Source: Parapontixanthobacter aurantiacus
GTDB lineage: Bacteria; Pseudomonadota; Alphaproteobacteria; Sphingomonadales; Sphingomonadaceae
Direction: 5' to 3'
DNA length: 64,000 nt
NCBI RefSeq assembly: GCF_009827635.1
Contig: NZ_WTYW01000004.1
Location: 1 to 64,000 of the forward strand
In this document: positions 1-64,000 of the stretch, piece by piece
How positions within the stretch are numbered: position 1 is the stretch's first letter
Layout of the letters: each line of letters begins with the position of its first letter
Made by a program: the position numbers and the translations under genes
Notes under the pieces: model-generated
Database searches by the model: none
The model's input: the letters and a program-made list of their open reading frames with translations, nothing else
Told to the model about the DNA's origin: nothing

Positions 1-513
1 ACGAACGCCACCGCCACGGCTGCGAACCAGGTGACGCTCGGCGGGACCGGTTCCTCGGTCCGCATCGGCGACATTGCCGCTTCTACCGCCGCCCAGGAAG
101 GGCCGGTCGAAGCCGTCACCGTCGATGGCAACGGCACGCTCGGCACCACCGCCATCGCCACCGCCGCCTCCGTCCAGAACGTACGCGTCGCGATGGACGC
201 AATCGCGGAAATCTCCGATGCGCAGTTCAATGCTCTGAGCGACCGCGTGACCGGCCTCGATTTTCGTCTCGATGAACTGGACGAGTCGACCAGCGGCGGC
301 ATTGCTGCAGCGATGGCATTCGGCGGCACGATGATCGTTCCCGACAGCTCGATCAGCGTCAGCCTCAATGCCTCGACCTACGGCGGGGAGCAGGGCTTTG
401 CCGGTACGGTTTCGGCACGCGTCGCTCCGCGTATCTACGTTTCGGGCGGTATTGCCGGATCGACTGCCTCGGACACGACCGGCGGTCGCGTCGGGGTCGC
501 CTTCGGCTTCTGA
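1..513 (+). CDS. YadA-like trimeric autotransporter, C-terminal part (5' truncated)
   Basis: The frame is open from base 1, so the gene begins outside the window; 170 codons remain. The visible part starts with a Gly/Thr/Ala-rich stretch typical of an adhesin passenger or stalk. A heptad-like segment follows (ISDAQFNALSDRVTGLDFRL) that could be the coiled-coil neck. The last 70 residues look like the YadA anchor: alternating small and hydrophobic residues forming about four beta strands, ending in a terminal Phe (GGRVGVAFGF) as outer-membrane barrel proteins do. In this family three chains build one 12-stranded barrel that exports and anchors a surface adhesin. A strong terminator follows 25 bases after the stop. 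The passenger specificity cannot be read from this fragment. Confidence 0.75.
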   Translation, partial: TNATATAANQVTLGGTGSSVRIGDIAASTAAQEGPVEAVTVDGNGTLGTTAIATAASVQNVRVAMDAIAEISDAQFNALSDRVTGLDFRLDELDESTSGGIAAAMAFGGTMIVPDSSISVSLNASTYGGEQGFAGTVSARVAPRIYVSGGIAGSTASDTTGGRVGVAFGF

Positions 514-537
514 TAACGCGTCTTTACGATTTGAAGA

Positions 538-569
538 GGGGTCCCCGCGCTATTCGGGGGCCCCTTTTT
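538..569 (+). terminator. Rho-independent terminator of the autotransporter gene
   Basis: A 10-bp stem (GGGGTCCCCG pairing with CGGGGGCCCC, one T-G pair) closes a 7-base loop and is followed directly by TTTTT. It lies just after the autotransporter stop and before the convergent gene ending at 595. Confidence 0.9.
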
Positions 570-594
570 CCCGAATGGCGCAGTTCGTCTCAGC

Positions 595-948
595 CTAGCC
601 GCGCCAACTCCGCAGGACGCAGCCATACCCTTCCCGGTATTCGGCGGTATCGGAATATATGAGCGGGAAAGACGCCGTGACACTTCGCTCCTCGACGTTT
701 TCCGACAAGCGGACCAGTCCCATTCCGGCCAGCTTATCCTTTTCGCAATCTTCGAGGGCTCGTCCGGCAACGAACCGGCACGAACATGCAACCCGGGCGC
801 TGTAAGCGGTTCCGGCCGCCGCATAGCCTTCGATGGGGGCGCGATAGAACCATATCACGGCAAGGACGATCGCGATCAGGACGGCGCCTATGATGAAGAC
901 CTTCCCCTTCAGCCTGTTCGACTGCTTGCCCGCCTTACCTTTAGCCAT
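595..948 (-). CDS. small single-pass membrane protein with conserved-looking cysteines, function unknown
   Basis: The product has 117 residues. A basic N-terminus (MAKGKAGKQSNRLKGK) precedes one strongly hydrophobic segment at about residues 17-37, then an outside domain with a C-S-C pair, a third Cys in ALEDCEKD and a fourth near the end (YGCVLR). That layout suggests a periplasmic domain held by disulfides. The ATG at 948 is chosen because upstream codons read unlike a gene and would run into the divergent lipoprotein gene. The start lies only 35 bases from the start of the serine hydrolase on the other strand, so the two probably share a promoter region. I do not recognise the family; it may work with the hydrolase, but that is inference from position. 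Confidence 0.6.
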   Translation of the reverse strand: MAKGKAGKQSNRLKGKVFIIGAVLIAIVLAVIWFYRAPIEGYAAAGTAYSARVACSCRFVAGRALEDCEKDKLAGMGLVRLSENVEERSVTASFPLIYSDTAEYREGYGCVLRSWRG

Positions 949-983
949 TGAAGAATCGTTTTCCTTGCGCGAGTGAGAGCGCG

Positions 984-2120
984 ATGTTGCGCCGTTCGAT
1001 AACCCATATTGCCGCTGTCGCTCTCTTGCCAACCCTTGGTGCATGCGGCTCGGAAGAAAGCGAACCTGCGCCGCTTTCGGAGACCGCCCTCGCCGCCGTC
1101 TCGGACGCGCCCGGCGCTCCGACGGAGCAGGTTGCGCGGCAGGTCGACGAATTGTTCACGAGTGAAGACGTCGGCGAAACGCGCGCACTCGTCCTTCTTT
1201 ACGACGGCGAGATCGCCGCCGAACGTTATGCGCCGGGCTACGATGCGGACACCCGCTTTGTAAGCTGGTCCATGGCGAAGACCGTGACCGCCGCAATGAT
1301 CGGTCTTCTCGTGGCCGATGGACTGCTTCATGTCGACGCACCTGCCCCGATCCCCAAATGGCAGCGGCCGGGAGATGCCAGGAGCGACATCACGCTTCGG
1401 CACCTGTTGCAAATGCGCAGCGGCCTCGATCATACGGAAGCGGGAGAGATACCGTATGAATCATCCGAAGTCCGGATGCTGTTTCTGGACGGCCGCGACG
1501 ACATGGCCCGCTGGGCGGAAGAACAGCCGCTCGAAGCCGAACCGGGCGAACAGTTCGAATATTCGAGCAATACGAGTGTTATCCTGGCCGACATCGCTGC
1601 CCGTGCACTGACCGACAGCAGCGATCCGGAGACCCGTCGCGCGGCCGTCGCAAACTACTTGCAGCGACGCCTGTTCGGTCCTCTCGGCATGGAATCGATG
1701 GTGCCGGAATTCGACGCGAGCGGGACGCTCATCGGGGGCAGCCTCATTCACGGGACCGCCCGCAACTGGGCGAAATTCGGAGAGTTCCTGCGCAATGAGG
1801 GACGGGTCGATGGTGCGCAGATCCTTCCGCGCGCCTGGGTCAGGGCAATGACGACGTCGAGCCCCGCATCGCCCCAATACGGCTTTCAGACTTGGCTCAA
1901 TCGCGAGTTCCGCGAACCGGGCGAGGAACGGCGCCACCCGCTGTTTCCGGACCGCGCCCCGGCTACGCTCTTTTCTCTCATCGGCCATATGGGACAATAC
2001 GTCATGGTTTCGCCAGAGCAGCGCGTGACGATGGTGAGGCTCGGCCATTCTGACGAGGCCGAACGCGCCGCGCTCATGCCGCAAATGGCGGATGTCCTGG
2101 AGCTTTACCCCGAACGTTAG
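984..2120 (+). CDS. serine hydrolase lipoprotein, beta-lactamase/class C family
   Basis: The product has 378 residues with a lipoprotein signal: hydrophobic segment, then lipobox L-G-A-C with the acylated Cys at residue 21. It is therefore predicted to be membrane-anchored and to act in the periplasm. The nucleophile motif S-x-x-K is present as S96-M-A-K99, and the second tyrosine motif as Y193-S-S-N. Family members (COG1680) are penicillin-binding-protein-like esterases, peptidases or amidases; substrate cannot be deduced. The ATG at 984 is chosen over the upstream in-frame ATG at 948 because it puts the signal peptide at the N-terminus and has a GAG-rich sequence upstream. The stop overlaps the convergent PhzF gene by 4 bases. 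Confidence 0.85.
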   Translation: MLRRSITHIAAVALLPTLGACGSEESEPAPLSETALAAVSDAPGAPTEQVARQVDELFTSEDVGETRALVLLYDGEIAAERYAPGYDADTRFVSWSMAKTVTAAMIGLLVADGLLHVDAPAPIPKWQRPGDARSDITLRHLLQMRSGLDHTEAGEIPYESSEVRMLFLDGRDDMARWAEEQPLEAEPGEQFEYSSNTSVILADIAARALTDSSDPETRRAAVANYLQRRLFGPLGMESMVPEFDASGTLIGGSLIHGTARNWAKFGEFLRNEGRVDGAQILPRAWVRAMTTSSPASPQYGFQTWLNREFREPGEERRHPLFPDRAPATLFSLIGHMGQYVMVSPEQRVTMVRLGHSDEAERAALMPQMADVLELYPER

Positions 2121-2923
2121 GCCTGGTCAGGTAGGCGGAACACGCCCTGCACGACCGTCACGCACGGTCCGCCAAGCCAGACACGCTCGCCATCCATCCG
2201 GCAATCGAGGAGGCCGCCACGCTCGCTTGCCTGATGCGCCGTGAATTGCGTCTTTCCAAGCTTTTCCGCCCAGAACGGCGCGAGCACGGCATGCGCAGAG
2301 CCGGTCACGCTGTCTTCAGGAACGCCCCAGGCCGGCACGAAGACGCGGCTCACAATGTCGGTCTCGCTACCGCGTGCCGTGCAGATTGCCATGCGGTCGA
2401 TCTTTTCGAGCGCCCGCATATCGGGCTCCAGCGCGCGAACCGCCGCTTCGTCATCGAGCAGGACGATGGTGGTTTCCTCGACCCCGGCGACAGCATCGTA
2501 ACAGGTGCCCGAAGCACCGAGCGCAGCCATCAGTTCCGGCATTGCGCGCTCTTCGACATGAGCTACCGGAAGGGCGAGTTCATAGCCGCTTTCGCTTCGC
2601 CGCACTTCGAGGATGCCGGCCTTGCGCGTGCGAAAGGTCATGTGCTCCGAACCGCTATGCGACAATGCGACATGACCGCTTGCCAATGTCGCATGGCCGC
2701 ACAGGGCGACTTCGTGCGTCGGCGTGTACCAGCGAAGTTCGTAATCCGCCGCCCCTGTTTCATCGGGCACATAGAAGGCCGTCTCCGCGAAGTTGTTCTC
2801 CGCCCCGATCGCCTGCATCGCTTCATCCGAAAGCCATTCGTCGAGCGGCATCACCGCTGCCTGGTTCCCCTTGAACGGCGCATCGGCAAAGGCATCGACA
2901 TGGAAATAGGGCAAGGCTTTCAT
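2117..2923 (-). CDS. PhzF family phenazine biosynthesis-like isomerase
   Basis: The 268-residue product has the PhzF start pattern (YFHVDAFADAPFKGNQAAV), the catalytic-region Glu in NNFAETAFY, the turn GHATLASGH and the C-terminal half motif PEDSVTGSAHAVLAPFWAEK. The family folds as two related barrels and usually isomerises small substrates; most members outside phenazine clusters have no known substrate, and no phenazine genes are present here. The ATG at 2923 overlaps the stop of the upstream cation transporter as ATGA, so translation is probably coupled. Confidence 0.88.
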   Translation of the reverse strand: MKALPYFHVDAFADAPFKGNQAAVMPLDEWLSDEAMQAIGAENNFAETAFYVPDETGAADYELRWYTPTHEVALCGHATLASGHVALSHSGSEHMTFRTRKAGILEVRRSESGYELALPVAHVEERAMPELMAALGASGTCYDAVAGVEETTIVLLDDEAAVRALEPDMRALEKIDRMAICTARGSETDIVSRVFVPAWGVPEDSVTGSAHAVLAPFWAEKLGKTQFTAHQASERGGLLDCRMDGERVWLGGPCVTVVQGVFRLPDQA

Positions 2924-3888
2924 GACGGTGTGTTGTTCTCCAGCTTGGCGAACTCGTCTTCCTCGACGAGCGGGTTCTCGGGTTCGTCCACATGCCCTTC
3001 CGGGTCGATATGGATGAGCAGTTCCAGATGGGGGAACTGCGCACACAGATCCCGCTCGACCGATTCGATGATGTCGTGCGCGCGGGCGACCGACATGTCG
3101 CCGGGCAGATCGACGTGGAATTGAGCGAAATCCTTGTGGCCACTCGTCCGCGTGCGCAGATCGTGCAGATTGCTGAGTTCGGGATGGCGGGCGGCAACCT
3201 CGACGAATTGCTGGCGCTTCTCTTCGGGCCATTCGTGATCCATCAGCTGGTGGACCGCCTCGTTGCCGGCCGACCATGCGCCCCAGGCCAACCAAAGGGC
3301 GATTGCTATGCCGAATACGGGATCGGCCATACCGAAGCCGAGATACTGGTCGAGGGCGAGCGCGGCGATGACCGCGAGATTGAGCAGGAGGTCGGATTGA
3401 TAATGCACATGGTCGGCGGAAATAGCCACGGAGCGGGTGCGCGAAATGACGTAGCGTTGCCAGCCGAGCAGTGCGAGCGTGACGAGGATCGCGACGATGC
3501 TTACCGCGATGCCTTCCGCCGCCGCCGCTGTTCGGTCACCGGACACGAGCGCCGAGATTGCCCGCCAGGCGATGCCCACCGCCGACAATCCAATGAGCAG
3601 AACCTGAAAGACCGCCGAGAGAGCCTCTGCCTTGCCATGACCGAAGCGATGGTTGTGATCCGCGGGCTGCGCGGCAATCCAAACGCTTACGAGCGTTGCC
3701 AGACTGGCGACAAGGTCGAGTGCCGTATCGGCGAGGCTGCCCAGCATCGCGGTCGAACCCGTCCGCCAGCTCGCCCAGACTTTCAGCACTAGGAGGAAGG
3801 CCGCCGTCGCGATCGAGGCGATCGCCGCGCTGCGCGTCAGGCGCGCACGATCCCGTTCCGCCTGGGTCGAGACGGCCACCTTCGTCAC
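2920..3888 (-). CDS. cation diffusion facilitator, FieF/YiiP-like metal efflux transporter
   Basis: The product has about 322 residues, six predicted membrane segments and a cytoplasmic C-terminal domain, as in YiiP. Metal site A is visible: D-x-x-x-D in SLADTALD on helix 2 and H-x-x-x-D in HVHYQSD on helix 5, the set typical of Zn/Fe/Cd-type CDF proteins. The C-terminal domain carries further His/Asp ligands (HKDFAQFHVDL, HIDPEGH). A GTG at 3888 overlaps the pdxH stop as GTGA, mirroring the ATGA overlap at its own end; a GTG at 3912 would give 8 more residues. It sits in a coupled pdxH-transporter-phzF unit. The exact metal is not decided by sequence alone. Confidence 0.85.
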   Translation of the reverse strand: MTKVAVSTQAERDRARLTRSAAIASIATAAFLLVLKVWASWRTGSTAMLGSLADTALDLVASLATLVSVWIAAQPADHNHRFGHGKAEALSAVFQVLLIGLSAVGIAWRAISALVSGDRTAAAAEGIAVSIVAILVTLALLGWQRYVISRTRSVAISADHVHYQSDLLLNLAVIAALALDQYLGFGMADPVFGIAIALWLAWGAWSAGNEAVHQLMDHEWPEEKRQQFVEVAARHPELSNLHDLRTRTSGHKDFAQFHVDLPGDMSVARAHDIIESVERDLCAQFPHLELLIHIDPEGHVDEPENPLVEEDEFAKLENNTPS

Positions 3889-4508
3889 GGGAAGAGAAGG
3901 CTCGACTGCCACGACGCGCTGCCGTCCGTGCGAGTGAAACGGCGACGGTCGTGAAGGCGTCCCGGCCGGTCGATCCAGAACTCCATCGCGAGCGGCGTCA
4001 CGCGGAACCCGTTCCAGTAGGACGGCCGCTCGACTTCGCCGCCTGCAAAGCGCCGTTCGGCTGCGTCATAGCGTTCGACGAACTCGCTGCGAGAAGCCAT
4101 GGGCCGCGATTGCGCCGATGCGACTGCGCCCAGCTGCGATTGCCGCGAACGGCTGGCGAAATAGGCGTCCGCCTGTTCGTCCGAGACCTTTTCGAGCGGT
4201 CCTTCTATCCTGATCTGCCGGCGCAGGCTCTTCCAGTGGAACAGCAACGCGGCATGAGGATTGGCTAGCACCTCTTCGCCCTTGCGGCTCTCTTCGTTCG
4301 TATAAAAGACAAAGCCGCCTTTTGGTCCCTCATTGGGGCCGTGCCCCTTCAGCAGAACCATCCGCACGGACGGTAATCCGCCCGACGTCGCCGTCGCCAG
4401 CGCCATCGCGTTGGGATCGTTGGGTTCGCTTACCTTCGCTTCGTCGAGCCATGCATCGAACAGGCCAAAGGGATCGCCCGTCGGGATCACGCTTTCTTCA
4501 GCTTTCAT
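3885..4508 (-). CDS. pdxH: pyridoxine/pyridoxamine 5'-phosphate oxidase
   Basis: This FMN enzyme oxidises pyridoxine or pyridoxamine phosphate to pyridoxal phosphate, the last step of vitamin B6 synthesis and salvage. At 207 residues it matches the family length. Recognisable blocks are PSVRMVLLKG, the FMN/PLP-binding FYTNEESRKGEEV, AALLFHWKSLRRQIRIEG, the SRQSQLGAVASAQS segment and the C-terminal W-x-G-x-R-x-x-P block with RLHDRRRF. The ATG at 4508 is chosen because the family begins a few residues before DPFGLFDAW; an upstream extension is unsupported. It is the first gene of a minus-strand unit and faces the dnaJ-like gene across a 270-base region. Confidence 0.93.
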   Translation of the reverse strand: MKAEESVIPTGDPFGLFDAWLDEAKVSEPNDPNAMALATATSGGLPSVRMVLLKGHGPNEGPKGGFVFYTNEESRKGEEVLANPHAALLFHWKSLRRQIRIEGPLEKVSDEQADAYFASRSRQSQLGAVASAQSRPMASRSEFVERYDAAERRFAGGEVERPSYWNGFRVTPLAMEFWIDRPGRLHDRRRFTRTDGSASWQSSLLFP

Positions 4509-4595
4509 CGCACTTACCTGAACAGATGGAACACATGGAACACGGTTCTGGCGATAGAAACGACGCCGTGCGCGAGCCGCCGCCCAAGGGTAAAC

Positions 4596-4707
4596 CACGA
4601 GGCATCGTGCGGAGGGCGATAGTCCAGCTCATCGCCGGCGTTCTAGCCCTGCACCCCCGCGTAGGGAAGTGCAGTCTTCCCGTAGCGCACCCTCCGGACA
4701 TTGCCGG
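4596..4707. other. candidate structured RNA in the pdxH/dnaJ-like intergenic region
   Basis: Several complementary segments nest here. CGGAGGG (4610-4616) matches CCCTCCG (4690-4696) and would enclose GGCGAT/ATCGCC (4615-4636). Inside also lie two mutually exclusive hairpins sharing base 4669: CTGCAC/GTGCAG (4649-4674) and GGGAAG/CTTCCC (4664-4681). CACGA/TCGTG (4596-4609) and CCGG/CCGG (4694-4707) flank them. The first two helices share bases 4615-4616, so not all form at once. Strand is undecided: it could be a pdxH leader, a dnaJ leader or a small RNA. No known riboswitch consensus was recognised, and G+C-rich DNA gives chance hairpins. Confidence 0.3.
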
Positions 4708-4741
4708 GTATGATGGCGCTTTCAAGGCTACCCACGCCCCG

Positions 4742-4770
4742 CTTGCCAGCGCGCGGCGCCGCACCTAACT
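4742..4770 (+). promoter_or_regulatory. possible heat-shock (RpoH-type) promoter of the dnaJ-like gene
   Basis: CTTGCCA at 4742-4748, a 13-base spacer, then CACCTAACT at 4762-4770 resemble the alphaproteobacterial RpoH pattern (CTTG followed by a C-rich, TA-containing -10). Transcription would begin around 4776-4778, at or next to the ATG at 4779, giving a nearly leaderless message. No Shine-Dalgarno sequence is visible there. Confidence 0.35.
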
Positions 4771-4778
4771 AAATGCGC

Positions 4779-5753
4779 ATGGCCGACCCCTATTCCACCC
4801 TCGGTATCTCGCGCAGCGCGTCCGAGAAAGACATCAAGAGCGCCTATCGCAAATTGGCGAAGGAACTCCATCCCGACCGGAACAAGGACAACCCGCAAGC
4901 GGCGGAGCGCTTCAGTCAGGCCACGCAGGCCTATGATCTGCTCAGCGACAAGGACAAGCGAGCGCGTTTCGATCGCGGGGAGATCGACGCAGAGGGCAAT
5001 CCGACCAACCCGTTCGCAGGCATGGGCGGCGGTCGGGGCGGAGGCTTTGGCGGCTCCTACGGCGGTGGCGGTCCCGGCCGTGGCGGCGGCCAGGGCGGCT
5101 ATTCCGCGAGCGATTTCGAGGGGTTCGGCAACCAGGCCGATATCGGCGACATCTTCGAAGGGCTGTTCGGCGGCGGCGCGCGACGCGGAGGCGCTGCCGG
5201 CTTCGGCGGTGGCAGACGCCCTCCGCCCCCGCCACAGAAGGGCTCTGACATTCTCTATCGCCTGCGCGTTCCCTTCACGGACGCGGCGACGCGCGCCGAC
5301 CAGCGCATAACCCTGTCCGACGGCAAGACGATCGACTTGAAACTGCCCGCCGGCGTCGAGGACGGCACGCAGATGCGGCTCAAGGGCAAGGGCGAACAGG
5401 GTCCGGGCGGCGCAGGCGACGGCATCGTCAAAATCCAGATCGAGGGCCACGCCTTCTTCAAGCGGGATGGCGACGACGTTCGCTTCGACCTGCCGATCAC
5501 GCTCGATGAAGCGGTGAACGGCGCGAAGGTCCGCGTTCCCACGGTCGACGGAGCGGTCATGATGACCATTAAGCCCGGCACCGATGGCGGAACCGTGCTG
5601 CGTCTCAAGGGAAAGGGCTTTTCGAAGAAGGACGGCAATCGCGGGGACCAGCTCGTGACGCTCGAGATACAGCTGCCCGACGATCTTGCCGAATTGCAGC
5701 GACGACTCGACGGGTGGAAAGACGACAGCGATCCGCGTAAGGGCATGAGCTGA
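4779..5753 (+). CDS. DnaJ-like co-chaperone without zinc-finger domain (CbpA type)
   Basis: The product has 324 residues. The J domain occupies residues 1-70 with the HPD motif at 31-33, which stimulates Hsp70 ATPase. A long Gly-rich linker follows (about 75-155), then two C-terminal substrate-binding beta domains (GSDILYRLRVPFTDAA onward). The four CxxCxGxG zinc repeats of classical DnaJ are absent, so this is a class II protein like CbpA. The ATG at 4779 (MADPYSTLGI) is preferred to one two codons upstream because J domains normally begin there. A possible RpoH promoter sits immediately upstream. Confidence 0.9.
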   Translation: MADPYSTLGISRSASEKDIKSAYRKLAKELHPDRNKDNPQAAERFSQATQAYDLLSDKDKRARFDRGEIDAEGNPTNPFAGMGGGRGGGFGGSYGGGGPGRGGGQGGYSASDFEGFGNQADIGDIFEGLFGGGARRGGAAGFGGGRRPPPPPQKGSDILYRLRVPFTDAATRADQRITLSDGKTIDLKLPAGVEDGTQMRLKGKGEQGPGGAGDGIVKIQIEGHAFFKRDGDDVRFDLPITLDEAVNGAKVRVPTVDGAVMMTIKPGTDGGTVLRLKGKGFSKKDGNRGDQLVTLEIQLPDDLAELQRRLDGWKDDSDPRKGMS

Positions 5754-5814
5754 AGCAGAACCGCCTCCGGCAGAAGGGGCGATACAACAGGCGCTAGGCG
5801 GGAGAGACAGAGAC

Positions 5815-6804
5815 GTGGCGGAAACCGAGCTGTCCGATCCCGACAAGCGCCAGGTCCGCTCGCTTTCTCCCGAAGAACGGCGCAAGGCGGCCTTTCATTT
5901 TCGCGACCGCGTGGCGAGCCGCATGGGTCCGGGCACCCGCTTCTTCGAAATCACGAAGCGCGTATTCGTCGGCACCTATAACGAGGGGTTCATCCATGCG
6001 GGCAATCTCGCATACATGTCGATGCTCGCGATCTTCCCGTTCTTCATCCTCGGGGCAGCCGTCTTCTCCGCGATCGGCGAGGAAAGCGAGCGCGCCGCCA
6101 CCATCAATACCATCCTGATCGCCCTTCCGCCTACGGTTCGCGAAACCATCGGTCCGGTCGCCCGCGACGTGGTCCAGGCGCGTAGCGGGTGGCTGTTATG
6201 GGCGGGCGCGGCGGTCGCCCTGTGGACCGTGGGCAGCCTGATCGAGACGATCCGCGAAATGCTGCGCCGCGCCTACGGCACCGAGGCGACCTATTCCTTC
6301 TGGAAATACCGGCTGTTCTCCACCGGGATCATTATCGTCGCGGTCGTCCTTCTCCTGCTGTCCCTCATCGCGCAGCTGATGATTACCGCCGCGCAGCAGG
6401 TGATCGAGGCCTACCTGCCGACATTGAACGACGTCATTTCCGGGCTGGCGCTGTCGCGCATCGTTCCCGGGCTCGGGCTGTTCGGTTCGCTCTACATGAT
6501 CTTCTACACGCTGACGCCGCACTTCTACCGGCAGAAGCGCTATCCCAAATGGCCCGGCGCGCTGGTCGTGACGCTGTGGTGGATCGGTGTCACCGTCCTG
6601 ATGCCGCAGGTCCTTTCCAGCTTCTTCAGCTACGACCTGACCTACGGCAGCCTTGCCGGCATCATGGTTACCCTTTTCTTTTTCTACCTCGTTGGACTAG
6701 GGATGGTCGTCGGTGCCGAACTGAACGCCGCCCTGGCCGAAACGCCCGAAGAGGAGCAGGCGGCCGAGTTGGCGCAGAACAAAGCAGCGGAAGGATCTGT
6801 ATGA
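5815..6804 (+). CDS. YihY/BrkB family integral membrane protein
   Basis: The product has 329 residues: a soluble N-terminal stretch and about six membrane segments, with the family blocks GNLAYMSMLAIFPFFILG, AVALWTVGSLIETIREML and the last-helix region VTLFFFYLVGLGMVVGAELNA. The family was once called ribonuclease BN in error; its true role is unknown, with links to cell-envelope lipid traffic proposed. The start is GTG at 5815, preceded by GGGAGAG. The last codon and stop overlap the fabI start as ATGA, so the two genes are probably cotranslated. Confidence 0.87.
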   Translation: MAETELSDPDKRQVRSLSPEERRKAAFHFRDRVASRMGPGTRFFEITKRVFVGTYNEGFIHAGNLAYMSMLAIFPFFILGAAVFSAIGEESERAATINTILIALPPTVRETIGPVARDVVQARSGWLLWAGAAVALWTVGSLIETIREMLRRAYGTEATYSFWKYRLFSTGIIIVAVVLLLLSLIAQLMITAAQQVIEAYLPTLNDVISGLALSRIVPGLGLFGSLYMIFYTLTPHFYRQKRYPKWPGALVVTLWWIGVTVLMPQVLSSFFSYDLTYGSLAGIMVTLFFFYLVGLGMVVGAELNAALAETPEEEQAAELAQNKAAEGSV

Positions 6805-7625
6805 GCGGGTTGATGGCGGGGAAACGCGGGCTGATCATGGGCCTCGCGAACGACAAGTCGCTAGCTTGGGGAATTGCGAAGCAGTTGAGTGCGCACGGCG
6901 CGGAGCTGGCCTTCACCTATCAGGGAGAGGCGCTGGCGAAGCGAGTGAAGCCGCTTGCAGAGCAGCTGGGCTCCGACTTCACCTTCCCCTGCGACGTGTC
7001 GGACATGGATGCGCTCGACGAGGCGTTCGCGACGCTTAAGGCCCGGTGGGAAACGATCGATTTCGTCGTTCACGCGATCGGCTTTTCCGACAAGAACGAG
7101 CTTCGCGGGAAATATGTCGATACGAGCCTCGACAACTTTCTGATGACGATGAACATTTCCGCCTATTCGCTCGTGGCGGTCGCAAACCGCGCCTCAGCCA
7201 TGATGCCGCCGCTCAAGGGTGACGGCACGGGCGGCGGAAGCATTCTCACGCTCACCTATTACGGAGCGGAAAAGGTCATCCCGCACTACAACGTCATGGG
7301 CGTCGCCAAGGCCGCGCTGGAGACGAGCGTCCAGTACCTCGCCAACGATCTCGGCCCGGCGAACATCCGGGTCAATGCGATCAGCGCGGGGCCCATCAAG
7401 ACGCTCGCGGCAAGCGGCATCGGCGACTTTCGCTACATCCTGAAATGGAACGAGCTGAATTCGCCGTTACGCCGCAACGTGACGATCGAGGACGTCGGCG
7501 GCGCGGGCCTTTACCTCTTGTCGGACCTTTCCTCCGGCGTTACCGGCGAGACGCACCACGTTGACGCCGGCTATCACGTCGTCGGCATGAAGCAGGAAGA
7601 CGCGCCCGACATCGCGCTGGATTGA
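6801..7625 (+). CDS. fabI: enoyl-[acyl-carrier-protein] reductase (NADH)
   Basis: FabI catalyses the last reductive step of each round of type II fatty acid synthesis and is the target of triclosan. The 274-residue product shows the FabI form of the cofactor motif (MGLANDKSLAWGIAK) and the catalytic set Tyr153, Tyr163 and Lys170 in LTYYGAEKVIPHYNVMGVAK, lined up with Tyr146, Tyr156 and Lys163 of the E. coli enzyme. The ATG at 6801 overlaps the BrkB stop. It is the last housekeeping gene before the polysaccharide region. Confidence 0.95.
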   Translation: MSGLMAGKRGLIMGLANDKSLAWGIAKQLSAHGAELAFTYQGEALAKRVKPLAEQLGSDFTFPCDVSDMDALDEAFATLKARWETIDFVVHAIGFSDKNELRGKYVDTSLDNFLMTMNISAYSLVAVANRASAMMPPLKGDGTGGGSILTLTYYGAEKVIPHYNVMGVAKAALETSVQYLANDLGPANIRVNAISAGPIKTLAASGIGDFRYILKWNELNSPLRRNVTIEDVGGAGLYLLSDLSSGVTGETHHVDAGYHVVGMKQEDAPDIALD

Positions 7626-7634
7626 GCATTACCC

Positions 7635-8567
7635 ATGCGCATTGCCGTAACCGGAGCGGCCGGGTTTGTGGGCGGAGCGATAGTCGAGCAGGCAGTCACA
7701 AGCGGACTGAAAGTTCGTGCGATCGTCCGTGACACTCATCCGGCAGGTCACGCTGATGAATATGTGGCGTGCGGAGATCTGTTGACTGCAGATCCTGTCC
7801 CGCTGGTCCATGGTTGCGAAGCCGTCATTCACTGCGCCGCGCGCGTTCACCGAACGCGGCGAGAAGATCGGGCGGCCGGTGTGTCTTCGTATAAAAGCAT
7901 GAATGTCGATCTACCCGTCCGCCTTGCGAAAGCCGCACGCGCACATGGGGTACGAAACTTCGTCCAGATCAGTTCGGTCGCAGCTCTCGCCTCCTCGACT
8001 CCGGTCGGAATGGTTTACGGCGACCATACGCAGCCTCGTCCGGCGACCCCTTATGGAAAATCCAAGCTGGCGGCCGACGAAGCCCTTCTCGCCCTCGCTA
8101 CGAACGAGTTCGTGGTTACCTGCCTGCGCCCACCGGCGGTGATCGGTCCGGGTGTCGGAGCCTGGTTCGCGTTGCTCTTGAAGGCGGCTGCCAGGGGCTT
8201 GCCTCTGCCGCTCGGCTCGATCGACAATCGGCGAAACTTCATTGCGGTCGAAAACCTCGCTGATGCGGCGCTAACGGCCGCAACCGCGGAAACATCTGGC
8301 GCCTTTATCGTAACGGACAGCCAGCCTGTCAGCACAGGCGAACTATACCGTCGGTTGTTGAAGGGCTTTGGCTTTCGCGATCGTGTCTGGAACTGGCCCG
8401 CCGCGCCAGTTCGTCTGGCCGCAGCAGCAGCTCTTGGCAGACGAAGCGAGAGCCTGCTCGGCAATGCTGCCTTTGACGGCACACGGTTCGCCCACCAGTT
8501 CGACTGGTCGCCGCCGGTCGCTTTCGAGCGTTCTCTTGAGGGAACTATTGCGGGTTCGCGATGCTGA
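7635..8567 (+). CDS. NAD-dependent sugar epimerase/4-reductase (WbpV/WreQ-like)
   Basis: A 310-residue extended short-chain dehydrogenase: cofactor motif G-A-A-G-F-V-G at residues 7-13, catalytic Ser in QISSVAAL (113/114), Tyr140 and Lys144 in TPYGKSK. Relatives placed beside a phosphoglycosyl transferase and a WbpM-type dehydratase, as here, reduce the 4-keto intermediate to UDP-QuiNAc or UDP-FucNAc. The assignment leans on this context because the SDR fold alone does not decide substrate. The gene overlaps the transferase by 7 bases and begins the plus-strand left arm of the polysaccharide region. Confidence 0.8.
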   Translation: MRIAVTGAAGFVGGAIVEQAVTSGLKVRAIVRDTHPAGHADEYVACGDLLTADPVPLVHGCEAVIHCAARVHRTRREDRAAGVSSYKSMNVDLPVRLAKAARAHGVRNFVQISSVAALASSTPVGMVYGDHTQPRPATPYGKSKLAADEALLALATNEFVVTCLRPPAVIGPGVGAWFALLLKAAARGLPLPLGSIDNRRNFIAVENLADAALTAATAETSGAFIVTDSQPVSTGELYRRLLKGFGFRDRVWNWPAAPVRLAAAAALGRRSESLLGNAAFDGTRFAHQFDWSPPVAFERSLEGTIAGSRC

Positions 8568-9124
8568 AGCGCGCTTTCGATGTTCTGGCCAGCGCCGTTG
8601 CGCTCACTATCCTTCTGCCCATTTGCGCCTTGGTCGCGATAGCGGTGAGGCTGGAATCCAAAGGTCCGGTCATCTTCAGATCGGAGCGTTTCGGCAAGGA
8701 TGGCGTAATTTTCTTGATGCCCAAATTTCGCACGATGAAGGTCGATACGCCTCAATTGCCAACGCACTTGCTCGGAGATGGGCGCATTCATCTCACGCGT
8801 ATCGGCGGATTTCTTCGGCGCAGCAGTCTCGATGAACTGCCGCAGCTCTGGTCTGTTCTGAAAGGCGACATGTCTCTGGTGGGCCCCCGACCCGCGCTGT
8901 TTAACCAGCACGACCTGATGGGCATGCGCCGCGAAGCTGGTGTCGACGTGCTGCGTCCCGGGATAACGGGCTGGGCGCAGGTGAACGGTCGGGACGAACT
9001 CAGCCTTGCGCGCAAGGTTGCGTTCGAGAAGGAATATCTATCAAGGAGCAGCCTAGCGTTGGACTTGCAAATCATCTGGATGACCGTCGCTAAAGTTCTG
9101 ACCCGAAAAGGTGTCTCGCACTGA
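8561..9124 (+). CDS. small phosphoglycosyl transferase initiating polysaccharide synthesis (PglC/WcaJ C-terminal type)
   Basis: The 187-residue product is a monotopic bacterial sugar transferase (PF02397 type). One N-terminal hydrophobic re-entrant helix (about 7-28) is followed by PKFRTMK, the Asp-Glu catalytic dyad D91-E92 in RRSSLDELPQLWSVL, the phosphate-site block GDMSLVGPRP and RPGITGWAQVNGRD. Members transfer a sugar-1-phosphate from a UDP-sugar to undecaprenyl phosphate at the inner membrane. With the neighbouring 4-reductase and dehydratase, the sugar is probably QuiNAc or FucNAc. It lacks the extra membrane segments of full-length WcaJ. Confidence 0.88.
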   Translation: MLKRAFDVLASAVALTILLPICALVAIAVRLESKGPVIFRSERFGKDGVIFLMPKFRTMKVDTPQLPTHLLGDGRIHLTRIGGFLRRSSLDELPQLWSVLKGDMSLVGPRPALFNQHDLMGMRREAGVDVLRPGITGWAQVNGRDELSLARKVAFEKEYLSRSSLALDLQIIWMTVAKVLTRKGVSH

Positions 9125-9164
9125 CGTTTCGCATGACATTCAATTCTTACATACGACACCGACG

Positions 9165-11147
9165 ATGATCGCCAGACTCGCAAGGCTACCGGAGCGAATG
9201 CTTAATCGAGGATTGCTCAAGATCCTCGGGATAGCGAGCCGTGTCACGGATTGGCCTCGCTGGATCAAGCAGTTGTTCGTCGCGATCCTCGATGGAGTGC
9301 TGGCGGTCGTCGCGACCTGGATAGCTTTCTCGCTCAGGCTCGGAGAATGGCGTTTGTTCGACTGGCCGGTCATCCGGTTCGCCGGAAGTCTGATCCTGAT
9401 CTGGTACCTGCTCGCTCTGATCCGTCAGAACTACAACACTATCTTCCGGTATACCGGGCGTGGTTCGGTCGTATCCCTGTTCGTCACCGTATTTCTGACG
9501 ACCATCCCCCTCATCACGTACTACATGGTGTACACTTATCCCGGCGTGCCGCGCACCATTGCGATCCTTGCGCCCATCTTGTTCCTTATTCTGATGGCAA
9601 CCGCCCGGATTATCGGGCGATATATTCTGGTAGATCTGCTCAATCGCAGCAGCGGCGAGGCTGACCACCGGCGAGTGCTGATCTACGGGGCGGGCGCGAC
9701 CGGGTTGCAACTGGCCAATTCCCTTACATCCGAGCGCGGTATGCAGGTCATGGGCTTCATCGACGACGATCGAACGAAGCATGGCAAATACGTCAACCAG
9801 ACGCGTATCTATCATCCGGAAGATATTGCTGCGACTATCGAACAAACCGGCTCCACCGACATCGTCCTGGCTATGCGGACCGCCAAACAGCAACGTCGCA
9901 GGGAGATACTCGAAGAGCTCAAGGATCTTCCCGTCAACGTCCAGATTTTGCCCGCCGTTCGCGCAGTGATCGAGGGCCGCGTAAATGCAAGCGCGATCCG
10001 GCCAATCCAGGTGGAAGACTTGCTCGGACGAGCTCCGGTCGAACCGAATGAGAAATTGTTGCGGGCTTCGGTAACGGGCAAAACCGTGCTGGTGACAGGG
10101 GGTGGAGGCTCCATCGGAAGCGAAATATGCAGGCAGATCGCTCTGCTGGAGCCGAAACGGATCCTCGTTGCCGACATGAACGAATTTGGTCTGTTTCACC
10201 TTCGACAGATGTTCGAGCAGCAGTACCGGAAAGACGTCTTCTTCGAGAAGACGCGCGAGCTTCCAGCCATAAGCTATGATCTGATCAATGTCGCCGACGC
10301 CAACCAAGTCAGACATCTCTTCGGCGCAAACAAGATCGATACCGTTTATCACGCCGCCGCCTATAAACACGTGCCGCTGCTCGAAGAGAACTCCCTCTCG
10401 GGCGTGTACAACAACGTGTTCGGCACGAAGAACGTCGCCGACCAAGCCTTGGCATCCGGCGTCGAGCGGATGATCCTTATCAGTACCGACAAGGCGGTTC
10501 GCCCTCCCAACGTAATGGGTGCCAGCAAACGCTTGTGCGAACTTTACCTTCAGTCCCTGGCGCAGGAGCGGCGGGCGAAGGGGACGATCTTCTCGATGGT
10601 TCGCTTCGGCAATGTTCTAGGGTCAAGCGGATCGGTCGTTCCGACCTTTCGCGAGCAAATCGAGGCAGGAGGTCCGGTCACGGTAACGCACCGCGACGTC
10701 ACGCGCTTTTTCATGACCATTCCGGAGGCCGCACAACTTGTCATTCAATCTGCGGGAATGGCTGAAGGAGGCGAAGTATATCTTCTCGATATGGGCGCTC
10801 CGATAAAGATCTGGGACCTCGCCCGAACGATGATCCAGTTGGCCGGCTTCGATCTTCATGGCGATGGTCCGCATGGTGATCATATCGAGATTCGGGAAGT
10901 GGGTCTGCGCTCCGGAGAGAAATTGCACGAAGAACTTCTCATCGGAGAAGCATCATCCGCGACAGAACATCCGCGCATTTTCAGAGCAGACGAAGACTTT
11001 ATCCGGCTGGATGAACTCACGCCGATCCTCGATGAGCTCGAGCGGACGATAAACGATAACAGTCACGACCAATGCCGCCGATTGTTGCGAACTGTCGTTC
11101 CCACGCTCAATCCGCAGGAGGATTTCGTTACCGAAAGGCGGGCATAG
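9165..11147 (+). CDS. membrane-anchored UDP-HexNAc 4,6-dehydratase (WbpM/FlaA1-like)
   Basis: The product has about 660 residues. Four predicted N-terminal membrane helices lead into a CoA-binding-like Rossmann region (VLIYGAGATGLQLANSL). The catalytic dehydratase domain follows, with VTGGGGSIGSEICRQI and ISTDKAVRPPNVMGASKR, where Met replaces the usual SDR Tyr as in WbpM. WbpM converts UDP-GlcNAc to the 4-keto-6-deoxy sugar, feeding the adjacent reductase. The start is uncertain: ATG 9165 is used; ATG 9198 has GGAG three bases upstream, and a GTG at 9111 would overlap the previous gene. It converges with asnB, with 7 bases between the stops. Confidence 0.88.
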   Translation: MIARLARLPERMLNRGLLKILGIASRVTDWPRWIKQLFVAILDGVLAVVATWIAFSLRLGEWRLFDWPVIRFAGSLILIWYLLALIRQNYNTIFRYTGRGSVVSLFVTVFLTTIPLITYYMVYTYPGVPRTIAILAPILFLILMATARIIGRYILVDLLNRSSGEADHRRVLIYGAGATGLQLANSLTSERGMQVMGFIDDDRTKHGKYVNQTRIYHPEDIAATIEQTGSTDIVLAMRTAKQQRRREILEELKDLPVNVQILPAVRAVIEGRVNASAIRPIQVEDLLGRAPVEPNEKLLRASVTGKTVLVTGGGGSIGSEICRQIALLEPKRILVADMNEFGLFHLRQMFEQQYRKDVFFEKTRELPAISYDLINVADANQVRHLFGANKIDTVYHAAAYKHVPLLEENSLSGVYNNVFGTKNVADQALASGVERMILISTDKAVRPPNVMGASKRLCELYLQSLAQERRAKGTIFSMVRFGNVLGSSGSVVPTFREQIEAGGPVTVTHRDVTRFFMTIPEAAQLVIQSAGMAEGGEVYLLDMGAPIKIWDLARTMIQLAGFDLHGDGPHGDHIEIREVGLRSGEKLHEELLIGEASSATEHPRIFRADEDFIRLDELTPILDELERTINDNSHDQCRRLLRTVVPTLNPQEDFVTERRA

Positions 11148-11154
11148 CCGTCAC

Positions 11155-13113
11155 CTAAACGGCGCTCGGCATGACGTCCTGATCGTCGAGCCAGGCCTGA
11201 AACATCAACACAGGCCACAACTTCCACTGATGGTTCGCCGAGCCGGAGCGATGCTCGCGCCACACCTGGTCGATTGCAACGGGATCGAAATATCCTTCAC
11301 GCGCCAACCGATCGGGCGAGAGAAGATCATCCGCCCATTCGCGCAGCGGACCTCGCAACCAGTCATGCAACGGTACGGCAAAGCCGCGCTTTGGCCGGTC
11401 CACGAGTGCTTTTGGGACATATCTGTACAGAACCTCGCGCAGAACACGCTTATTCCCGTCCGGTGTGACTTTATGCTGCATCGGTATCCTAGCCGCCAGG
11501 GCGACGACATCGGGATCGAGCATTGGAACGCGCGTTTCGATCGACTGGGACATCGCCGCGCGATCGACTTTCACGAGGATATCATCGATGAGGTAACCGG
11601 TTAGATCATCGAATGTCATTTCCGCCAAGCTATCTGTGATACGTGCACGGACGACTTCGGAGGTTGTGCAGTCTTCCGCCGGCAAGGCCGGATTTTCATA
11701 GGGTTGCCATCTGAAACCGAGGCGTTGATTGACGGCTACCGCAGATGGCGCATCCATCAATTGTGCGGCCCGGATTATCAAATCGTGCAGATTCTTCCGG
11801 CCATCCCGAAAACGCCCCATGTTCGCGAGCCTCGCCGCAACACGTCCCGTGCGATCGGCTCGCAAGAGCTTCGCTATCGTTTTGCGCGCCGGTAACGGTA
11901 AGGCAGCGATCAGGCCAAATGTCTTCTGTGCCAAGTGATAGCGCTCATACCCTGCGAACAGTTCATCGCCTCCATCCCCCGATAGCACCACCTTCACAGA
12001 GCGGCTTGCGAGTTGGGATACGAGAATGGTGGGTATCTGAGACGAGTCGGCGAACGGTTCGTCATAAACTTGTGGCAAGAGCGGGATGATCTTCCTTGCG
12101 TCCGCATCGGTCGCAATTAGGGAAGCATGCTCGGTGCCGAGGGCTTTCGCAACGGCGAGTGCATCATGTGCCTCGTCGAGCGAAGCATTCTCGCTACCGA
12201 TCGTGAACGTTTTCACCGGATGCGATGTGTGCTTTTGCATCAAGGCCACGATCGTCGAAGAATCGATACCGCCGGAAAGAAAGGCGCCCAAGGGTACGTC
12301 GCTCAACATCTGTTTCTTAACAGCGGCGCCAAGCACGGAGTCGACTTCGCCGACCCACTCTTCCAGTGGTCGGGGACATTCGCTTTCGCCCGCTGGAACG
12401 GGCTGCGACCAATATCGCGTGTACTCGGCCTCGCCGTCAGATCGAAAGGTAGCGTAAGTTCCGGGTGCTAGTTTTCGTACGCCTTTATAGATGCTCGCCG
12501 GTGCAGGCACGTAGCCGTGCTGGAGATATTGCCGCACCACCTTCCGGTCGATCTCGTTTCGGAAAGCCCGATGAGCTTTCAATGCCTTCAATTCCGATCC
12601 GAACAGCAGGACACGTTGCGACCCTTCGCAGCCTTGCCAACCGAAATACAATGGCTTCTCGCCCATCCGGTCGCGGGCGAGCGTCAAACTCCGTTCGCGC
12701 TTGTCCCACAGCGCAAAACCGAACATGCCCTGAGCCTCCCGCAAGGTACTTTCGATGCCGAAGTAAGCAATCGTTTCTACGAGCGTTTCGGTATCGGAAT
12801 GGCCCCGCCACAGAACCTGCCGTCCGAATTGGGTCAACCTGCGACGCAGATCGAGGTGGTTGTAGATTTCACCGTTGAACGTGATGACGTAGCGGCCATT
12901 CGAGGATTGGAACGGTTGCGCCCCGGCAGGACTCAGTTCGAGAATGGAAAGACGCCGATGGCCGAGCGCGATACCAGAACAGCTATCGACCCAGATGCCT
13001 GATCCATCGGGTCCGCGATGGATCAGTGGTTCGACCATCGCCGATATTTGTTGAGCTTGTTCCTCGGACGATCCGCCGACGCTCGGATCGAAGAAACCGG
13101 CAAACCCGCACAT
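11155..13113 (-). CDS. asparagine synthase-type glutamine amidotransferase in the polysaccharide cluster
   Basis: At 652 residues it has both halves of AsnB-type enzymes: an N-terminal glutaminase with Cys2 as nucleophile (MCGFAGFF) and RGPDGSG, and a C-terminal synthetase with the pyrophosphate loop SGGIDSS at 280-286. In polysaccharide clusters such enzymes (WbpS of Pseudomonas aeruginosa O6 is the best parallel) amidate the carboxyl group of a hexuronic acid. Here a 6-dehydrogenase that could supply HexNAcA lies at 29247. Ordinary asparagine synthesis remains possible. Its ATG shares one base with the stop of the upstream glycosyltransferase (TGATG). Confidence 0.88.
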   Translation of the reverse strand: MCGFAGFFDPSVGGSSEEQAQQISAMVEPLIHRGPDGSGIWVDSCSGIALGHRRLSILELSPAGAQPFQSSNGRYVITFNGEIYNHLDLRRRLTQFGRQVLWRGHSDTETLVETIAYFGIESTLREAQGMFGFALWDKRERSLTLARDRMGEKPLYFGWQGCEGSQRVLLFGSELKALKAHRAFRNEIDRKVVRQYLQHGYVPAPASIYKGVRKLAPGTYATFRSDGEAEYTRYWSQPVPAGESECPRPLEEWVGEVDSVLGAAVKKQMLSDVPLGAFLSGGIDSSTIVALMQKHTSHPVKTFTIGSENASLDEAHDALAVAKALGTEHASLIATDADARKIIPLLPQVYDEPFADSSQIPTILVSQLASRSVKVVLSGDGGDELFAGYERYHLAQKTFGLIAALPLPARKTIAKLLRADRTGRVAARLANMGRFRDGRKNLHDLIIRAAQLMDAPSAVAVNQRLGFRWQPYENPALPAEDCTTSEVVRARITDSLAEMTFDDLTGYLIDDILVKVDRAAMSQSIETRVPMLDPDVVALAARIPMQHKVTPDGNKRVLREVLYRYVPKALVDRPKRGFAVPLHDWLRGPLREWADDLLSPDRLAREGYFDPVAIDQVWREHRSGSANHQWKLWPVLMFQAWLDDQDVMPSAV

Positions 13114-14300
13114 CAGGAAGAGCCGTTCGACGCGGCGGCATCTCGCAAGCGACGCAGCATTCGCTCGCGCCGCTCTTGCAGAAGGTCTCCGGTATATTGC
13201 TGCGACACGGCAATGTCTCGCCGGGCGGCCTGTTCGATCTTTGATGGTGAGCGAGCCAACCCCTCGATCACTCGGGCGAGCGAACCGGTGTCACCGGGAG
13301 CATGGGTTCTTTCGGCAGGCAACAGTTCGGGTATTCCACCAGCGGTCGAACCGACGCACGCACATCCTCTGCTCATTGCTTCGATCGTGGATCTTGGCAG
13401 ACCCTCCTGAAAACTAGGCTGCAGATAGATATCGATTTCATCCAGCCATTCGAAAACGGCGGCTCCGGCTGGACGGCTTCCGTCGAAGGTGACGAGATCG
13501 GACACGCCATGTTCCTCGGCCAATCGACGCCACGGTTGTTGATCGCCTGATCCAAGGATCCGAAAGCGAATGTCCTGCCCCTCCAAGCGAAGCTTCGCGA
13601 TTGCCGGAATGGCAGTCTGAAGCCCCTTGTAGCGGACTTTTAGCGATGCGATCGTACCTGCAACGGCGGGTCGCCCGTCACGAAGCGATGCGATACGATG
13701 CATTCGCAACGCAAGGACATCTTCGTCGGGAACTGGTATCTCGACGTTCGATACGTGGTCGCTGACCCCACGCGTCGGATAGCGCGACTGTAACCAATCC
13801 TTGGTAACGTAGATGGCAAGCGGTGCTTCGTCGATCGTCTGCCGCATGCGGCGTACTGCCAGAGGGGCAAACATTCTTCCGGCAAGGCGGCCATGGTTGA
13901 CGTAAGCGTCCCACGCGCAACCCACGACTTCAATAAGGTAAGGCTTGCCTTGACGCTGGCAAGCTTTTGCCACTGCATTGCCTATTTCGCTGGGTAACCG
14001 CGCAATGACGGCATCTGCTTTGGCAACCTGATCTTCGATCGCCCGCCTGTCGCGTTGGGCCAATTTCAGTAAGCTGGAGAGATTGTTGAGGTCTGCACAC
14101 TTCTCAAAATCGACACCAGGATGCGAAGAAATTGCGTGATTATGCCCTTCCGGGGCGTCGCCAATCCGCGCCAGCACGGTTATCGTATCGAAGACTTTCA
14201 GATAACGCTGCCAGACATAGGCAGGAAAAGAACCTGTCGTGAAATGTCGGCCGGCAGCATCGACAAGAAACCGGTGATCGTGAGCGAAAAGCAGGTTCAT
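13113..14300 (-). CDS. glycosyltransferase family 4 protein
   Basis: The product has 395 residues and a GT-B fold. The N-terminal half begins MNLLFAHDHRFLVD; the C-terminal half has the donor-site pattern GTIASLKVRYKG and, near residue 300, FQEGLPRSTIEAMSRGCACV, the E-x7-E-type block of GT4 enzymes. The ATG at 14300 is chosen because it puts the first Rossmann strand at the N-terminus; further upstream the reading frame runs into the neighbouring gene and loses gene-like content. It presumably adds one sugar of the repeat unit at the inner face of the membrane. Donor and linkage cannot be predicted. Confidence 0.85.
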   Translation of the reverse strand: MNLLFAHDHRFLVDAAGRHFTTGSFPAYVWQRYLKVFDTITVLARIGDAPEGHNHAISSHPGVDFEKCADLNNLSSLLKLAQRDRRAIEDQVAKADAVIARLPSEIGNAVAKACQRQGKPYLIEVVGCAWDAYVNHGRLAGRMFAPLAVRRMRQTIDEAPLAIYVTKDWLQSRYPTRGVSDHVSNVEIPVPDEDVLALRMHRIASLRDGRPAVAGTIASLKVRYKGLQTAIPAIAKLRLEGQDIRFRILGSGDQQPWRRLAEEHGVSDLVTFDGSRPAGAAVFEWLDEIDIYLQPSFQEGLPRSTIEAMSRGCACVGSTAGGIPELLPAERTHAPGDTGSLARVIEGLARSPSKIEQAARRDIAVSQQYTGDLLQERRERMLRRLRDAAASNGSS

Positions 14301-14335
14301 GAGCGAATAGTTTGTCAGTGGACCGGGCGACGGGC

Positions 14336-15529
14336 CTACCGGACGAGGTCGATACGATCGATCGAGATATCGTAAGCGCTCATCGAGTATCCGGTCGACA
14401 GGGTGAGCCAATATCGCTCGCAATTCGCCGACGCAGTGAGCGTCTGGCGCTCTTCGCTCCTTTGTCTCGGCAAATTGAGCCTTGCATTTTGCCGCTCGTC
14501 GGAACCTGCACATTGCAGCGAAAGAGTAAGTTCCGGAAGCGACTGATCCTGATAATCTCCCGATAACATGATTACTGGCCGATAAGTGCCAGGGTTCAGC
14601 CGTACCAATTGCCTGATGATATCGCCCGAAGAACCAGGTGAAGAACTGATCTCCAAAGTATCGGTGCGCTCGCTTATATTTACTGCGAAGGCGTTCGAGC
14701 CGGTGGCTTGCCAATTATACGGCGCGACATCGGCGGACGAAGAAAATTCCGGATTGTTGATTCCGACTTCGTTCAATTCCGGGTGAACCGCCCGAGCCAC
14801 GCGGAAGCCTGCCGCGTAGTAGCCCGCGTCAGCTAAGGAAGCGATCAAGGCGCTATCCGACTTCTTGTCTTCGGGCGTCATCGATTTGTCGAGCCGCACG
14901 CGTAACGTCGCTGCGTTCTCCAATGCCTGCGCGTTACCGGGGACGAACAGCCAGAATTGTTCGGACCAGTTCGGCCGCCGCCTGAGAATACGCTCCATCG
15001 GCGCGATTGCACGCGGATCTGACAAGAGTTCCGTCAGCAGCGCGATAACCGACCCGCGGTCGTCCCCGAGGGTTCTGAGCAGCTGATCGAAATACGACAT
15101 GCCGCGGTCGATATCGCCGCTTTGCACGCTGTCGTCGATCAACCATAGCGTGGATTGGCGGTCGCGGCGATTTAGCGAGTTGCCCGCCAAAATCAGTTGC
15201 CGCGCTTTTTCTTCATTTCCATCGGTTGCACTGACTTGGCCAAGCACCCTCAAGGCGGAAGGGGAGGTGGGATCGAGGCGCAAAGCGAGATGGGCCAAGT
15301 CGACTACCCTTGAACGATCTGCTGGCGTCAAATTGGAAAAGTCGGGGCGCAGATTGCCTCGCGATACGCTTTGCAGAAGCTCTGGAACCCCCGCGAATAA
15401 TGCCGGTGCATGGTTTGCGGTCGGACTGACATTCTGCCGTGCAATCGTGGTCGAATAGAACGGTACCGAAACAAGTACCGCAGACACGGTAAGTGCTATG
15501 CCAACAAAGAGGAATATGCGTCTGAGCAT
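14336..15529 (-). CDS. membrane-anchored TPR-like protein of unknown function in the polysaccharide operon
   Basis: The product has 397 residues. One N-terminal hydrophobic segment (about 5-24) would anchor it or act as a signal. Residues 65-230 look helical with TPR-like spacing (LAHLALRLDPTSPSALRVLG). The C-terminal 150 residues are beta-rich (EISSSPGSSGDIIRQLV), like a carbohydrate-binding or jelly-roll domain, ending in a Cys pair. ATG 15529 is used; a GTG directly before it is equally possible. Its place between the co-polymerase and a glycosyltransferase suggests a periplasmic accessory for polymer length, export or modification, but no family was recognised. Confidence 0.7.
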   Translation of the reverse strand: MLRRIFLFVGIALTVSAVLVSVPFYSTTIARQNVSPTANHAPALFAGVPELLQSVSRGNLRPDFSNLTPADRSRVVDLAHLALRLDPTSPSALRVLGQVSATDGNEEKARQLILAGNSLNRRDRQSTLWLIDDSVQSGDIDRGMSYFDQLLRTLGDDRGSVIALLTELLSDPRAIAPMERILRRRPNWSEQFWLFVPGNAQALENAATLRVRLDKSMTPEDKKSDSALIASLADAGYYAAGFRVARAVHPELNEVGINNPEFSSSADVAPYNWQATGSNAFAVNISERTDTLEISSSPGSSGDIIRQLVRLNPGTYRPVIMLSGDYQDQSLPELTLSLQCAGSDERQNARLNLPRQRSEERQTLTASANCERYWLTLSTGYSMSAYDISIDRIDLVR

Positions 15530-15565
15530 CACGGCACTTCGTTCGTAACCGAAAGACTACGGATT

Positions 15566-17713
15566 TCAGTCGCGTTCTGCATCCGAACCGTACGTATACT
15601 GATAGGAATAGTCGCTCGAATCCATGTTCAGTTTGGTCATGATCGCCCCGAAAACCGTGGCACGCGCTTGATACAATCTGTCCAGTGACGACTGGATAGC
15701 TCCCGATTTCGCGCCGCCTGCTTCCAGAATATAAACCACTCCCTCGACTACCTGCGCGATGAGCAGACCGTCGGCGAAACCAAGCAGCGGCGGGCCGTCG
15801 ATGATTACATGGTCATATCTTTTGGAAAGATAGGACACGAGCATGGAAAGCCGCTCGCCACTCAACAGGTCGGATGGGTTCGGCGGGATCGGGCCGGCAT
15901 AGAACATATCCCAGTCGCCTATGGGGGAGGGCTTGATATGGGCGTCCACTTCATTGTCGCCCGCCAGATATGATGAAAGTCCGTGAACGTTTTCGCCGCC
16001 GAACATTCGGTGAATAGAAGGGTTGCGCATGTCGGCATCAATGAGGACCGCCCTCCGGCCGAGCTTCGCAATACTATGGCAAAGGGCCATTGCCGAGGTG
16101 CTCTTACCCTCGCTCTGGCGCGTACTCGTCACCGTGAACGCTTTCGGTATTCCGTGTTCCGTCGCCAGAGAAAGATTCGTTCGCGCATTGAGGTAGGCTT
16201 CGGATTGAACGGATTTCACGTCCTCCAGCGCTTCGATTGGATCGCCGTCCAGTTCCGGGATCGCCCCGAGTATTGGAAGGTTCAATGCATCCCGAGCATC
16301 CTCTGGCGTCTTCAACGTCTGATCGATTTGCTCCAACGCCAGGACGGTCAGCCCGGACAGGACAGATCCCACCAGGGTAGCCAGCAGCATATTGAGCAAC
16401 AGGTTCGGCGACGATGGTCCGCGCGGTATTTCGGCACGATCGACGATCGCGATCGAACTTACGCCGACACCGGCGACGCCGATTTCTTTATATCGCTGCA
16501 ACAGTGCGTCGTAGAGCTGCCGATTGGTGTCCGCATCGCGCTGAAAGATGTTGTACTGGATACGATCGGACTGTTGCTGGAGAAGTTGCTCCTTCACGTC
16601 CTGAAGTTGTGCCTGCAAAGCCCGCTCGCGCTGCAAGGCTTGTTCGTAGTTCGTCGCGGACACCTGCGTCACCCGACGTTCGCCACTTGCAATGGCACTG
16701 TCCAGTTCGTCGATCTGCGACTTCAAAGCCCTCGCATCGGGATATTCGGGTTCGAAACGCGTCAATAAGTTGGCATATTCCGCTGCCAGTTCCGCGCGCC
16801 GCTGACGTAGCGAGTTCAGGGCAGAGTTCTCGACTACGGCGCGGCTGGGACCCGCACTCATTTCACTACGCGCAGCGATCCGCGCAGCGGTCGCCCTGCC
16901 AAGTTCGTTGTTCAAGGCTTCGAGTTCGGCCGAAATCAACGAACGCTCTGACGTCGCATTACCTTCGCCATCGCGCTCGCTCGAAACATTGATGATTTCG
17001 CGCTGGCGGGCATAGGTCACGAGTTGACGTTCGGAATCTTCCAGTCGCGAACGCAGATCGGCAAGCCGCTGCTCGAGAAATTCGCGCGCGCCCGAGGTGG
17101 AGGCGAACCGGCGGTCCTGGTTCGATGCAATGAACTCGTCGGCCCAAGAATTGGCGATGCGATAGGACAATTCCGGATCAGGGCTTTCGAACTCGATATC
17201 GACGAGACCCGAACCCCGGAGCGGTTCGACTTGAAGCTGGCTCAAGAGAAGGTTTGCTGTCCGGCGTCGCAATTCCGCATTATCGACCTCGTTTCCGTTT
17301 TCGTCGGCTACGTTCAGATCGAAAGCGGACAGGAAGACGGGGTCGGATGTGAGATTCAGGCGCCGCGTTACCCGGTCGGCAAGCGAGCGTGACCGCAGCA
17401 GTCCATATTGCGTCTGATAGAACTCTGCCGTTTCGCCCGCGTCCTCCGGCTGGACCGCTTCGACATTCGCGACATTTTGCTGTTGGCGACTAATCTCGAT
17501 CGTCGCCGTCGCAGTGAACTGCCGTTCCGCCAGCGAAGTTGCCAGAAACCCGAGAATCAGACACGCGATCATGATCACCGCAATTACGAGCTTGTGCCGC
17601 TGAAAGGCACGCCAGTAATTCAGAAGGAGAGGCGTCTTCGAACCTTGAGCCACTGTCTCCTGCGACGAAAAGAGTTCACTTCTGTCGACCAGGGATGCAT
17701 CGTTATACGTCAT
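15566..17713 (-). CDS. polysaccharide co-polymerase fused to BY-type tyrosine autokinase (Wzc/ExoP-like)
   Basis: The product has 715 residues. A Wzz-type chain-length domain sits between membrane helix 1 (about 41-60) and helix 2 (about 437-460), with long periplasmic coiled coil in between. The cytoplasmic kinase follows: Walker A STRQSEGKST at 530-539, Walker A' VLIDADMR at 556-563 and Walker B DHVIIDGPP near 634-642. The C-terminus is a Tyr cluster (SDYSYQYTYGSD) that would be autophosphorylated. Such proteins control polymer length and dock onto the outer-membrane export protein, encoded just upstream. This fusion in one chain resembles proteobacterial Wzc. Confidence 0.93.
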   Translation of the reverse strand: MTYNDASLVDRSELFSSQETVAQGSKTPLLLNYWRAFQRHKLVIAVIMIACLILGFLATSLAERQFTATATIEISRQQQNVANVEAVQPEDAGETAEFYQTQYGLLRSRSLADRVTRRLNLTSDPVFLSAFDLNVADENGNEVDNAELRRRTANLLLSQLQVEPLRGSGLVDIEFESPDPELSYRIANSWADEFIASNQDRRFASTSGAREFLEQRLADLRSRLEDSERQLVTYARQREIINVSSERDGEGNATSERSLISAELEALNNELGRATAARIAARSEMSAGPSRAVVENSALNSLRQRRAELAAEYANLLTRFEPEYPDARALKSQIDELDSAIASGERRVTQVSATNYEQALQRERALQAQLQDVKEQLLQQQSDRIQYNIFQRDADTNRQLYDALLQRYKEIGVAGVGVSSIAIVDRAEIPRGPSSPNLLLNMLLATLVGSVLSGLTVLALEQIDQTLKTPEDARDALNLPILGAIPELDGDPIEALEDVKSVQSEAYLNARTNLSLATEHGIPKAFTVTSTRQSEGKSTSAMALCHSIAKLGRRAVLIDADMRNPSIHRMFGGENVHGLSSYLAGDNEVDAHIKPSPIGDWDMFYAGPIPPNPSDLLSGERLSMLVSYLSKRYDHVIIDGPPLLGFADGLLIAQVVEGVVYILEAGGAKSGAIQSSLDRLYQARATVFGAIMTKLNMDSSDYSYQYTYGSDAERD

Positions 17714-17719
17714 GCCCGG

Positions 17720-18466
17720 TCAGCCCCCACGCCCGGTCAGCAAGATGACCGGCGACAAAAGACCAGTCGCGCCCAACGCGTCACGGAACAGGCGCCGTGA
17801 TGCCGATTCACCGACGATTATGACGTCGTTGGCAAAAATTTCGGGATCTTGATAATTTCCTCGATGGATGGCCTGCAAATTGTAGAGGCCGGCATATCGG
17901 TCACCCCCCACCGTGCGAAAGACGACCACGTCGCTTTTCTTGGCCAATTCGGTCAGCCCGCCCGCACGCGCTATGGCCCGGCTCAAGGTCATCGTGCCAA
18001 TCACCGGAAACGCTCCTGGTGCGGCCACCTGACCACCGACGGTTACAGTTTGACTGAGCGCGTCCTCGAGGTTCACGGTAACTTCCGGATCGCGAACATA
18101 AGCGGCGCGCAGGCGCTCCTCCAACAGACGTGAAAGTTCCGTCGGGGTCCGGCCGGCAACCTCGATCGTGCCAGCCAGCGGATAGGATATCCGGCCGCTA
18201 GCATCGACCTGAACCACCCGTCGCATGTCGGACAGGCCGAAGACCTCGATCGCCAGTTTGTCGAACGGGCCCAAATAGTAAGGACGTTCCGCTGCAGTCA
18301 AATCCACACGCTCGGGCGGTGGGAGGCTCTCGTAGGTGACCGAGTTGATCGACGGATCCTGCCCTACCGGTCCGCTAGAGCAAGCCGCCAACGACACGGC
18401 AAGAATCGCACCGAGCATTACCCGCACTGCGTTCAGGGCAATCGAAGAAAATGACGACAACATCAT
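17720..18466 (-). CDS. polysaccharide export lipoprotein (Wza/GumB-like, short form)
   Basis: The 248-residue product has a lipoprotein signal ending in lipobox L-A-A-C with Cys29. A polysaccharide-export domain follows (YYLGPFDKLAIEVFGL to DPEVTVNLED) and one SLBB-type domain (TVTVGGQVAAPGAFPVIG). At this length it resembles GumB of Xanthomonas rather than the 379-residue E. coli Wza, and the long C-terminal outer-membrane helix of Wza is not evident; the last residues (GLLSPVILLTG) are only mildly hydrophobic. The first of two adjacent ATGs is used; a TTG at 18493 would bury the signal peptide. A promoter with an overlapping palindrome lies upstream. Confidence 0.9.
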   Translation of the reverse strand: MMLSSFSSIALNAVRVMLGAILAVSLAACSSGPVGQDPSINSVTYESLPPPERVDLTAAERPYYLGPFDKLAIEVFGLSDMRRVVQVDASGRISYPLAGTIEVAGRTPTELSRLLEERLRAAYVRDPEVTVNLEDALSQTVTVGGQVAAPGAFPVIGTMTLSRAIARAGGLTELAKKSDVVVFRTVGGDRYAGLYNLQAIHRGNYQDPEIFANDVIIVGESASRRLFRDALGATGLLSPVILLTGRGG

Positions 18467-18507
18467 ACGTACTCTAGGGGTTGCGGCTTTCAACTATCAT
18501 GGGGAAG

Positions 18508-18556
18508 GCGTTATTAACGCGCGCTGGCATATGGCGGATAAGGCCCGTTCTGACAA
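18508..18556 (-). promoter_or_regulatory. predicted promoter and palindromic operator of the wza-like operon
   Basis: Read on the minus strand, TTGTCA (18556-18551) and CATATG (18533-18528) are separated by 17 bases, giving a good -35 and a weak -10. The predicted start near 18521 abuts a 13-base perfect inverted repeat, GCGTTA-T-TAACGC (18508-18520). The placement suggests a repressor site over the initial transcribed region. It would drive the export, co-polymerase, TPR-like, glycosyltransferase and amidotransferase genes. Confidence 0.45.
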
Positions 18557-18563
18557 ATATATT

Positions 18564-19481
18564 CTACGCCTCGAGCAATTCGAGCGCCGGGGGAATGGCC
18601 ACGATCCAAGGATAATGCCTCGCAGACAAGGACGCGATCTCGCGCGCTTCCCAAATCTTCTCGGGCGGACCTTGCATTAGTGCCTCTACACCCCGCGACA
18701 GACGTGCCACCCTGCCACTGAGCTTGTCGGACAAACGGCCTGAGGGAGCGGTTACGGGTTCGACGAACTTCTTGTAGCCGAAACTCCTCAGCATTTCGAG
18801 CGAAACTGAAGTTCCCTCCTCTATTGCGTCCGAATTCTGTTCGAAAAGAATGAGCGGCATCGTGCGGCGAATGGTGTTTTCGGCACCTTCGATTGCCTGC
18901 GCTTCATGTCCTTCTACATCGATCTTTATCAGTCCGACATCGCTCGATTGAACCGCTTCGAACGAGTCGAGCGGCCGCGTCTCGAAACTGAAAGGTAATT
19001 CGTCGTCCTCAGGAGAATCGGTAATTCTAGCGCTGCCATAGGCCGAGCGCTTCATTGCCGCTTGAACCGTTCGCGCCTCGTTCGAAATGCCCACATTGTT
19101 TACCGAAATATTGGGCATCGCGCGCGCATTAATCGCGAGTAATTCATAAATGATCGTGTTCGGCTCGAAGGACAGAACCTTGTCGCTGATACCGGCGAAG
19201 AACAGGCTGTGGTTCCCGAGATTTGCCCCGACATCGCACACGACCTTGTCTGCGAGATAGGAGCCGAAGCAGCTGTCGAACCACTCGAGCTGTCCTTCGT
19301 CCATTCGGCCAAGGACGTTCAGAACGATCGAGATGTGGTCGAAACTTAAGCAACACATCTGAGGATATTTTGCGAGAAATTCCTCGCGTTGTTCATGCAG
19401 ATAGCGAAAAGCCGTCTGCGCATCTCGCCGCCGTTTGTATTCCCGCCAGTTCTTGCGCATTGAATTTGAACCTGTTCTCAT
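18564..19481 (-). CDS. FkbM family SAM-dependent methyltransferase
   Basis: The 305-residue product shows the FkbM core: SAM-binding motif VVCDVGANLGNHSLFF, FEPNTIIYELLAINA, and the second half motif GLIKIDVEGHEAQAIEGAEN followed by LILFEQNSD. FkbM enzymes in polysaccharide clusters usually O-methylate a sugar of the repeat. The ATG at 19481 is chosen because the upstream frame overlaps the preceding glycosyltransferase and looks non-coding; an ATG 7 codons later is possible. No Shine-Dalgarno is obvious. Confidence 0.88.
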   Translation of the reverse strand: MRTGSNSMRKNWREYKRRRDAQTAFRYLHEQREEFLAKYPQMCCLSFDHISIVLNVLGRMDEGQLEWFDSCFGSYLADKVVCDVGANLGNHSLFFAGISDKVLSFEPNTIIYELLAINARAMPNISVNNVGISNEARTVQAAMKRSAYGSARITDSPEDDELPFSFETRPLDSFEAVQSSDVGLIKIDVEGHEAQAIEGAENTIRRTMPLILFEQNSDAIEEGTSVSLEMLRSFGYKKFVEPVTAPSGRLSDKLSGRVARLSRGVEALMQGPPEKIWEAREIASLSARHYPWIVAIPPALELLEA

Positions 19482-19537
19482 AATTATTTCAGACCGATGC
19501 TCCGGGCTATCGATGCGGGAGCGCACTAAAACCGTTT

Positions 19538-20524
19538 TTATCTGCGAAGCAGAAACCGCGAGGGTCGATATAAAGCGGACCGAACCAAGCGGAAACAGGC
19601 GAGCGCAATACGCGCAAGCGGGCGGGGAAATCGTGAAGCGTGAAACCAAATCGCATCCCGCGCTGGCGGGCCGCGACGATAAAGGCTCGCCAGTCGTCGT
19701 ATCGTCGTAACATCGCCATTCACCACCGCGGAGTGGAGGCAATATCCAACGTATGCATCGATAAATCGCTCGAGACTTTCTGATTTATCCCCGTGAGTTT
19801 CATCAGCGAGCGCTGCCTCTGCAATGGCGGCCGCAGGGGCGATATCGCCCGCCGTTCGAAAATGCTTCCCCCGCCATCTGTGCCGCGATGCATTGGTGAC
19901 CCCCTCGACATCTCTGCGATAATAGCTCGTTACGCGGTCTGACACGGCAACCGGGTAAGAGAGCGCAACCCGCGCCCAGTATTCGCGATCCTCGCCGAGC
20001 CTCGCCGATCCGAAGTAACCGATGGTGTCCGGTACGTCCGACCTGATCGCAGCAGAACTGGAACAAAGAGGATTGCTGCCATTTGCCACAGCTGCGAAGA
20101 AATCGATGGTACGAATGCAGCCCGGTTTTCGCGGGCTGAGATCGACTTCGGCGCTTCGTACTTCCTCGAAGGCGGTGCCGATCAATCCAGCGTCCGGATG
20201 CGCGCTCGCGATGGCTTCGAGTTCGGCGAGGTGGTTCGCCGCAACGAGATCATCAGCGTCGAGAAAGGCGATCCACTTTCCCCGGGCGGCGCGAATACCA
20301 CGGTTGCGCGCAGCTCCCGGTCCGGCATTGTCCTGCCTCAACAATCTAATCCTGTTGTCGTCGATGTTCCTCGCGACTGTATCGCCGCCATCACTCGAGC
20401 CATCGTCTACGACTATTATTTCGAAAGACGCATCGATCTGTTGGAGTAAACTTGCAAGGGTTTCCGCGATTGTTGTGCCTTTATTATAAAGCGGAATCAC
20501 TACGCTGAAGAAAGGGAAAGACAC
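19538..20524 (-). CDS. glycosyltransferase family 2 protein
   Basis: The 328-residue product starts directly with the GT2 fold: FSVVIPLYNKGTTIAETLAS, IIVVDDGSSDGG, AGPGAARNRGI and the metal-binding DxD in AFLDADDLV, then the GEDREYWARVA acceptor-site block. The GTG at 20524 is chosen because the fold begins there and it lies 10 bases after the stop of the upstream ligase-like gene; the longer frame upstream is a shadow of that gene. No membrane segment is obvious, so it probably acts on the lipid-linked repeat from the cytoplasm. Confidence 0.88.
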   Translation of the reverse strand: MSFPFFSVVIPLYNKGTTIAETLASLLQQIDASFEIIVVDDGSSDGGDTVARNIDDNRIRLLRQDNAGPGAARNRGIRAARGKWIAFLDADDLVAANHLAELEAIASAHPDAGLIGTAFEEVRSAEVDLSPRKPGCIRTIDFFAAVANGSNPLCSSSAAIRSDVPDTIGYFGSARLGEDREYWARVALSYPVAVSDRVTSYYRRDVEGVTNASRHRWRGKHFRTAGDIAPAAAIAEAALADETHGDKSESLERFIDAYVGYCLHSAVVNGDVTTIRRLASLYRRGPPARDAIWFHASRFPRPLARIALACFRLVRSALYRPSRFLLRR

Positions 20525-20534
20525 TCGAGTGGGG

Positions 20535-21980
20535 TCACGTGCGCTTCGGCTGAGCCAGTAGCGCACAGCAAACTGCAAAAATGGCCGCGGCCAAAGGTAC
20601 ACGCAGGGGATAGTCGAAGAGGCTGCCCATACCGAACACGAGGATGAAGGACAGGGCGGCAACTTGCCTTGACCACTGATTGCCTTTCGTCTCGGCACGG
20701 AGCAACGCTACGCCGCGTGCGACGACCCAGAAACTGAAGATGAGCATCATTGCAATGGCAACCACTCCTCCTTCGAGAGCGAACTGAAGCCAATCCATAT
20801 GCGCTTGGTTCACATAATAGCGGGATAGATTGTCGAGCCCTTCGTAACGGTAATATGTTTGCTCGAAGGAACCAAAACCGGATCCGACAGGGAAGAAGTC
20901 CTGAACCATCTGCCAGGTAGTCGGCAACAGAGTTGCTCGCTCTTCGTCGGCGAGCGAACTTGACTGGAACCGTCGCCATAAGAGTGTATCCGTTGAAGTC
21001 ACAAGCCAGGCTACGACTGCTATCCCGCCGAGGGCCGCAGCCCCAATTAAGCCGGCATATCTTTTCGAGGCCTTTCCTTTGGCCGGCACAGGCGCACGAT
21101 TTGCTTGAACGATCCAGGCACTGAACCCGGCGCTGATGACGAGAGCGAGGAAACCGGCGCGAGAACCGGTTATTACGCAAACGAAAGCAAAGAGAGCGGC
21201 CGCACCGATCATTGACAGTGCAATGCTGTCCAGCGCTTTCTTCTTCTTGTATCTGGCAACGACAAGCTGGGCGACGAACGGTAATATCGCGGCGAGGAAT
21301 ACGGCCTGATGGTTGCGGTTTGCAAACAATCCGACCGGCGCGCCCACGGTGGTGAGGCGATAGGTGTAGAGGGGACCCCGAGGATCGCCGGATAACTGCA
21401 GAAGCGCCAGTATTGCTGAAGCAAAGGCGATGAGGCAGATGATCCGGACCGTGCCATCGCTGCGCTCGGGCAGGGCACGTGCGATCAGCAATAGAACCGC
21501 GACGGGAAGCGCGAGCGCCGCTAGGGCATTCACAGTACGAGCCGGGGACATCGTGACGAAGCGCCAGCCATCGTCGATGCCCGCGATGCTTGCTGCTTGC
21601 GCATAGGCCGAACGGCCGGGCAGTCCCGCCCATATGTCATACGGAATTGGCACGAGTTGCGTGGCTGCAAGCACTAGACCAGTCAGACCGAGTGCGATCG
21701 GGATACGCGCTTGGCTGACCGACATCCGGGTGCTGGCGACGCAGGCGATCAGCAAAGCGATGAACGTGACCGGACGCAAAACGATAAGGGAAGACACGTC
21801 CATTCGCGAACTGCCGCCCATGAGCGCGACAAGAACGAGCAGAATGATAGTAAAAAGCCACGTCTTGTCGCTCGCGTAACCGGAACGTGACCAGAGTTGG
21901 CCAGTCGAATCTACGAACTTTTGCCAGCTAGCGGTCGATTTCGATTTGCGCGATCTTCTTCGTGCTGACGAATGTCTCAC
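20535..21980 (-). CDS. O-antigen ligase/polymerase family membrane protein (Wzy_C type)
   Basis: The product has 481 residues with about 11-12 predicted membrane helices and a large periplasmic loop holding FFPVGSGFGSFEQTYYRYE and then YYVNQAHMDWLQFALEGG, the H-x-D-W signature of the O-antigen ligase (PF04932) family. Members either ligate polymer to an acceptor or polymerise repeat units. A second polymerase-like protein is encoded at 25790, so the roles of the two are open. The start is a GTG at 21980 with a basic N-terminal extension before the first helix; a shorter N-terminus is possible. Confidence 0.85.
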   Translation of the reverse strand: MRHSSARRRSRKSKSTASWQKFVDSTGQLWSRSGYASDKTWLFTIILLVLVALMGGSSRMDVSSLIVLRPVTFIALLIACVASTRMSVSQARIPIALGLTGLVLAATQLVPIPYDIWAGLPGRSAYAQAASIAGIDDGWRFVTMSPARTVNALAALALPVAVLLLIARALPERSDGTVRIICLIAFASAILALLQLSGDPRGPLYTYRLTTVGAPVGLFANRNHQAVFLAAILPFVAQLVVARYKKKKALDSIALSMIGAAALFAFVCVITGSRAGFLALVISAGFSAWIVQANRAPVPAKGKASKRYAGLIGAAALGGIAVVAWLVTSTDTLLWRRFQSSSLADEERATLLPTTWQMVQDFFPVGSGFGSFEQTYYRYEGLDNLSRYYVNQAHMDWLQFALEGGVVAIAMMLIFSFWVVARGVALLRAETKGNQWSRQVAALSFILVFGMGSLFDYPLRVPLAAAIFAVCCALLAQPKRT

Positions 21981-22028
21981 GTCGATCTTTCTATTCTTTC
22001 GAAGCCGTGGAGGGTCTCGGCATGCGAA

Positions 22029-23219
22029 TTATGGACAGGTTCTTGCTTTCAGGTTCGCTTCGAATAAGTCGGCCCATCGGTCAACCCCGGCTTCAATCGA
22101 AAAGTCTCTGACGCGACGTCGCCCCGCCTCGATGCGCTGCTGCCTGATTTCGTCGTGACGTAAAAGCCATTCGATTGCATCGGCCAACTTGGCGGGATTA
22201 TCAGGCGGAACCAAGGTTGCGCAAGTATCGCCCTGCGTGACGAAGGGAATGCCTCCTACATCCGACGCAATGACGGGCGTGCCGGCGGCCATCGCCTCAA
22301 CGATGACGTTTCCGAAAGCTTCGAACCGACTGGGCACGATCAGTATGTCGGCATCACGAAAATGATCGGCCACGTAGTCGGGTTCGACCGCACCCAGCCA
22401 GTGAACGCGATTTTCAAGTCCCAATTCGCGGGAAAAATCTTCGAGAAACGCCCGATTTTCTGGCGAACCGTCCCCGAGTACACGCAGCGTCACGCTTTCC
22501 TCGACCAACGCAATGGCCTCCAACGCGATATCGATCCCCTTGATCGGCTCTAATCGGGAAACAATCAGCAACGAGGCCGGGCGGGCGACGCAACGTAGCT
22601 TACGTGCTTCCGCTACATCGCTCAATTTATGAAAGTCAAAGCGATTGCTTTCGACGTGAATACGGGACCGCGAAACATTCCATCGCTCGTTCATACGATC
22701 TGCCAGGGTCGGTGTGGTCACCCATACGAAGCGATACAGCTTCAGCATTGTCCGGGTAAGCGCGGCATTGGCGATCTGAGCGGCCGTTCGGCGCGGACGG
22801 CGGGTCGCCACGATGTCGTTGGAGGAAAGACCGGCGCGACCGCTATGGTCAAACTCCGGATCATTGGCGATCTTGACCCAGGACGGAACGCCTCTGATCC
22901 GAGCGACCAGCCCCACCAGAAAAGGAAGCGGTCCGCTTGCCGTTTGCGAATGAATGACATCCGGGCGAAACCGAGAGAAGATCTGCCATAGCCTCCATAG
23001 CAGCGCGAATTGTCGAACGAGCTTGGACAACGGGTTGGTCGACCGCGATCCGTCGAGATAGGAAACCGAGCCATCCTCGCGATCGGACCCGGCAATCGCA
23101 TAAGTGACAATGCGAACGACGTGCCCTTCCCGTTCGAAAGCCCGGCGATAAAGTTCTGTCTGCTGCGCAGGTCCGCCAACCGAGGGCCAGAATATTCCCG
23201 TAGCGATCATTATTTTCAA
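22029..23219 (-). CDS. glycosyltransferase family 4 protein
   Basis: The product has about 396 residues and a GT-B fold beginning KIMIATGIFWPSVGGPAQQ, with the C-terminal donor site LLIVSRLEPIKGIDIALEA and SRFEAFGNVIVEAMAAGTPV. A TTG at 23219 is used because it reproduces the usual M-K-I opening and has AAGGG upstream; an ATG three codons later would remove that strand's first residues. It follows the wzx flippase by 14 bases. Donor sugar unknown. Confidence 0.85.
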   Translation of the reverse strand: MKIMIATGIFWPSVGGPAQQTELYRRAFEREGHVVRIVTYAIAGSDREDGSVSYLDGSRSTNPLSKLVRQFALLWRLWQIFSRFRPDVIHSQTASGPLPFLVGLVARIRGVPSWVKIANDPEFDHSGRAGLSSNDIVATRRPRRTAAQIANAALTRTMLKLYRFVWVTTPTLADRMNERWNVSRSRIHVESNRFDFHKLSDVAEARKLRCVARPASLLIVSRLEPIKGIDIALEAIALVEESVTLRVLGDGSPENRAFLEDFSRELGLENRVHWLGAVEPDYVADHFRDADILIVPSRFEAFGNVIVEAMAAGTPVIASDVGGIPFVTQGDTCATLVPPDNPAKLADAIEWLLRHDEIRQQRIEAGRRRVRDFSIEAGVDRWADLFEANLKARTCP

Positions 23220-23233
23220 GGGACGCCCTTCTT

Positions 23234-24571
23234 TCACCGTCGCAATCCCGAAATAAGGCGGAAGGGGGCAAGCGGAGCACGCGACATTTTGACGAATACG
23301 GGCCATGTGGCACGGTTCAGCAGGCAGGCGCCGTACGTCAGCAGACTGTAAGATGCGACGGTCGCGATTGCCGCCCCTACCGCCCCGTAAAGGGGGATCA
23401 GCCACAAGTTCAAACCGACATTCACGACAGCACCCACTATGCTGCGCGAAAGAGCGACCATCTGAAGTCCTTCGAGTACCAGCCAGCGGCTAGTAATGGC
23501 GCCCATGAACATGATCGGAGAAATCCAAATATGAATTATGAGGACATCTGCTGCGCGGACATAGTCGTTTCCATAGAGTAGTGCGATGGCAGGCCCCGCT
23601 ACCAGTGAAACCGCTACCGCGATTGCCGTACCTATCCAGAACATCAGATCATAGCCACCTTGTTGGACAGCGGCATACCGATCCGAGGATTCTCCCCGCG
23701 CACGGACAAGCATCGGATACAAGGAAAGACCTATCGCGGTTGGCAGGAACCACCAGACTTCGGAAAGCCGAGCGGCGACTGCGTAGATGCCGTTTTCCGC
23801 ATTCCCGGAAATTTCCTTCAGCATGACCTGATCGATCTTCAGAAAGACCACCCCTCCTAGGGATGATATCATGAGCGGCCAAGAAGCCGACAACAAGCTT
23901 CGGGCCCTCTCCCGACTGTAGGTCAACGACCGCGGCGAGAGGCCATGTTTTCCGAATATACTAACAAGCGCGCCGGCTTGTATGATCTGTTGCACCAGTG
24001 TCGCTCCGGCAAACGCCTCCAAGGGTGCTGCAATCAGAACGCAGGCAATTTTCAGTATCGCGCCGGTGCCGACACCGATCGTGCGCGCAACGGCAGCGTG
24101 ACGCGACTGCAGTCTGGATTGAAAAAACAAATCGAACGCCAACGTCGCGTCGAAGATCATGCCACAGGCGATGATTGCAATCATAATTCTGTCGAGGGCA
24201 TCCTCGACGAACAGGAAGGACGCACCGATTGCCAGTGCTGCCGCGGCGGCACCTCCTGCGACGCGCAGTGCAAGCGTCGTTCCGACAAGCTCCGCCTGAG
24301 CTTCGGGCTCCTCGACCAGATGTCGTGTCACCAGGCTGTCCAAGCCGAGATAGGGCAGAAAACCAAACAGTGCGACGAAGGCCAAGGCGTATTGGAAGAT
24401 ACCGAACTCGGCCGGTCCGAGATAGCGGGCCACTACGATGGAAACGGCGAGATTGGTCAAAAGCAAAATGACACGTTCGACCATCAGCCAGCTGATATTC
24501 TTAATGACGCCTGCAAGGGATGGGCGCCGCAGGAACAGGCCGGTTTTCCGCAGCATTCGCTTGAGTGTCAT
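23234..24571 (-). CDS. Wzx-type flippase, polysaccharide repeat-unit transporter
   Basis: The 445-residue product has 12-14 predicted membrane segments. The opening (NISWLMVERVILLLTNLAVS) and ARYLGPAEFGIFQYALAF are typical of the Wzx/RfbX branch of the MOP superfamily. It would flip the undecaprenyl-linked repeat unit to the periplasmic side for polymerisation. It is the only flippase in the cluster, which supports a Wzx/Wzy rather than an ABC-transporter route. The ATG at 24571 has a G-rich stretch just upstream. Confidence 0.9.
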   Translation of the reverse strand: MTLKRMLRKTGLFLRRPSLAGVIKNISWLMVERVILLLTNLAVSIVVARYLGPAEFGIFQYALAFVALFGFLPYLGLDSLVTRHLVEEPEAQAELVGTTLALRVAGGAAAAALAIGASFLFVEDALDRIMIAIIACGMIFDATLAFDLFFQSRLQSRHAAVARTIGVGTGAILKIACVLIAAPLEAFAGATLVQQIIQAGALVSIFGKHGLSPRSLTYSRERARSLLSASWPLMISSLGGVVFLKIDQVMLKEISGNAENGIYAVAARLSEVWWFLPTAIGLSLYPMLVRARGESSDRYAAVQQGGYDLMFWIGTAIAVAVSLVAGPAIALLYGNDYVRAADVLIIHIWISPIMFMGAITSRWLVLEGLQMVALSRSIVGAVVNVGLNLWLIPLYGAVGAAIATVASYSLLTYGACLLNRATWPVFVKMSRAPLAPFRLISGLRR

Positions 24572-24641
24572 GACCCCGATCGCGGCATGTCGAACGGAAG
24601 TTCGTCATAGCTGACGGACACAATTCCGAACAGCGTGCCCG

Positions 24642-25793
24642 TCATCGTGCATCGCCTTCGATAAGCTGCTCAAATGTCTGGCTATATTGTGCCGTAATAA
24701 CAGCGGGACTGAAATCTTCCGCGCGCTGTTTGCCTGCCGCCGCCAATCGCGCCGACAGTTTTCGGTCGGTCAATATCTTGATTATCCCTTCCGCTATCGC
24801 AGGCACATCGCCGACAGGTACGAGAATGCCGCTCTCTTGATCGGTAATTATCTCTGACGGGCCATGGGGGCAGATCGTCGAAAGGACGGGTGTTCCGCAG
24901 GCCATTGCCTCGACAAGAACATTGCCGAACCCTTCAAAAATCGACGACAGAACGAATAGGTCCGCGCTGGCAAAGATTTGATAAGGATTTTGCCTAAAAC
25001 CGATAAGACGTACTGATGCTGACAAGTTCAGTTTGTCGATCAGAGCTTCCAGTTCCCCGCGCTTTTCTCCTTCGCCGATTATCCACAGCTCGGCATCGAT
25101 TTCTTTTCGCACTAAAGCGAATGAACGAATGAGAACGTCGAAAGCCTTTTGGTAGTTCAAGCGACCGCAAGCGACGATCAACGGGCGTGAAGGCATGACT
25201 TCGGTCACGGGTTCTTCCGCCGCTTTTCGCAATCGATCATCCACGCCGATATTATAGATCACTTCCGTTTGGGGCAGCGCAGAAGGAGCGAAGGATCGAA
25301 TATCGTCCTTAACCCCTTCAGATATGGCGATCACGTGATCAATCTTTGGCAATATGCGGCCGTAAAATCGCAGGAACATCTGCAACTTTCGGGGCTGATC
25401 GGAACCGTAGACGATCGTCGGAGGGGCCTGAACGCATCCGACGAGTACGGGACGGCGAGATAGCAATGGTCTCGCAAGAAAAACGGTCGCCATTGGAATG
25501 TCGAGGAAGGCGCACACTAGATCCGCATCAAGCCTTCTTAAAGCTTGTGCCATCTTGTGAATGAGGGACACCTTGGAGGGATTGTTCAGACTAACCAGTG
25601 TCACGTCATCGCGCAGCAAAGGCTCGTAGCTTCCGCCAGAGCGAAAGACGATGACGGATACTTCGAACGTTTTGCGGTCGAGGGTGTTTGCCAGTCGCAA
25701 CAACTGCATTTCTGCGCCACCACCACCAAGCTGAAACGTCACGAAAGTCACGCGTTTGCGGCGAGAACTTTGATTTTCGGAAAGATCGATCAT
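24642..25793 (-). CDS. glycosyltransferase family 4 protein
   Basis: The 383-residue GT-B protein opens with VTFVTFQLGGGGAEMQLLRL, the G-G-A-E acceptor-side loop typical of GT4 enzymes. The C-terminal half has PLIVACGRLNYQKAFDVLI and SSIFEGFGNVLVEAMACGTP. The ATG at 25793 overlaps the stop of the upstream polymerase-like gene as ATGA, so the two are probably translated together, which fits addition of a sugar to the same repeat unit. Donor unknown. Confidence 0.88.
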   Translation of the reverse strand: MIDLSENQSSRRKRVTFVTFQLGGGGAEMQLLRLANTLDRKTFEVSVIVFRSGGSYEPLLRDDVTLVSLNNPSKVSLIHKMAQALRRLDADLVCAFLDIPMATVFLARPLLSRRPVLVGCVQAPPTIVYGSDQPRKLQMFLRFYGRILPKIDHVIAISEGVKDDIRSFAPSALPQTEVIYNIGVDDRLRKAAEEPVTEVMPSRPLIVACGRLNYQKAFDVLIRSFALVRKEIDAELWIIGEGEKRGELEALIDKLNLSASVRLIGFRQNPYQIFASADLFVLSSIFEGFGNVLVEAMACGTPVLSTICPHGPSEIITDQESGILVPVGDVPAIAEGIIKILTDRKLSARLAAAGKQRAEDFSPAVITAQYSQTFEQLIEGDAR

Positions 25794-27346
25794 TGCGGTA
25801 AAGGTCGGCGGTGACGGCTCCGCGAAGCGGCGACCGCGCTTGGCGAATTTTGTTTCGTGGTCACAGGCTTCCGGGCGCCGACGGCAAGGGCAGCCAAATA
25901 AATGAGTATCAGTGCTGTCGCCTGCTGCATGAACGGAACGATGCTGTCGGTGCCTGGCTGAAAGTCGCTGAGGAAAAGCACATAGAAAGTGGTCACGAAA
26001 GGATCCGAATACCTTCTCAGATAGAGGCCGTGGACGCGTCGAAGCAAAAGACCATAGAGGGCGAACAGGACGATCACACCGGGCACGTTAAAATTCCAGT
26101 ACGCTTCCGCAACGGCCCCGATCGGAACGGCAAATCCGTCACGTGTGGTGCCGAGGAACGTTTGGGCGAACAGGGAGCCTGCTCCGCGCGGCTTGTCTTC
26201 CCATAGCGGTCTCGGCACGAAGACGAAGATCGCGGCCAGATAAGTCCTTCCCAGAAGCGGTCCGTCGAGAACTTCATGGCCTTCCAGAACGATCGCAGAA
26301 GAACCGCTCAGATAGCGGCGCCCTTCCAGCTCCGTTTGCACTGCTTCGAAAACCTGATCGGCCCGAGCCGACATCAAGGCCTGCACCGCGGTGTCTCCAG
26401 TTTGTCCGGAACTCCTGATGATGGCGAGAGCGCCAAAGAGCGACAATCCGATGGGCAGAAGGAACACAGCCAGCCGTAAGGGCAACCTGCCGCTTCTCAA
26501 CGCCCACACCAATCCCACCTTGGCCATCACAAGAATGGCCGACGAGCGGGATCCGTCGCTGATGAACTGCACCGCTACAACGCTGATGAGGAGAGCAATA
26601 AAGAACGGCGAGCGGACGTCTTTCGGCCGGATCGCAACCCACAGCATGAGGCATAATGTACTGGCATCGAACAATGCGACTACCGGTCCCAGTCCTTCGA
26701 GAGCGCGGGCGCGTCCACGAGAAAGGTCGGCAATGTGTGCCTGCAATCCGCCACGAAGCACGAGGAACACGATCAACCCACCGATAATGAGCAAAATGAA
26801 GGACACCGCTATCGTGCGTAAGGTTTGCTCATTCCAAATGTATCGAGCTTCGAAGGTCTCACCCTGCTTATTCGAAGCCAGGCGCCAACCGACAAACAAA
26901 GCCAGTAGAGAGAGAATCTGCAAGACGATAAATATACCTTCGCCCCACCACACATCCGCCCGGCTTGCCGCCGGAAGCGCGGCAAAAATAGGGGTCCGGA
27001 CGGGGCCGCCAGTTAACCCGCCTAAATTGCTGAACAGCGTTTCGACGAGATAAGGCAGTTGAAGGAGAACCGGCCAGAGAACGACCGTAATGATCAAGGG
27101 GTGCAGAATGCCTTCTTTTCTATTGTTCAGGAAGAACAGGGGGCTGAGACGCAGAAGATCGAGACAAATTGACGCGAATGCCGTAAAAGCAAACGCAAGT
27201 CCGACCGAACTGTCCGCCCCGAACAGAGCCGCTTTCAGAAGTTTGAGAAGGTCCCCCGTAAGCAGGACATAGATTGCCAAGGCAATACGTATGCCGCCGA
27301 AATCACGGGAACCTTGCATCGCTCTGCGTTCCATCCTCAAAGACAT
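25790..27346 (-). CDS. polytopic membrane protein, probable polysaccharide polymerase (Wzy-like)
   Basis: The 518-residue product has about 12 predicted membrane helices and a large loop near residues 330-410 containing SSAIVLEGHEVLDGPLLGRT and FVPRPLWEDKPRGAG. This is a pattern of O-antigen polymerase/oligosaccharide repeat unit polymerases (Wzy or EpsG-like). Wzy proteins are poorly conserved, so the call rests on topology, size and position between glycosyltransferases. ATG 27346 is used; ATGs at residues 5 and 10 are alternatives. The stop overlaps the next gene (ATGA). Confidence 0.7.
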   Translation of the reverse strand: MSLRMERRAMQGSRDFGGIRIALAIYVLLTGDLLKLLKAALFGADSSVGLAFAFTAFASICLDLLRLSPLFFLNNRKEGILHPLIITVVLWPVLLQLPYLVETLFSNLGGLTGGPVRTPIFAALPAASRADVWWGEGIFIVLQILSLLALFVGWRLASNKQGETFEARYIWNEQTLRTIAVSFILLIIGGLIVFLVLRGGLQAHIADLSRGRARALEGLGPVVALFDASTLCLMLWVAIRPKDVRSPFFIALLISVVAVQFISDGSRSSAILVMAKVGLVWALRSGRLPLRLAVFLLPIGLSLFGALAIIRSSGQTGDTAVQALMSARADQVFEAVQTELEGRRYLSGSSAIVLEGHEVLDGPLLGRTYLAAIFVFVPRPLWEDKPRGAGSLFAQTFLGTTRDGFAVPIGAVAEAYWNFNVPGVIVLFALYGLLLRRVHGLYLRRYSDPFVTTFYVLFLSDFQPGTDSIVPFMQQATALILIYLAALAVGARKPVTTKQNSPSAVAASRSRHRRPLPQ

Positions 27347-27453
27347 TCGTGGTGCTCGGCAACCTGGCTCCCAACCGTGCGATTGCTCGAAACGTTTTCC
27401 TTGGTTCGCGGTACCTAAGGGTCATCGCGCCTACCGAACGCGGATGCGGTGAA

Positions 27454-28629
27454 CTAGCCAAAGTGTCGCGGTAGGAAAAGACTTAAATAATTTGACCAGA
27501 CCGTTTGCTGGTCGAAATGCTCGACCGCCCATCGACGCGCCGTCTCGCCTTCCGCATGTAAATCTTGGCGTCGCAAAATCATACTGCGTACCTGCCGTTC
27601 TACCGCTTTGATGTCTCCGTATGTGAACAAGTGACCTGAGATGCCGTCGCTGACGCTATCGCGCAGCCCCACGACGTCGAAGGCCACCGTCAGGACGCCG
27701 CTCGCTGCCGCTTCGATCGCGACGTTGCCGAACCCCTCGCGCGAACTTGGCATGAGATTCAGGTCGGCGAGCGCGAACCAGTCCTCTACATTGCTGCAAG
27801 CCGGTTGATGCCTGACCCTAGCATCATCTGCATCCTCCAACTCGGCGCGCAATGCATCGTCTTCAAAATTACCAACAAAAACGCAGACGACGTTGGGCAA
27901 ATCGCGAAGCGCCCTCATAAGCTTCAAAGCCAGTCTCGTTCCTTTGTCGGGCGCGATGCGACCGACTACGACGATAACGAAACTATCTTCGGACAGACCG
28001 GCCTGCTGCCTAAGGGCCGCTTTCTCGGAAGGTTCACGGGGTTTGAACCGGCTCGTATCGACGCCATTGGACGAGCCATGGCCTGGCACAGCGTCTTCAG
28101 GCAGAATTTTTTTCGAAAGTCCGTCCTTCATGAAGGCCTCGTGTTGCGAGTGACTTATGAAAATCGTGCGATGAGCCGAGGCGAGTGCCAGCCGATCCAG
28201 CGTGACGAAGATCCAGCGTTTGAAACCGACGTAATTTTCGTAAGCTCGCCCGCGAATAAGCGCGACGCGATATTTCTGGCGGCCCATCGCACCCGCAATA
28301 GAACCGAGGAGCATGGCCTTGGGCGTCGAACAGACCACACTGTCGTAGCGATTGACCGTCAGAAAGAAGACAAGCTGAACGAGTGCTAATAAATCCCAGA
28401 ATGGCCGCGGTTCGCGACGAAGGGCGATGGCAAAAACACGGCCCAAGTTCCGCCGCTTCAGTTCCGCAAGACCTTCTTTCGAACCCCCACAATAAAGGTC
28501 AAGCATGACCCCTTGATTCCTGAAGAACTCGAGCTGTCCACGGCCAAGTACGTTGAAAGCATATACGTCGGTCACGATCAAAGCCAGACGTGGTTGACCA
28601 GTCGATTTCGAGCCTGTTTTCTGTGGCAT
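27454..28629 (-). CDS. glycosyltransferase family 4 protein
   Basis: The product has 391 residues. The N-terminal domain resembles the WbpL-partner/EpsD-like GT4 set (RLALIVTDVYAFNVLGRGQL); the C-terminal domain has FVIVVVGRIAPDKGTRLALK and SREGFGNVAIEAAASGVLTV. The ATG at 28629 is preceded directly by a GTG, either could serve. It is the most upstream gene of the minus-strand polysaccharide block; a 140-base region separates it from the divergent small membrane protein and should hold both promoters, though none stands out by eye. Confidence 0.85.
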   Translation of the reverse strand: MPQKTGSKSTGQPRLALIVTDVYAFNVLGRGQLEFFRNQGVMLDLYCGGSKEGLAELKRRNLGRVFAIALRREPRPFWDLLALVQLVFFLTVNRYDSVVCSTPKAMLLGSIAGAMGRQKYRVALIRGRAYENYVGFKRWIFVTLDRLALASAHRTIFISHSQHEAFMKDGLSKKILPEDAVPGHGSSNGVDTSRFKPREPSEKAALRQQAGLSEDSFVIVVVGRIAPDKGTRLALKLMRALRDLPNVVCVFVGNFEDDALRAELEDADDARVRHQPACSNVEDWFALADLNLMPSSREGFGNVAIEAAASGVLTVAFDVVGLRDSVSDGISGHLFTYGDIKAVERQVRSMILRRQDLHAEGETARRWAVEHFDQQTVWSNYLSLFLPRHFG

Positions 28630-28769
28630 CACGAATGGGGAGCGATATTGGCGCTCAAATTCCTTACGTTCTCGGCGATTGCCCGGAAGACCCGATTGCG
28701 CCTATCATCGCAGCAGCAATCTGCTAGGGGCTCTCCTGGTCCCGACAAGCGCGACGATGTAAACGCAAT

Positions 28770-29171
28770 ATGGTGCTTTTGATAATCCTGCAACTGGTCC
28801 TGACCGGCGTAACCTTCGGTGCCTTGATCTGGCGTCCGGATTTGCTGCGGCCGATCATGTTGACCCTCGCTCTTGGTCTGGTCGGCATCTTCGGCTGGAA
28901 TTCTGAGCTGTTCCGATTTGACGGGAGCCTCGAACAACTTGACGAGATTGGTCAAGAAAGCCTCACTCAGGACGAGGCTCTGGTCGAGGAATGCGATCGA
29001 ATCCTCGGCATTGTCGATCAACTTGGCCTACTCGGCAGTATTTCCGATGACCAACTGCCCGTGAAATCCGATCTATGGGACCGCCTGCCGGCTAATGTGC
29101 AAGCAGCGATTACCAGATGCGCGGCAGTCAAATACAATGAAGGTCGCGAACTGCAGATCGACAGGCAGTGA
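28770..29171 (+). CDS. small membrane-anchored protein, function unknown
   Basis: The product has 133 residues. Two hydrophobic stretches lie at the N-terminus (LLIILQLVLTGVTFGALIW and IMLTLALGLVGIFGW), followed by an acidic helical region (SLEQLDEIGQESLTQDEALV) and a cytoplasmic or periplasmic tail. It lies between the divergent glycosyltransferase and the nucleotide-sugar dehydrogenase, inside the polysaccharide region. I do not recognise a family. Codon use looks gene-like, and the neighbours leave the interval otherwise empty, but expression is unproved and the Shine-Dalgarno is weak. Confidence 0.55.
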   Translation: MVLLIILQLVLTGVTFGALIWRPDLLRPIMLTLALGLVGIFGWNSELFRFDGSLEQLDEIGQESLTQDEALVEECDRILGIVDQLGLLGSISDDQLPVKSDLWDRLPANVQAAITRCAAVKYNEGRELQIDRQ

Positions 29172-29246
29172 GGTTCTTCATTTAGCGTCAATTGGGTTCA
29201 GTCTTCCCCGCTTCCAACTCCTTCTCGATTTCGGATCATATCAATA

Positions 29247-30512
29247 ATGTCGCATGCGCAGATTAGTCTGATTGGCCTTGGTTACGTTGGCCTTCCTCTC
29301 GCGGTTGCCCTCGCGCGCTATTACTCGTGCCTCGGGTTCGACCTCGACCAGTCGCGGATCGACGAACTGAGACGGAACCACGATCGTACCGGGGAAATCG
29401 ATAGCAAAAGGCTGGAAGCGTGCACGCTCGCATTGTCGAGCGACCCCGGTGATCTGCCCGCTTCGGACTTCTTCATAGTCACCGTGCCGACACCAATCGA
29501 TGCCGAACGGAAGCCGGACCTTTCGATCGTAGAGGCGGCAAGCCGGACTGTCGGAAGCGCTATCGCGCGATCCGCCGAGCAGGGCAAGAAGCCCATCGTG
29601 ATCTACGAAAGCACTGTCTATCCCGGGGTTACGGAAGAAATTTGCGTACCGTTGCTCGAAGAAATGTCGGGCCTGAAATGGAAATCGGACTTCTTCGTCG
29701 CTTACAGTCCTGAGCGAATCAATCCCGGCGATCGAGAGCATACCGTCGACAAGATTACCAAGGTCGTGTCCGGGGATACTCCCGAAACGCTCGAGAAGGT
29801 CGCAGCGCTCTACGATGCCGTTACATCCGGCGGGGTGTTTCGGGCAGCGTCGATCAAGACGGCCGAAGCCGCCAAGGTAATCGAGAACGCGCAGCGCGAT
29901 ATCAACATCGCCTTCATGAACGAGATTGCCCTTATTTTCGGGGAACTCGACTTGTCTGTTTGGGATGTTCTGGAAGCGGCTCGTACGAAATGGAACTTCC
30001 TGCCGTTTGCCCCGGGACTGGTCGGAGGCCACTGTATCGGCGTCGATCCGTATTACCTAGCTCATCGCGCCAGCGAACTGGGCATGGATCCGAAGGTCAT
30101 TCTGGCCGGCCGCAACGTGAATGATGCAATGGCCATGTCAATTGCCCGGCGGCTTAATGACAAACTTAATGGCGAAACAAGTTCGATCCTCGTGCTCGGT
30201 CTGACTTTCAAAGAGAACGTACCCGATCTCCGCAATAGCAAGGTGGCCGACCTTGTAGCGGAATTGAAGAAATTCGGACATTCTGTAACCGTCCATGACC
30301 CCCTTGCAAACAGTGAGGAAGCAAGGGATGAATATGGCATCACGCTGGACCCGGACGCTTTCGGCAGCTCCTACGACATGGTCCTGCTGGCCGTCCCGCA
30401 TGAAGAGTATATCGACATGGGGGTCGAAACCTTCGACGCGCTTTTGAAACCGGGGGGCGTTCTCGCCGATCTGAAAAATGCGTTGTCCGAACCTGCCGCA
30501 TGGACACTTTGA
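29247..30512 (+). CDS. nucleotide-sugar 6-dehydrogenase, TviB/WbpO-like (UDP-HexNAc dehydrogenase)
   Basis: The 421-residue product is a UDP-glucose/GDP-mannose dehydrogenase-family enzyme: NAD site ISLIGLGYVGLPLAVALA, linker ESTVYPGVTEE, and catalytic Cys263 in GGHCIGVDPYYLAH. The GVDPYYL form is typical of TviB/WbpO (UDP-GlcNAc or UDP-GalNAc to the uronic acid) rather than UDP-glucose dehydrogenase. The product, a UDP-N-acetylhexosaminuronate, would make the polymer acidic and could be amidated by the AsnB-type enzyme at 11155. It begins a plus-strand set of sugar-nucleotide genes with modest gaps. Confidence 0.88.
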   Translation: MSHAQISLIGLGYVGLPLAVALARYYSCLGFDLDQSRIDELRRNHDRTGEIDSKRLEACTLALSSDPGDLPASDFFIVTVPTPIDAERKPDLSIVEAASRTVGSAIARSAEQGKKPIVIYESTVYPGVTEEICVPLLEEMSGLKWKSDFFVAYSPERINPGDREHTVDKITKVVSGDTPETLEKVAALYDAVTSGGVFRAASIKTAEAAKVIENAQRDINIAFMNEIALIFGELDLSVWDVLEAARTKWNFLPFAPGLVGGHCIGVDPYYLAHRASELGMDPKVILAGRNVNDAMAMSIARRLNDKLNGETSSILVLGLTFKENVPDLRNSKVADLVAELKKFGHSVTVHDPLANSEEARDEYGITLDPDAFGSSYDMVLLAVPHEEYIDMGVETFDALLKPGGVLADLKNALSEPAAWTL

Positions 30513-30586
30513 TAACGGGTTTCTAAAGCCTTCATCCTGTAAGATGGCTCATTCGAATTCTCGATAGCTGACAACAAGGAAGTGCA

Positions 30587-31546
30587 TTGCCCCAAAGCAA
30601 TTACCGCCGAAATCGCGTACTCGTCACCGGAGGCGCGGGCTTCCTGGGATCGCATCTGATCGACCGGCTGCTCGACCGCGGCAGCGAAGTGCTCTGCGTC
30701 GACAATCTGTTCACCGGCGACAAGAGCAACATCGATCACCTTGCAGGCAATCCCCGCTTCGAATTCATGCGGCACGACGTCTGCCTGCCGCTGTTTGTCG
30801 AGGTGGATGCGATCTACAATCTTGCCTGCCCCGCTTCGCCGATCCATTATCAGCACGATCCGGTCCAGACGACCAAGACGAGCGTGCATGGCGCGATCAA
30901 CATGCTGGGCCTCGCCAAACGGCTGCGCGTGCCGATCTTTCAGGCCTCCACGAGCGAAGTCTATGGCGATCCCAGCGTCCATCCGCAGCCGGAAAGCTAC
31001 TGGGGCAACGTCAATCCCATCGGCATCCGTTCCTGCTACGACGAAGGCAAGCGCTGCGCGGAAACCCTGTTTTTCGATTATCACCGGCAGCACGGCCTCG
31101 ATGTAAAGGTCGCGCGCATCTTCAATACCTATGGCCCGCGCATGAATGCGGCCGACGGACGGGTCGTATCGAACTTCATCGTGCAGGCTTTGCAGGGCGA
31201 GGATATCACGATCTACGGCGACGGTTCGCAGACGCGCAGCTTCTGTTACGTCGACGACCTGGTCGACGGGTTCCTGCGGTTCATGGACGCGGGCGACGAC
31301 GTCCACGGGCCGATCAACATCGGCAATCCGAACGAGTTCACGATTCGCCAGCTGGCCGAAAAGGTCATCGAGAAGGTTGGTGGATCGTCGAAACTGATCG
31401 AGAAACCGCTGCCTCAGGACGATCCGATGCAGCGCAAGCCAGATATTTCGAAAGCGCGCGAACTGCTCAACTGGCAGCCGACGGTGGAACTCGACGAAGG
31501 GCTCGACCGGACGATCGCCTATTTCCGCAAAGTCGTCGCCGGATAG
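30587..31546 (+). CDS. UDP-glucuronate decarboxylase (UDP-xylose synthase)
   Basis: The 319-residue SDR enzyme has G-G-A-G-F-L-G-S at 15-22, the UXS blocks [16 protein letters not shown] and [17 protein letters not shown], and the catalytic Tyr151/Lys155 in [10 protein letters not shown], the pattern that separates decarboxylases from epimerases. It converts UDP-GlcA to UDP-xylose in the cytoplasm. The start is a TTG at 30587 with AAGGA seven bases upstream; no ATG or GTG fits the fold's beginning. It needs UDP-GlcA, for which no clear dehydrogenase is present in this window. Confidence 0.92.
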
Positions 31547-31559
31547 CGCGAGAGCGGTT

Positions 31560-32573
31560 GTGCGAAAGGTTCTCGTCACCGGCACGGCCGGCTTCGTCGG
31601 ATTTCATCTTGCCAGATTGCTTCTGGCAGAGGGCTTCGCCGTCGTCGGTTACGACGGCCTGACTGACTATTACGACGTACGACTGAAGGAGCGGCGGCAC
31701 CGCATGCTGCTCCAAAACCAGCATTTCTCGGCCCGCACTGCGATGCTGGAAGATTTCGAAACCTTGCGCGAACTGGCGCTTGCCGAGGAACCGGACGTCA
31801 TCGTTCACTTGGCGGCGCAGGCGGGGGTGCGGTACAGCCTCGAAAACCCGCGCGCCTATATCGACGCCAATATCGTCGGCACGTTCAACGTAATGGAATC
31901 CGCGCGCGAGCTTCAAGTCGATCATCTGCTCATGGCTTCGACCAGCTCGGTCTATGGCGCGAACGAGGACATGCCGTTCAACGAGCGCGAGAAGGTCGAT
32001 ACGCCGCTTACGATCTATGCCGCCACGAAGCGGGCGAACGAAGCGATGGCGCATAGCTATGCGCATTTGTGGGACCTGCCGACGACGATGTTCCGGTTCT
32101 TCACCGTCTATGGTCCGTGGGGGCGGCCGGACATGGCGCTTTTCAAATTCACGAAGGGTATCCTCGAAGGCCATCCGATCGACATCTACAACAATGGCGA
32201 GATGTTTCGCGACTTCACCTATGTCGAGGATCTGGTTCGCGCCATTCGGCTGCTCATCGACGTCCCGCCCGAGCGGCCTGCCAGCCGCGACGAGATTGCC
32301 GCAAATGACAGCCTTTCCCCTGCCGCACCTTATCGCGTGGTCAATATCGGCAACAGCGACAGGGTCAAGCTCACCGACTATATCGACGCCATCGAGGAAG
32401 CGGTCGGGAAGAAGGCGATCCGGAACCTGATGCCGATGCAGACGGGCGACGTCCCGGCAACCTGGGCGGATACGAGCTTGCTGAACGATCTTACCGGCTT
32501 TCGCCCGAAAACCGATTACCGCGACGGCATCGCCCGCTTCGTCGCGTGGTATCGGGATTATTACGACGTATAG
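31560..32573 (+). CDS. UDP-glucuronate 4-epimerase-like NAD-dependent epimerase
   Basis: The 337-residue SDR enzyme has VTGTAGFVGFHLARLL, the substrate block AAQAGVRYSLENPRAYIDAN, Tyr153/Lys157 in YAATKRAN and RFFTVYGPWGRPDMALFKFT. These blocks are those of the CapI/LspL group, which converts UDP-GlcA to UDP-GalA. The start is GTG 31560 after a GAGAG sequence, 13 bases past the UXS stop. Together with UXS it diverts one precursor to two sugars, xylose and galacturonate. Confidence 0.88.
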   Translation: MRKVLVTGTAGFVGFHLARLLLAEGFAVVGYDGLTDYYDVRLKERRHRMLLQNQHFSARTAMLEDFETLRELALAEEPDVIVHLAAQAGVRYSLENPRAYIDANIVGTFNVMESARELQVDHLLMASTSSVYGANEDMPFNEREKVDTPLTIYAATKRANEAMAHSYAHLWDLPTTMFRFFTVYGPWGRPDMALFKFTKGILEGHPIDIYNNGEMFRDFTYVEDLVRAIRLLIDVPPERPASRDEIAANDSLSPAAPYRVVNIGNSDRVKLTDYIDAIEEAVGKKAIRNLMPMQTGDVPATWADTSLLNDLTGFRPKTDYRDGIARFVAWYRDYYDV

Positions 32574-32576
32574 TCG

Positions 32577-33701
32577 TCACGCTGTGGCGAGGAGTTCGAC
32601 GATCCTTTGGGCGGCCCGGCCGTCGCCGAACGGACTGACGGCTCGCGCCATCGCAGCATAGGCCGAACGGTCATCCAGCAAGCGGTTCGTTTCCGCCACG
32701 ATCCGTTGCGTATCGGTTCCTACGAGGATTGCGCCCCCTGCCTCGATCGCTTCGGGCCGTTCGGTGGTTTCACGCAATACGAGAACGGGCGTACCGAGGG
32801 CGGGCGCTTCCTCCTGCACCCCTCCGCTGTCCGATAGCATCAGGTCGCATGCGTCGAGCAATCGGCAGAAGTCTGGGTAATCCAGCGGCTCCAGCAAGGC
32901 GACGTTCTCGCATGGAGAAAGCCGCTCCCTCACGATGCCGCGCACATTGGGGTTCGGGTGGACAGGAAAGAGAATGCCGACATCCGGGCGATGGGCGAGT
33001 TGCCCGACGGCCTCGACGACCCGAACTATGCCCTCTGCGAAACTTTCGCGCCGATGGCAGGTCACGCCGATGTGGCGGCGACCGGCGAAGCGTTGTAGCG
33101 CCTCGCGGAACGCATCGGACGAACCGCCCCGGCCAGCCAATCGGTCTTGCGTCCAATAGAGTGCGTCGATGACGGTGTTGCCGGTCAGGTGAATGGTCTG
33201 GTGCGGGACATTTTCCGATCGCAGGGCGTCCGCCGCGCGCCGGGTAGGGCAGCAATGTATGGTAGCAAGCCGTGTGATGATCGAACGGTTCGCTTCTTCG
33301 GGCCACGGGTGGGCCAGACTCCCGCTTCTGAGCCCAGCCTCGACATGGACGATTGCGATCTTTCGATAATGCGCGGCGAGCGCGGATACCATCGCTGTCG
33401 TCGTATCGCCCTGAACGACGACAAGGTCGGGCTTTTCTTCGTCGAGAACATGACCGACACAGGTCAGCAGCGTCGCAGTAAGTTCGTCCAGCGACTGGTC
33501 GTCCGTCATCACGTCACAGTCGTGATGCGGTCTAATCTTCGCAAATTCGAGCACTTGATCGAGCAATCCACGATGCTGCCCGGTGACGCATATGCACGAG
33601 GTAAAGCGCGCATCGCCTTCCAGTGCGTGGAGGATCGGGAACAGCTTGATCGCTTCGGGTCGCGTGCCGAAAATCGTCAATATCTTGCGAACCCGGCCCA
33701 T
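32577..33701 (-). CDS. wecB: UDP-N-acetylglucosamine 2-epimerase (non-hydrolysing)
   Basis: The 374-residue product has TIFGTRPEAIKLFPIL, VVVQGDTTTAMVSALAA, IVHVEAGLRSG and LSDSGGVQEEAPALGTPVLV, all hallmarks of WecB. The enzyme interconverts UDP-GlcNAc and UDP-ManNAc. With the TviB-like enzyme nearby this could also supply ManNAc or, if that dehydrogenase accepts it, ManNAcA. It converges with the 4-epimerase (3 bases between the stops) and closes the polysaccharide region. Confidence 0.93.
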   Translation of the reverse strand: MGRVRKILTIFGTRPEAIKLFPILHALEGDARFTSCICVTGQHRGLLDQVLEFAKIRPHHDCDVMTDDQSLDELTATLLTCVGHVLDEEKPDLVVVQGDTTTAMVSALAAHYRKIAIVHVEAGLRSGSLAHPWPEEANRSIITRLATIHCCPTRRAADALRSENVPHQTIHLTGNTVIDALYWTQDRLAGRGGSSDAFREALQRFAGRRHIGVTCHRRESFAEGIVRVVEAVGQLAHRPDVGILFPVHPNPNVRGIVRERLSPCENVALLEPLDYPDFCRLLDACDLMLSDSGGVQEEAPALGTPVLVLRETTERPEAIEAGGAILVGTDTQRIVAETNRLLDDRSAYAAMARAVSPFGDGRAAQRIVELLATA

Positions 33702-33755
33702 TCAGTCGCGGCGTAAAACAGGTTCGCCGGAAAGTCTCTCGCTATTTCAGAAGCT

Positions 33756-34319
33756 TCAATTGCCCGGATCGACCTGCGGTCCGATCGGGGGCGGCGTCTC
33801 ATCCACCTCGCCCTCGACGGGCTGTTCGCGTTCCCGCTCGAGGCGCTCCATATATTCGCGCTCGATCTGCTCGACGCGTTCCTGCTCGGCGGCAGCATCC
33901 TCGTCGATCGTCGAAAGGCGTTCCTCGCGCGCTTCCTGAATGAGCTGTCCCATTCGTACGCCCGGCGCATTCGCCCGATCCTCGTAAGCGGCGCGGATCA
34001 GTTGCTGGGTGCAGCCGGTCAAACCGCCGGCCCCAGCCGGAGAGCAGGACATGATCCCGAAATCGCCGACCGTTTCCAGCCGCTCCACACGCTCTGCCCA
34101 GCTCATATTGGCAGGATCGTCGCTATGACGCAGAGCTTTGGGAATGCGGTAGGGTTCTTCGAGAACGCCGCAAACGGTAATCACATCTTCGGTCGAAGCA
34201 GGGCATTCCTCGCCCTCCGTAATATAGACCTGATTGACAGCGTAATCCTCGTCCTGCGCTGCAACCGGCGCTGCAAGGCAGGCGGCGAGAATGGCGGTCG
34301 GGGCGATGAGACGTTTCAT
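33756..34319 (-). CDS. secreted protein of unknown function
   Basis: The product has 187 residues with a clear signal peptide (cleavage probably after Ala21, APVAAQ). The mature part has four Cys residues, two close together around CPASTEDVITVC and two around SCSPAGAGGLTGC, suggesting two disulfides. A long acidic/basic helical tail follows (EQERVEQIEREYMERLEREREQ), probably coiled coil, ending Pro-rich. It is likely periplasmic. I do not recognise the family. A 61-base hairpin lies just upstream of its start. Confidence 0.65.
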   Translation of the reverse strand: MKRLIAPTAILAACLAAPVAAQDEDYAVNQVYITEGEECPASTEDVITVCGVLEEPYRIPKALRHSDDPANMSWAERVERLETVGDFGIMSCSPAGAGGLTGCTQQLIRAAYEDRANAPGVRMGQLIQEAREERLSTIDEDAAAEQERVEQIEREYMERLEREREQPVEGEVDETPPPIGPQVDPGN

Positions 34320-34333
34320 ATTGCGTTCCAGTC

Positions 34334-34394
34334 GGCAGTTTTCGGGCGCGCAGGGCGGATGTGTCGTTCATACACCGCGATGCGCTGAACTGCC
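34334..34394 (-). other. long imperfect hairpin upstream of the secreted-protein gene
   Basis: GGCAGTT (34334-34340) and AACTGCC (34388-34394) pair over 7 bases. Inside, TGCGC/GCGCA and CCGC/GCGG stack toward a central loop. On the minus strand it would lie in the 5' leader of the gene starting at 34319, or act as a terminator of coq7, though no T-run follows. Confidence 0.35.
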
Positions 34395-34437
34395 AATGAA
34401 GCGGTTCGGCGGGCCTTCCGGTTCCCGATGGATCGGA

Positions 34438-34959
34438 TCAGATGCGCTCGGATATCTTGATCGCGGCCTTGCAGCCGAGGCGGATCAAACCCGAGAGGAC
34501 GGGATAGGCCGTCGCCTGTTCCGCACCGCTGGCGATAGCGGTGTCATGATGTTCGCGTTCTTCCTCGCGGAAACGCTCGATCATGGCGGCGAGTTCGGGG
34601 TCGTCGCCGTCTTTCTCCAAGGCTTCGAGCTGATCGGAATAGTGCTTGTCGATCTCGGTTTCGACCGCGGCAGTACAGGCCATGGCCGCCTTCGGTCCCA
34701 TCAGAGCGGTCGCCGCGCCCAAAGCGTAACCTGCGACGTTCCAGAACGGCTGCAAGGCAGTCGGTCTTACGCCGCGACGCGCGATAAGCGCATCGAACTC
34801 CGCGCGATGGACAGCCTCCTGCGCTGCCATGTGACGAATTTCCGCGCTGTCTGGCGCCCGGTCGCCCATCACAGCCAGTTGCCCTTCATAGATGCGGGTC
34901 GCGCCGAACTCGCCAGCCTGATCGACCCTGATCATCCGGTCCGTTCGCGTTTTCCTCAT
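34438..34959 (-). CDS. coq7: demethoxyubiquinone hydroxylase (Coq7/UbiF-type di-iron enzyme)
   Basis: The 173-residue product carries the Coq7 di-iron ligand pattern: Glu17 in VDQAGEFGATRIYEGQL, Glu48-x-x-His51 in QEAVHRAEF, and the second helix pair with ETEIDKHYSDQ and EEREHHDTA. It hydroxylates demethoxyubiquinone in ubiquinone synthesis, at the inner membrane. Its ATG overlaps the stop of dsbB as ATGA, so the two are probably one unit: a quinone-making enzyme and a quinone-using one. Confidence 0.93.
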   Translation of the reverse strand: MRKTRTDRMIRVDQAGEFGATRIYEGQLAVMGDRAPDSAEIRHMAAQEAVHRAEFDALIARRGVRPTALQPFWNVAGYALGAATALMGPKAAMACTAAVETEIDKHYSDQLEALEKDGDDPELAAMIERFREEEREHHDTAIASGAEQATAYPVLSGLIRLGCKAAIKISERI

Positions 34960-35456
34960 CGTGTTCTGCCTTTCGCCAGCAGGACGAATACGGCCAGTCC
35001 TGCGATCCCGGAGACGATGAAATTCCATCCCGCAAGAGAAACGCCCAGGAAATGCCAAGGTGCCCGGTCGCAGCGAATGAGCGGAGCGCTGGTGATGGCG
35101 TCCATGGCGCTCGTACCGGGTTCGCGAACCAAGGCCCCCGAACAACCGGTAATCCCCTCCCACCAGCCATACTCGACCCCGGCATGAAAGCCGCCGATCA
35201 GCCCCGAGGTGAGAATGCCCCCTGCCGCGAGCGAGATCCACAGGCGTTTGGGCGCGAGAACGTAGCTGAGCAGTGCGAAGAGAATGGCTGCGAAATGCGG
35301 ATAACGCTGCCACCAGCACATCTCGCAAGGATAAAGGCCGAAGCCGTATTGCGAAATGTAGGCGCCCGCGATCAGCAGCGCAGGGACGCCCAGCGCGATC
35401 TGCCGCGCCAGACGCACTTGCGGAGTTACATCACCAGGGACGCCAATCTTGGCCAT
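34956..35456 (-). CDS. dsbB: disulfide bond formation protein B
   Basis: The 166-residue product has four membrane helices. The first periplasmic loop holds C44-E-M-C47 in LYPCEMCWWQRYPH, the quinone-linked redox pair, and the second loop holds Cys105 and Cys129. DsbB reoxidises DsbA and passes electrons to ubiquinone. The ATG at 35456 places the first helix directly after a short cytoplasmic end. Confidence 0.92.
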   Translation of the reverse strand: MAKIGVPGDVTPQVRLARQIALGVPALLIAGAYISQYGFGLYPCEMCWWQRYPHFAAILFALLSYVLAPKRLWISLAAGGILTSGLIGGFHAGVEYGWWEGITGCSGALVREPGTSAMDAITSAPLIRCDRAPWHFLGVSLAGWNFIVSGIAGLAVFVLLAKGRTR

Positions 35457-35482
35457 AAAGCTTCGGAACTACTGCAGACCTG

Positions 35483-36829
35483 TTACTTGCGATGCGCCAC
35501 GGCGTTCGTGTTCGTACGGCGGAGCGTCTTCAACGCGTAATCGAGCTGGAAATCCTCGATTCCCTGCTCTTTCAGCTCTTCCGAGGTAAGCTGGAAGCGC
35601 GGATCGTCGAGCGTATCCACTTCGAGTTCCTCGTCCTTGATGCCGAGCTCGTTGATGAGATGGCCGCGCAGGTCCGATTCGCGCATCGAATATTTGGCGC
35701 GCAGGGCGAAGTCCGGATCGCTGAGTTGCGGAACCGCGATATCCGGTTTGATGCCGCCTTCCTGCACCGAATGACCCGATGGCGTGTAGTAGCGCGCGGT
35801 CGTCAGCTTGAGAGCGGAGTCGCGGCTCAGCGGAAGCAGCGACTGCACGCTGCCCTTGCCGAAGCTGCGCTGACCCATGACGACCGCCCGGCGGTGATCC
35901 TGCAACGCGCCTGCCACGATTTCCGAAGCGGAAGCGGAACCGGCATCGATCAGCACGATCATCGGAACGTCGCCGGCAATGTCGCCGCGAAACACGGTTT
36001 CCGCGTCGTAGAGGATCGTCTCGCCGCGTGCGCGTCCGCGCTGCGACACGATGCGTCCCTTGTCGAGGAACAGATCGGACAGGGCGACGGCTTCGTCGAG
36101 CGATCCGCCGGGATTGGAACGCAGGTCGAGGATCAGGCCACCGACTCGCCCGGCTGCCTCGGCCTGGATGCTTTTCCAGGCGGCGTAGACATCGCTGCCG
36201 ACATCGCGCGAGAATTCATTGATGGTGATGACGCCGATATTGCCGCTTTCGAGCGAATAAGTCACCGGCTCCAGTTCGATGACACCGCGCGTCACATTGA
36301 CTTCGAACGGCTCGTCGCGTCCGGGGCGGAAGACCGTCAGTTCGATCGAGGTCCCCGCCTGTCCACGCATCATGTTGACCGCTTCATCCAAGTCCCGGCC
36401 ATAGATCAGTTCGCCGTCCAGATGAGTGATGTAATCGCCTGCCTTCAATCCGGCTTCGTCCGCGGGGCTGCCGCGGAAGGGCGAAATGATCTTCACGGCG
36501 CCGTCTTCCTGGACGACCGACAGACCGAGACCGGAGTAATTGCCGTCAATAAGCGTATTGATCCGTTCGAGATCCGATCCGTCGAGATAGGCAGAGTGAG
36601 GATCGAGCGATGCGAGCATTCCGTCGATCGCGCCGCGGATCAGCTTTTCGTCGTCGACATCCTCGACATAACTGGCCTTGATCCGCTCATAGGTGGCAAA
36701 CAGTTTCGCGAACTCCGCACCCGCTCGCCCGTCAACCTGCGCCATCACCGAAGTCGTGGCGGGGATAAGGGTAAGGGCCGTGGCGAGAGCCGCCGCCGTC
36801 AATGCCGGGCGAACTGCTGCAGATTTCAT
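35483..36829 (-). CDS. S41 family C-terminal processing peptidase
   Basis: The 448-residue product has a signal peptide (MKSAAVRPALTAAALATALT onward), a PDZ domain (about 90-180; SGLGLSVVQEDGAVKIISP), and the Ser-Lys catalytic domain with Ser300 in GSASASEIV and Lys325 in RSFGKGSV, 25 residues apart as in Prc. It is a periplasmic tail-specific protease. It ends the proA-nadD-rsfS-rlmH-envC-ctpA run, where a protease next to an amidase activator fits cell-wall turnover. An AGGAG site precedes the ATG. Confidence 0.92.
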   Translation of the reverse strand: MKSAAVRPALTAAALATALTLIPATTSVMAQVDGRAGAEFAKLFATYERIKASYVEDVDDEKLIRGAIDGMLASLDPHSAYLDGSDLERINTLIDGNYSGLGLSVVQEDGAVKIISPFRGSPADEAGLKAGDYITHLDGELIYGRDLDEAVNMMRGQAGTSIELTVFRPGRDEPFEVNVTRGVIELEPVTYSLESGNIGVITINEFSRDVGSDVYAAWKSIQAEAAGRVGGLILDLRSNPGGSLDEAVALSDLFLDKGRIVSQRGRARGETILYDAETVFRGDIAGDVPMIVLIDAGSASASEIVAGALQDHRRAVVMGQRSFGKGSVQSLLPLSRDSALKLTTARYYTPSGHSVQEGGIKPDIAVPQLSDPDFALRAKYSMRESDLRGHLINELGIKDEELEVDTLDDPRFQLTSEELKEQGIEDFQLDYALKTLRRTNTNAVAHRK

Positions 36830-36935
36830 AACGCGATATACTCCTGGAGTAACTTCGTCACACTATCGCTCATTACCCCTTAATACCAGATGACAACGCC
36901 CCGCGCCCCATTCAAGGACAAGCGGCGGCGCAGAC

Positions 36936-38207
36936 TTAATCCGCGACATAATCCAGCGGGTCGACGGGTTTGCCGGCGCGGCGCAACTCGAGCAGCACTT
37001 CCGGTTCGGCGGCAGAAGCGCGGCCGATGGGGCCTCCGCTGGCGAGCAGATCGCCGATGGCAACGTCGAGGCTTTCGAGACCGGTAACGAGACTGGTCCA
37101 GCCTGCGCCATGCTCGATGATCGCGATCCGGCCATAGCCGCGGTATGGTCCGGCAAAGACGACCCTGCCTGCCGCCGGGGCGACGACCTGTGCTTCTGCA
37201 GCGGGTTCGAGGACGATGCCCGACCGGCGCAAGCCGCCCCGCCCGCGTTCGCCGAATTCGCCAGTAACCCTTCCCACGACCGGCAAGCGATAGGCGCGCG
37301 GACCTGCGGTCGCAGCCGCCTCGATTCGCGATGCGCCGCTCCCCTTCATCGACGCGGCAATGCGCTGCGTCGTGGGGTCAGCGGGTCGCATGATCGGACC
37401 AGAGAGCCGCGCCAGTTCGGCTTCCTCCTCCCCGGCCCGGTCGAGCCGGGCGATAAGACCGTCGAGACTGCTTGCTTGTTCGGCAAAACGCGCCGCCTTC
37501 TCCGCTTCCAGTTGCGCATCGCCAAACGCACGTTCTGAGGCCAGGCGCTGCCGCCGGGTGGACGCAATGAGTTGTGCACGCCGCCGTGCCAGCACGGTCT
37601 CGTTCTTTGCGAGTGCGGCCAAAGTCTGCACCGATTCGCGAGACAATTGGCGTACACGCTCGCGCTGGTCGCGCAGGCTTGTCGTCTTTTCGCGAATGGC
37701 GGGAATTGTCTGGTCGAGCACAGCACGCAGATAAACCGTCTCGCGCAACGAGCCTGGTTGAAGCGCGGACAGCGCGAGCGGCCGGGCCGTCAGTCGCTGC
37801 AAGGCGGCGGTCAGCTGCACGACAGGCTCGCGCTTGTCGCCCAGTTGCCGCTCCAGCGTGCGGCGCTCCTTGCGGATAAGGTTCAGCCGGGAGCGCGCCG
37901 ATGCAAGGCTCGCCTCGACCGTCTGGATCTGCGCTGCCAGCAGGGCCACTTCGCTCTGCGCTTTCTCCGCTGCAAACTCTGCATCTTCCGCTTGCCGGAG
38001 AAGCTCCTGTTCTCTTTCCCTTGCAACCCGCGCGCGATCCTGCGCGGCGGCGTATTGCTGTCGTGCCTCGCGCAAGCTTTGGGTCGTGGACAAGCCGCTA
38101 TCTGACCGATCGTCCTGCGCACCCAGCGGGTTGCGAGCGAAAACGAGCAACGCGGCGCAGACCGTTGTGGCAAGTATCACGGACATGGTGGGCGACGGGC
38201 GGGACAT
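36936..38207 (-). CDS. EnvC-like murein hydrolase activator with degenerate LytM domain
   Basis: The 423-residue product has a signal or anchor segment near the N-terminus (VILATTVCAALLVFA), a long coiled coil (about 45-250) and a C-terminal LytM-like domain (RVTGEFGERGRGGLRRSG). The usual zinc ligands are missing: the H-x-G-x-D stretch reads R-S-G-I-V and the final H-x-H reads L-E-L. So it should bind and switch on an amidase rather than cut peptidoglycan, as known for E. coli EnvC. ATG 38207 is chosen for its AGGAG at 38212-38216; an ATG at 38225 overlaps the rlmH stop. Confidence 0.88.
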   Translation of the reverse strand: MSRPSPTMSVILATTVCAALLVFARNPLGAQDDRSDSGLSTTQSLREARQQYAAAQDRARVAREREQELLRQAEDAEFAAEKAQSEVALLAAQIQTVEASLASARSRLNLIRKERRTLERQLGDKREPVVQLTAALQRLTARPLALSALQPGSLRETVYLRAVLDQTIPAIREKTTSLRDQRERVRQLSRESVQTLAALAKNETVLARRRAQLIASTRRQRLASERAFGDAQLEAEKAARFAEQASSLDGLIARLDRAGEEEAELARLSGPIMRPADPTTQRIAASMKGSGASRIEAAATAGPRAYRLPVVGRVTGEFGERGRGGLRRSGIVLEPAAEAQVVAPAAGRVVFAGPYRGYGRIAIIEHGAGWTSLVTGLESLDVAIGDLLASGGPIGRASAAEPEVLLELRRAGKPVDPLDYVAD

Positions 38208-38224
38208 GGCGCTCCTATGCCCCA

Positions 38225-38647
38225 TTATCCGCTGCGATGGTAGGGATGGCCGGCAAGGATCGTCGTCGCGCGGTAGATCTGCTCGGCGAGCATCGCGCGC
38301 ACCATCAGATGCGGCCAGGTCGCCTTGCCGAACGAAATGAGCATATAGGCGTCGGAACGGTCCTCAGCCGAATGGCCGTCGGCCGCTCCGATCATGAAGC
38401 GCGTCTCGCGAATGCCGTCCTCTCGCCAGCGCCCCAACAAATCCGCCAGCTCTTCGGACGAGAGGTTCTTACCCCTCTCGTCGAGCAGTATAGTTCGACA
38501 CGGCGTCAGCGCTTCAGGAATGCGCCCGCCCGTTTCCGGCAGTTCGGTCACACGCAGCGCATCGCCGAGGCGTTTTTCGTAGCGCTCGACAAGTTCACGT
38601 TCCGGCGAGCGGCCGATTTTGCCGCGCGCAATGATGTGAAAGAGGAT
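38225..38647 (-). CDS. rlmH: 23S rRNA (pseudouridine1915-N3)-methyltransferase RlmH with apparent ATC start
   Basis: The SPOUT enzyme methylates pseudouridine 1915 of 23S rRNA. The diagnostic C-terminus is present (LAEQIYRATTILAGHPYHR). The family N-terminus (M-L-L-H-I-I-A-R-G-K) is encoded here as I-L-F-H-I-I-A-R-G-K. The codon at the Met position is ATC (38647-38645), five bases after GGGAGG. No ATG, GTG or TTG exists between the in-frame rsfS stop and a GTG at 38551, and that GTG would remove the first 32 residues, including the first strand of the fold. With ATC the protein is 140 residues, near the normal length. Confidence 0.85.
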   Translation of the reverse strand: MLFHIIARGKIGRSPERELVERYEKRLGDALRVTELPETGGRIPEALTPCRTILLDERGKNLSSEELADLLGRWREDGIRETRFMIGAADGHSAEDRSDAYMLISFGKATWPHLMVRAMLAEQIYRATTILAGHPYHRSG

Positions 38648-38671
38648 TGCCGCCTCCCGAACGCAGGCGCG

Positions 38672-39085
38672 TCAGGCCGAGCCGGCAGCTACCGGAGGAG
38701 CGTCGCCAAAGGCCCACATCCGCTCTAGGTTGTAGAAGCTGCGCACTTCGGGCCGGAACAGGTGCACGACCACATCGCCTGCATCGACGAGCACCCAGTC
38801 GGCTGCCGGCAAGCCTTCGATCCGCACCGGGCCGAGGCCCGCCTGCTTGATCGTCTCGCTCAGCTTCTGTGCGATTGCGGCGACCTGCCGGGTCGATCGA
38901 CCCGACGCGATCACCATGTGGTCGGCAATGGAGGATTTGCCCTCGAGCGGGATCGAAACGACTTCCTGCGCCTGGTTTTCGTCCAGTTGCGACATGACCA
39001 GCTCGTGCAAGGCATCGTCGCGCTGCGTCGCCGGGTTCGTTCCGTTCTGACCGGCCTTGGCCGGATCGGTATGCGCCTCTGTCAT
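38672..39085 (-). CDS. rsfS: ribosome silencing factor RsfS
   Basis: The 137-residue product matches the RsfS/Iojap family: LDENQAQEVVSIPLEGKSSI, ADHMVIASGRSTRQVAAIA, PAADWVLVDAGDVVVHLFRP and EVRSFYNLERMW. RsfS binds uL14 on the 50S subunit and blocks subunit joining in starvation. It sits between nadD and rlmH, a common order. Its TGA is in frame with rlmH and followed by C. Confidence 0.95.
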   Translation of the reverse strand: MTEAHTDPAKAGQNGTNPATQRDDALHELVMSQLDENQAQEVVSIPLEGKSSIADHMVIASGRSTRQVAAIAQKLSETIKQAGLGPVRIEGLPAADWVLVDAGDVVVHLFRPEVRSFYNLERMWAFGDAPPVAAGSA

Positions 39086-39146
39086 GGGCGGAAATTCTAC
39101 TCCTCGTTAGGTTCGCTTACGAACATGTAATGGCGCGGATCGCGTT

Positions 39147-39833
39147 TTACGAGAGCTTATCGGGCGCAACCAGCTTGTGCGTCAGTGTATCGCGCACCGG
39201 GCGATTCGCAAAATCATTCTCCCAGTCGGGATTGGCAGCGCGCAGTTTCGTGGCCGACCGCTCGTCGGGATCGAAGCGCAGGATGAGGAGCGCCGGCGGG
39301 GCAAGCGAAGCGAGGTCGGCATCTCGCGAAACGCGAAAGCGGCGGAGCCACAGCATCGCCGGACTGCGCATCGCCGCGAGATTGTAGCCGGGTCGCGCGA
39401 TCACGGCGATCGGCATCGTGCGAGCGATCACACGCCACTGCCGCCAGCGATGGAACTGTGCAAGATTGTCCGACCCCATCAACCAGACGAAGTTGCGCTT
39501 CGGATAACGTCGCTTAAGCGCGCGTAGCGTATCGACCGTATAGCGTGTTCCCAGATCACGTTCGATCGCTGTCGGCCTGATCGGGGCACGCCGCGCCTGG
39601 GCTTTCGCCGAAGTGAGCCGAGAGGCGAGGTCCGCCATGCCTTCCCGCGGTTTCAGCGGGTTGCCGGGCGAGACGAGCCACCACACCTCGCCCAGCATCA
39701 GTGCCTTCATCGCAAACAGGGATATGCGGCGATGCCCGCCATGCGCAGGATTGAAGCTGCCCCCGAGCAATCCGATCCGGTTCGTGCGCGATCGCTTCAA
39801 GAACGCGTCTGGCCGCTGCCGCGAACCTGCCAT
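39147..39833 (-). CDS. nadD: nicotinate-nucleotide adenylyltransferase
   Basis: NadD adenylates nicotinate mononucleotide in NAD synthesis. The 228-residue product has the nucleotidyltransferase motif IGLLGGSFNPAHGGHRRIS, WWLVSPGNPLK, GTRYTVDTLRALKRRYP and the MGSDNLAQFHRW block. The ATG at 39833 overlaps the end of proA by 37 bases; a TTG at 39800 overlaps the proA stop as TTGA and would be a shorter, equally plausible start. Confidence 0.92.
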   Translation of the reverse strand: MAGSRQRPDAFLKRSRTNRIGLLGGSFNPAHGGHRRISLFAMKALMLGEVWWLVSPGNPLKPREGMADLASRLTSAKAQARRAPIRPTAIERDLGTRYTVDTLRALKRRYPKRNFVWLMGSDNLAQFHRWRQWRVIARTMPIAVIARPGYNLAAMRSPAMLWLRRFRVSRDADLASLAPPALLILRFDPDERSATKLRAANPDWENDFANRPVRDTLTHKLVAPDKLS

Positions 39834-41065
39834 TTGTAGGTCGTGAGCCCCTCCAACGCGACTGGGCCACGCGCATGGAGCCTCCCCGTCGCGATGCCGA
39901 TCTCAGCCCCAAGGCCGAACTCGCCGCCATCGGCGAACTGGCTCGACGCATTCGCCATAACGATTGCCGAATCGACTTCGGAAAGAAACCTCTCCGTCAC
40001 GTTTTCATCCGTAGCGATAACCGCATCGGTGTGCCCGGAACTGTGACGTGCGATGTGCCCCAACGCCGCATCAAGACCATCGACGATCGCGATCGAGAGC
40101 TTGGGCGCGAGATATTCGGTGTCCCAGTCTTCTTCATTCGCCTCTTCGATACGCGGGTCGAGAGCCCTTGCCCGCCCGTCCCCAACAAGTTCGCAACCGC
40201 TGTCGGCCAAAGCCGTGCACAATTCAGCCGCTGCGGGATATGCGGAATCGATAAGGAGCGTTTCCATGGCTCCGCAAATGCCCGGTCTGCGCATCTTCGC
40301 ATTGACGGCCACCTGCTTCGCGGTCTCCGGATCGGCGGAGCGATCGACATAGGTGTGACAAATACCATCGAGATGGGCGAGCACGGGGACGCGGGCATCG
40401 CGCTGTACTCGCTCGACAAGGCTCTTGCCCCCGCGCGGTACGATCATGTCGATCAGCCCACTGGCCTGCAACATCGCCCCGACGGCGGCCCGGTCCTGCG
40501 TCGGGACGAGCTGGACGATTTGTCGCGGAATTCCTGCTTTCTCGAGCCCCTCGCCGAAGGCTTGCATCAAGGCGCGGTTGGAATGGACGGCCTCGCTGCC
40601 TCCGCGTAGGATGGCAGCATTGCCCGACTTGAAGCACAGCGCCGCCGCGTCGATCGTGACGTTGGGGCGGCTCTCGTAGATGATGCCGATGACGCCGATC
40701 GGAATGCGGACGCGGCTGAGTTCGAGCCCGTTGGGGCGGTCGTCGCGGGAAATCACTTCGCCGACGGGATCGGGAAGCTGCGCAACGTTCTCGAGCGCTC
40801 CGGCGATACCCTCCAAACGCCCTTCGTCGAGTGCCAGTCTGTCGAGCATTGCCTCGGCAAGACCGCCATCCCGCCCGCTTGCCAAATCTTTTGCATTGGC
40901 GGACAGGATCGCTTCGCCGGACGCTCGCAACACGTTGGCAATTTCACGCAGAGCAGCGGACTTCGCCGCGTCGTCGAGCAAAGCGACTTCGCGCTGCGCC
41001 TCGCGAGCGTCGCGAGCCATCTGAGCGATGCAGTCGGATGTCGATCGTGTGGTCTCGCCGGTCAT
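39797..41065 (-). CDS. proA: gamma-glutamyl phosphate reductase
   Basis: ProA reduces glutamyl 5-phosphate to the semialdehyde in proline synthesis. The 422-residue product shows GVIGIIYESRPNVTIDAAAL, FKSGNAAILRGGSEA, VPRGGKSLVERVQ, and the active-site Cys in NAKMRRPGICGAMETLL. The ATG at 41065 is chosen because GAAAGATCGAAGA precedes it and the upstream codons do not resemble the family. The 236 bases between it and the divergent M23 gene hold both promoters; no clear elements stand out there. Confidence 0.95.
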   Translation of the reverse strand: MTGETTRSTSDCIAQMARDAREAQREVALLDDAAKSAALREIANVLRASGEAILSANAKDLASGRDGGLAEAMLDRLALDEGRLEGIAGALENVAQLPDPVGEVISRDDRPNGLELSRVRIPIGVIGIIYESRPNVTIDAAALCFKSGNAAILRGGSEAVHSNRALMQAFGEGLEKAGIPRQIVQLVPTQDRAAVGAMLQASGLIDMIVPRGGKSLVERVQRDARVPVLAHLDGICHTYVDRSADPETAKQVAVNAKMRRPGICGAMETLLIDSAYPAAAELCTALADSGCELVGDGRARALDPRIEEANEEDWDTEYLAPKLSIAIVDGLDAALGHIARHSSGHTDAVIATDENVTERFLSEVDSAIVMANASSQFADGGEFGLGAEIGIATGRLHARGPVALEGLTTYKWQVRGSGQTRS

Positions 41066-41301
41066 TCTTCGATCTTTCCTGTTGGCCAGCCCTCGAACGA
41101 TGTCGCGAAAGGCGTATTTTCGAACCTTCGATTTGTCCGATCGCAAAATGGTTCCCGAGAAAATTGCATATCTTGGCAATAATTCATCAGTTCATCCCGC
41201 CGATGGTTCCGTTCATCCCTTTGAAACCGCCTCGGCATCGATTCTGTTAACTTTCGCCCCTACCAAATGGCCCGGGTCGGAAACAACCAGGCGGGGTCGC
41301 T

Positions 41302-42465
41302 TTGGCTAACAAAAGCAATGCTACGGGTTTGTCGAACCGGATCAAAGGATATTTTCCTGACCGGGAATTCTTCATGCGCTCGCAAGGGCAGGTGCGGTTT
41401 ATCACCGTAACCTCGCGAATGCAGATGATCGCCGCGGCGCTTGTCGCACTGGCACTTATCGGCTGGGCGCTGACGATGGCAGTGATGACTTGGACGCAGT
41501 ACCGCGCGCAGTCCGACCTTGCCTTGCTGAATGCCCGCGAGGCTCGCGTCGCCACGGCGCAGGAACGGGTGGAGGCCTATCGCGACGACATCGGCAAGGT
41601 CGCCTCCGATCTCGAACAGCGGCAGAAATTCATCGAGGAAATGGTCCCCACCCTGCCCTCGGACATCGTCACCGAATCTCAGCTTACCGATTCGGCTAGC
41701 GAAGCGGAAAAGACCGTCTCCAAGGTGAGCGCCGTCCTGCCGGAAGCAGCTGCTCTTGCGCGGATCGAAGCACGGCAACTGGTCTTCGTCGAGAAGCTCA
41801 CCCGCTACGCCGATTATCGCGCCAGCCGCGCGGAAGAAGCGCTCATCAAGCTCGGGCTCGATCCTTCCTCTGTCCTTCGCAAGGCCGAGCGGGAGGCCAT
41901 GGGTGGTCCTTTGGAGCAACTCGCGACCAGCGATGACGGATCGCTCGATCCCCGCTTCGAACGGATGGGTCTCAGCCTGGCGCGCATGACTGCGCTAGAG
42001 CGAGTTCTGGACGGCGTTCCGCAGGTTCTTCCCGCCAGTATCGATTCGATCACGTCGGGCTTCGGTTTCCGCCGCGACCCCTTCAAGGGAACGGGCGCCA
42101 TGCACAAGGGCCTCGATTTCCGCGGCCGCATCGGCACGCCGATCCACTCCGCCGCTGCCGGCAAGGTGACTTTCGTCGGTCGCAAGGGCGGTTACGGAAA
42201 AGTCGTCGAGGTCACGCACGGCAACGGTCTGATGACGCGCTATGCCCATATGTCCCGCTTTTCGGCCAAGGTCGGGCAGCGTGTCGCTGCCGGCGACGTG
42301 ATTGGCGCGATCGGCAATACCGGCCGCTCCACCGGGCCGCATCTTCATTTCGAGGTCCGGATCAACAACCGGGCCGTCAATCCCCGCCCATTCCTGGAGA
42401 CCGCTCCCAATGTTCTCGAAGAAATCCGATCCTTCCCCGGCACCGGCGAGCGTACCGATGGCTAA
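41302..42465 (+). CDS. M23 family peptidoglycan endopeptidase, membrane-anchored (LmdC-type partner of bactofilin)
   Basis: The 387-residue product has one membrane helix near residues 43-63, a coiled-coil region (about 70-180) and a C-terminal M23 domain with intact zinc ligands: H and D in MHKGLDFRG and the H-L-H in GPHLHFEVR. It should cut peptide crosslinks in the periplasm. The start is a TTG at 41302 with GGGG upstream; an ATG at 41374 would lose 24 cytoplasmic residues. It overlaps the bactofilin gene by 8 bases, an arrangement known to couple a cytoskeletal scaffold to local wall cutting. Confidence 0.88.
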   Translation: MANKSNATGLSNRIKGYFPDREFFMRSQGQVRFITVTSRMQMIAAALVALALIGWALTMAVMTWTQYRAQSDLALLNAREARVATAQERVEAYRDDIGKVASDLEQRQKFIEEMVPTLPSDIVTESQLTDSASEAEKTVSKVSAVLPEAAALARIEARQLVFVEKLTRYADYRASRAEEALIKLGLDPSSVLRKAEREAMGGPLEQLATSDDGSLDPRFERMGLSLARMTALERVLDGVPQVLPASIDSITSGFGFRRDPFKGTGAMHKGLDFRGRIGTPIHSAAAGKVTFVGRKGGYGKVVEVTHGNGLMTRYAHMSRFSAKVGQRVAAGDVIGAIGNTGRSTGPHLHFEVRINNRAVNPRPFLETAPNVLEEIRSFPGTGERTDG

Positions 42466-42865
42466 GAACAATTCCGGCAACGGCCGCTCGACCTTCAGCG
42501 TCATCGGCTCCGACATCGTCATCACCGGCGACATCGCGGCATCTGCCGATCTGCATATCGATGGGAAGGTCGAAGGCGACATTGCCTGCTCCTCGCTCGT
42601 GCAGGGCGAAACCAGCGTCATCCACGGTAATGTCAAGGCGGACCGTGCACGCCTGTCCGGCACGGTCAACGGATCGATCGCCGCCAAAGAGCTCGTCGTT
42701 CTCCAGACCGCGCGCATAACCGGTGACGTCCAGTATGACGCGCTGACCATCGAGCAAGGAGCTCAGGTCGAGGGCCGGTTCGCACCCAAGATGGACAAGC
42801 CGGCAGCCAAGCAGGCGCAGCAGGTCGGCGCGAACGACGAACCCAAGCTCGCCGTCGCCCGGTAA
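42458..42865 (+). CDS. bactofilin family cytoskeletal protein
   Basis: The 135-residue product is the bactofilin beta-helix core: FSVIGSDIVITGDIAASADL, HIDGKVEGDIACSSL and repeated six-residue turns through GVVNG-like steps to ITGDVQYDALTIEQGAQVEG. Flexible ends flank it. Bactofilins polymerise without nucleotide and position wall enzymes. The start lies inside the last codons of the M23 peptidase gene, so the two are probably translated together. Confidence 0.93.
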   Translation: MAKNNSGNGRSTFSVIGSDIVITGDIAASADLHIDGKVEGDIACSSLVQGETSVIHGNVKADRARLSGTVNGSIAAKELVVLQTARITGDVQYDALTIEQGAQVEGRFAPKMDKPAAKQAQQVGANDEPKLAVAR

Positions 42866-42886
42866 CGACGGGTCAGGAACGACAAG

Positions 42887-44587
42887 TCAGTACAGCACCT
42901 CGGCACGCAACGCCTTGCGGTCCAGCTTGCCGATCATCGTTTTCGGCAGTTCGTCGCGAATCACGAGTTTCTCGAGCCGCTCGTGCTTGCCGAGCCGGGC
43001 GTTCGCCCAATCCTTCAGTGTCTCGGCATCGGCCGAACGGTCGTTCAACGTCACATAGGCGTGAACGCATTCGCCGCGATAATCGTCGGGCGCACCGATG
43101 ACGAGCGCCTCCTTGATGGCGGGGTTATCGAGCAGGACGTCCTCTACCTGGCTCGGAAAGACCTTGAACCCGCCGACCGCAATCATGTCCTTGATCCGAT
43201 CGACGATCTCGATGAACCCGTCGGCATCGACGGTTGCGACATCGCCGGTCCTTAGCCATGCCTTGCCGAAATGCTGGGCGAAGGTGGCGGCCTGCGTATC
43301 CGGCCGGTTCCAGTAGCCCTTCATTATCTGCGGCCCTGCCAGCGCGAGTTCGCCCGGTTCGTCCGTTCCGACGAGGCGCGTCGGGTCTTCCTTGTCGAGA
43401 AGGATGGCCTGCGTGCCCGGTACGAGCTGTCCGATCGTCCCCGGCTTGCGAGCCGCCGTGTAGGGATTGACGGAGACGACGCCGCTGCTTTCCGTGAGGC
43501 CGTAGCCCTCGACGATGCGAACGCCCGTTTTCTCCTCGAACGCCTTCTGAACGGGGGCCGGCATTGGCGCCCCGCCGGAGATGCAGATCTTCATCGAGGA
43601 ACAGTCGGTTTTGGCGAAATCCTGGTGATCGAGCAGCGCTTGATACATGGTCGGAACGCCGGGAAACGCCGTCGGCTTGGCCTTGGCGATGGTGGCCAAC
43701 ACCTGATCCGGCTCGAAGCGCGGCAGCATGACGATCGTTCCGCCGCGCAGAATCGTGCGATTGAGAACGCAGGTATTGGCGAATACGTGGAACAGCGGCA
43801 AAGCTCCGAGCACGCGATCGGGCTCGCTCCGGTCGAACGGATCGATGGCGTTCACCTGCTGCGCGTTGAAGGCGAGATTGCCATGCGTGAGCATCGCCCC
43901 CTTCGGCCTTCCGGTCGTACCGCCGGTATATTGAAGGAGCGCGAGATCGTCCGCATGGGCGGCAACAGGCGGGCTGATCTCGTCCTTCAGAAAATCGGAC
44001 CAGTCGACGACATCCGACCGGCGCGGGCTCTTCGCAATCTTGCCGCGTCCCAATATCTTGAGCGCAACACGCTTCGATAGCGGCAGCATGGCACCGAGCT
44101 TGCCGACCACCAGCGTTTCCAGCGCCGAGCCGCCCAACACCTTAAGGGCGGTCGGCAAAAGGCTTGCCACGTCCAGCGTGACGAGGAGGCGCGTCCCGGA
44201 ATCCTCGACCTGATGGGACAGTTCGTCCACGGTATAGAGCGGCGAGAAATTGACGACCACCGCGCCGGCCATCATCGCTCCGTAGTAGGCGGCGACATAG
44301 ATCGGCACGTTCGGCAGGAACAGGCCGACCCGGTCGCCGGGCGCAATACCGTGCGCCTTCAGCCCGGCGGCGAACCGGGCGGCCTCTTCATACAGGTCGC
44401 GATAGGAATAGTTCGCACCGAGGAACGCGGCGAGCGTCCGGTCGGGGTGCGTGGCCGAGGCCTTCGCAAACGCCTCGATCAGCGCCATCTTTTCGAGCGG
44501 CACATCCCAGGGCCGGGGATGATGATAGGGCGCACGCGCCGCCTGCTCGGTTGCGGGGAAGGCGACGGCTTCTCTATTGACATCCAT
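42887..44587 (-). CDS. long-chain fatty acid-CoA ligase
   Basis: The 566-residue AMP-forming ligase has the P-loop-like motif YTGGTTGRPKGAM at 220-232, the GYGLTESSGVVSVNP adenylate motif, LRTGDVATVDADGFIEIVDR and the hinge-lysine block near the end (PKTMIGKLDRKALRAE). The closeness to FadD in the NAD/acyl-binding blocks suggests medium- or long-chain fatty acids, though the exact chain length is not readable. It activates fatty acids for degradation or lipid synthesis. The gene converges with the bactofilin gene. Confidence 0.92.
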   Translation of the reverse strand: MDVNREAVAFPATEQAARAPYHHPRPWDVPLEKMALIEAFAKASATHPDRTLAAFLGANYSYRDLYEEAARFAAGLKAHGIAPGDRVGLFLPNVPIYVAAYYGAMMAGAVVVNFSPLYTVDELSHQVEDSGTRLLVTLDVASLLPTALKVLGGSALETLVVGKLGAMLPLSKRVALKILGRGKIAKSPRRSDVVDWSDFLKDEISPPVAAHADDLALLQYTGGTTGRPKGAMLTHGNLAFNAQQVNAIDPFDRSEPDRVLGALPLFHVFANTCVLNRTILRGGTIVMLPRFEPDQVLATIAKAKPTAFPGVPTMYQALLDHQDFAKTDCSSMKICISGGAPMPAPVQKAFEEKTGVRIVEGYGLTESSGVVSVNPYTAARKPGTIGQLVPGTQAILLDKEDPTRLVGTDEPGELALAGPQIMKGYWNRPDTQAATFAQHFGKAWLRTGDVATVDADGFIEIVDRIKDMIAVGGFKVFPSQVEDVLLDNPAIKEALVIGAPDDYRGECVHAYVTLNDRSADAETLKDWANARLGKHERLEKLVIRDELPKTMIGKLDRKALRAEVLY

Positions 44588-44679
44588 GTCAGCTGAGATG
44601 CCGCCTCACCCCCGAAAGAGCAAGCAGTTTTGCCCGCCCTGTCCCACGGTGCGAACACCACCGCGGGAAGCGAAAGCGG

Positions 44680-45384
44680 CTACTCGCTGTCTTCGGATGC
44701 CCGCTTGTTCTCGAGCCATGCGGCGGCTTCGGCTTCCTGGGCAGCTTCCGCCGCTTCCTTCACCGCAGCCTCGCGCTCCGCCCGAAGTTCCTCGATCAGC
44801 CGCTCGCGATCGCTTACATTGTCCGAGGATGCAGCTGCCGCCGCTTCCTGATCGATGCCCGCCTTCTTCGCCGCCTTCGAGACGACCGCGTCGAGTTCGC
44901 GCTGCGAACACAGGCCGAGCGTCACGGGATCCTTCGGCTGGATGTTCTGCATGTTCCAGTGCGAACGGTCGCGGATCGCGTTGATCGTGTTGCGCGTCGT
45001 GCCGATCAGCTTGGAAATCTGCGCGTCGCTCATCTCGGGATGATTGCGCAGGAGCCAAGCGATCCCGTCGGGCTTGTCCTGCCGCTTCGACACCGGCGTA
45101 TAGCGCGGTCCCTTGGTGCGATTGACCGCGACCGGAGCGCGTTGCATCTTCAGCGCATAGGAGGAATCCGCCTCGCCCTTGGCGATCTCGTCCTGCGTCA
45201 GTTCGCCTGCATGAAGAGGATCGCGCCCGGTATATTTGCTGCCCGCGAGGTCATCGGCCATCGCCTGCACTTCCAGAATGTGCAGCCCGCAAAACGCCGC
45301 AATCTGCTGAAAGCTGAGGCCGGTGTGGTCGACCAGCCAGGTAGCGGTCGCGTGGGGCATGAGGGGTTTCGCTTGATCGGCCAT
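44680..45384 (-). CDS. DUF1013 protein, TrcR-like cell-cycle transcription regulator
   Basis: The 234-residue product begins MADQAKPLMPHATATWLVDH and has LSFQQIAAFCGLHILEVQAM and IGTTRNTINAIRDRSHWN, a helix-turn-helix-like block, then a helical acidic tail. This matches the DUF1013 family, whose Caulobacter member TrcR has been linked to cell-cycle transcription. ATG 45384 is used, with AAGAGA upstream. The 142 bases before it contain no gene. Confidence 0.88.
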   Translation of the reverse strand: MADQAKPLMPHATATWLVDHTGLSFQQIAAFCGLHILEVQAMADDLAGSKYTGRDPLHAGELTQDEIAKGEADSSYALKMQRAPVAVNRTKGPRYTPVSKRQDKPDGIAWLLRNHPEMSDAQISKLIGTTRNTINAIRDRSHWNMQNIQPKDPVTLGLCSQRELDAVVSKAAKKAGIDQEAAAAASSDNVSDRERLIEELRAEREAAVKEAAEAAQEAEAAAWLENKRASEDSE

Positions 45385-45526
45385 GTCGGTTCTCTTCTTG
45401 CCCCTCGACACATCGGGAAGGGCATCTTGTCGTGGGTTCGGTATTCCGAAACAGAAGGGCCGCCCCTCTCGAGACGGCCATTGCGGGCGTCTGTTTAGGC
45501 CCGAACGCCGCAAACGGCAAGCATGT

Positions 45527-46561
45527 TCAGCGCGAGGCGACGCGCAGCACGATCTTCCCGATATGCTCGCCTGCCTCCATCCGGGCGTGGGCGTCCGCCG
45601 CGCGTTCGAGCGGAAAGATTTCGTCCATCACCGGCCGGATGCGACCGTTTTCGAACAAGGGCCAGGCATTCTCCGCAATCTCGTCCGCCAGCAGGGCTTT
45701 GAAGTTGTCGGACCGGGCGCGCAGCGTCGAACCGGTCAGGGTCAGCCGCTTCGTCATGACCTGCGCCATGTTGATTTCCGCCTTCGGCCCGCCGAGCACG
45801 GCAATCGTCACGTGCCGCCCTTCCGTTTTCAGACAGGCGATATTGCGCGCAACATAATCGCCCGATACCATGTCGAGCACAACGTCGACGCCTTTGCCGT
45901 GGGTGAAGGACTTGATCTCCTCGACGAAGTCCAGCTCCTTGTAATTGATGGCGAGATCGGCCCCGACCCGCCGGGCGGCCTCGCATTTCTCGTCGCTGCC
46001 CGCTGTCGTTACGACGGTCAGATCAAACGCCTTGCCGAGCATGATCGCCATGGTTCCGATGCCGCTCGTTCCGCCGTGAACGAGCAGCGTCTCGCCTGCT
46101 TTCGCCCAACCCCGCTCGAAAACATTGTGCCAGACGGTAAACAGCGTTTCGGGGAGAGCGGCCGCTTCTTCCAGCGCCATCTTCCGCGGCAGCGTCAGGC
46201 AGTGCCGCGCATGGGCAGTGCAATACTCGGCGTAACCTCCGCCGGTCACGAGCGCGCAGACCTGTTGTCCGAGCATTTCACGTGGAACATTGCTGCCAAG
46301 CGCGACGACCTCGCCCGAAATTTCGAGTCCGGGGATCGGCGAAGCACCGCGCGGCGGCGGATAAAGACCTTGGCGCTGGATGACGTCCGGGCGATTTACC
46401 CCCGCATAGGCGACACGGACCAGAACTTCGTCTTCGGACGGTTCCGGCACGTCGATGGTTTCGGGTTTCAGAACGTCCGCGCCGCCGGGTTCGTCGAAAC
46501 CGACTGCCGTCATCGTCGCGGGCACGCCAGCCTGCCTCCTGTCATCGGACTTGCCAGCCAT
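45527..46561 (-). CDS. NAD(P)H-quinone oxidoreductase, medium-chain zinc-free type (PIG3-like)
   Basis: The 344-residue product has the quinone-oxidoreductase opening (MTAVGFDEPGGADVLKPE), VNRPDVIQRQGLYPPP and the NADPH motif LLVHGGTSGIGTMAIMLGKA. The catalytic zinc ligands of alcohol dehydrogenases are absent. The closest recognised pattern is PIG3/QorA. It probably reduces quinones or enones one or two electrons at a time. Residues 1-15 look like an unstructured extension; the ATG before TAVGFDEP (residue 17) is an alternative. Confidence 0.85.
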   Translation of the reverse strand: MAGKSDDRRQAGVPATMTAVGFDEPGGADVLKPETIDVPEPSEDEVLVRVAYAGVNRPDVIQRQGLYPPPRGASPIPGLEISGEVVALGSNVPREMLGQQVCALVTGGGYAEYCTAHARHCLTLPRKMALEEAAALPETLFTVWHNVFERGWAKAGETLLVHGGTSGIGTMAIMLGKAFDLTVVTTAGSDEKCEAARRVGADLAINYKELDFVEEIKSFTHGKGVDVVLDMVSGDYVARNIACLKTEGRHVTIAVLGGPKAEINMAQVMTKRLTLTGSTLRARSDNFKALLADEIAENAWPLFENGRIRPVMDEIFPLERAADAHARMEAGEHIGKIVLRVASR

Positions 46562-46642
46562 ACCCTACTGCCCCGTAACCTTGCCGCTTGTTGCAAGAGC
46601 GGCACACTGTTCGATTTGCGATCTTCCTAGCCAAGTGACTTA

Positions 46643-46671
46643 TTGACAGCAAGCACGGGCGCAAGCGATGT
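46643..46671 (+). promoter_or_regulatory. possible sigma-70 type promoter upstream of DUF1192/clpA
   Basis: A perfect TTGACA stands at 46643-46648. The matching -10 is weak: GATGTT with an 18-base spacer (46667-46672) is the best. Transcription would start about 20 bases before the ATG at 46698. Confidence 0.35.
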
Positions 46672-46697
46672 TGCGCTTCAGGAACGAGGCAAGCGGC

Positions 46698-46895
46698 ATG
46701 GACGACGATCTTCCCCGCCCGAAAGACGATGCGGCCGCGCGGCTCGCAGGCGAAGACCTCGGGCCGCTTTCGCAGGCCGAACTTGCCGAGCGGATTGATC
46801 TGCTCAAAGCCGAAATCGCACGGGTCGAACAGCATCGCGACAAGGCCGCTTCCCACAGGCAGGCGGCAGACGCCCTGTTCGGCCGACGAACGTGA
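46698..46895 (+). CDS. DUF1192 small protein
   Basis: The 65-residue product shows the DUF1192 pattern: an acidic start (MDDDLPRPKDD), EDLGPLSQAELAERIDLL and a helical KAEIARVEQHRDKAASHR tail. The family is small, widespread in alphaproteobacteria and of unknown role. ATG 46698 is chosen over one 10 codons upstream because the family begins with M-D-D and a GAGG lies at suitable distance. A 151-base gap separates it from clpA. Confidence 0.85.
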   Translation: MDDDLPRPKDDAAARLAGEDLGPLSQAELAERIDLLKAEIARVEQHRDKAASHRQAADALFGRRT

Positions 46896-47046
46896 GCGGC
46901 GGTTCTTCTTGAACGCCCTCGCGCCTTGCGGACTCAAAATCGCGCCGGGCGTGCCTATATCCGCTCCATATACAGTATTGGCTAAGGTTCTTGCGCTAAC
47001 CTGTAGCTCGACTGTTCCCCTTCCTTCCCTACGAAGAGACGTCTGA

Positions 47047-49437
47047 ATGCCAAGCTTTGCCCAAAATCTCGAAAAGACCCTCCATTCGGCACTGAACGAT
47101 GCCGGACAGCGACGTCACGAATATGCGACGCTGGAACATCTGCTGCTCGCCCTGATCGACGATGAGGACGCGGCGCAGGTCATGGTTTCCTGCGGGGTCG
47201 ATCTCACCGAACTCGGAGAGGCGGTGAAGCAATATCTCGATCAGGAATACCAGTCGCTGAAAAGTCAGGGCGAAGACGATCCCCAGCCGACCGCCGGTTT
47301 CCAGCGCGTGATCCAGCGCGCGATCCTGCACGTCCAGTCGTCGGGCAAGGACACCGTCACCGGGGCAAACGTCCTCGTCGCGCTGTTCTCCGAACGCGAC
47401 AGCTATGCCGTCTACTTCCTGCAGCAGCAGGACATGAGTCGGCTCGATGCCGTCAGCTTCATCAGCCACGGCATCGGCAAGGGCGGCAAGCAGATCGAAT
47501 CCAAGGCAGCCGAGGGCGAAGAAGGCGCTGCCGCCGCGACCGAGAAATCCGCCGAACCGAACAAGAAGGAATCGGCGCTCGACCAGTTCACGGTCGACCT
47601 CAACAAGAAGGCCGAAGACGGGCGCGTCGACCCGCTGATCGGACGCGGTCCCGAAGTCGACCGGACCGTGCAGATCCTGTGTCGCCGCTCGAAGAACAAC
47701 CCCCTCTATGTCGGCGATCCCGGCGTGGGCAAGACCGCTATCGCCGAAGGCCTCGCGCGCAAAATCGTGGAAGGCGACGTCCCAGAAGTCCTGTCGGAAG
47801 CGGTCATCTATTCGCTCGACATGGGCGCGCTGCTCGCCGGAACGCGGTATCGCGGCGATTTCGAGGAACGCCTGAAGCAGGTGGTCACGGAACTCGAAAA
47901 GCTGCCACACGCGATCCTCTTCATCGATGAAATCCACACCGTTATCGGTGCCGGCGCGACCAGCGGCGGGGCGATGGATGCCTCGAACCTGTTGAAGCCC
48001 GCATTGTCGGGCGGGACCATTCGCTGCATCGGCTCGACGACCTACAAGGAATTCCGCAATCACTTCGAAAAGGATCGCGCCCTCCTGCGGCGGTTCCAGA
48101 AGATCGACGTGAACGAGCCGACGATCGAGGATACGGTGAAGATCCTGAAGGGTCTGCGCTCAGCCTTCGAGGAACACCACAAGGTCAAGTACACTCCCGA
48201 CGCGATCAAGACCGCCGTCGAACTCTCGGCGCGCTATATCAACGACCGCAAGCTGCCCGACAAGGCGATCGACGTGATCGACGAGGTCGGCGCGATGCAG
48301 ATGCTAGTCGCGCCCAGCCGCCGCAAGAAGAAGATCACCGCGCGCGAGATCGAAGCCGTCATCGCGACGATGGCACGCATCCCGCCGAAATCGGTCTCGA
48401 AGGACGACAAGAAGGCGCTCGAGAACCTCGAACGCGACCTGAAGCACGTCGTTTTCGGGCAGGACCCCGCAGTGCAGAAGCTTTCGACCGCGATGAAGCT
48501 GTCGCGGGCCGGTCTGCGCGATCCGGACAAGCCGATCGGCAGCTTCCTTTTCTCCGGCCCGACCGGCGTCGGCAAGACCGAAGTCGCGCGTCAGCTTGCC
48601 AGCATCATGGGCATCGAACTGAAGCGCTTCGACATGTCCGAATACATGGAGCGGCACTCCGTCTCGCGGCTCATCGGCGCGCCTCCGGGCTATGTTGGCT
48701 ACGATCAGGGCGGTCTCCTCACCGATGCGATCGACCAGAACCCGCATTGCGTCCTGCTGCTCGACGAGATCGAGAAAGCACATCCCGACCTCTTCAACAT
48801 CCTGTTGCAGGTGATGGATAACGGACGCCTGACCGATCATCACGGCAAGACGGTGGATTTCCGCAACGTCGTGCTCATCATGACGACCAACGCCGGCGCT
48901 GCCGACATGGCGCGACAGGGCATCGGCTTCGGTGACGTGTCGAAGGAAGACGCGAGCGAGGAAGCGGTGAAGAAGATGTTCACCCCCGAATTCCGCAACC
49001 GCCTCGATGCGATCGTACCGTTCGGCTATCTCGGCAAGGATACGGTCGCACGGGTCGTCGACAAGTTCATCCTGCAGCTCGAGCTGCAACTGGCGGAGCA
49101 GAATGTCGACATCCAGTTCGATGCCGATGCGCGCAAGTGGATGGGCGATCGCGGCTATGACCGTCTGTACGGTGCGCGCCCGATGGGCCGCCTGATCCAG
49201 GAGCGGATCAAGCAACCCCTCGCCGAGGAACTGCTGTTCGGCAAGCTGGCCGAGGGCGGCGAAGTGCAGGTTTCGATCAAGGACGACAAGCCGTCCTTCG
49301 AGATTACGCCTGCCGCTCCCAAGGCGACCAAGCAGAAGGCCTCGCGGAAGAAGTCGACCTCGAAGAAGGATGCCGGCAACGCGAAGCCCGAAGCCGATGC
49401 GAGCGATAATGCGGAAGGCGGCGACAGCAAAAGCTGA
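47047..49437 (+). CDS. clpA: ATP-dependent Clp protease ATP-binding subunit ClpA
   Basis: The 796-residue unfoldase has an N-terminal Clp-N domain (1-150), Walker A1 GDPGVGKT at 223-230, Walker A2 GPTGVGKT at 504-511 and the ClpP-docking loop (QGIGFGD). It feeds substrates to ClpP. The last 45 or so residues form a Lys/Ala/Ser-rich extension (KASRKKSTSKKDAGNAKPEA) beyond the family's usual end. The N-end adaptor gene clpS often sits upstream in alphaproteobacteria but is not seen here. AAGAG precedes the ATG; a terminator follows. Confidence 0.95.
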   Translation: MPSFAQNLEKTLHSALNDAGQRRHEYATLEHLLLALIDDEDAAQVMVSCGVDLTELGEAVKQYLDQEYQSLKSQGEDDPQPTAGFQRVIQRAILHVQSSGKDTVTGANVLVALFSERDSYAVYFLQQQDMSRLDAVSFISHGIGKGGKQIESKAAEGEEGAAAATEKSAEPNKKESALDQFTVDLNKKAEDGRVDPLIGRGPEVDRTVQILCRRSKNNPLYVGDPGVGKTAIAEGLARKIVEGDVPEVLSEAVIYSLDMGALLAGTRYRGDFEERLKQVVTELEKLPHAILFIDEIHTVIGAGATSGGAMDASNLLKPALSGGTIRCIGSTTYKEFRNHFEKDRALLRRFQKIDVNEPTIEDTVKILKGLRSAFEEHHKVKYTPDAIKTAVELSARYINDRKLPDKAIDVIDEVGAMQMLVAPSRRKKKITAREIEAVIATMARIPPKSVSKDDKKALENLERDLKHVVFGQDPAVQKLSTAMKLSRAGLRDPDKPIGSFLFSGPTGVGKTEVARQLASIMGIELKRFDMSEYMERHSVSRLIGAPPGYVGYDQGGLLTDAIDQNPHCVLLLDEIEKAHPDLFNILLQVMDNGRLTDHHGKTVDFRNVVLIMTTNAGAADMARQGIGFGDVSKEDASEEAVKKMFTPEFRNRLDAIVPFGYLGKDTVARVVDKFILQLELQLAEQNVDIQFDADARKWMGDRGYDRLYGARPMGRLIQERIKQPLAEELLFGKLAEGGEVQVSIKDDKPSFEITPAAPKATKQKASRKKSTSKKDAGNAKPEADASDNAEGGDSKS

Positions 49438-49468
49438 CGTGGCGCTTCTTCGGCGCAAGACATGAAAG

Positions 49469-49513
49469 CGGGGTGCGGATCGGCGGGAACGGTTCGCACC
49501 CCGTTTCGGTTTT
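49469..49513 (+). terminator. terminator after clpA
   Basis: CGGGGTGCG (49469-49477) and CGCACCCCG (49495-49503) pair perfectly over 9 bases with a 17-base loop, followed by TTTCGGTTTT. It lies between clpA and the exonuclease gene starting at 49521. Confidence 0.75.
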
Positions 49514-49520
49514 GCAAGGG

Positions 49521-50552
49521 ATGGCGCAGCCCTTCTCCTGGATAAAGCCCGAGCCGCACGGCATCCATATCCTTCCCGCCGATAGCTGGGTCGATCCTTC
49601 GCGCGCGGTCCCCCATGCACTCGTTACGCATGGCCATGCCGATCATGCACGCGGCGGGCATGGCGAGACGGTCGCCACCCCCGAAACGCTGGCAATCATG
49701 GAACTGCGCTATCGCACCGGTGCAGAGGACGACTTAGGGGAAATTTCGCACAAGGCCGTACCGGTCGCCTATGGCGAAACCATCCGCCTGAAGGGCGGCG
49801 TCGATGCGACATATATCCCGGCAGGTCACGTGCTGGGCAGTGCGCAAATCTTACTCGAACATGCGGGCGAGAAGGTCATCGTGACCGGCGATTACAAGCG
49901 GCGACCCGATCCGACCTGCCCCCCGTTCCAGGTCACCCCGTGCGACATCCTCGTGACGGAGGCGACGTTCGGCCTGCCGATCTTCACCCATCCCCCAATT
50001 GAGGACGAAATCGCCAAGCTGCTGAAGCGGCTGGCCGACGAACCCGACCGCTGCGTGCTCGTCGGTGCCTATGCGTTGGGAAAGGCGCAGCGAGTCATCG
50101 CCGAACTGCGCCGCGCGGGCCATGTTGCGCCGATCTATCTGCATGGAGCGATGGAGAAGATGTGTCGCCTCTATGAAGAGCACGGCGTCGATCTCGGCGA
50201 ATTGCGCCTGGTCTCGGACTACAAGAAAGACGATATGCGCGGACATATCGTTGTCTGCCCGCCATCGGCGCTGAACGACCGCTGGTCGCGCCGCCTGCCC
50301 GAGCCGATCACGGCGATGGCGAGCGGCTGGATGCGCGTCCGCCAGCGCGCCCGGCAGCGCAATGTCGAACTGCCGCTCATCATCTCGGACCATGCGGATT
50401 GGGACGAGCTCATTCGCACGGTCGAAGAGGTGAACCCTTATGAAAGCTGGATCACGCATGGCCGAGAGGAAGCCCTGCTTCGCTGGCATCAGCTGACGCA
50501 GCGACGCGCACGCGCACTCGCGCTGGTCGGCTATGACGACGAGGACGATTGA
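49521..50552 (+). CDS. ligase-associated DNA exonuclease (metallo-beta-lactamase fold)
   Basis: The 343-residue product has the MBL metal motif H-x-H-x-D-H (THGHADHARGG), HVLGSAQILLEHAGEKVIVTGD and the beta-CASP-type C-terminal half with ISDHADWDELI. It is the Artemis/SNM1-like nuclease regularly encoded beside a bacterial ATP-dependent ligase. The next gene is exactly that ligase, starting at the base after this stop. ATG 49521 matches the family's opening (FSWIKPEPHGIHILPADSWV); AAGGG lies directly before it, closer than ideal. Confidence 0.88.
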   Translation: MAQPFSWIKPEPHGIHILPADSWVDPSRAVPHALVTHGHADHARGGHGETVATPETLAIMELRYRTGAEDDLGEISHKAVPVAYGETIRLKGGVDATYIPAGHVLGSAQILLEHAGEKVIVTGDYKRRPDPTCPPFQVTPCDILVTEATFGLPIFTHPPIEDEIAKLLKRLADEPDRCVLVGAYALGKAQRVIAELRRAGHVAPIYLHGAMEKMCRLYEEHGVDLGELRLVSDYKKDDMRGHIVVCPPSALNDRWSRRLPEPITAMASGWMRVRQRARQRNVELPLIISDHADWDELIRTVEEVNPYESWITHGREEALLRWHQLTQRRARALALVGYDDEDD

Positions 50553-52160
50553 GTGGAGCGGTTCGCGGCTCTCATCGATACGCTCGTCTATACGCGCAGC
50601 CGGAATACGAAGCTCGCGCTGATTGCCGAATATCTGCGCGAAACGCCCGATCCCGATCGCGGCTGGGCTCTCGCTGCCCTGTCCGATGGGCTCGACTTTC
50701 CGGCCGTGAAGAGTTCGACGATCCGCAACCTCCTCAAGGAAAGGGTCGACCCTATCCTCTGGACCCTCTCGCGGGATTTCGTCGGGGACACGGCGGAATG
50801 TGCCAGCCTGCTATGGCCTGCTCCCGAGGACGAGACCCGCCACCCGCCAAGCGTCGCCGAAGCGGTCGAGGCGCTGTCCGCCATGACGCGCAAGACGGCG
50901 ATTGGTGAACTTGGGCGTCTACTCGACCGACTCGATCCGTCAGGCCGCTATGCCCTTCTCAAAATGGCAACCGGCGCGATGCGCATCGGCGTTTCGGCGC
51001 GCCTCGCAAAGACCGCTTTCGCGCAGGCCTTCGACGTTTCGGTCGACGAAGTAGAGGAGTATTGGCACGGCCTCGCCCCGCCCTATCCCGAACTGTTCGA
51101 CTGGGCAGCCAAGGGCGGAGATCCCCCCGATACAGAGAACCTTCCCCTGTTCCGCCCCTTCATGCTCGCGCATCCTCTTGAGGAAACGGTCGTCTCGATG
51201 GACGACTATGCGGCGGAGTGGAAATGGGACGGCATTCGGGTCCAACTCGTCCATGCCGGTGTCGGCGAGGATGCGGAAACGAGGGTCTATTCGCGCAGCG
51301 GTGACGATATTTCCGCGACCTTCCCGGAGATGGTCGACGCGCTCGACATACAGGCGGTCCTCGACGGCGAATTGCTGGTACGCGGAACGCATCAGGGCGG
51401 CGAGGAAGGTGGCGCTGCGAGCTTCAATGCGTTGCAGCAGCGCCTGGGCCGCAAGACCGTTTCGAAGAAGATGCTGCGCGAGGCCCCCGCTTTCGTCCGG
51501 CTCTACGACGTGCTGCAATGGCGCGGGGAAGATTTGCGCGCCCTTCCCTGGTCGAAGCGGCGCGCGCGGCTCGAGAAATTGATCGGCGAATTACCCGAGA
51601 CGCATTTCGATCTCAGCCGGGTGGTCGAGGCGAAAACCTTCGAAGAACTTGCCGCGATCCGCGAATCGAGCCGTGGCGATGCCATCGAGGGGCTGATGCT
51701 GAAGCGGCGGGACAGCCCCTATATCGCCGGACGCAAGACGGGCCTGTGGTACAAGTGGAAGCGCGACCCGCTGCTTGTCGATTGCGTCCTAATGTATGCG
51801 CAGCGCGGTTCGGGCAAACGCTCCAGCTTCTTCTCTGACTACACCTTCGGGTGCTGGGACGGCGATCCCGACAAGGGTGCCGATCTCCTGCCGGTCGGCA
51901 AGGCCTATTCGGGCTTCACCGACGAGGAACTGAAGAAGATCGACCGGCATGTGCGGCAAAACACGATCAACCGGTTCGGGCCCGTGCGCGAGACGGAAAA
52001 GGAACTTGTCTTCGAAGTCGCGTTCGACAGCATTCATGCGAGCAAGCGACACAAGTCCGGGCTGGCGATGCGCTTCCCCCGCATTCACCGGATCAGGTGG
52101 GACAAGCCCGCCCACGAAGCCGACCGGATTGAGACCTTGCTGGCGATGGTCCGCGACTGA
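50553..52160 (+). CDS. ATP-dependent DNA ligase (exonuclease-associated type)
   Basis: The 535-residue product has an N-terminal helical DNA-binding domain, the adenylation Lys224 in AEWKWDGIRVQ (K-x-D-G-x-R), downstream motifs LDGELLV, FEGLMLKRRDSPYI-like IEGLMLKRRDSPY and the C-terminal OB fold (LWYKWKRDPLLVDCV). It seals nicks with ATP, unlike the NAD-dependent LigA. It starts with GTG directly after the exonuclease stop (TGA-GTG), so the pair is cotranslated. The helicase and phosphatase that complete the four-gene set in other bacteria are not adjacent. Confidence 0.92.
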   Translation: MERFAALIDTLVYTRSRNTKLALIAEYLRETPDPDRGWALAALSDGLDFPAVKSSTIRNLLKERVDPILWTLSRDFVGDTAECASLLWPAPEDETRHPPSVAEAVEALSAMTRKTAIGELGRLLDRLDPSGRYALLKMATGAMRIGVSARLAKTAFAQAFDVSVDEVEEYWHGLAPPYPELFDWAAKGGDPPDTENLPLFRPFMLAHPLEETVVSMDDYAAEWKWDGIRVQLVHAGVGEDAETRVYSRSGDDISATFPEMVDALDIQAVLDGELLVRGTHQGGEEGGAASFNALQQRLGRKTVSKKMLREAPAFVRLYDVLQWRGEDLRALPWSKRRARLEKLIGELPETHFDLSRVVEAKTFEELAAIRESSRGDAIEGLMLKRRDSPYIAGRKTGLWYKWKRDPLLVDCVLMYAQRGSGKRSSFFSDYTFGCWDGDPDKGADLLPVGKAYSGFTDEELKKIDRHVRQNTINRFGPVRETEKELVFEVAFDSIHASKRHKSGLAMRFPRIHRIRWDKPAHEADRIETLLAMVRD

Positions 52161-52193
52161 CCGCACCTGTAAAGTTGCGCGGCGCAACTTCGC

Positions 52194-52766
52194 TCAGCTG
52201 AGATCGGCCTCCGCGACCGCTTTGGCATGCGCCTTCGCATTCTCGGCGTAATGCGCAACACCCATGCGCATCCCGGCGATCGCGGCATCGTCCAGATCCC
52301 GCATCTTGCGCGCCGGCCGCCCGCCCCACAATTCGCGCTCGCCCATGCGCTTTCCTTCGGTCAGCATGGCTCCCGCCGCCAGCATCGCATCGCTCGCGAT
52401 GAAGGCCTTATTCATCGCGATCGCGCCGAGCCCCATGAAGCCGCGATCCGCGATGATGCAACCATGGACCATCGCAAGATGCCCGATCAGCACGTCGTCA
52501 CCGATCAGGCAGGGCGAGCCTTCGGGATCTCCGGGCCGTTCGGGGTCGCAATGGACGATGCTGCCGTCTTGGATGTTGGTCCGCTCGCCGATGACGATAC
52601 GGCTGACATCGGCGCGCAGCACGCAATTGTACCAGACGGACGAAGCCGCGCCGATGGTCACGTCCCCGATGATCGTACAGCCCGGCGCGATGAAGGCACT
52701 GTCGTGGATTTGCGGGGTCTTGCCGTGGATCGGGACGATGTTCACGCCCGGTCGGTGTTTGGTCAT
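52194..52766 (-). CDS. gamma-class carbonic anhydrase-like protein
   Basis: The 190-residue left-handed beta-helix protein has hexapeptide repeats (HDSAFIAPGCTIIGDVTIGA, ASSVWYNCVLRADVSRI) and three His ligand positions around SIVHCD, IGHLAMVHG. It belongs to the YrdA/PaaY group; whether it hydrates CO2 cannot be read. Its ATG overlaps the GNAT stop as ATGA, and GNAT overlaps hemB, so the three form one unit. Confidence 0.9.
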   Translation of the reverse strand: MTKHRPGVNIVPIHGKTPQIHDSAFIAPGCTIIGDVTIGAASSVWYNCVLRADVSRIVIGERTNIQDGSIVHCDPERPGDPEGSPCLIGDDVLIGHLAMVHGCIIADRGFMGLGAIAMNKAFIASDAMLAAGAMLTEGKRMGERELWGGRPARKMRDLDDAAIAGMRMGVAHYAENAKAHAKAVAEADLS

Positions 52767-53350
52767 TGTCGTTGCTCCTGCCAGTCTGCGCGTTCGATCG
52801 CATAGACGATGTGCGGATTGAGTTCGGGGCCGTAACGCTGGTCGACGAAGTCGAGATCGGGCCTTCGTTTCATGCCGAGCCGCTCCATCAGCCCCCAGCT
52901 TGCCTTGTTGTCGGGTACGGTCAGCGCGACGATTTCTTCACCCCCGAAGCGATCGAAGCCGAGATTGAGCGAAGCGATCGCCGCTTCCCTGGCATAACCC
53001 CGGCCCCACGCATCTTCGCGCAGGCGCCAGCCGACTTCCATCATGCCGAAGACCGTTTCGCCCTCGACATTCGACCGTTTCAATCCGCAGAAGCCGAGAA
53101 CCTCGCCGGACAAGTGTCCTCCGTCCGGCTTGCGCTCGAGCAGCCAGAAGGTGTGGCCATAATCGCGTGCATAGCCCTGAAGTCGCTGCCAGGCCGCCGC
53201 CATGCCCGCCTCGTCCAGTTCGTCGCCGAGATAACGCATGACCGCGGGGGTATTGGTGACGCGCCAGAACTCGTGCCAGTCCTCCTCGCGCCAGTCGCGC
53301 AGGATGAGCCGCTCGGTTTCATGGCGGAAAGGACGGGCGCTATCATCCAT
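52763..53350 (-). CDS. GNAT family N-acetyltransferase
   Basis: The 195-residue product follows the RimJ/RimL pattern: ETERLILRDWREEDWHEFWR, then the acetyl-CoA loop RLREDAWGRGYAREAA and NKASWGLMERLGMKR. Substrate unknown; members acetylate ribosomal protein ends or small amines. ATG 53350 is used, overlapping hemB by 8 bases. Confidence 0.88.
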   Translation of the reverse strand: MDDSARPFRHETERLILRDWREEDWHEFWRVTNTPAVMRYLGDELDEAGMAAAWQRLQGYARDYGHTFWLLERKPDGGHLSGEVLGFCGLKRSNVEGETVFGMMEVGWRLREDAWGRGYAREAAIASLNLGFDRFGGEEIVALTVPDNKASWGLMERLGMKRRPDLDFVDQRYGPELNPHIVYAIERADWQEQRQ

Positions 53351-54338
53351 TGAGGAGGCGGGCGGCGTCCGCCGCATGATAGCTCAGGACGCCGCTGCAT
53401 CCCGCCCGCTTGAACGCCAGCAACTTCTCCATCATCAGCGCATCGCGATCGCCGACGCCAGCCTTCGCACCGAACTCGATGAGAGCATATTCCCCGCTCA
53501 CCTGATAGGCGAAGACCGGGACTTCGAAGCGCTGCTTTACCCGATAGACAATGTCGAGATAGGCGAGTCCCGGCTTCACCATCACGCTGTCCGCGCCCTC
53601 AGCCAGATCGAGAGCCACTTCGCGCAGTGCCTCTTCCGCATTGGCCGGATCCATCTGATAGCTTTTTTTATCGCCTTTCAGAAGCCCGCCCGAACCCACT
53701 GCGTCGCGGAACGGACCGTAAAAGGCCGAAGCGTATTTCGCGGCATAGGACATGATCTGGATATTGACGTGGCCTTCCGCCTCCAGCGCTGTGCGAATTG
53801 CGCCGATGCGCCCGTCCATCATGTCCGAGGGTGCGATGACGTCCGCCCCCGCTGCGGCCTGATTGAGCGCCTGCGCGACGAGCGCCTCGACCGTCGCGTC
53901 GTTCACCACGTATCCGCGATCGTCGATCAGTCCGTCCTGTCCGTGACTGGTATAGGGGTCGAGCGCGACGTCGGTCAGAACCCCGATATCCTCGCCGCAG
54001 GCATCCTTTATCGCCCGGATCGCACGGCACATCAGATTGTCGGGATTGTGCGCTTCCGCCCCGTCGTCGCTACGCTTGTCCCCCTGTGTATTGGGAAACA
54101 GTGCAAGGCACGGAATACCGAGCGAAGCCGCTTCCCGCGCCCGCTCCACGATCCGGTCCACCGACCAGCGCGAGACGCCCGGCAGGCTTTCGATCGGCTG
54201 CTCGACTTCGTTCCCGTCCGTCACGAAGAGCGGCCAGATCAGGTCGCTCGGCAAAAGCGTCGTTTCGCGATGCATCGCCCGGCTCCACGAACTGGACCGG
54301 GTGCGGCGCATCCGCAATGCTGGATAGCTGGGTATCAT
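53343..54338 (-). CDS. hemB: porphobilinogen synthase (delta-aminolevulinic acid dehydratase)
   Basis: The enzyme condenses two 5-aminolevulinate molecules in haem synthesis. The 331-residue product has both Schiff-base lysines, in MSYAAKYASAFYGPFRDA and DSVMVKPGLAYLDI. The metal site lacks the Cys cluster of zinc enzymes and carries Asp-type residues (DVALDPYTSHGQDG), which fits the magnesium-dependent alphaproteobacterial form. An N-terminal ATG at 54338 is used; MRRTRSSSW a few codons in is an alternative. Confidence 0.94.
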   Translation of the reverse strand: MIPSYPALRMRRTRSSSWSRAMHRETTLLPSDLIWPLFVTDGNEVEQPIESLPGVSRWSVDRIVERAREAASLGIPCLALFPNTQGDKRSDDGAEAHNPDNLMCRAIRAIKDACGEDIGVLTDVALDPYTSHGQDGLIDDRGYVVNDATVEALVAQALNQAAAGADVIAPSDMMDGRIGAIRTALEAEGHVNIQIMSYAAKYASAFYGPFRDAVGSGGLLKGDKKSYQMDPANAEEALREVALDLAEGADSVMVKPGLAYLDIVYRVKQRFEVPVFAYQVSGEYALIEFGAKAGVGDRDALMMEKLLAFKRAGCSGVLSYHAADAARLLNG

Positions 54339-54380
54339 GCGAAGGCGTGATGGCCCTTCGCATGGCGCTGCGCAAGAGGT

Positions 54381-56078
54381 CTAGTCGACGCGCTGAACCT
54401 GGTTCTGGTTCAGCCGGTCAATTTCGCGCATGGGCTTCGGCGCTTCGTCGGTCTGCGGGGCAAGTTCGGCCAGCGCTTCTCCCGGAGCCACGCGCTTCAG
54501 CCGGGCAAGGTTCTCCCGGAACTGCGCGAGCTGTGCGCGGGTGAGTTGCTGCCGCGTCACATATTTCACCGAGGCCGGATCGACGTGCCGGTTGCCGCGA
54601 TACATCTCGTAGTGAAGGTGCGGACCGGTCGAAAGGCCGGTGGAGCCGATATAGCCGATGACCTGACCGCGCCGGACGCGTTGGCCGCGACTGACCGCCA
54701 TCCGGCTCATGTGGCAATAGCGGGTCGACAGACCGCCTGCATGATTCAAGCGCACAGCAATGCCGCAACCGCCCATGCGACCGGCACCGCTTACCGTGCC
54801 GTCGGTGACTGCGACGATCGGTGTTCCATGGCGACCGCGGAAATCGAGGCCCGCATGCATCCGCTTGTAGCCCAGGATCGGGTGGCGGCGCATGCCGTAA
54901 CGCGACGACATCGAGCCGGGAACCGGCGCGATCAATCCGCTGCGCTGCTCTCCCGTACCCGAAGCATCGAAAAATTCATCCTTGTCGCCGAAGCGCATCA
55001 GCTGCGCTTTCGCCTGCCCGCCGCGCTCGATCCCGGCGAATAACAGCTTGCCGGCCTGACGCTCGCCGGTTTCCGCGCGCCTGTAGGACAGGATCATGTC
55101 GAACGTGTCGGATGACCCGATCGAGCCGAGATCCATGTGATCGCCCATCGCTTTCAGATAGGCCTGGATGGCGCTGGCGGGCGCGCCCGCGGCACGCGCG
55201 CTTCGATAAAGGCTGCCACCCACTTCACCGCGAATCCGTAGGGGCGTGTCATCGACGCGGATGACCTGCTTTTCGACGGCAAGTTGTCCGTCCGTGCGAT
55301 TGAGCGCCATTTCGAGATCGAAGCGCGCCCGGAAGCTGAGATTGTCGAGCGGGCGAGGCTCATCCGCAGCCGGCCGGCGCCCCAGGGTGATGGCGAACTG
55401 CGTGCCGGGCTCGATGTCCTCCAGCGGGAAGGCTCGCCCGATCATCGCTTCGACTTCCGCCGCCTGAAACGGTTCGAGCCCGGACCGGCGAAGCATCGAC
55501 GTCAGGCTGTCGCCCTGGCCGTAGGTCGCAAGCAATTGCAATTGCGGGCGTTCCGGGGCCGCGCGCAGCAGCCGGACCGCATCGGTCGCCGCCATGCGCC
55601 GCCCCGTATCGCCGCCGAGCGCCAGCGGCATGATCATCTGGCTGCGAAACTCGTCATGTGTTTCTTCATCGAGTTCCGCGATGGTCGCCGCTTCGAGAGG
55701 CGCGAATTCAGGCCACAGGGCAACCGATACCGCGATCAGCGCAACCATCGTACCGGCACCGCGGAACCACTTGCGGCTGCCGATGCCTTCCGCGAGGTCC
55801 GGTGCAAATTCGATATCCGCCAGCTTTCGCTCGACCTTCGTGCGCGAGAGCTTCAGCCGCCGCAGGAAACCAGCGCCGCGAGCGCCTTTCCTGCGCCGCG
55901 CGCGACCACTCGCACCGTCACGCTCGACGACGGCGCGACTGACGGGACCGTGTTCGACGGTCTCGGCCGTTTCTACCTCGTCTTCGATGGCGTTCGAAAA
56001 TGCTCGCGGCTGATCCAATTCCGCCCCTTCGATAACCCCGCTCCCAGCGGCAAATGCCCAAATCGTATCCAAAATCAA
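54381..56078 (-). CDS. M23 family peptidoglycan endopeptidase with long N-terminal region
   Basis: The product has about 565 residues. A cytoplasmic N-terminal part, one membrane helix near 108-122 (GTMVALIAVSVALWPEF), an OapA/LysM-like region (LLATYGQGDSLTSMLRRSGL) and an intact M23 domain with MHAGLDFRGRHGTP and GPHLHYEMYRG. It should cut crosslinks. The start is uncertain: a TTG at 56078 gives the longest frame; the first residues do not resemble a signal. It faces the SUV3-like helicase across 53 bases. Confidence 0.82.
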   Translation of the reverse strand: MILDTIWAFAAGSGVIEGAELDQPRAFSNAIEDEVETAETVEHGPVSRAVVERDGASGRARRRKGARGAGFLRRLKLSRTKVERKLADIEFAPDLAEGIGSRKWFRGAGTMVALIAVSVALWPEFAPLEAATIAELDEETHDEFRSQMIMPLALGGDTGRRMAATDAVRLLRAAPERPQLQLLATYGQGDSLTSMLRRSGLEPFQAAEVEAMIGRAFPLEDIEPGTQFAITLGRRPAADEPRPLDNLSFRARFDLEMALNRTDGQLAVEKQVIRVDDTPLRIRGEVGGSLYRSARAAGAPASAIQAYLKAMGDHMDLGSIGSSDTFDMILSYRRAETGERQAGKLLFAGIERGGQAKAQLMRFGDKDEFFDASGTGEQRSGLIAPVPGSMSSRYGMRRHPILGYKRMHAGLDFRGRHGTPIVAVTDGTVSGAGRMGGCGIAVRLNHAGGLSTRYCHMSRMAVSRGQRVRRGQVIGYIGSTGLSTGPHLHYEMYRGNRHVDPASVKYVTRQQLTRAQLAQFRENLARLKRVAPGEALAELAPQTDEAPKPMREIDRLNQNQVQRVD

Positions 56079-56131
56079 AGTTAAATTCGCATTAACTCGT
56101 CGACGAAAGGCGCGAGGAACGAGGCAAACTG

Positions 56132-58738
56132 TTGGAACGGTTGGCGCGGTGGTTGCGGCTCGACTTGTGCGATGCCATCTTCATCTGCGTGGAAGGCAAC
56201 AATCTGAAAGCGGTGCTCGGGCCGACCAATACCGGCAAGACCCACCTCGCGATCGAGCGGATGTGCGCCCATTCGAGCGGAGCGATCGGCTTTCCCCTGC
56301 GGTTGCTTGCACGCGAAGTCTATGATCGGGTGGTCGCCATCAAGGGTGAGGCGCAAGTTGCCCTCATCACCGGCGAACAGCGGATCGAACCGCCCACTGC
56401 CCGCTACTTCCTGTGTACGGTCGAGGCGATGCCCTATCGCCGGCCGGGTGGCGGCGGCGGGCCGGAGGGCGATTTCGCCTTCGTGGCTTTGGACGAAGCG
56501 CAACTCGCCGCCGATCGCGAACGCGGTCATATCTTTACCGACCGCCTGCTGCATTTCCGCGGGCGCGAGGAAACCATGCTGCTCGGCTCGGCAACGCTGG
56601 AGCCTCTCGTGAAGCAGCTCGAGCCCCAGGCGGAAATGATCGAGCGACCGCGCTTTTCGACGCTCAAACATATTGGCGCACGCAAACTTTCACGCCTGCC
56701 GCCGCGCAGCGCGATCGTCGCCTTCTCCGCGGAGCAGGTCTATGGCGTAGCCGAGATGCTGCGCCGCTTTCGGGGCGGTTCGGCGGTGGTAATGGGCGCG
56801 CTCAGCCCGGAAACCCGAAATCGCCAGGTCGAGCTGTTCCAGTCGGGCGAAGTTGATTACATCGTCGCGACCGATGCGATCGGCATGGGCCTCAATCTCG
56901 ACCTCAACCATGTCGCCTTTGCCGGCCTCACGAAATTCGACGGTATCCGGCAGCGCCGCCTGCTCCCTGCAGAAATGGCGCAGATTGCCGGACGGGCCGG
57001 GCGGCATCAGCGCGACGGCACGTTCGGCGTTCTGACGGGAGCGTCCGGCAAGGGCCGGTCCGCCGCCTCGCCACCCGAATTCACCGAAGATGAGATTTTC
57101 GCGATCGAGGAGCATCGTTTCGCGCCGCTGACGCGCCTGTTCTGGCGCGAGGCCGAGCCGCGCTTCGACACAGTGGAAATGCTGATCGCCGACCTGGAAG
57201 CGTCGCCCGAGAACCCGGCACTCGCCGCCGCGCCCGAAGCGCTGGACTTAGCCGTTCTCAAGCGGTTGCACGAGGATGGCTTAACCTCTTCGGTTAGAGG
57301 TTCGGCTTCGATAAGGCGTTTCTGGGAAGCCTGCTCCCTGCCGGACTTTCGCAGCCAGGGCACCGACATGCACGCTCGTTTCGTCGGGCGCTTGTGGCAG
57401 GATTTGCGCGAAGGCTATCTCGGAGCCGACTACGTCGCGGCGCGCATTTCCGAACTCGACAATGTGCAGGGCGACATCGACACCCTGCAGGGACGCATTG
57501 CCGCGATCAGGAGCTGGGCGTATATCTGTCAGCGCCCCGACTGGGTCATGGCGCGCGACGAGATGGCGGCGCGAGCCCGCGCGGCCGAGGCGAAATTGTC
57601 GGATGCCTTGCATGCGCGCCTTACCGAGCGATTCGTTAATCGAAGGACAGCAATCCTCATGAAGACAGTCGGACAGGATGCGGGACTGTTGCCGATCTCG
57701 CTGAACGATGACGGCGTAGTCCTCGTCGAGGACGAGGAGATCGGGCGAATCGAGGGCTTTCGCTTCGTCGTCGATCCCGCGGCCGGGCATGAGGATCACC
57801 GGATGCTTGTTGCCGCCGCGGAAAAGGCACTTCCCCGCATCCTCGCCGAACGGGCGACGAAGCTGATCGACAGCGAGTTCGCTGGCGCCTCGATCGAACA
57901 GGGCGCGATTATCTGGCAGGGGCGCAAGCTTGCGCTTCTCGAATTGCGCGACGGACAGGTGCGGCCCGATGTCGTTCTTGGCCGCGATCTGTCCCTGCTG
58001 CCCGATGCGAGCAGGACGCGGCTGACCGAAGCACTGGAAGCGTGGCTCTCGAAGAAACTCGAGCCGCTTGCCCCCCTCGAGAAACTGCAGGAAGCGACCC
58101 GCGATCCGCAAGCGGGATCGCAGGCACGGGCGCTCTTGCACAAGCTCGTGGCAGGCCACGGTTTCGTTTCGCGAGAAAATGCCGGGCTCGACCACCTGCC
58201 GAAAGAGCTCCGCCCCTTTCTGCGACGTCTTGGTGTCACTTTTGGCGCGCTCGACATCTTTGTGGTTTCCCTGCTGAAGCCTGCACCGCGCCGCCTGTTG
58301 CACGACCTCGGCATCGACCGCAGACCGCTCCAGGCCGATATGCTTCCGGTGCTGAAGACGATCCGCAAGCTGCCGAGCGGTTACCGTCCGGCAGGCGATC
58401 AGGCGATCCGCATCGACCTCGCCGAAAAGATTCTCCGCGCTGCGCATGATGCGCGCGGCAAGACGCAGTCGCAGAAATTTGCCTTCGACTCGGCTCTCGC
58501 TATCTCCATCGGCCTCGAAGAGAGCAGTTTCCGTCGCCTGATGCAGGCCGGCGGGTTCCGTATCTCGCAAGGCCGAGCCCTCCCCGAAGCAGCCTTCGGT
58601 CCGCCCGCCCCGGATCGCTGGGGATGGCGCCCGTCCCGCCGCAAACCGCAGGGGAGAAAGCCCGCGCGAGGCAAAGGCAAACCGAAGACCGTCGGCGAAG
58701 GCAATCCGTTCGGCGCGTTGGCCGATCTCGTTCGTTGA
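56132..58738 (+). CDS. SUV3-like DEAD/DEAH-type RNA helicase
   Basis: The 868-residue helicase has Walker A GPTNTGKT at 30-37, DEAQ at 121-124 as motif II, TGEQRIEPPTARYFLCTVEA, ATDAIGMGLNLDLNHVAFAG and QIAGRAGRHQRDGTFGV as motifs V and VI. These are the blocks of mitochondrial SUV3 and its alphaproteobacterial relatives, which unwind RNA, in mitochondria with a degrading nuclease. The C-terminal half is large and ends in a basic tail (SRRKPQGRKPARGKGKPK). A TTG start at 56132 follows GAGG; a GTG at 56189 is an alternative. Stop and next start overlap as TTGA. Confidence 0.88.
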   Translation: MERLARWLRLDLCDAIFICVEGNNLKAVLGPTNTGKTHLAIERMCAHSSGAIGFPLRLLAREVYDRVVAIKGEAQVALITGEQRIEPPTARYFLCTVEAMPYRRPGGGGGPEGDFAFVALDEAQLAADRERGHIFTDRLLHFRGREETMLLGSATLEPLVKQLEPQAEMIERPRFSTLKHIGARKLSRLPPRSAIVAFSAEQVYGVAEMLRRFRGGSAVVMGALSPETRNRQVELFQSGEVDYIVATDAIGMGLNLDLNHVAFAGLTKFDGIRQRRLLPAEMAQIAGRAGRHQRDGTFGVLTGASGKGRSAASPPEFTEDEIFAIEEHRFAPLTRLFWREAEPRFDTVEMLIADLEASPENPALAAAPEALDLAVLKRLHEDGLTSSVRGSASIRRFWEACSLPDFRSQGTDMHARFVGRLWQDLREGYLGADYVAARISELDNVQGDIDTLQGRIAAIRSWAYICQRPDWVMARDEMAARARAAEAKLSDALHARLTERFVNRRTAILMKTVGQDAGLLPISLNDDGVVLVEDEEIGRIEGFRFVVDPAAGHEDHRMLVAAAEKALPRILAERATKLIDSEFAGASIEQGAIIWQGRKLALLELRDGQVRPDVVLGRDLSLLPDASRTRLTEALEAWLSKKLEPLAPLEKLQEATRDPQAGSQARALLHKLVAGHGFVSRENAGLDHLPKELRPFLRRLGVTFGALDIFVVSLLKPAPRRLLHDLGIDRRPLQADMLPVLKTIRKLPSGYRPAGDQAIRIDLAEKILRAAHDARGKTQSQKFAFDSALAISIGLEESSFRRLMQAGGFRISQGRALPEAAFGPPAPDRWGWRPSRRKPQGRKPARGKGKPKTVGEGNPFGALADLVR

Positions 58739-59019
58739 TCGGCGACTGCGGTCCGGAAAGCCTGCGGATCGACAGGCTGCTTTGTTACCTGCGCTTTTGC
58801 CGCACCCGTAGCATAGCGCAAACGCTCGTCGAACAGGGCCATATCCGCTGTAACCGGCAGCGCATCACGCGGTCGAGCGCATGCGTCAGGGCGGGAGACA
58901 TCCTTACCCTGCCGATCGGGAACGAAGTACGCACCATAGAGGTTATCGCCCTGCCGGAGCGCAGAGGCTCCGCCGTCGAGGCGCATCGCCATTACCGCGC
59001 GATCGACGCGCACTCTTGA
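58735..59019 (+). CDS. S4 domain RNA-binding protein
   Basis: The 94-residue product has the S4 fold: RIDRLLCYLRFCRTRSIAQT, LVEQGHIRCNRQRIT and VRAGDILTLPIG. The relatives (Hsp15 group) bind rRNA or stalled ribosome complexes. The TTG at 58735 overlaps the helicase stop (TTGA), so it is probably coupled to it; the pairing of a helicase with an S4 protein suggests a joint role on structured RNA. Codon-level start evidence is thin because no Shine-Dalgarno is seen. Confidence 0.82.
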   Translation: MIGDCGPESLRIDRLLCYLRFCRTRSIAQTLVEQGHIRCNRQRITRSSACVRAGDILTLPIGNEVRTIEVIALPERRGSAVEAHRHYRAIDAHS

Positions 59020-59088
59020 CCGGGCACATGTTTCCGCCATAGCAGCCGGATTTTCGAGCGTTCGCACGAGCCAAAGGACTTAGCCGCA

Positions 59089-59427
59089 ATGACTTACGTC
59101 GTCACCGATGCCTGCATCAAATGCAAATACACCGACTGCGTCGAGGTATGCCCGGTCGATTGTTTCTACGAGGGCGAAACGATGCTCGTCATCAATCCGA
59201 GCGAATGTATCGATTGCGGCGTTTGCGAACCCGAATGCCCGGCGGAAGCCATCCTGCCCGATACCGAGGACGGGCTCGAGAAGTGGCTCGAACTCAACAC
59301 GAAGCTGTCTGCGGAATGGCCGAACATCACGCAGCAGAAAGAGCCGCCGGCCGACGCCGACGAGCACAAGGGCGAAGAGAACAAGTTCGAGAAGTACTTC
59401 ACCGACGCCCCAGGCGAAGGCGACTAA
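59089..59427 (+). CDS. fdxA: 7Fe ferredoxin FdxA
   Basis: The 112-residue product carries the 3Fe-4S ligands Cys9, Cys17 and Cys50 and the 4Fe-4S ligands Cys21, Cys40, Cys43 and Cys46, lined up one position off from Azotobacter ferredoxin I. A C-terminal extension of about 50 residues follows, normal for FdxA. It moves electrons in the cytoplasm; partner unknown. AAAGGA precedes the ATG. It is followed by the carD leader, and the two are neighbours in many alphaproteobacteria. Confidence 0.95.
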
Positions 59428-59451
59428 CGCATTCGTTCAGCGGAACTAGCG

Positions 59452-59631
59452 CCGACCGGTCGGTCTTCTCAGCTAACCTGATATGTTGACGACTGGCAAT
59501 TTTGTTTCAGTTGTGGTAAACAACTGTTCGTCTGACCGGCTTTTCGGTCAGCGTGCGTTTATTTCGAAAGGCTTATAAAGCCGTTATCCGCCTTTCCGGT
59601 CGTTCCGTGCGCGCTCCCATGCGAGAGCGCG
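59452..59631 (+). promoter_or_regulatory. carD upstream region with five inverted repeats
   Basis: Between fdxA and carD are: a perfect 12-base palindrome CCGACCGGTCGG (59452-59463); CAGTTGT-5-ACAACTG (59508-59526); CTGACCG-6-CGGTCAG (59532-59551); GAAAGGC (59566-59572) able to pair with GCCTTTC (59590-59596), while its GGC, within GGCTT (59570-59574), can pair instead with AAGCC (59578-59582); and CGCGCTC-8-GAGCGCG (59610-59631). A TTGACG at 59486-59491 may be a -35 element. The set looks like operators plus a folded leader. Confidence 0.5.
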
Positions 59632-59699
59632 GCGGCCCCCCAATGACCGGAAAATCGATAAATTCAGGCGAAAAGTCTCGATTGGATAAGGAAATTGGT

Positions 59700-60233
59700 A
59701 TGGCAGGCGAAGCAACGGCCTTCGATGTTGGCGATTACGTAGTGTACCCCAAGCATGGCGTCGGGCGCGTCATCGAATTGCAGAACGAAGAAATCGCCGG
59801 GATGCAACTCGAACTCTATGTGCTGCGCTTCGAGAAGGAACGGATGACTCTGCGCGTTCCGACCAACAAGATCGAATCGATCGGCATGCGCAAACTGTCC
59901 AGCGACAAGACGCTCAAGGAAGCGATGGAAACGCTGAAGGGCAAGCCGAAGGTCAAGCGGACCATGTGGTCCCGCCGTGCGCAGGAATACGAAGCGAAGA
60001 TCAATTCCGGCGATCTCGTGTCGATCGCCGAGGTCACGCGCGATCTGTTCCGTCCCGACGATCAGCCCGAACAGAGCTATTCCGAACGACAGATTTTCGA
60101 AGCCGCCTCGAGCCGACTGGCGCGCGAACTTGCCGCGATGGAAAAGACCGACGAGCCGACGGCGCTCGAAAAGATCCTCGACGTCCTGCGGGAACATGCT
60201 CCGCAATATTACGACAATAACGACGAAGACTGA
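59700..60233 (+). CDS. carD: CarD family transcription regulator
   Basis: The 177-residue product opens with the RNA-polymerase-interacting domain (FDVGDYVVYPKHGVGRVIEL to LRFEKERMTLRVPTNK) and continues with the helical DNA-facing domain (LKGKPKVKRTMWSRRAQEYE). CarD proteins bind the beta subunit and stabilise open promoter complexes, notably at rRNA promoters. ATG 59700 is chosen: AAGGA lies 8 bases upstream, and the in-frame upstream stretch to 59553 has AT-rich codons unlike this gene. A terminator follows. Confidence 0.93.
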   Translation: MAGEATAFDVGDYVVYPKHGVGRVIELQNEEIAGMQLELYVLRFEKERMTLRVPTNKIESIGMRKLSSDKTLKEAMETLKGKPKVKRTMWSRRAQEYEAKINSGDLVSIAEVTRDLFRPDDQPEQSYSERQIFEAASSRLARELAAMEKTDEPTALEKILDVLREHAPQYYDNNDED

Positions 60234-60261
60234 TCGACGAACACTCGATGAGGAACGACGA

Positions 60262-60287
60262 GGGTCGCCCGAACGGGCGGCCCTTTT
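60262..60287 (+). terminator. terminator after carD
   Basis: GGGTCGCCC and GGGCGGCCC form a 9-bp stem (one T-G pair) over a GAAC loop, followed by TTTTCGTTT. It lies 28 bases after the carD stop. Confidence 0.9.
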
Positions 60288-60298
60288 CGTTTGGGGGA

Positions 60299-60327
60299 TT
60301 GGCGTCGCCCTCGCGCTGTATTATAAC
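60299..60327 (+). promoter_or_regulatory. promoter of the GIN-domain lipoprotein gene
   Basis: TTGGCG (60299-60304) and TATAAC (60322-60327) are separated by 17 bases. The start would fall near 60334, and a strong GAGGAG (60344-60349) lies 7 bases before the ATG at 60357. Confidence 0.6.
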
Positions 60328-60356
60328 GGTAATACGCACATTCGAGGAGACCGTCC

Positions 60357-61139
60357 ATGTCGTTCAAACCGTTCTTTCGCAGTTTCGCACCGCTTGCCGC
60401 CACGGCCCTGGGAATGGCCATCGCCGGTTGCAGCAATGCGGGTGGCTACGGCATGAGTTCCAGTTCGGGCGTTCCCTTGAGCGAGCTCGACATGAGCGGT
60501 GACGCGCCCACTCGCCTCTCGCTCGCAGGGTCGGATCGCGTCATCCTGCAACGCGGAGAAAGGCTGGCGATCGAGGTCGAGGGCGACCCTGACGTCCGCG
60601 AATTGCTGCGCTTCGATCGGCGGGGCGATAAGCTCGAGATTTCGCGCGAGCGTAGCATGACCTCGACCAAGGGCAGGGCGACAATCCGCGTCACCATGGC
60701 CTCCCCTGTTAGCATCGCTGTCGCTGGTTCGGGCGCAGTCGAGACGGATGAGCTGGCGAGCGAGGCCGAGCTGTCGATCGCCGGTTCGGGTAGCGTTGCC
60801 GCGCGAAACCTCCGAGCAGAGCAGCTTGGCGTAAGTATCGCCGGTTCGGGCGAAGTCATGGCCGATGGAACTGCGCGCAGCCTCAAACTGAACATCGCCG
60901 GTTCGGGCGATGCCCGCCTCGATCGCCTCGAAGTGGACGATGCCGACATCAATATCATGGGCTCCGGCAACGGCAGCTTCTCTTCGGACGGTACGGTAAA
61001 AGCCAGCATCGCCGGCTCGGGCGATGTCAGGGTGTATGGCCGCGCGCGTTGCACGGTCAGCGCGGCAGGCTCCGGCACGCTGACTTGCGCCGAGCGAACG
61101 TCGGCAGCGAAAAAGGCCGAGCCCGACGAAAATTCATGA
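60357..61139 (+). CDS. lipoprotein with head GIN domain (DUF2807)
   Basis: The 260-residue product has a lipoprotein signal with the lipobox I-A-G-C and Cys25. The rest is a right-handed beta-helix of repeated turns marked by AGSG (AVAGSGAVET, SIAGSGSVAA, SIAGSGEVMA, NIAGSGDARL, SIAGSGDVRV). Such GIN-domain proteins are exported and of unknown function, possibly adhesins. Expressed from its own promoter after the carD terminator. Confidence 0.9.
   Translation: MSFKPFFRSFAPLAATALGMAIAGCSNAGGYGMSSSSGVPLSELDMSGDAPTRLSLAGSDRVILQRGERLAIEVEGDPDVRELLRFDRRGDKLEISRERSMTSTKGRATIRVTMASPVSIAVAGSGAVETDELASEAELSIAGSGSVAARNLRAEQLGVSIAGSGEVMADGTARSLKLNIAGSGDARLDRLEVDDADINIMGSGNGSFSSDGTVKASIAGSGDVRVYGRARCTVSAAGSGTLTCAERTSAAKKAEPDENS
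60716..61081 (+). repeat. tandem 19-residue coding repeat within the GIN-domain gene
   Basis: Seven copies of an ATCGCCGGTTCGGG-type core, spaced about 54-60 bases apart, encode the successive A-G-S-G turns of the beta-helix. Three central copies are nearly identical at the DNA level, the outer ones diverged. This is protein-level repetition, not a mobile element. Confidence 0.75.
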
Positions 61140-61189
61140 CCGGCTAAACATTTGCAGGCAGATTGGGCGGTGAAGAGGACGAATCACCC

Positions 61190-61540
61190 ATGCCAATCGC
61201 GTCGCGTAAAGTCGGCCTGATCCTGCTTATCTCAACCGCGCCCCTGCTCGGCGGATGTCTCGCGCGAACGGCGTTCGACGTCGCGACGGCACCGGTGCGG
61301 GTCGCGAGCAAGGCGGTCGATCTGGCAACCACCAGCCAGTCCGAATCGGACGAGAAGCGCGGACGCGAGTTGCGCAAGCGCGAGGAACGGCTGGGCAAGC
61401 TCGAGCGACGCTATTTCGAGCGCATGGAAGATTGCGAGGACGGCAATGACGGTGCCTGCGACGATGCACGCGAGGCTTACGAAGAAATCGCGCTCCTGCG
61501 TCCGACGATTCCTGCGCCTTTACCCGATTACGATCGATAG
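61190..61540 (+). CDS. small lipoprotein of unknown function
   Basis: The 116-residue product has a lipoprotein signal with L-G-G-C, Cys23, then a helical charged region (EKRGRELRKREERLGKLERR) and an acidic Cys-containing loop (CEDGNDGACDDAREAY). It ends Pro-rich. ATG 61190 is chosen over one 9 codons earlier because it starts the signal and has AGAGGA upstream. Likely envelope-anchored. It converges with the Sua5-type gene, 8 bases apart. Confidence 0.7.
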   Translation: MPIASRKVGLILLISTAPLLGGCLARTAFDVATAPVRVASKAVDLATTSQSESDEKRGRELRKREERLGKLERRYFERMEDCEDGNDGACDDAREAYEEIALLRPTIPAPLPDYDR

Positions 61541-61548
61541 CGGCCAGC

Positions 61549-62481
61549 CTAAGCAGCGGCCCGGCGCAACCTGTCGTTGATCGCCTCTCCGATCCCCTCT
61601 TCCGGAACCTCGGCCACGGCGATCCGCGGTTTCGCCGACTTCGTGGCGAGATGCAGGCAAGCATAGAGCCCTGCAGCGGCCTCGGTAAGATCGCCTTTCT
61701 GCGATAGCGTGCAATCACCTGCGACCGAGCCGAACCCGATCATGAATTCGTCCGCATGCGGTGCCTCGGCATTCAGTCGAACGGGCTTGCCGGGCGCATA
61801 ATGCTGCGCCAGTTGTCCAGGAGCAGTAATGGCCTCGCCGTCCTGAAAAGTCGTCTGGCGCAACTTTTCGCCGATATCGATCGGGCCGGGACGCAGGACG
61901 CGCCAGCCATCGGCCACCCGCGCGACGATCGTCGATTCCAGACCTTGCCGGCATTCGCCACCGCCGAGGATCGCGTCGATCCTCCCGTTGAGGGAGGCCA
62001 GCACGTGTTCGGGCGAAGTCGGGCTGATGAAGCCGCTGCGATTGGCGGAAGGCGCCGCGATCGGAAAGTCGACCTCGGAAAGAACGGCGCGCATGACGGG
62101 ATGAGCGGGAACGCGAATGGCAACCGTTTCGAGTCCCGCCGTCACGGCCGGTGCCAGTCCGGCGGCGTCCCGAAGCGGCAGCACCATTGTCAGCGGTCCG
62201 GGCCAGAACCTGCTCGCCAAAATGCGCGCCGCTTCGTCGAACAGCGCCAGCGTTTCGGCTTGCTCCAGCGAAGCGACGTGAACGATGAGGGGGTTGAAGC
62301 TCGGCCGCCCCTTGGCTTCGTAAATACGCGCAACCGCCGCCATGGCATCGGCGCGGGCAGCCAGACCGTAGACGGTTTCGGTCGGCAGGGCGACGAGCCC
62401 GCCAAGCGCGAGACGGCGCGCGGCCTCGGCAATCCCTGCCGCGTCCGCCGCCAGTATTTCCGTAGCGTTCTTGCCCACCAT
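61549..62481 (-). CDS. L-threonylcarbamoyladenylate synthase, Sua5 type
   Basis: The enzyme makes threonylcarbamoyl-AMP for the t6A37 tRNA modification. The 310-residue product has the YrdC fold (ALGGLVALPTETVYGLAARA, KGRPSFNPLIVHV, FWPGPLTMVLPL, FPIAAPSANRSGF) and the extra C-terminal Sua5 domain from about residue 215, which separates Sua5 from the shorter TsaC. Stop and start are clear; the ATG at 62481 faces the acyl-CoA dehydrogenase across 49 bases. Confidence 0.93.
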   Translation of the reverse strand: MVGKNATEILAADAAGIAEAARRLALGGLVALPTETVYGLAARADAMAAVARIYEAKGRPSFNPLIVHVASLEQAETLALFDEAARILASRFWPGPLTMVLPLRDAAGLAPAVTAGLETVAIRVPAHPVMRAVLSEVDFPIAAPSANRSGFISPTSPEHVLASLNGRIDAILGGGECRQGLESTIVARVADGWRVLRPGPIDIGEKLRQTTFQDGEAITAPGQLAQHYAPGKPVRLNAEAPHADEFMIGFGSVAGDCTLSQKGDLTEAAAGLYACLHLATKSAKPRIAVAEVPEEGIGEAINDRLRRAAA

Positions 62482-62530
62482 GGCGTGCGCCTATAGATAA
62501 GAGACACCCAAATCCCAAGGAAACTCGCCC

Positions 62531-64000
62531 GTGATACCCTACTCCCCCGCCACCCAGGACCAGTTGCTCGCCATCCGGGTGAATGCCGGGATTGCCGAAC
62601 TTGCGCAGAGCGAACGCTTCGCCGCGGCGGAAGAGGATATGGTCGAAGCCATCGTCGAGGGAGTGGGCGCGTTCGCAGCCGGGGAATTCGCACCGCTCAA
62701 CCGCGTTGGCGATACCGAAGGGGCGCGGCTGGAGAACGGCGTCGTGCGGCTGCCTGACGGATACGCCGAAGCCTATTCCCACTATGTCGAACAAGGCTGG
62801 AACGCGATCTCGGGTCCGGTCGAGCACGGCGGTCAGGGCTTGCCCTTTACGCTGTCCTGCGCCGTCATCGAAAATCTCGGCACGGCGAACATGGCCTTCA
62901 CCCTGCTGCCGATCCTGTCGGTCGGCGCGATCGAGGCGCTGGCCCATCACGGAACCCCCGCGCAGCAGGCAACCTATCTTCCGAACCTGGTCAGCGGCGC
63001 ATGGTCGGGAACGATGAACCTGACGGAGCCGCAGGCGGGCAGCGATGTTGGCGCTCTGCGCACGACAGCCGTGCCGATCGAAAGCGGCGAACATGCTGGC
63101 AAGTATCTCATCAAGGGTCAGAAGATCTACATCACTTGGGGCGAGCACGAACTGGCCGAGAACATCGTTCACCTCGTCCTCGCGCGCACCCCGGATGCGC
63201 CGGCGGGCAGCCGGGGCATTTCGCTGTTCGTCGTGCCGAAATACCATGTCGAGGCGGACGGTTCGCTCGGCAAGCGCAATGACCTGCGCTGCGTCAGCAT
63301 CGAGCACAAGGTCGGCATCAACGCTTCGCCCACCTGCGTCATGTCCTATGGCGACAATGACGAGTGCATCGGCGAACTGGTCGGCGCGGAGCATCGCGGT
63401 CTCGCGGCCATGTTCACCATGATGAACAATGCGCGGATCAATGTCGGCAATCAGGGCACGCAGATCGCCGAGCGCGCGACGCAGCAGGCACTCGCCTATG
63501 CAAGGGAGCGCGTCCAGTCCGCGCGGGCGGGATCGCCTGACAAATCCGCGGTTTCGATCATCGACCACCCCGATGTGCGGCGGATGCTCCTGCGCATGAA
63601 GGCTTTGACCGAAGGCAGCCGCGCGCTTCTCTACTACACCGGCGGCCAGACCGATCGCGGCACGCTGGGCGACGAGCAGGCAAAGATGCGCAGCGAGGTC
63701 CTCGTCCCGCTGCTGAAGGCCTGGGCGACCGATATCGGCATCGAGGTCGCCTCGCTCGGCATCCAGGTGCATGGCGGTATGGGCTTCGTCGAGGAAACCG
63801 GCGCGGCGCAGCACTGGCGCGATGCGCGGATTGCGCCGATCTACGAAGGGACAAACGGCATTCAGGCAGCCGACCTCGTCACGCGCAAGCTGGCCCTTGC
63901 AGGCGGCGAGGCAGTCGTAGACCTGCTAGCCGACATTGCGCAGGACAGCGCGCAGGAGTCGGCCCTGTTCCAGCTGGCGAACGATTGCGCCAGCGTTGCG
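62531..64000 (+). CDS. acyl-CoA dehydrogenase, DmdC-like long form (3' truncated)
   Basis: The frame runs from a GTG at 62531 (AAGGA upstream) past the window edge; 490 codons are visible. Blocks are the N-terminal YSPATQDQLLAIRVNAG-type helix, MNLTEPQAGSDVGALRT, the substrate/FAD block KIYITWGEHELAENIVHLV and IYEGTNGIQAADLVTRK. These are the signs of the long (about 590-600 residue) acyl-CoA dehydrogenases related to DmdC. It oxidises an acyl-CoA with FAD; the substrate is open, the DMSP-type reaction being only one family role. The missing part is about 100 residues. Confidence 0.88.
   Translation, partial: MIPYSPATQDQLLAIRVNAGIAELAQSERFAAAEEDMVEAIVEGVGAFAAGEFAPLNRVGDTEGARLENGVVRLPDGYAEAYSHYVEQGWNAISGPVEHGGQGLPFTLSCAVIENLGTANMAFTLLPILSVGAIEALAHHGTPAQQATYLPNLVSGAWSGTMNLTEPQAGSDVGALRTTAVPIESGEHAGKYLIKGQKIYITWGEHELAENIVHLVLARTPDAPAGSRGISLFVVPKYHVEADGSLGKRNDLRCVSIEHKVGINASPTCVMSYGDNDECIGELVGAEHRGLAAMFTMMNNARINVGNQGTQIAERATQQALAYARERVQSARAGSPDKSAVSIIDHPDVRRMLLRMKALTEGSRALLYYTGGQTDRGTLGDEQAKMRSEVLVPLLKAWATDIGIEVASLGIQVHGGMGFVEETGAAQHWRDARIAPIYEGTNGIQAADLVTRKLALAGGEAVVDLLADIAQDSAQESALFQLANDCASVA

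Follow-up and report, generated by a model that had tools for sequence, protein, structure and literature searches.

To our knowledge, natural translation starts at AUU or AUC have been documented in only a few genes. The pcnB gene of Escherichia coli, which encodes poly(A) polymerase I, a low-dose RNA-acting enzyme, starts with AUU. In Staphylococcus aureus, cvfC1 (AUU), ccpN (AUA) and citZ (AUA) combine non-canonical starts with strong Shine–Dalgarno (SD) sequences; ribosome profiling and reporters put the AUU/AUA starts at about 10–30% of AUG output, the conserved ones giving about 10%, and those of cvfC1 and ccpN are reported to be conserved among relatives (PMC13009471). The classic gene with an AUU, AUC or AUA (AUH) start is infC, which encodes IF3; in E. 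coli it is autoregulated, and Streptomyces sigR has a conserved GTC start that is repressed by IF3 and was overlooked by annotation (PMC5472188). Switches of this kind appear rare, with one AUG-to-AUU change found among 61,358 ancestral AUG starts, a figure that depends on annotation and may undercount (PMC5622118).

The window analyzed here, a 64,000-nt stretch of Parapontixanthobacter aurantiacus (GCF_009827635.1; NZ_WTYW01000004.1, positions 1–64,000), contains on its minus strand an rlmH gene (38225..38647, 140 residues) predicted to encode the 23S rRNA pseudouridine-1915 N3-methyltransferase. The protein matches PF02590 over profile positions 3–154 of 154 (E=3.4e-33; 115.8 bits, cut-off 27), and this is the only PF02590 match in the whole 2.9-Mb genome, indicating that the genome has no further rlmH copy with an ordinary start and that this is its sole RlmH. 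All nine NCBIfam matches were RlmH models, each under its curated cut-off; the best equivalog, NF000989, reached 142.4 bits where its cut-off requires 169. The C-terminus, GHPYHRSG, retains the Y-H-R tail, whose counterparts in E. coli RlmH (Y152, H153 and R154) are needed for catalysis (PMC5430550). According to the same study, RlmH is a small dimeric enzyme whose substrate is the assembled 70S ribosome, which it methylates at a kcat of a few per minute. When solved-structure sequences were searched, the C-terminal two thirds aligned well and residues 4–45 weakly, so that the structure search alone does not settle the N-terminus.

The reading frame opens with ATC CTC TTT CAC ATC ATT GCG CGC GGC AAA, reads ILFHIIARGK... 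and ends with TAA at 38227–38225. Upstream lies rsfS, the ribosome silencing factor gene (38672..39085, minus strand, an open frame of 137 aa), homologs of which adjoin rlmH in nearly all relatives; its TGA (38674–38672) stands 24 nt 5′ of the ATC in the same phase and is followed by CGC GCC TGC GTT CGG GAG GCG GCA. These eight sense codons include no ATG, GTG, TTG or CTG, whereas they do contain a putative SD sequence, GGGAGG (38653..38658, minus strand), separated from the ATC by a 5-nt gap. Downstream of the ATC, the earliest canonical in-frame start is the GTG of codon 33 (38549..38551, minus strand). The earlier note, made from the letters alone, had placed an ATC start at 38647–38645 in this setting, with no ATG, GTG or TTG before the GTG at 38551; every detail of that reading was recovered in the sequence, and the stretch free of these codons reaches from the upstream in-frame stop to codon 33. 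RNA structure over the start site was unremarkable (z −0.49 and 0.67), and a search for a promoter or terminator between rsfS and rlmH found none. On the other side of the gene, the rlmH stop overlaps the ATG of a 429-aa open frame (36936..38225, minus strand), named from sequence reading as a murein hydrolase activator (EnvC/peptidase M23)-like gene, in a TAATG at 38223–38227, which suggests translational coupling 3′ of the weak rlmH start.

The first codon of rlmH was aligned over loci from two collections, giving 144 distinct Sphingomonadaceae genes, the window included, after removal of duplicates. The column of Met-1, into which the ATC of the window falls (38645..38647, minus strand) alongside the ATG and other start codons of its relatives, held ATG in 78 genes, GTG in 19, ATC in 16, ATT in 14, TTG in 14 and CTG in 3. 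In 143/144 genes it was restricted to these six codons; the remaining gene, L148, departs from this in appearance only, as its ATG lies one codon upstream. Other columns of the same protein behave differently: at columns 5, 6 and 11, where Ile, Val or Leu also stand, GTC, GTT, ATA and CTC occur without restriction, and most Leu codons are represented at columns 2 and 3, in ordinary synonymous mixtures that include CTC and TTA. Six start-like codons at Met-1, set against synonymous mixtures elsewhere, are the signature of an initiation codon. An exact-context pattern search for ATH (ATT, ATC or ATA) starts hit 19/399 genomes of the family in 10/96 genera, and in those genomes the reversed control pattern gave a zero count. 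These figures are minimum estimates, since a match requires one fixed peptide context. Among 70 loci across the class, nearly all from outside the family and read by eye, none had ATT or ATC at this position. Cultured carriers include Qipengyuania mesophila, Q. pacifica, Q. citrea and Aurantiacibacter odishensis, as well as Erythrobacter dokdonensis, E. fulvus and E. cryptus.

The codons that follow the ATC are apparently translated. No ATG, GTG or TTG lies upstream in the open frame in 23/30 of the ATT/ATC genes (an upstream in-frame canonical start exists in the other 7/30, the window not among them), and in L032 an in-frame TAG stands directly 5′ of the ATC, with AAGGAGG upstream. Between the ATT/ATC genes and their nearest relatives with other starts, pN/pS was 0.146 over codons 2–32 and 0.277 over the remainder of the gene; among the ATT/ATC genes themselves the values were 0.164 and 0.241. 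Such strong purifying selection implies that codons 2–32 are translated. Together with the six-codon Met-1 column and the SD sequence ahead of the codon, it argues that the ATC is the initiation codon, as the note had proposed, and that rlmH in the window almost certainly begins at 38647–38645.

We consider it very probable, on this comparative evidence, that the ATC is the true start and is tolerated as a weak start of a low-dose enzyme. In this explanation, GGGAGG 5 nt upstream would set AUC in the ribosomal P site, and the initiator fMet-tRNA would read it with a third-position mismatch, presumably giving a protein that begins fMet-LFHIIARGK. The weak start would lower the yield of RlmH, which should be bearable for a low-abundance catalytic enzyme, since with turnover at a few per minute a small amount ought to suffice. 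If a low yield is tolerated, the start codon would be free to drift repeatedly, and in Erythrobacteraceae it does appear to drift among AUG, GUG, UUG, CUG, AUC and AUU. Granted the ATC start, a tolerated weak start with no dedicated circuit behind it is the probable reading. IF3 and recycling factors disfavor pairings that are weak at the third position, such as that of AUU with CAU (PMC10158994), so some IF3 sensitivity of rlmH is to be expected, and IF3-sensitive initiation is plausible.

A strong SD sequence perhaps partly offsets the weak rlmH start. In the window, pairing of GGGAGG with ACCUCCUUA was estimated at −9.8 kcal/mol; the 16S 3′ end of this genome is masked, as its rRNA operon is given as N at 1502–6501 of L301. 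An SD sequence at −5 kcal/mol or better was found in 27/30 of the ATT/ATC genes versus 36/78 of the ATG genes (p=2e-5). With phylogeny controlled, 6.0 independent pairs spoke for this contrast and 1.1 against it (median p 0.125, not significant), and because the contrast fades in this way compensation is suggested rather than shown. The pattern matches that reported for GUG and UUG starts (PMC5622118), and AUU/AUA starts with strong SD sequences in S. aureus show a similar one (PMC13009471).

The rsfS–rlmH spacers carry features of their own. In many Erythrobacteraceae (L006, L060, L074, L081, L159 and others, but not the window) they measure about 110–170 nt and contain a GC-rich element resembling a hairpin, around CGTCCTCGG...CTGCGGGCGGCCGGTCGGCCTTGCGG, which occurs in both orientations and also in a few other places; comparison of this element with Rfam returned no matching family. 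The spacers of L032 and L054, at 377 and 354 nt, contain an apparent small protein with paired cysteines (C-G-x-C ... C-x-x-C) before the ATC. A link between ATT/ATC starts and long spacers, seen in raw medians of 133.5 versus 61 nt, was rejected because it vanishes with phylogenetic control.

The history of the codon bears most directly on the strongest competing explanation, a dedicated IF3 switch in which AUC or AUU is kept so that most RlmH is produced while free IF3 is scarce, as in infC and sigR. AUC and AUU belong to the class of starts that IF3 represses (PMC5472188, PMC10158994), infC of this clade begins with ATA, and the substrate of RlmH is the 70S ribosome (PMC5430550). In a phylogeny built from NadD, RsfS and RlmH in concatenation, with residue 1 excluded, one supported clade of 12 contains 10 ATT/ATC genes, with one ATG and one TTG. 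The ATT/ATC state is indeed clustered relative to shuffles (mean 27.5 changes), yet it does not form one clade: moving between the ATT/ATC and NTG states takes at least 19 changes, 14 of them forced by well-supported (starred) branches, and the six start codons together need 41. Sister species carry ATG, GTG or TTG, and AUA, the codon of infC, never occurs at rlmH. The rlmH start codon is thus labile and that of infC fixed, a difference more in keeping with a weak start that is tolerated than with a conserved feedback loop through IF3. A dedicated circuit predicts a conserved weak start; conservation was tested and the codon was found to change, leaving such a circuit unsupported. The suggestion in the earlier note that rlmH is under the same control as infC, which was ATA in 30/30 genomes, is likewise not supported, and we regard a dedicated switch as unlikely. 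A looser version, in which AUC or AUU links the dose of RlmH to free IF3 in a subset of Erythrobacteraceae and lineages repeatedly gain and lose the coupling, also seems doubtful; if true, it would couple a ribosome-finishing methylation to the supply of initiation factor.

The other explanations would do away with the ATC start itself. Misreading of an original ATG or GTG as ATC during sequencing or assembly of this genome would take only a single base, and the closest neighbor of the window on the tree (L163) does start with GTG; however, 29 further distinct genes from many assemblies, including several cultured strains, carry ATT or ATC at the same codon, and the pattern scan across the family agrees, making an error very improbable. 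Translation of a truncated RlmH from the GTG at 38551, with the first 32 codons left untranslated, has in its favor that this is the earliest canonical start in frame, the one an automatic gene caller would probably pick. Against this, codons 2–32 are the most constrained part of the ATT/ATC genes and the missing part holds strand beta1 of the SPOUT fold (PMC5430550). Relatives starting at the same GTG were sought and did not turn up; the next downstream canonical start falls at a different codon in each species (codons 3, 19, 20, 27, 31, 33, 36, 53–55, 62 and 79). We judge the GTG not to be the true start and give truncation slightly less credence still than an error. Least credible of all is an RsfS–RlmH fusion by readthrough of the rsfS TGA, for which the frames in the window are in phase with just the eight sense codons between TGA and ATC, because the spacing from the rsfS stop divides 10/10/10 among the three phases in the 30 ATT/ATC genes, so that the shared phase in the window is accidental, the spacers range from 1 to 377 nt, and L032 has its TAG immediately before the ATC.

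Two screens of about 540 conserved ORFs, drawn from two sets of 20-kb neighborhoods, looked for conserved sequence 5′ of the first canonical start. In the first set (322 conserved ORFs from 20 relatives and the window), the credible cases were rlmH in the ATT/ATC genomes and nadD in three genomes, and in the second (218 ORFs around infC) infC was the sole credible gene. On inspection by eye, the other flags in both screens were judged to be shadow frames or conserved DNA preceding a normal start, so that the screens serve as a guide and give no genome-wide rate. The start of infC was ATA, behind CAGGAG-type SD sequences, in all 30 Erythrobacteraceae genomes (L113–L142), including that of the window, where the gene lies beyond the window (L113, G000:C1, about 1638825); as a positive control, this indicates that the clade can make use of AUH starts. 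Seven of 99 nadD loci (L058, L061, L064, L082, L147, L155 and L156) have no ATG, GTG or TTG before the conserved N-terminus, and in these nadD appears from the sequence to begin with CTG. This codon often stands in a CTGA, a candidate overlap with the stop of the upstream gene, proA. In three Sphingomonas-type loci (L086, L098 and L100), the rlmH CTG lies one base past a TGA (TGAGCTG) that is probably the rsfS stop, and coupled re-initiation at CUG is possible there.

The literature searched, mostly without subscription journals, contained no earlier report of an AUC or AUU start for rlmH. The phenomenon is wider than the earlier note supposed, reaching at least 10 genera. Gene callers restricted to ATG, GTG and TTG would truncate or miss rlmH in many of these genomes. 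The switches between ATT/ATC and NTG, at least 19 in number, provide a set of naturally occurring, related ribosome-binding sites with different start codons, which could show what allows initiation at a non-AUG codon and whether stronger SD pairing compensates for it.

Compared with the known systems, rlmH adds a further gene to a known class of start codon and stands out for frequent switching within one family. It resembles infC in placing an AUH codon behind a good SD sequence in a translation-related gene, both being present in the genome of the window, but infC keeps its ATA and is autoregulated in E. coli (PMC5472188), whereas rlmH changes its codon repeatedly, never to ATA, and no role of RlmH in initiation is known. 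With pcnB it shares an AUH start on a low-dose RNA-acting enzyme, in a different gene and lineage. It differs from the S. aureus cases, which were shown by ribosome profiling and reporters, in that its codon is labile and is proposed here from sequence comparison. Finally, rlmH and sigR both have non-canonical starts, that of sigR being GTC and conserved and that of rlmH AUC or AUU and labile.
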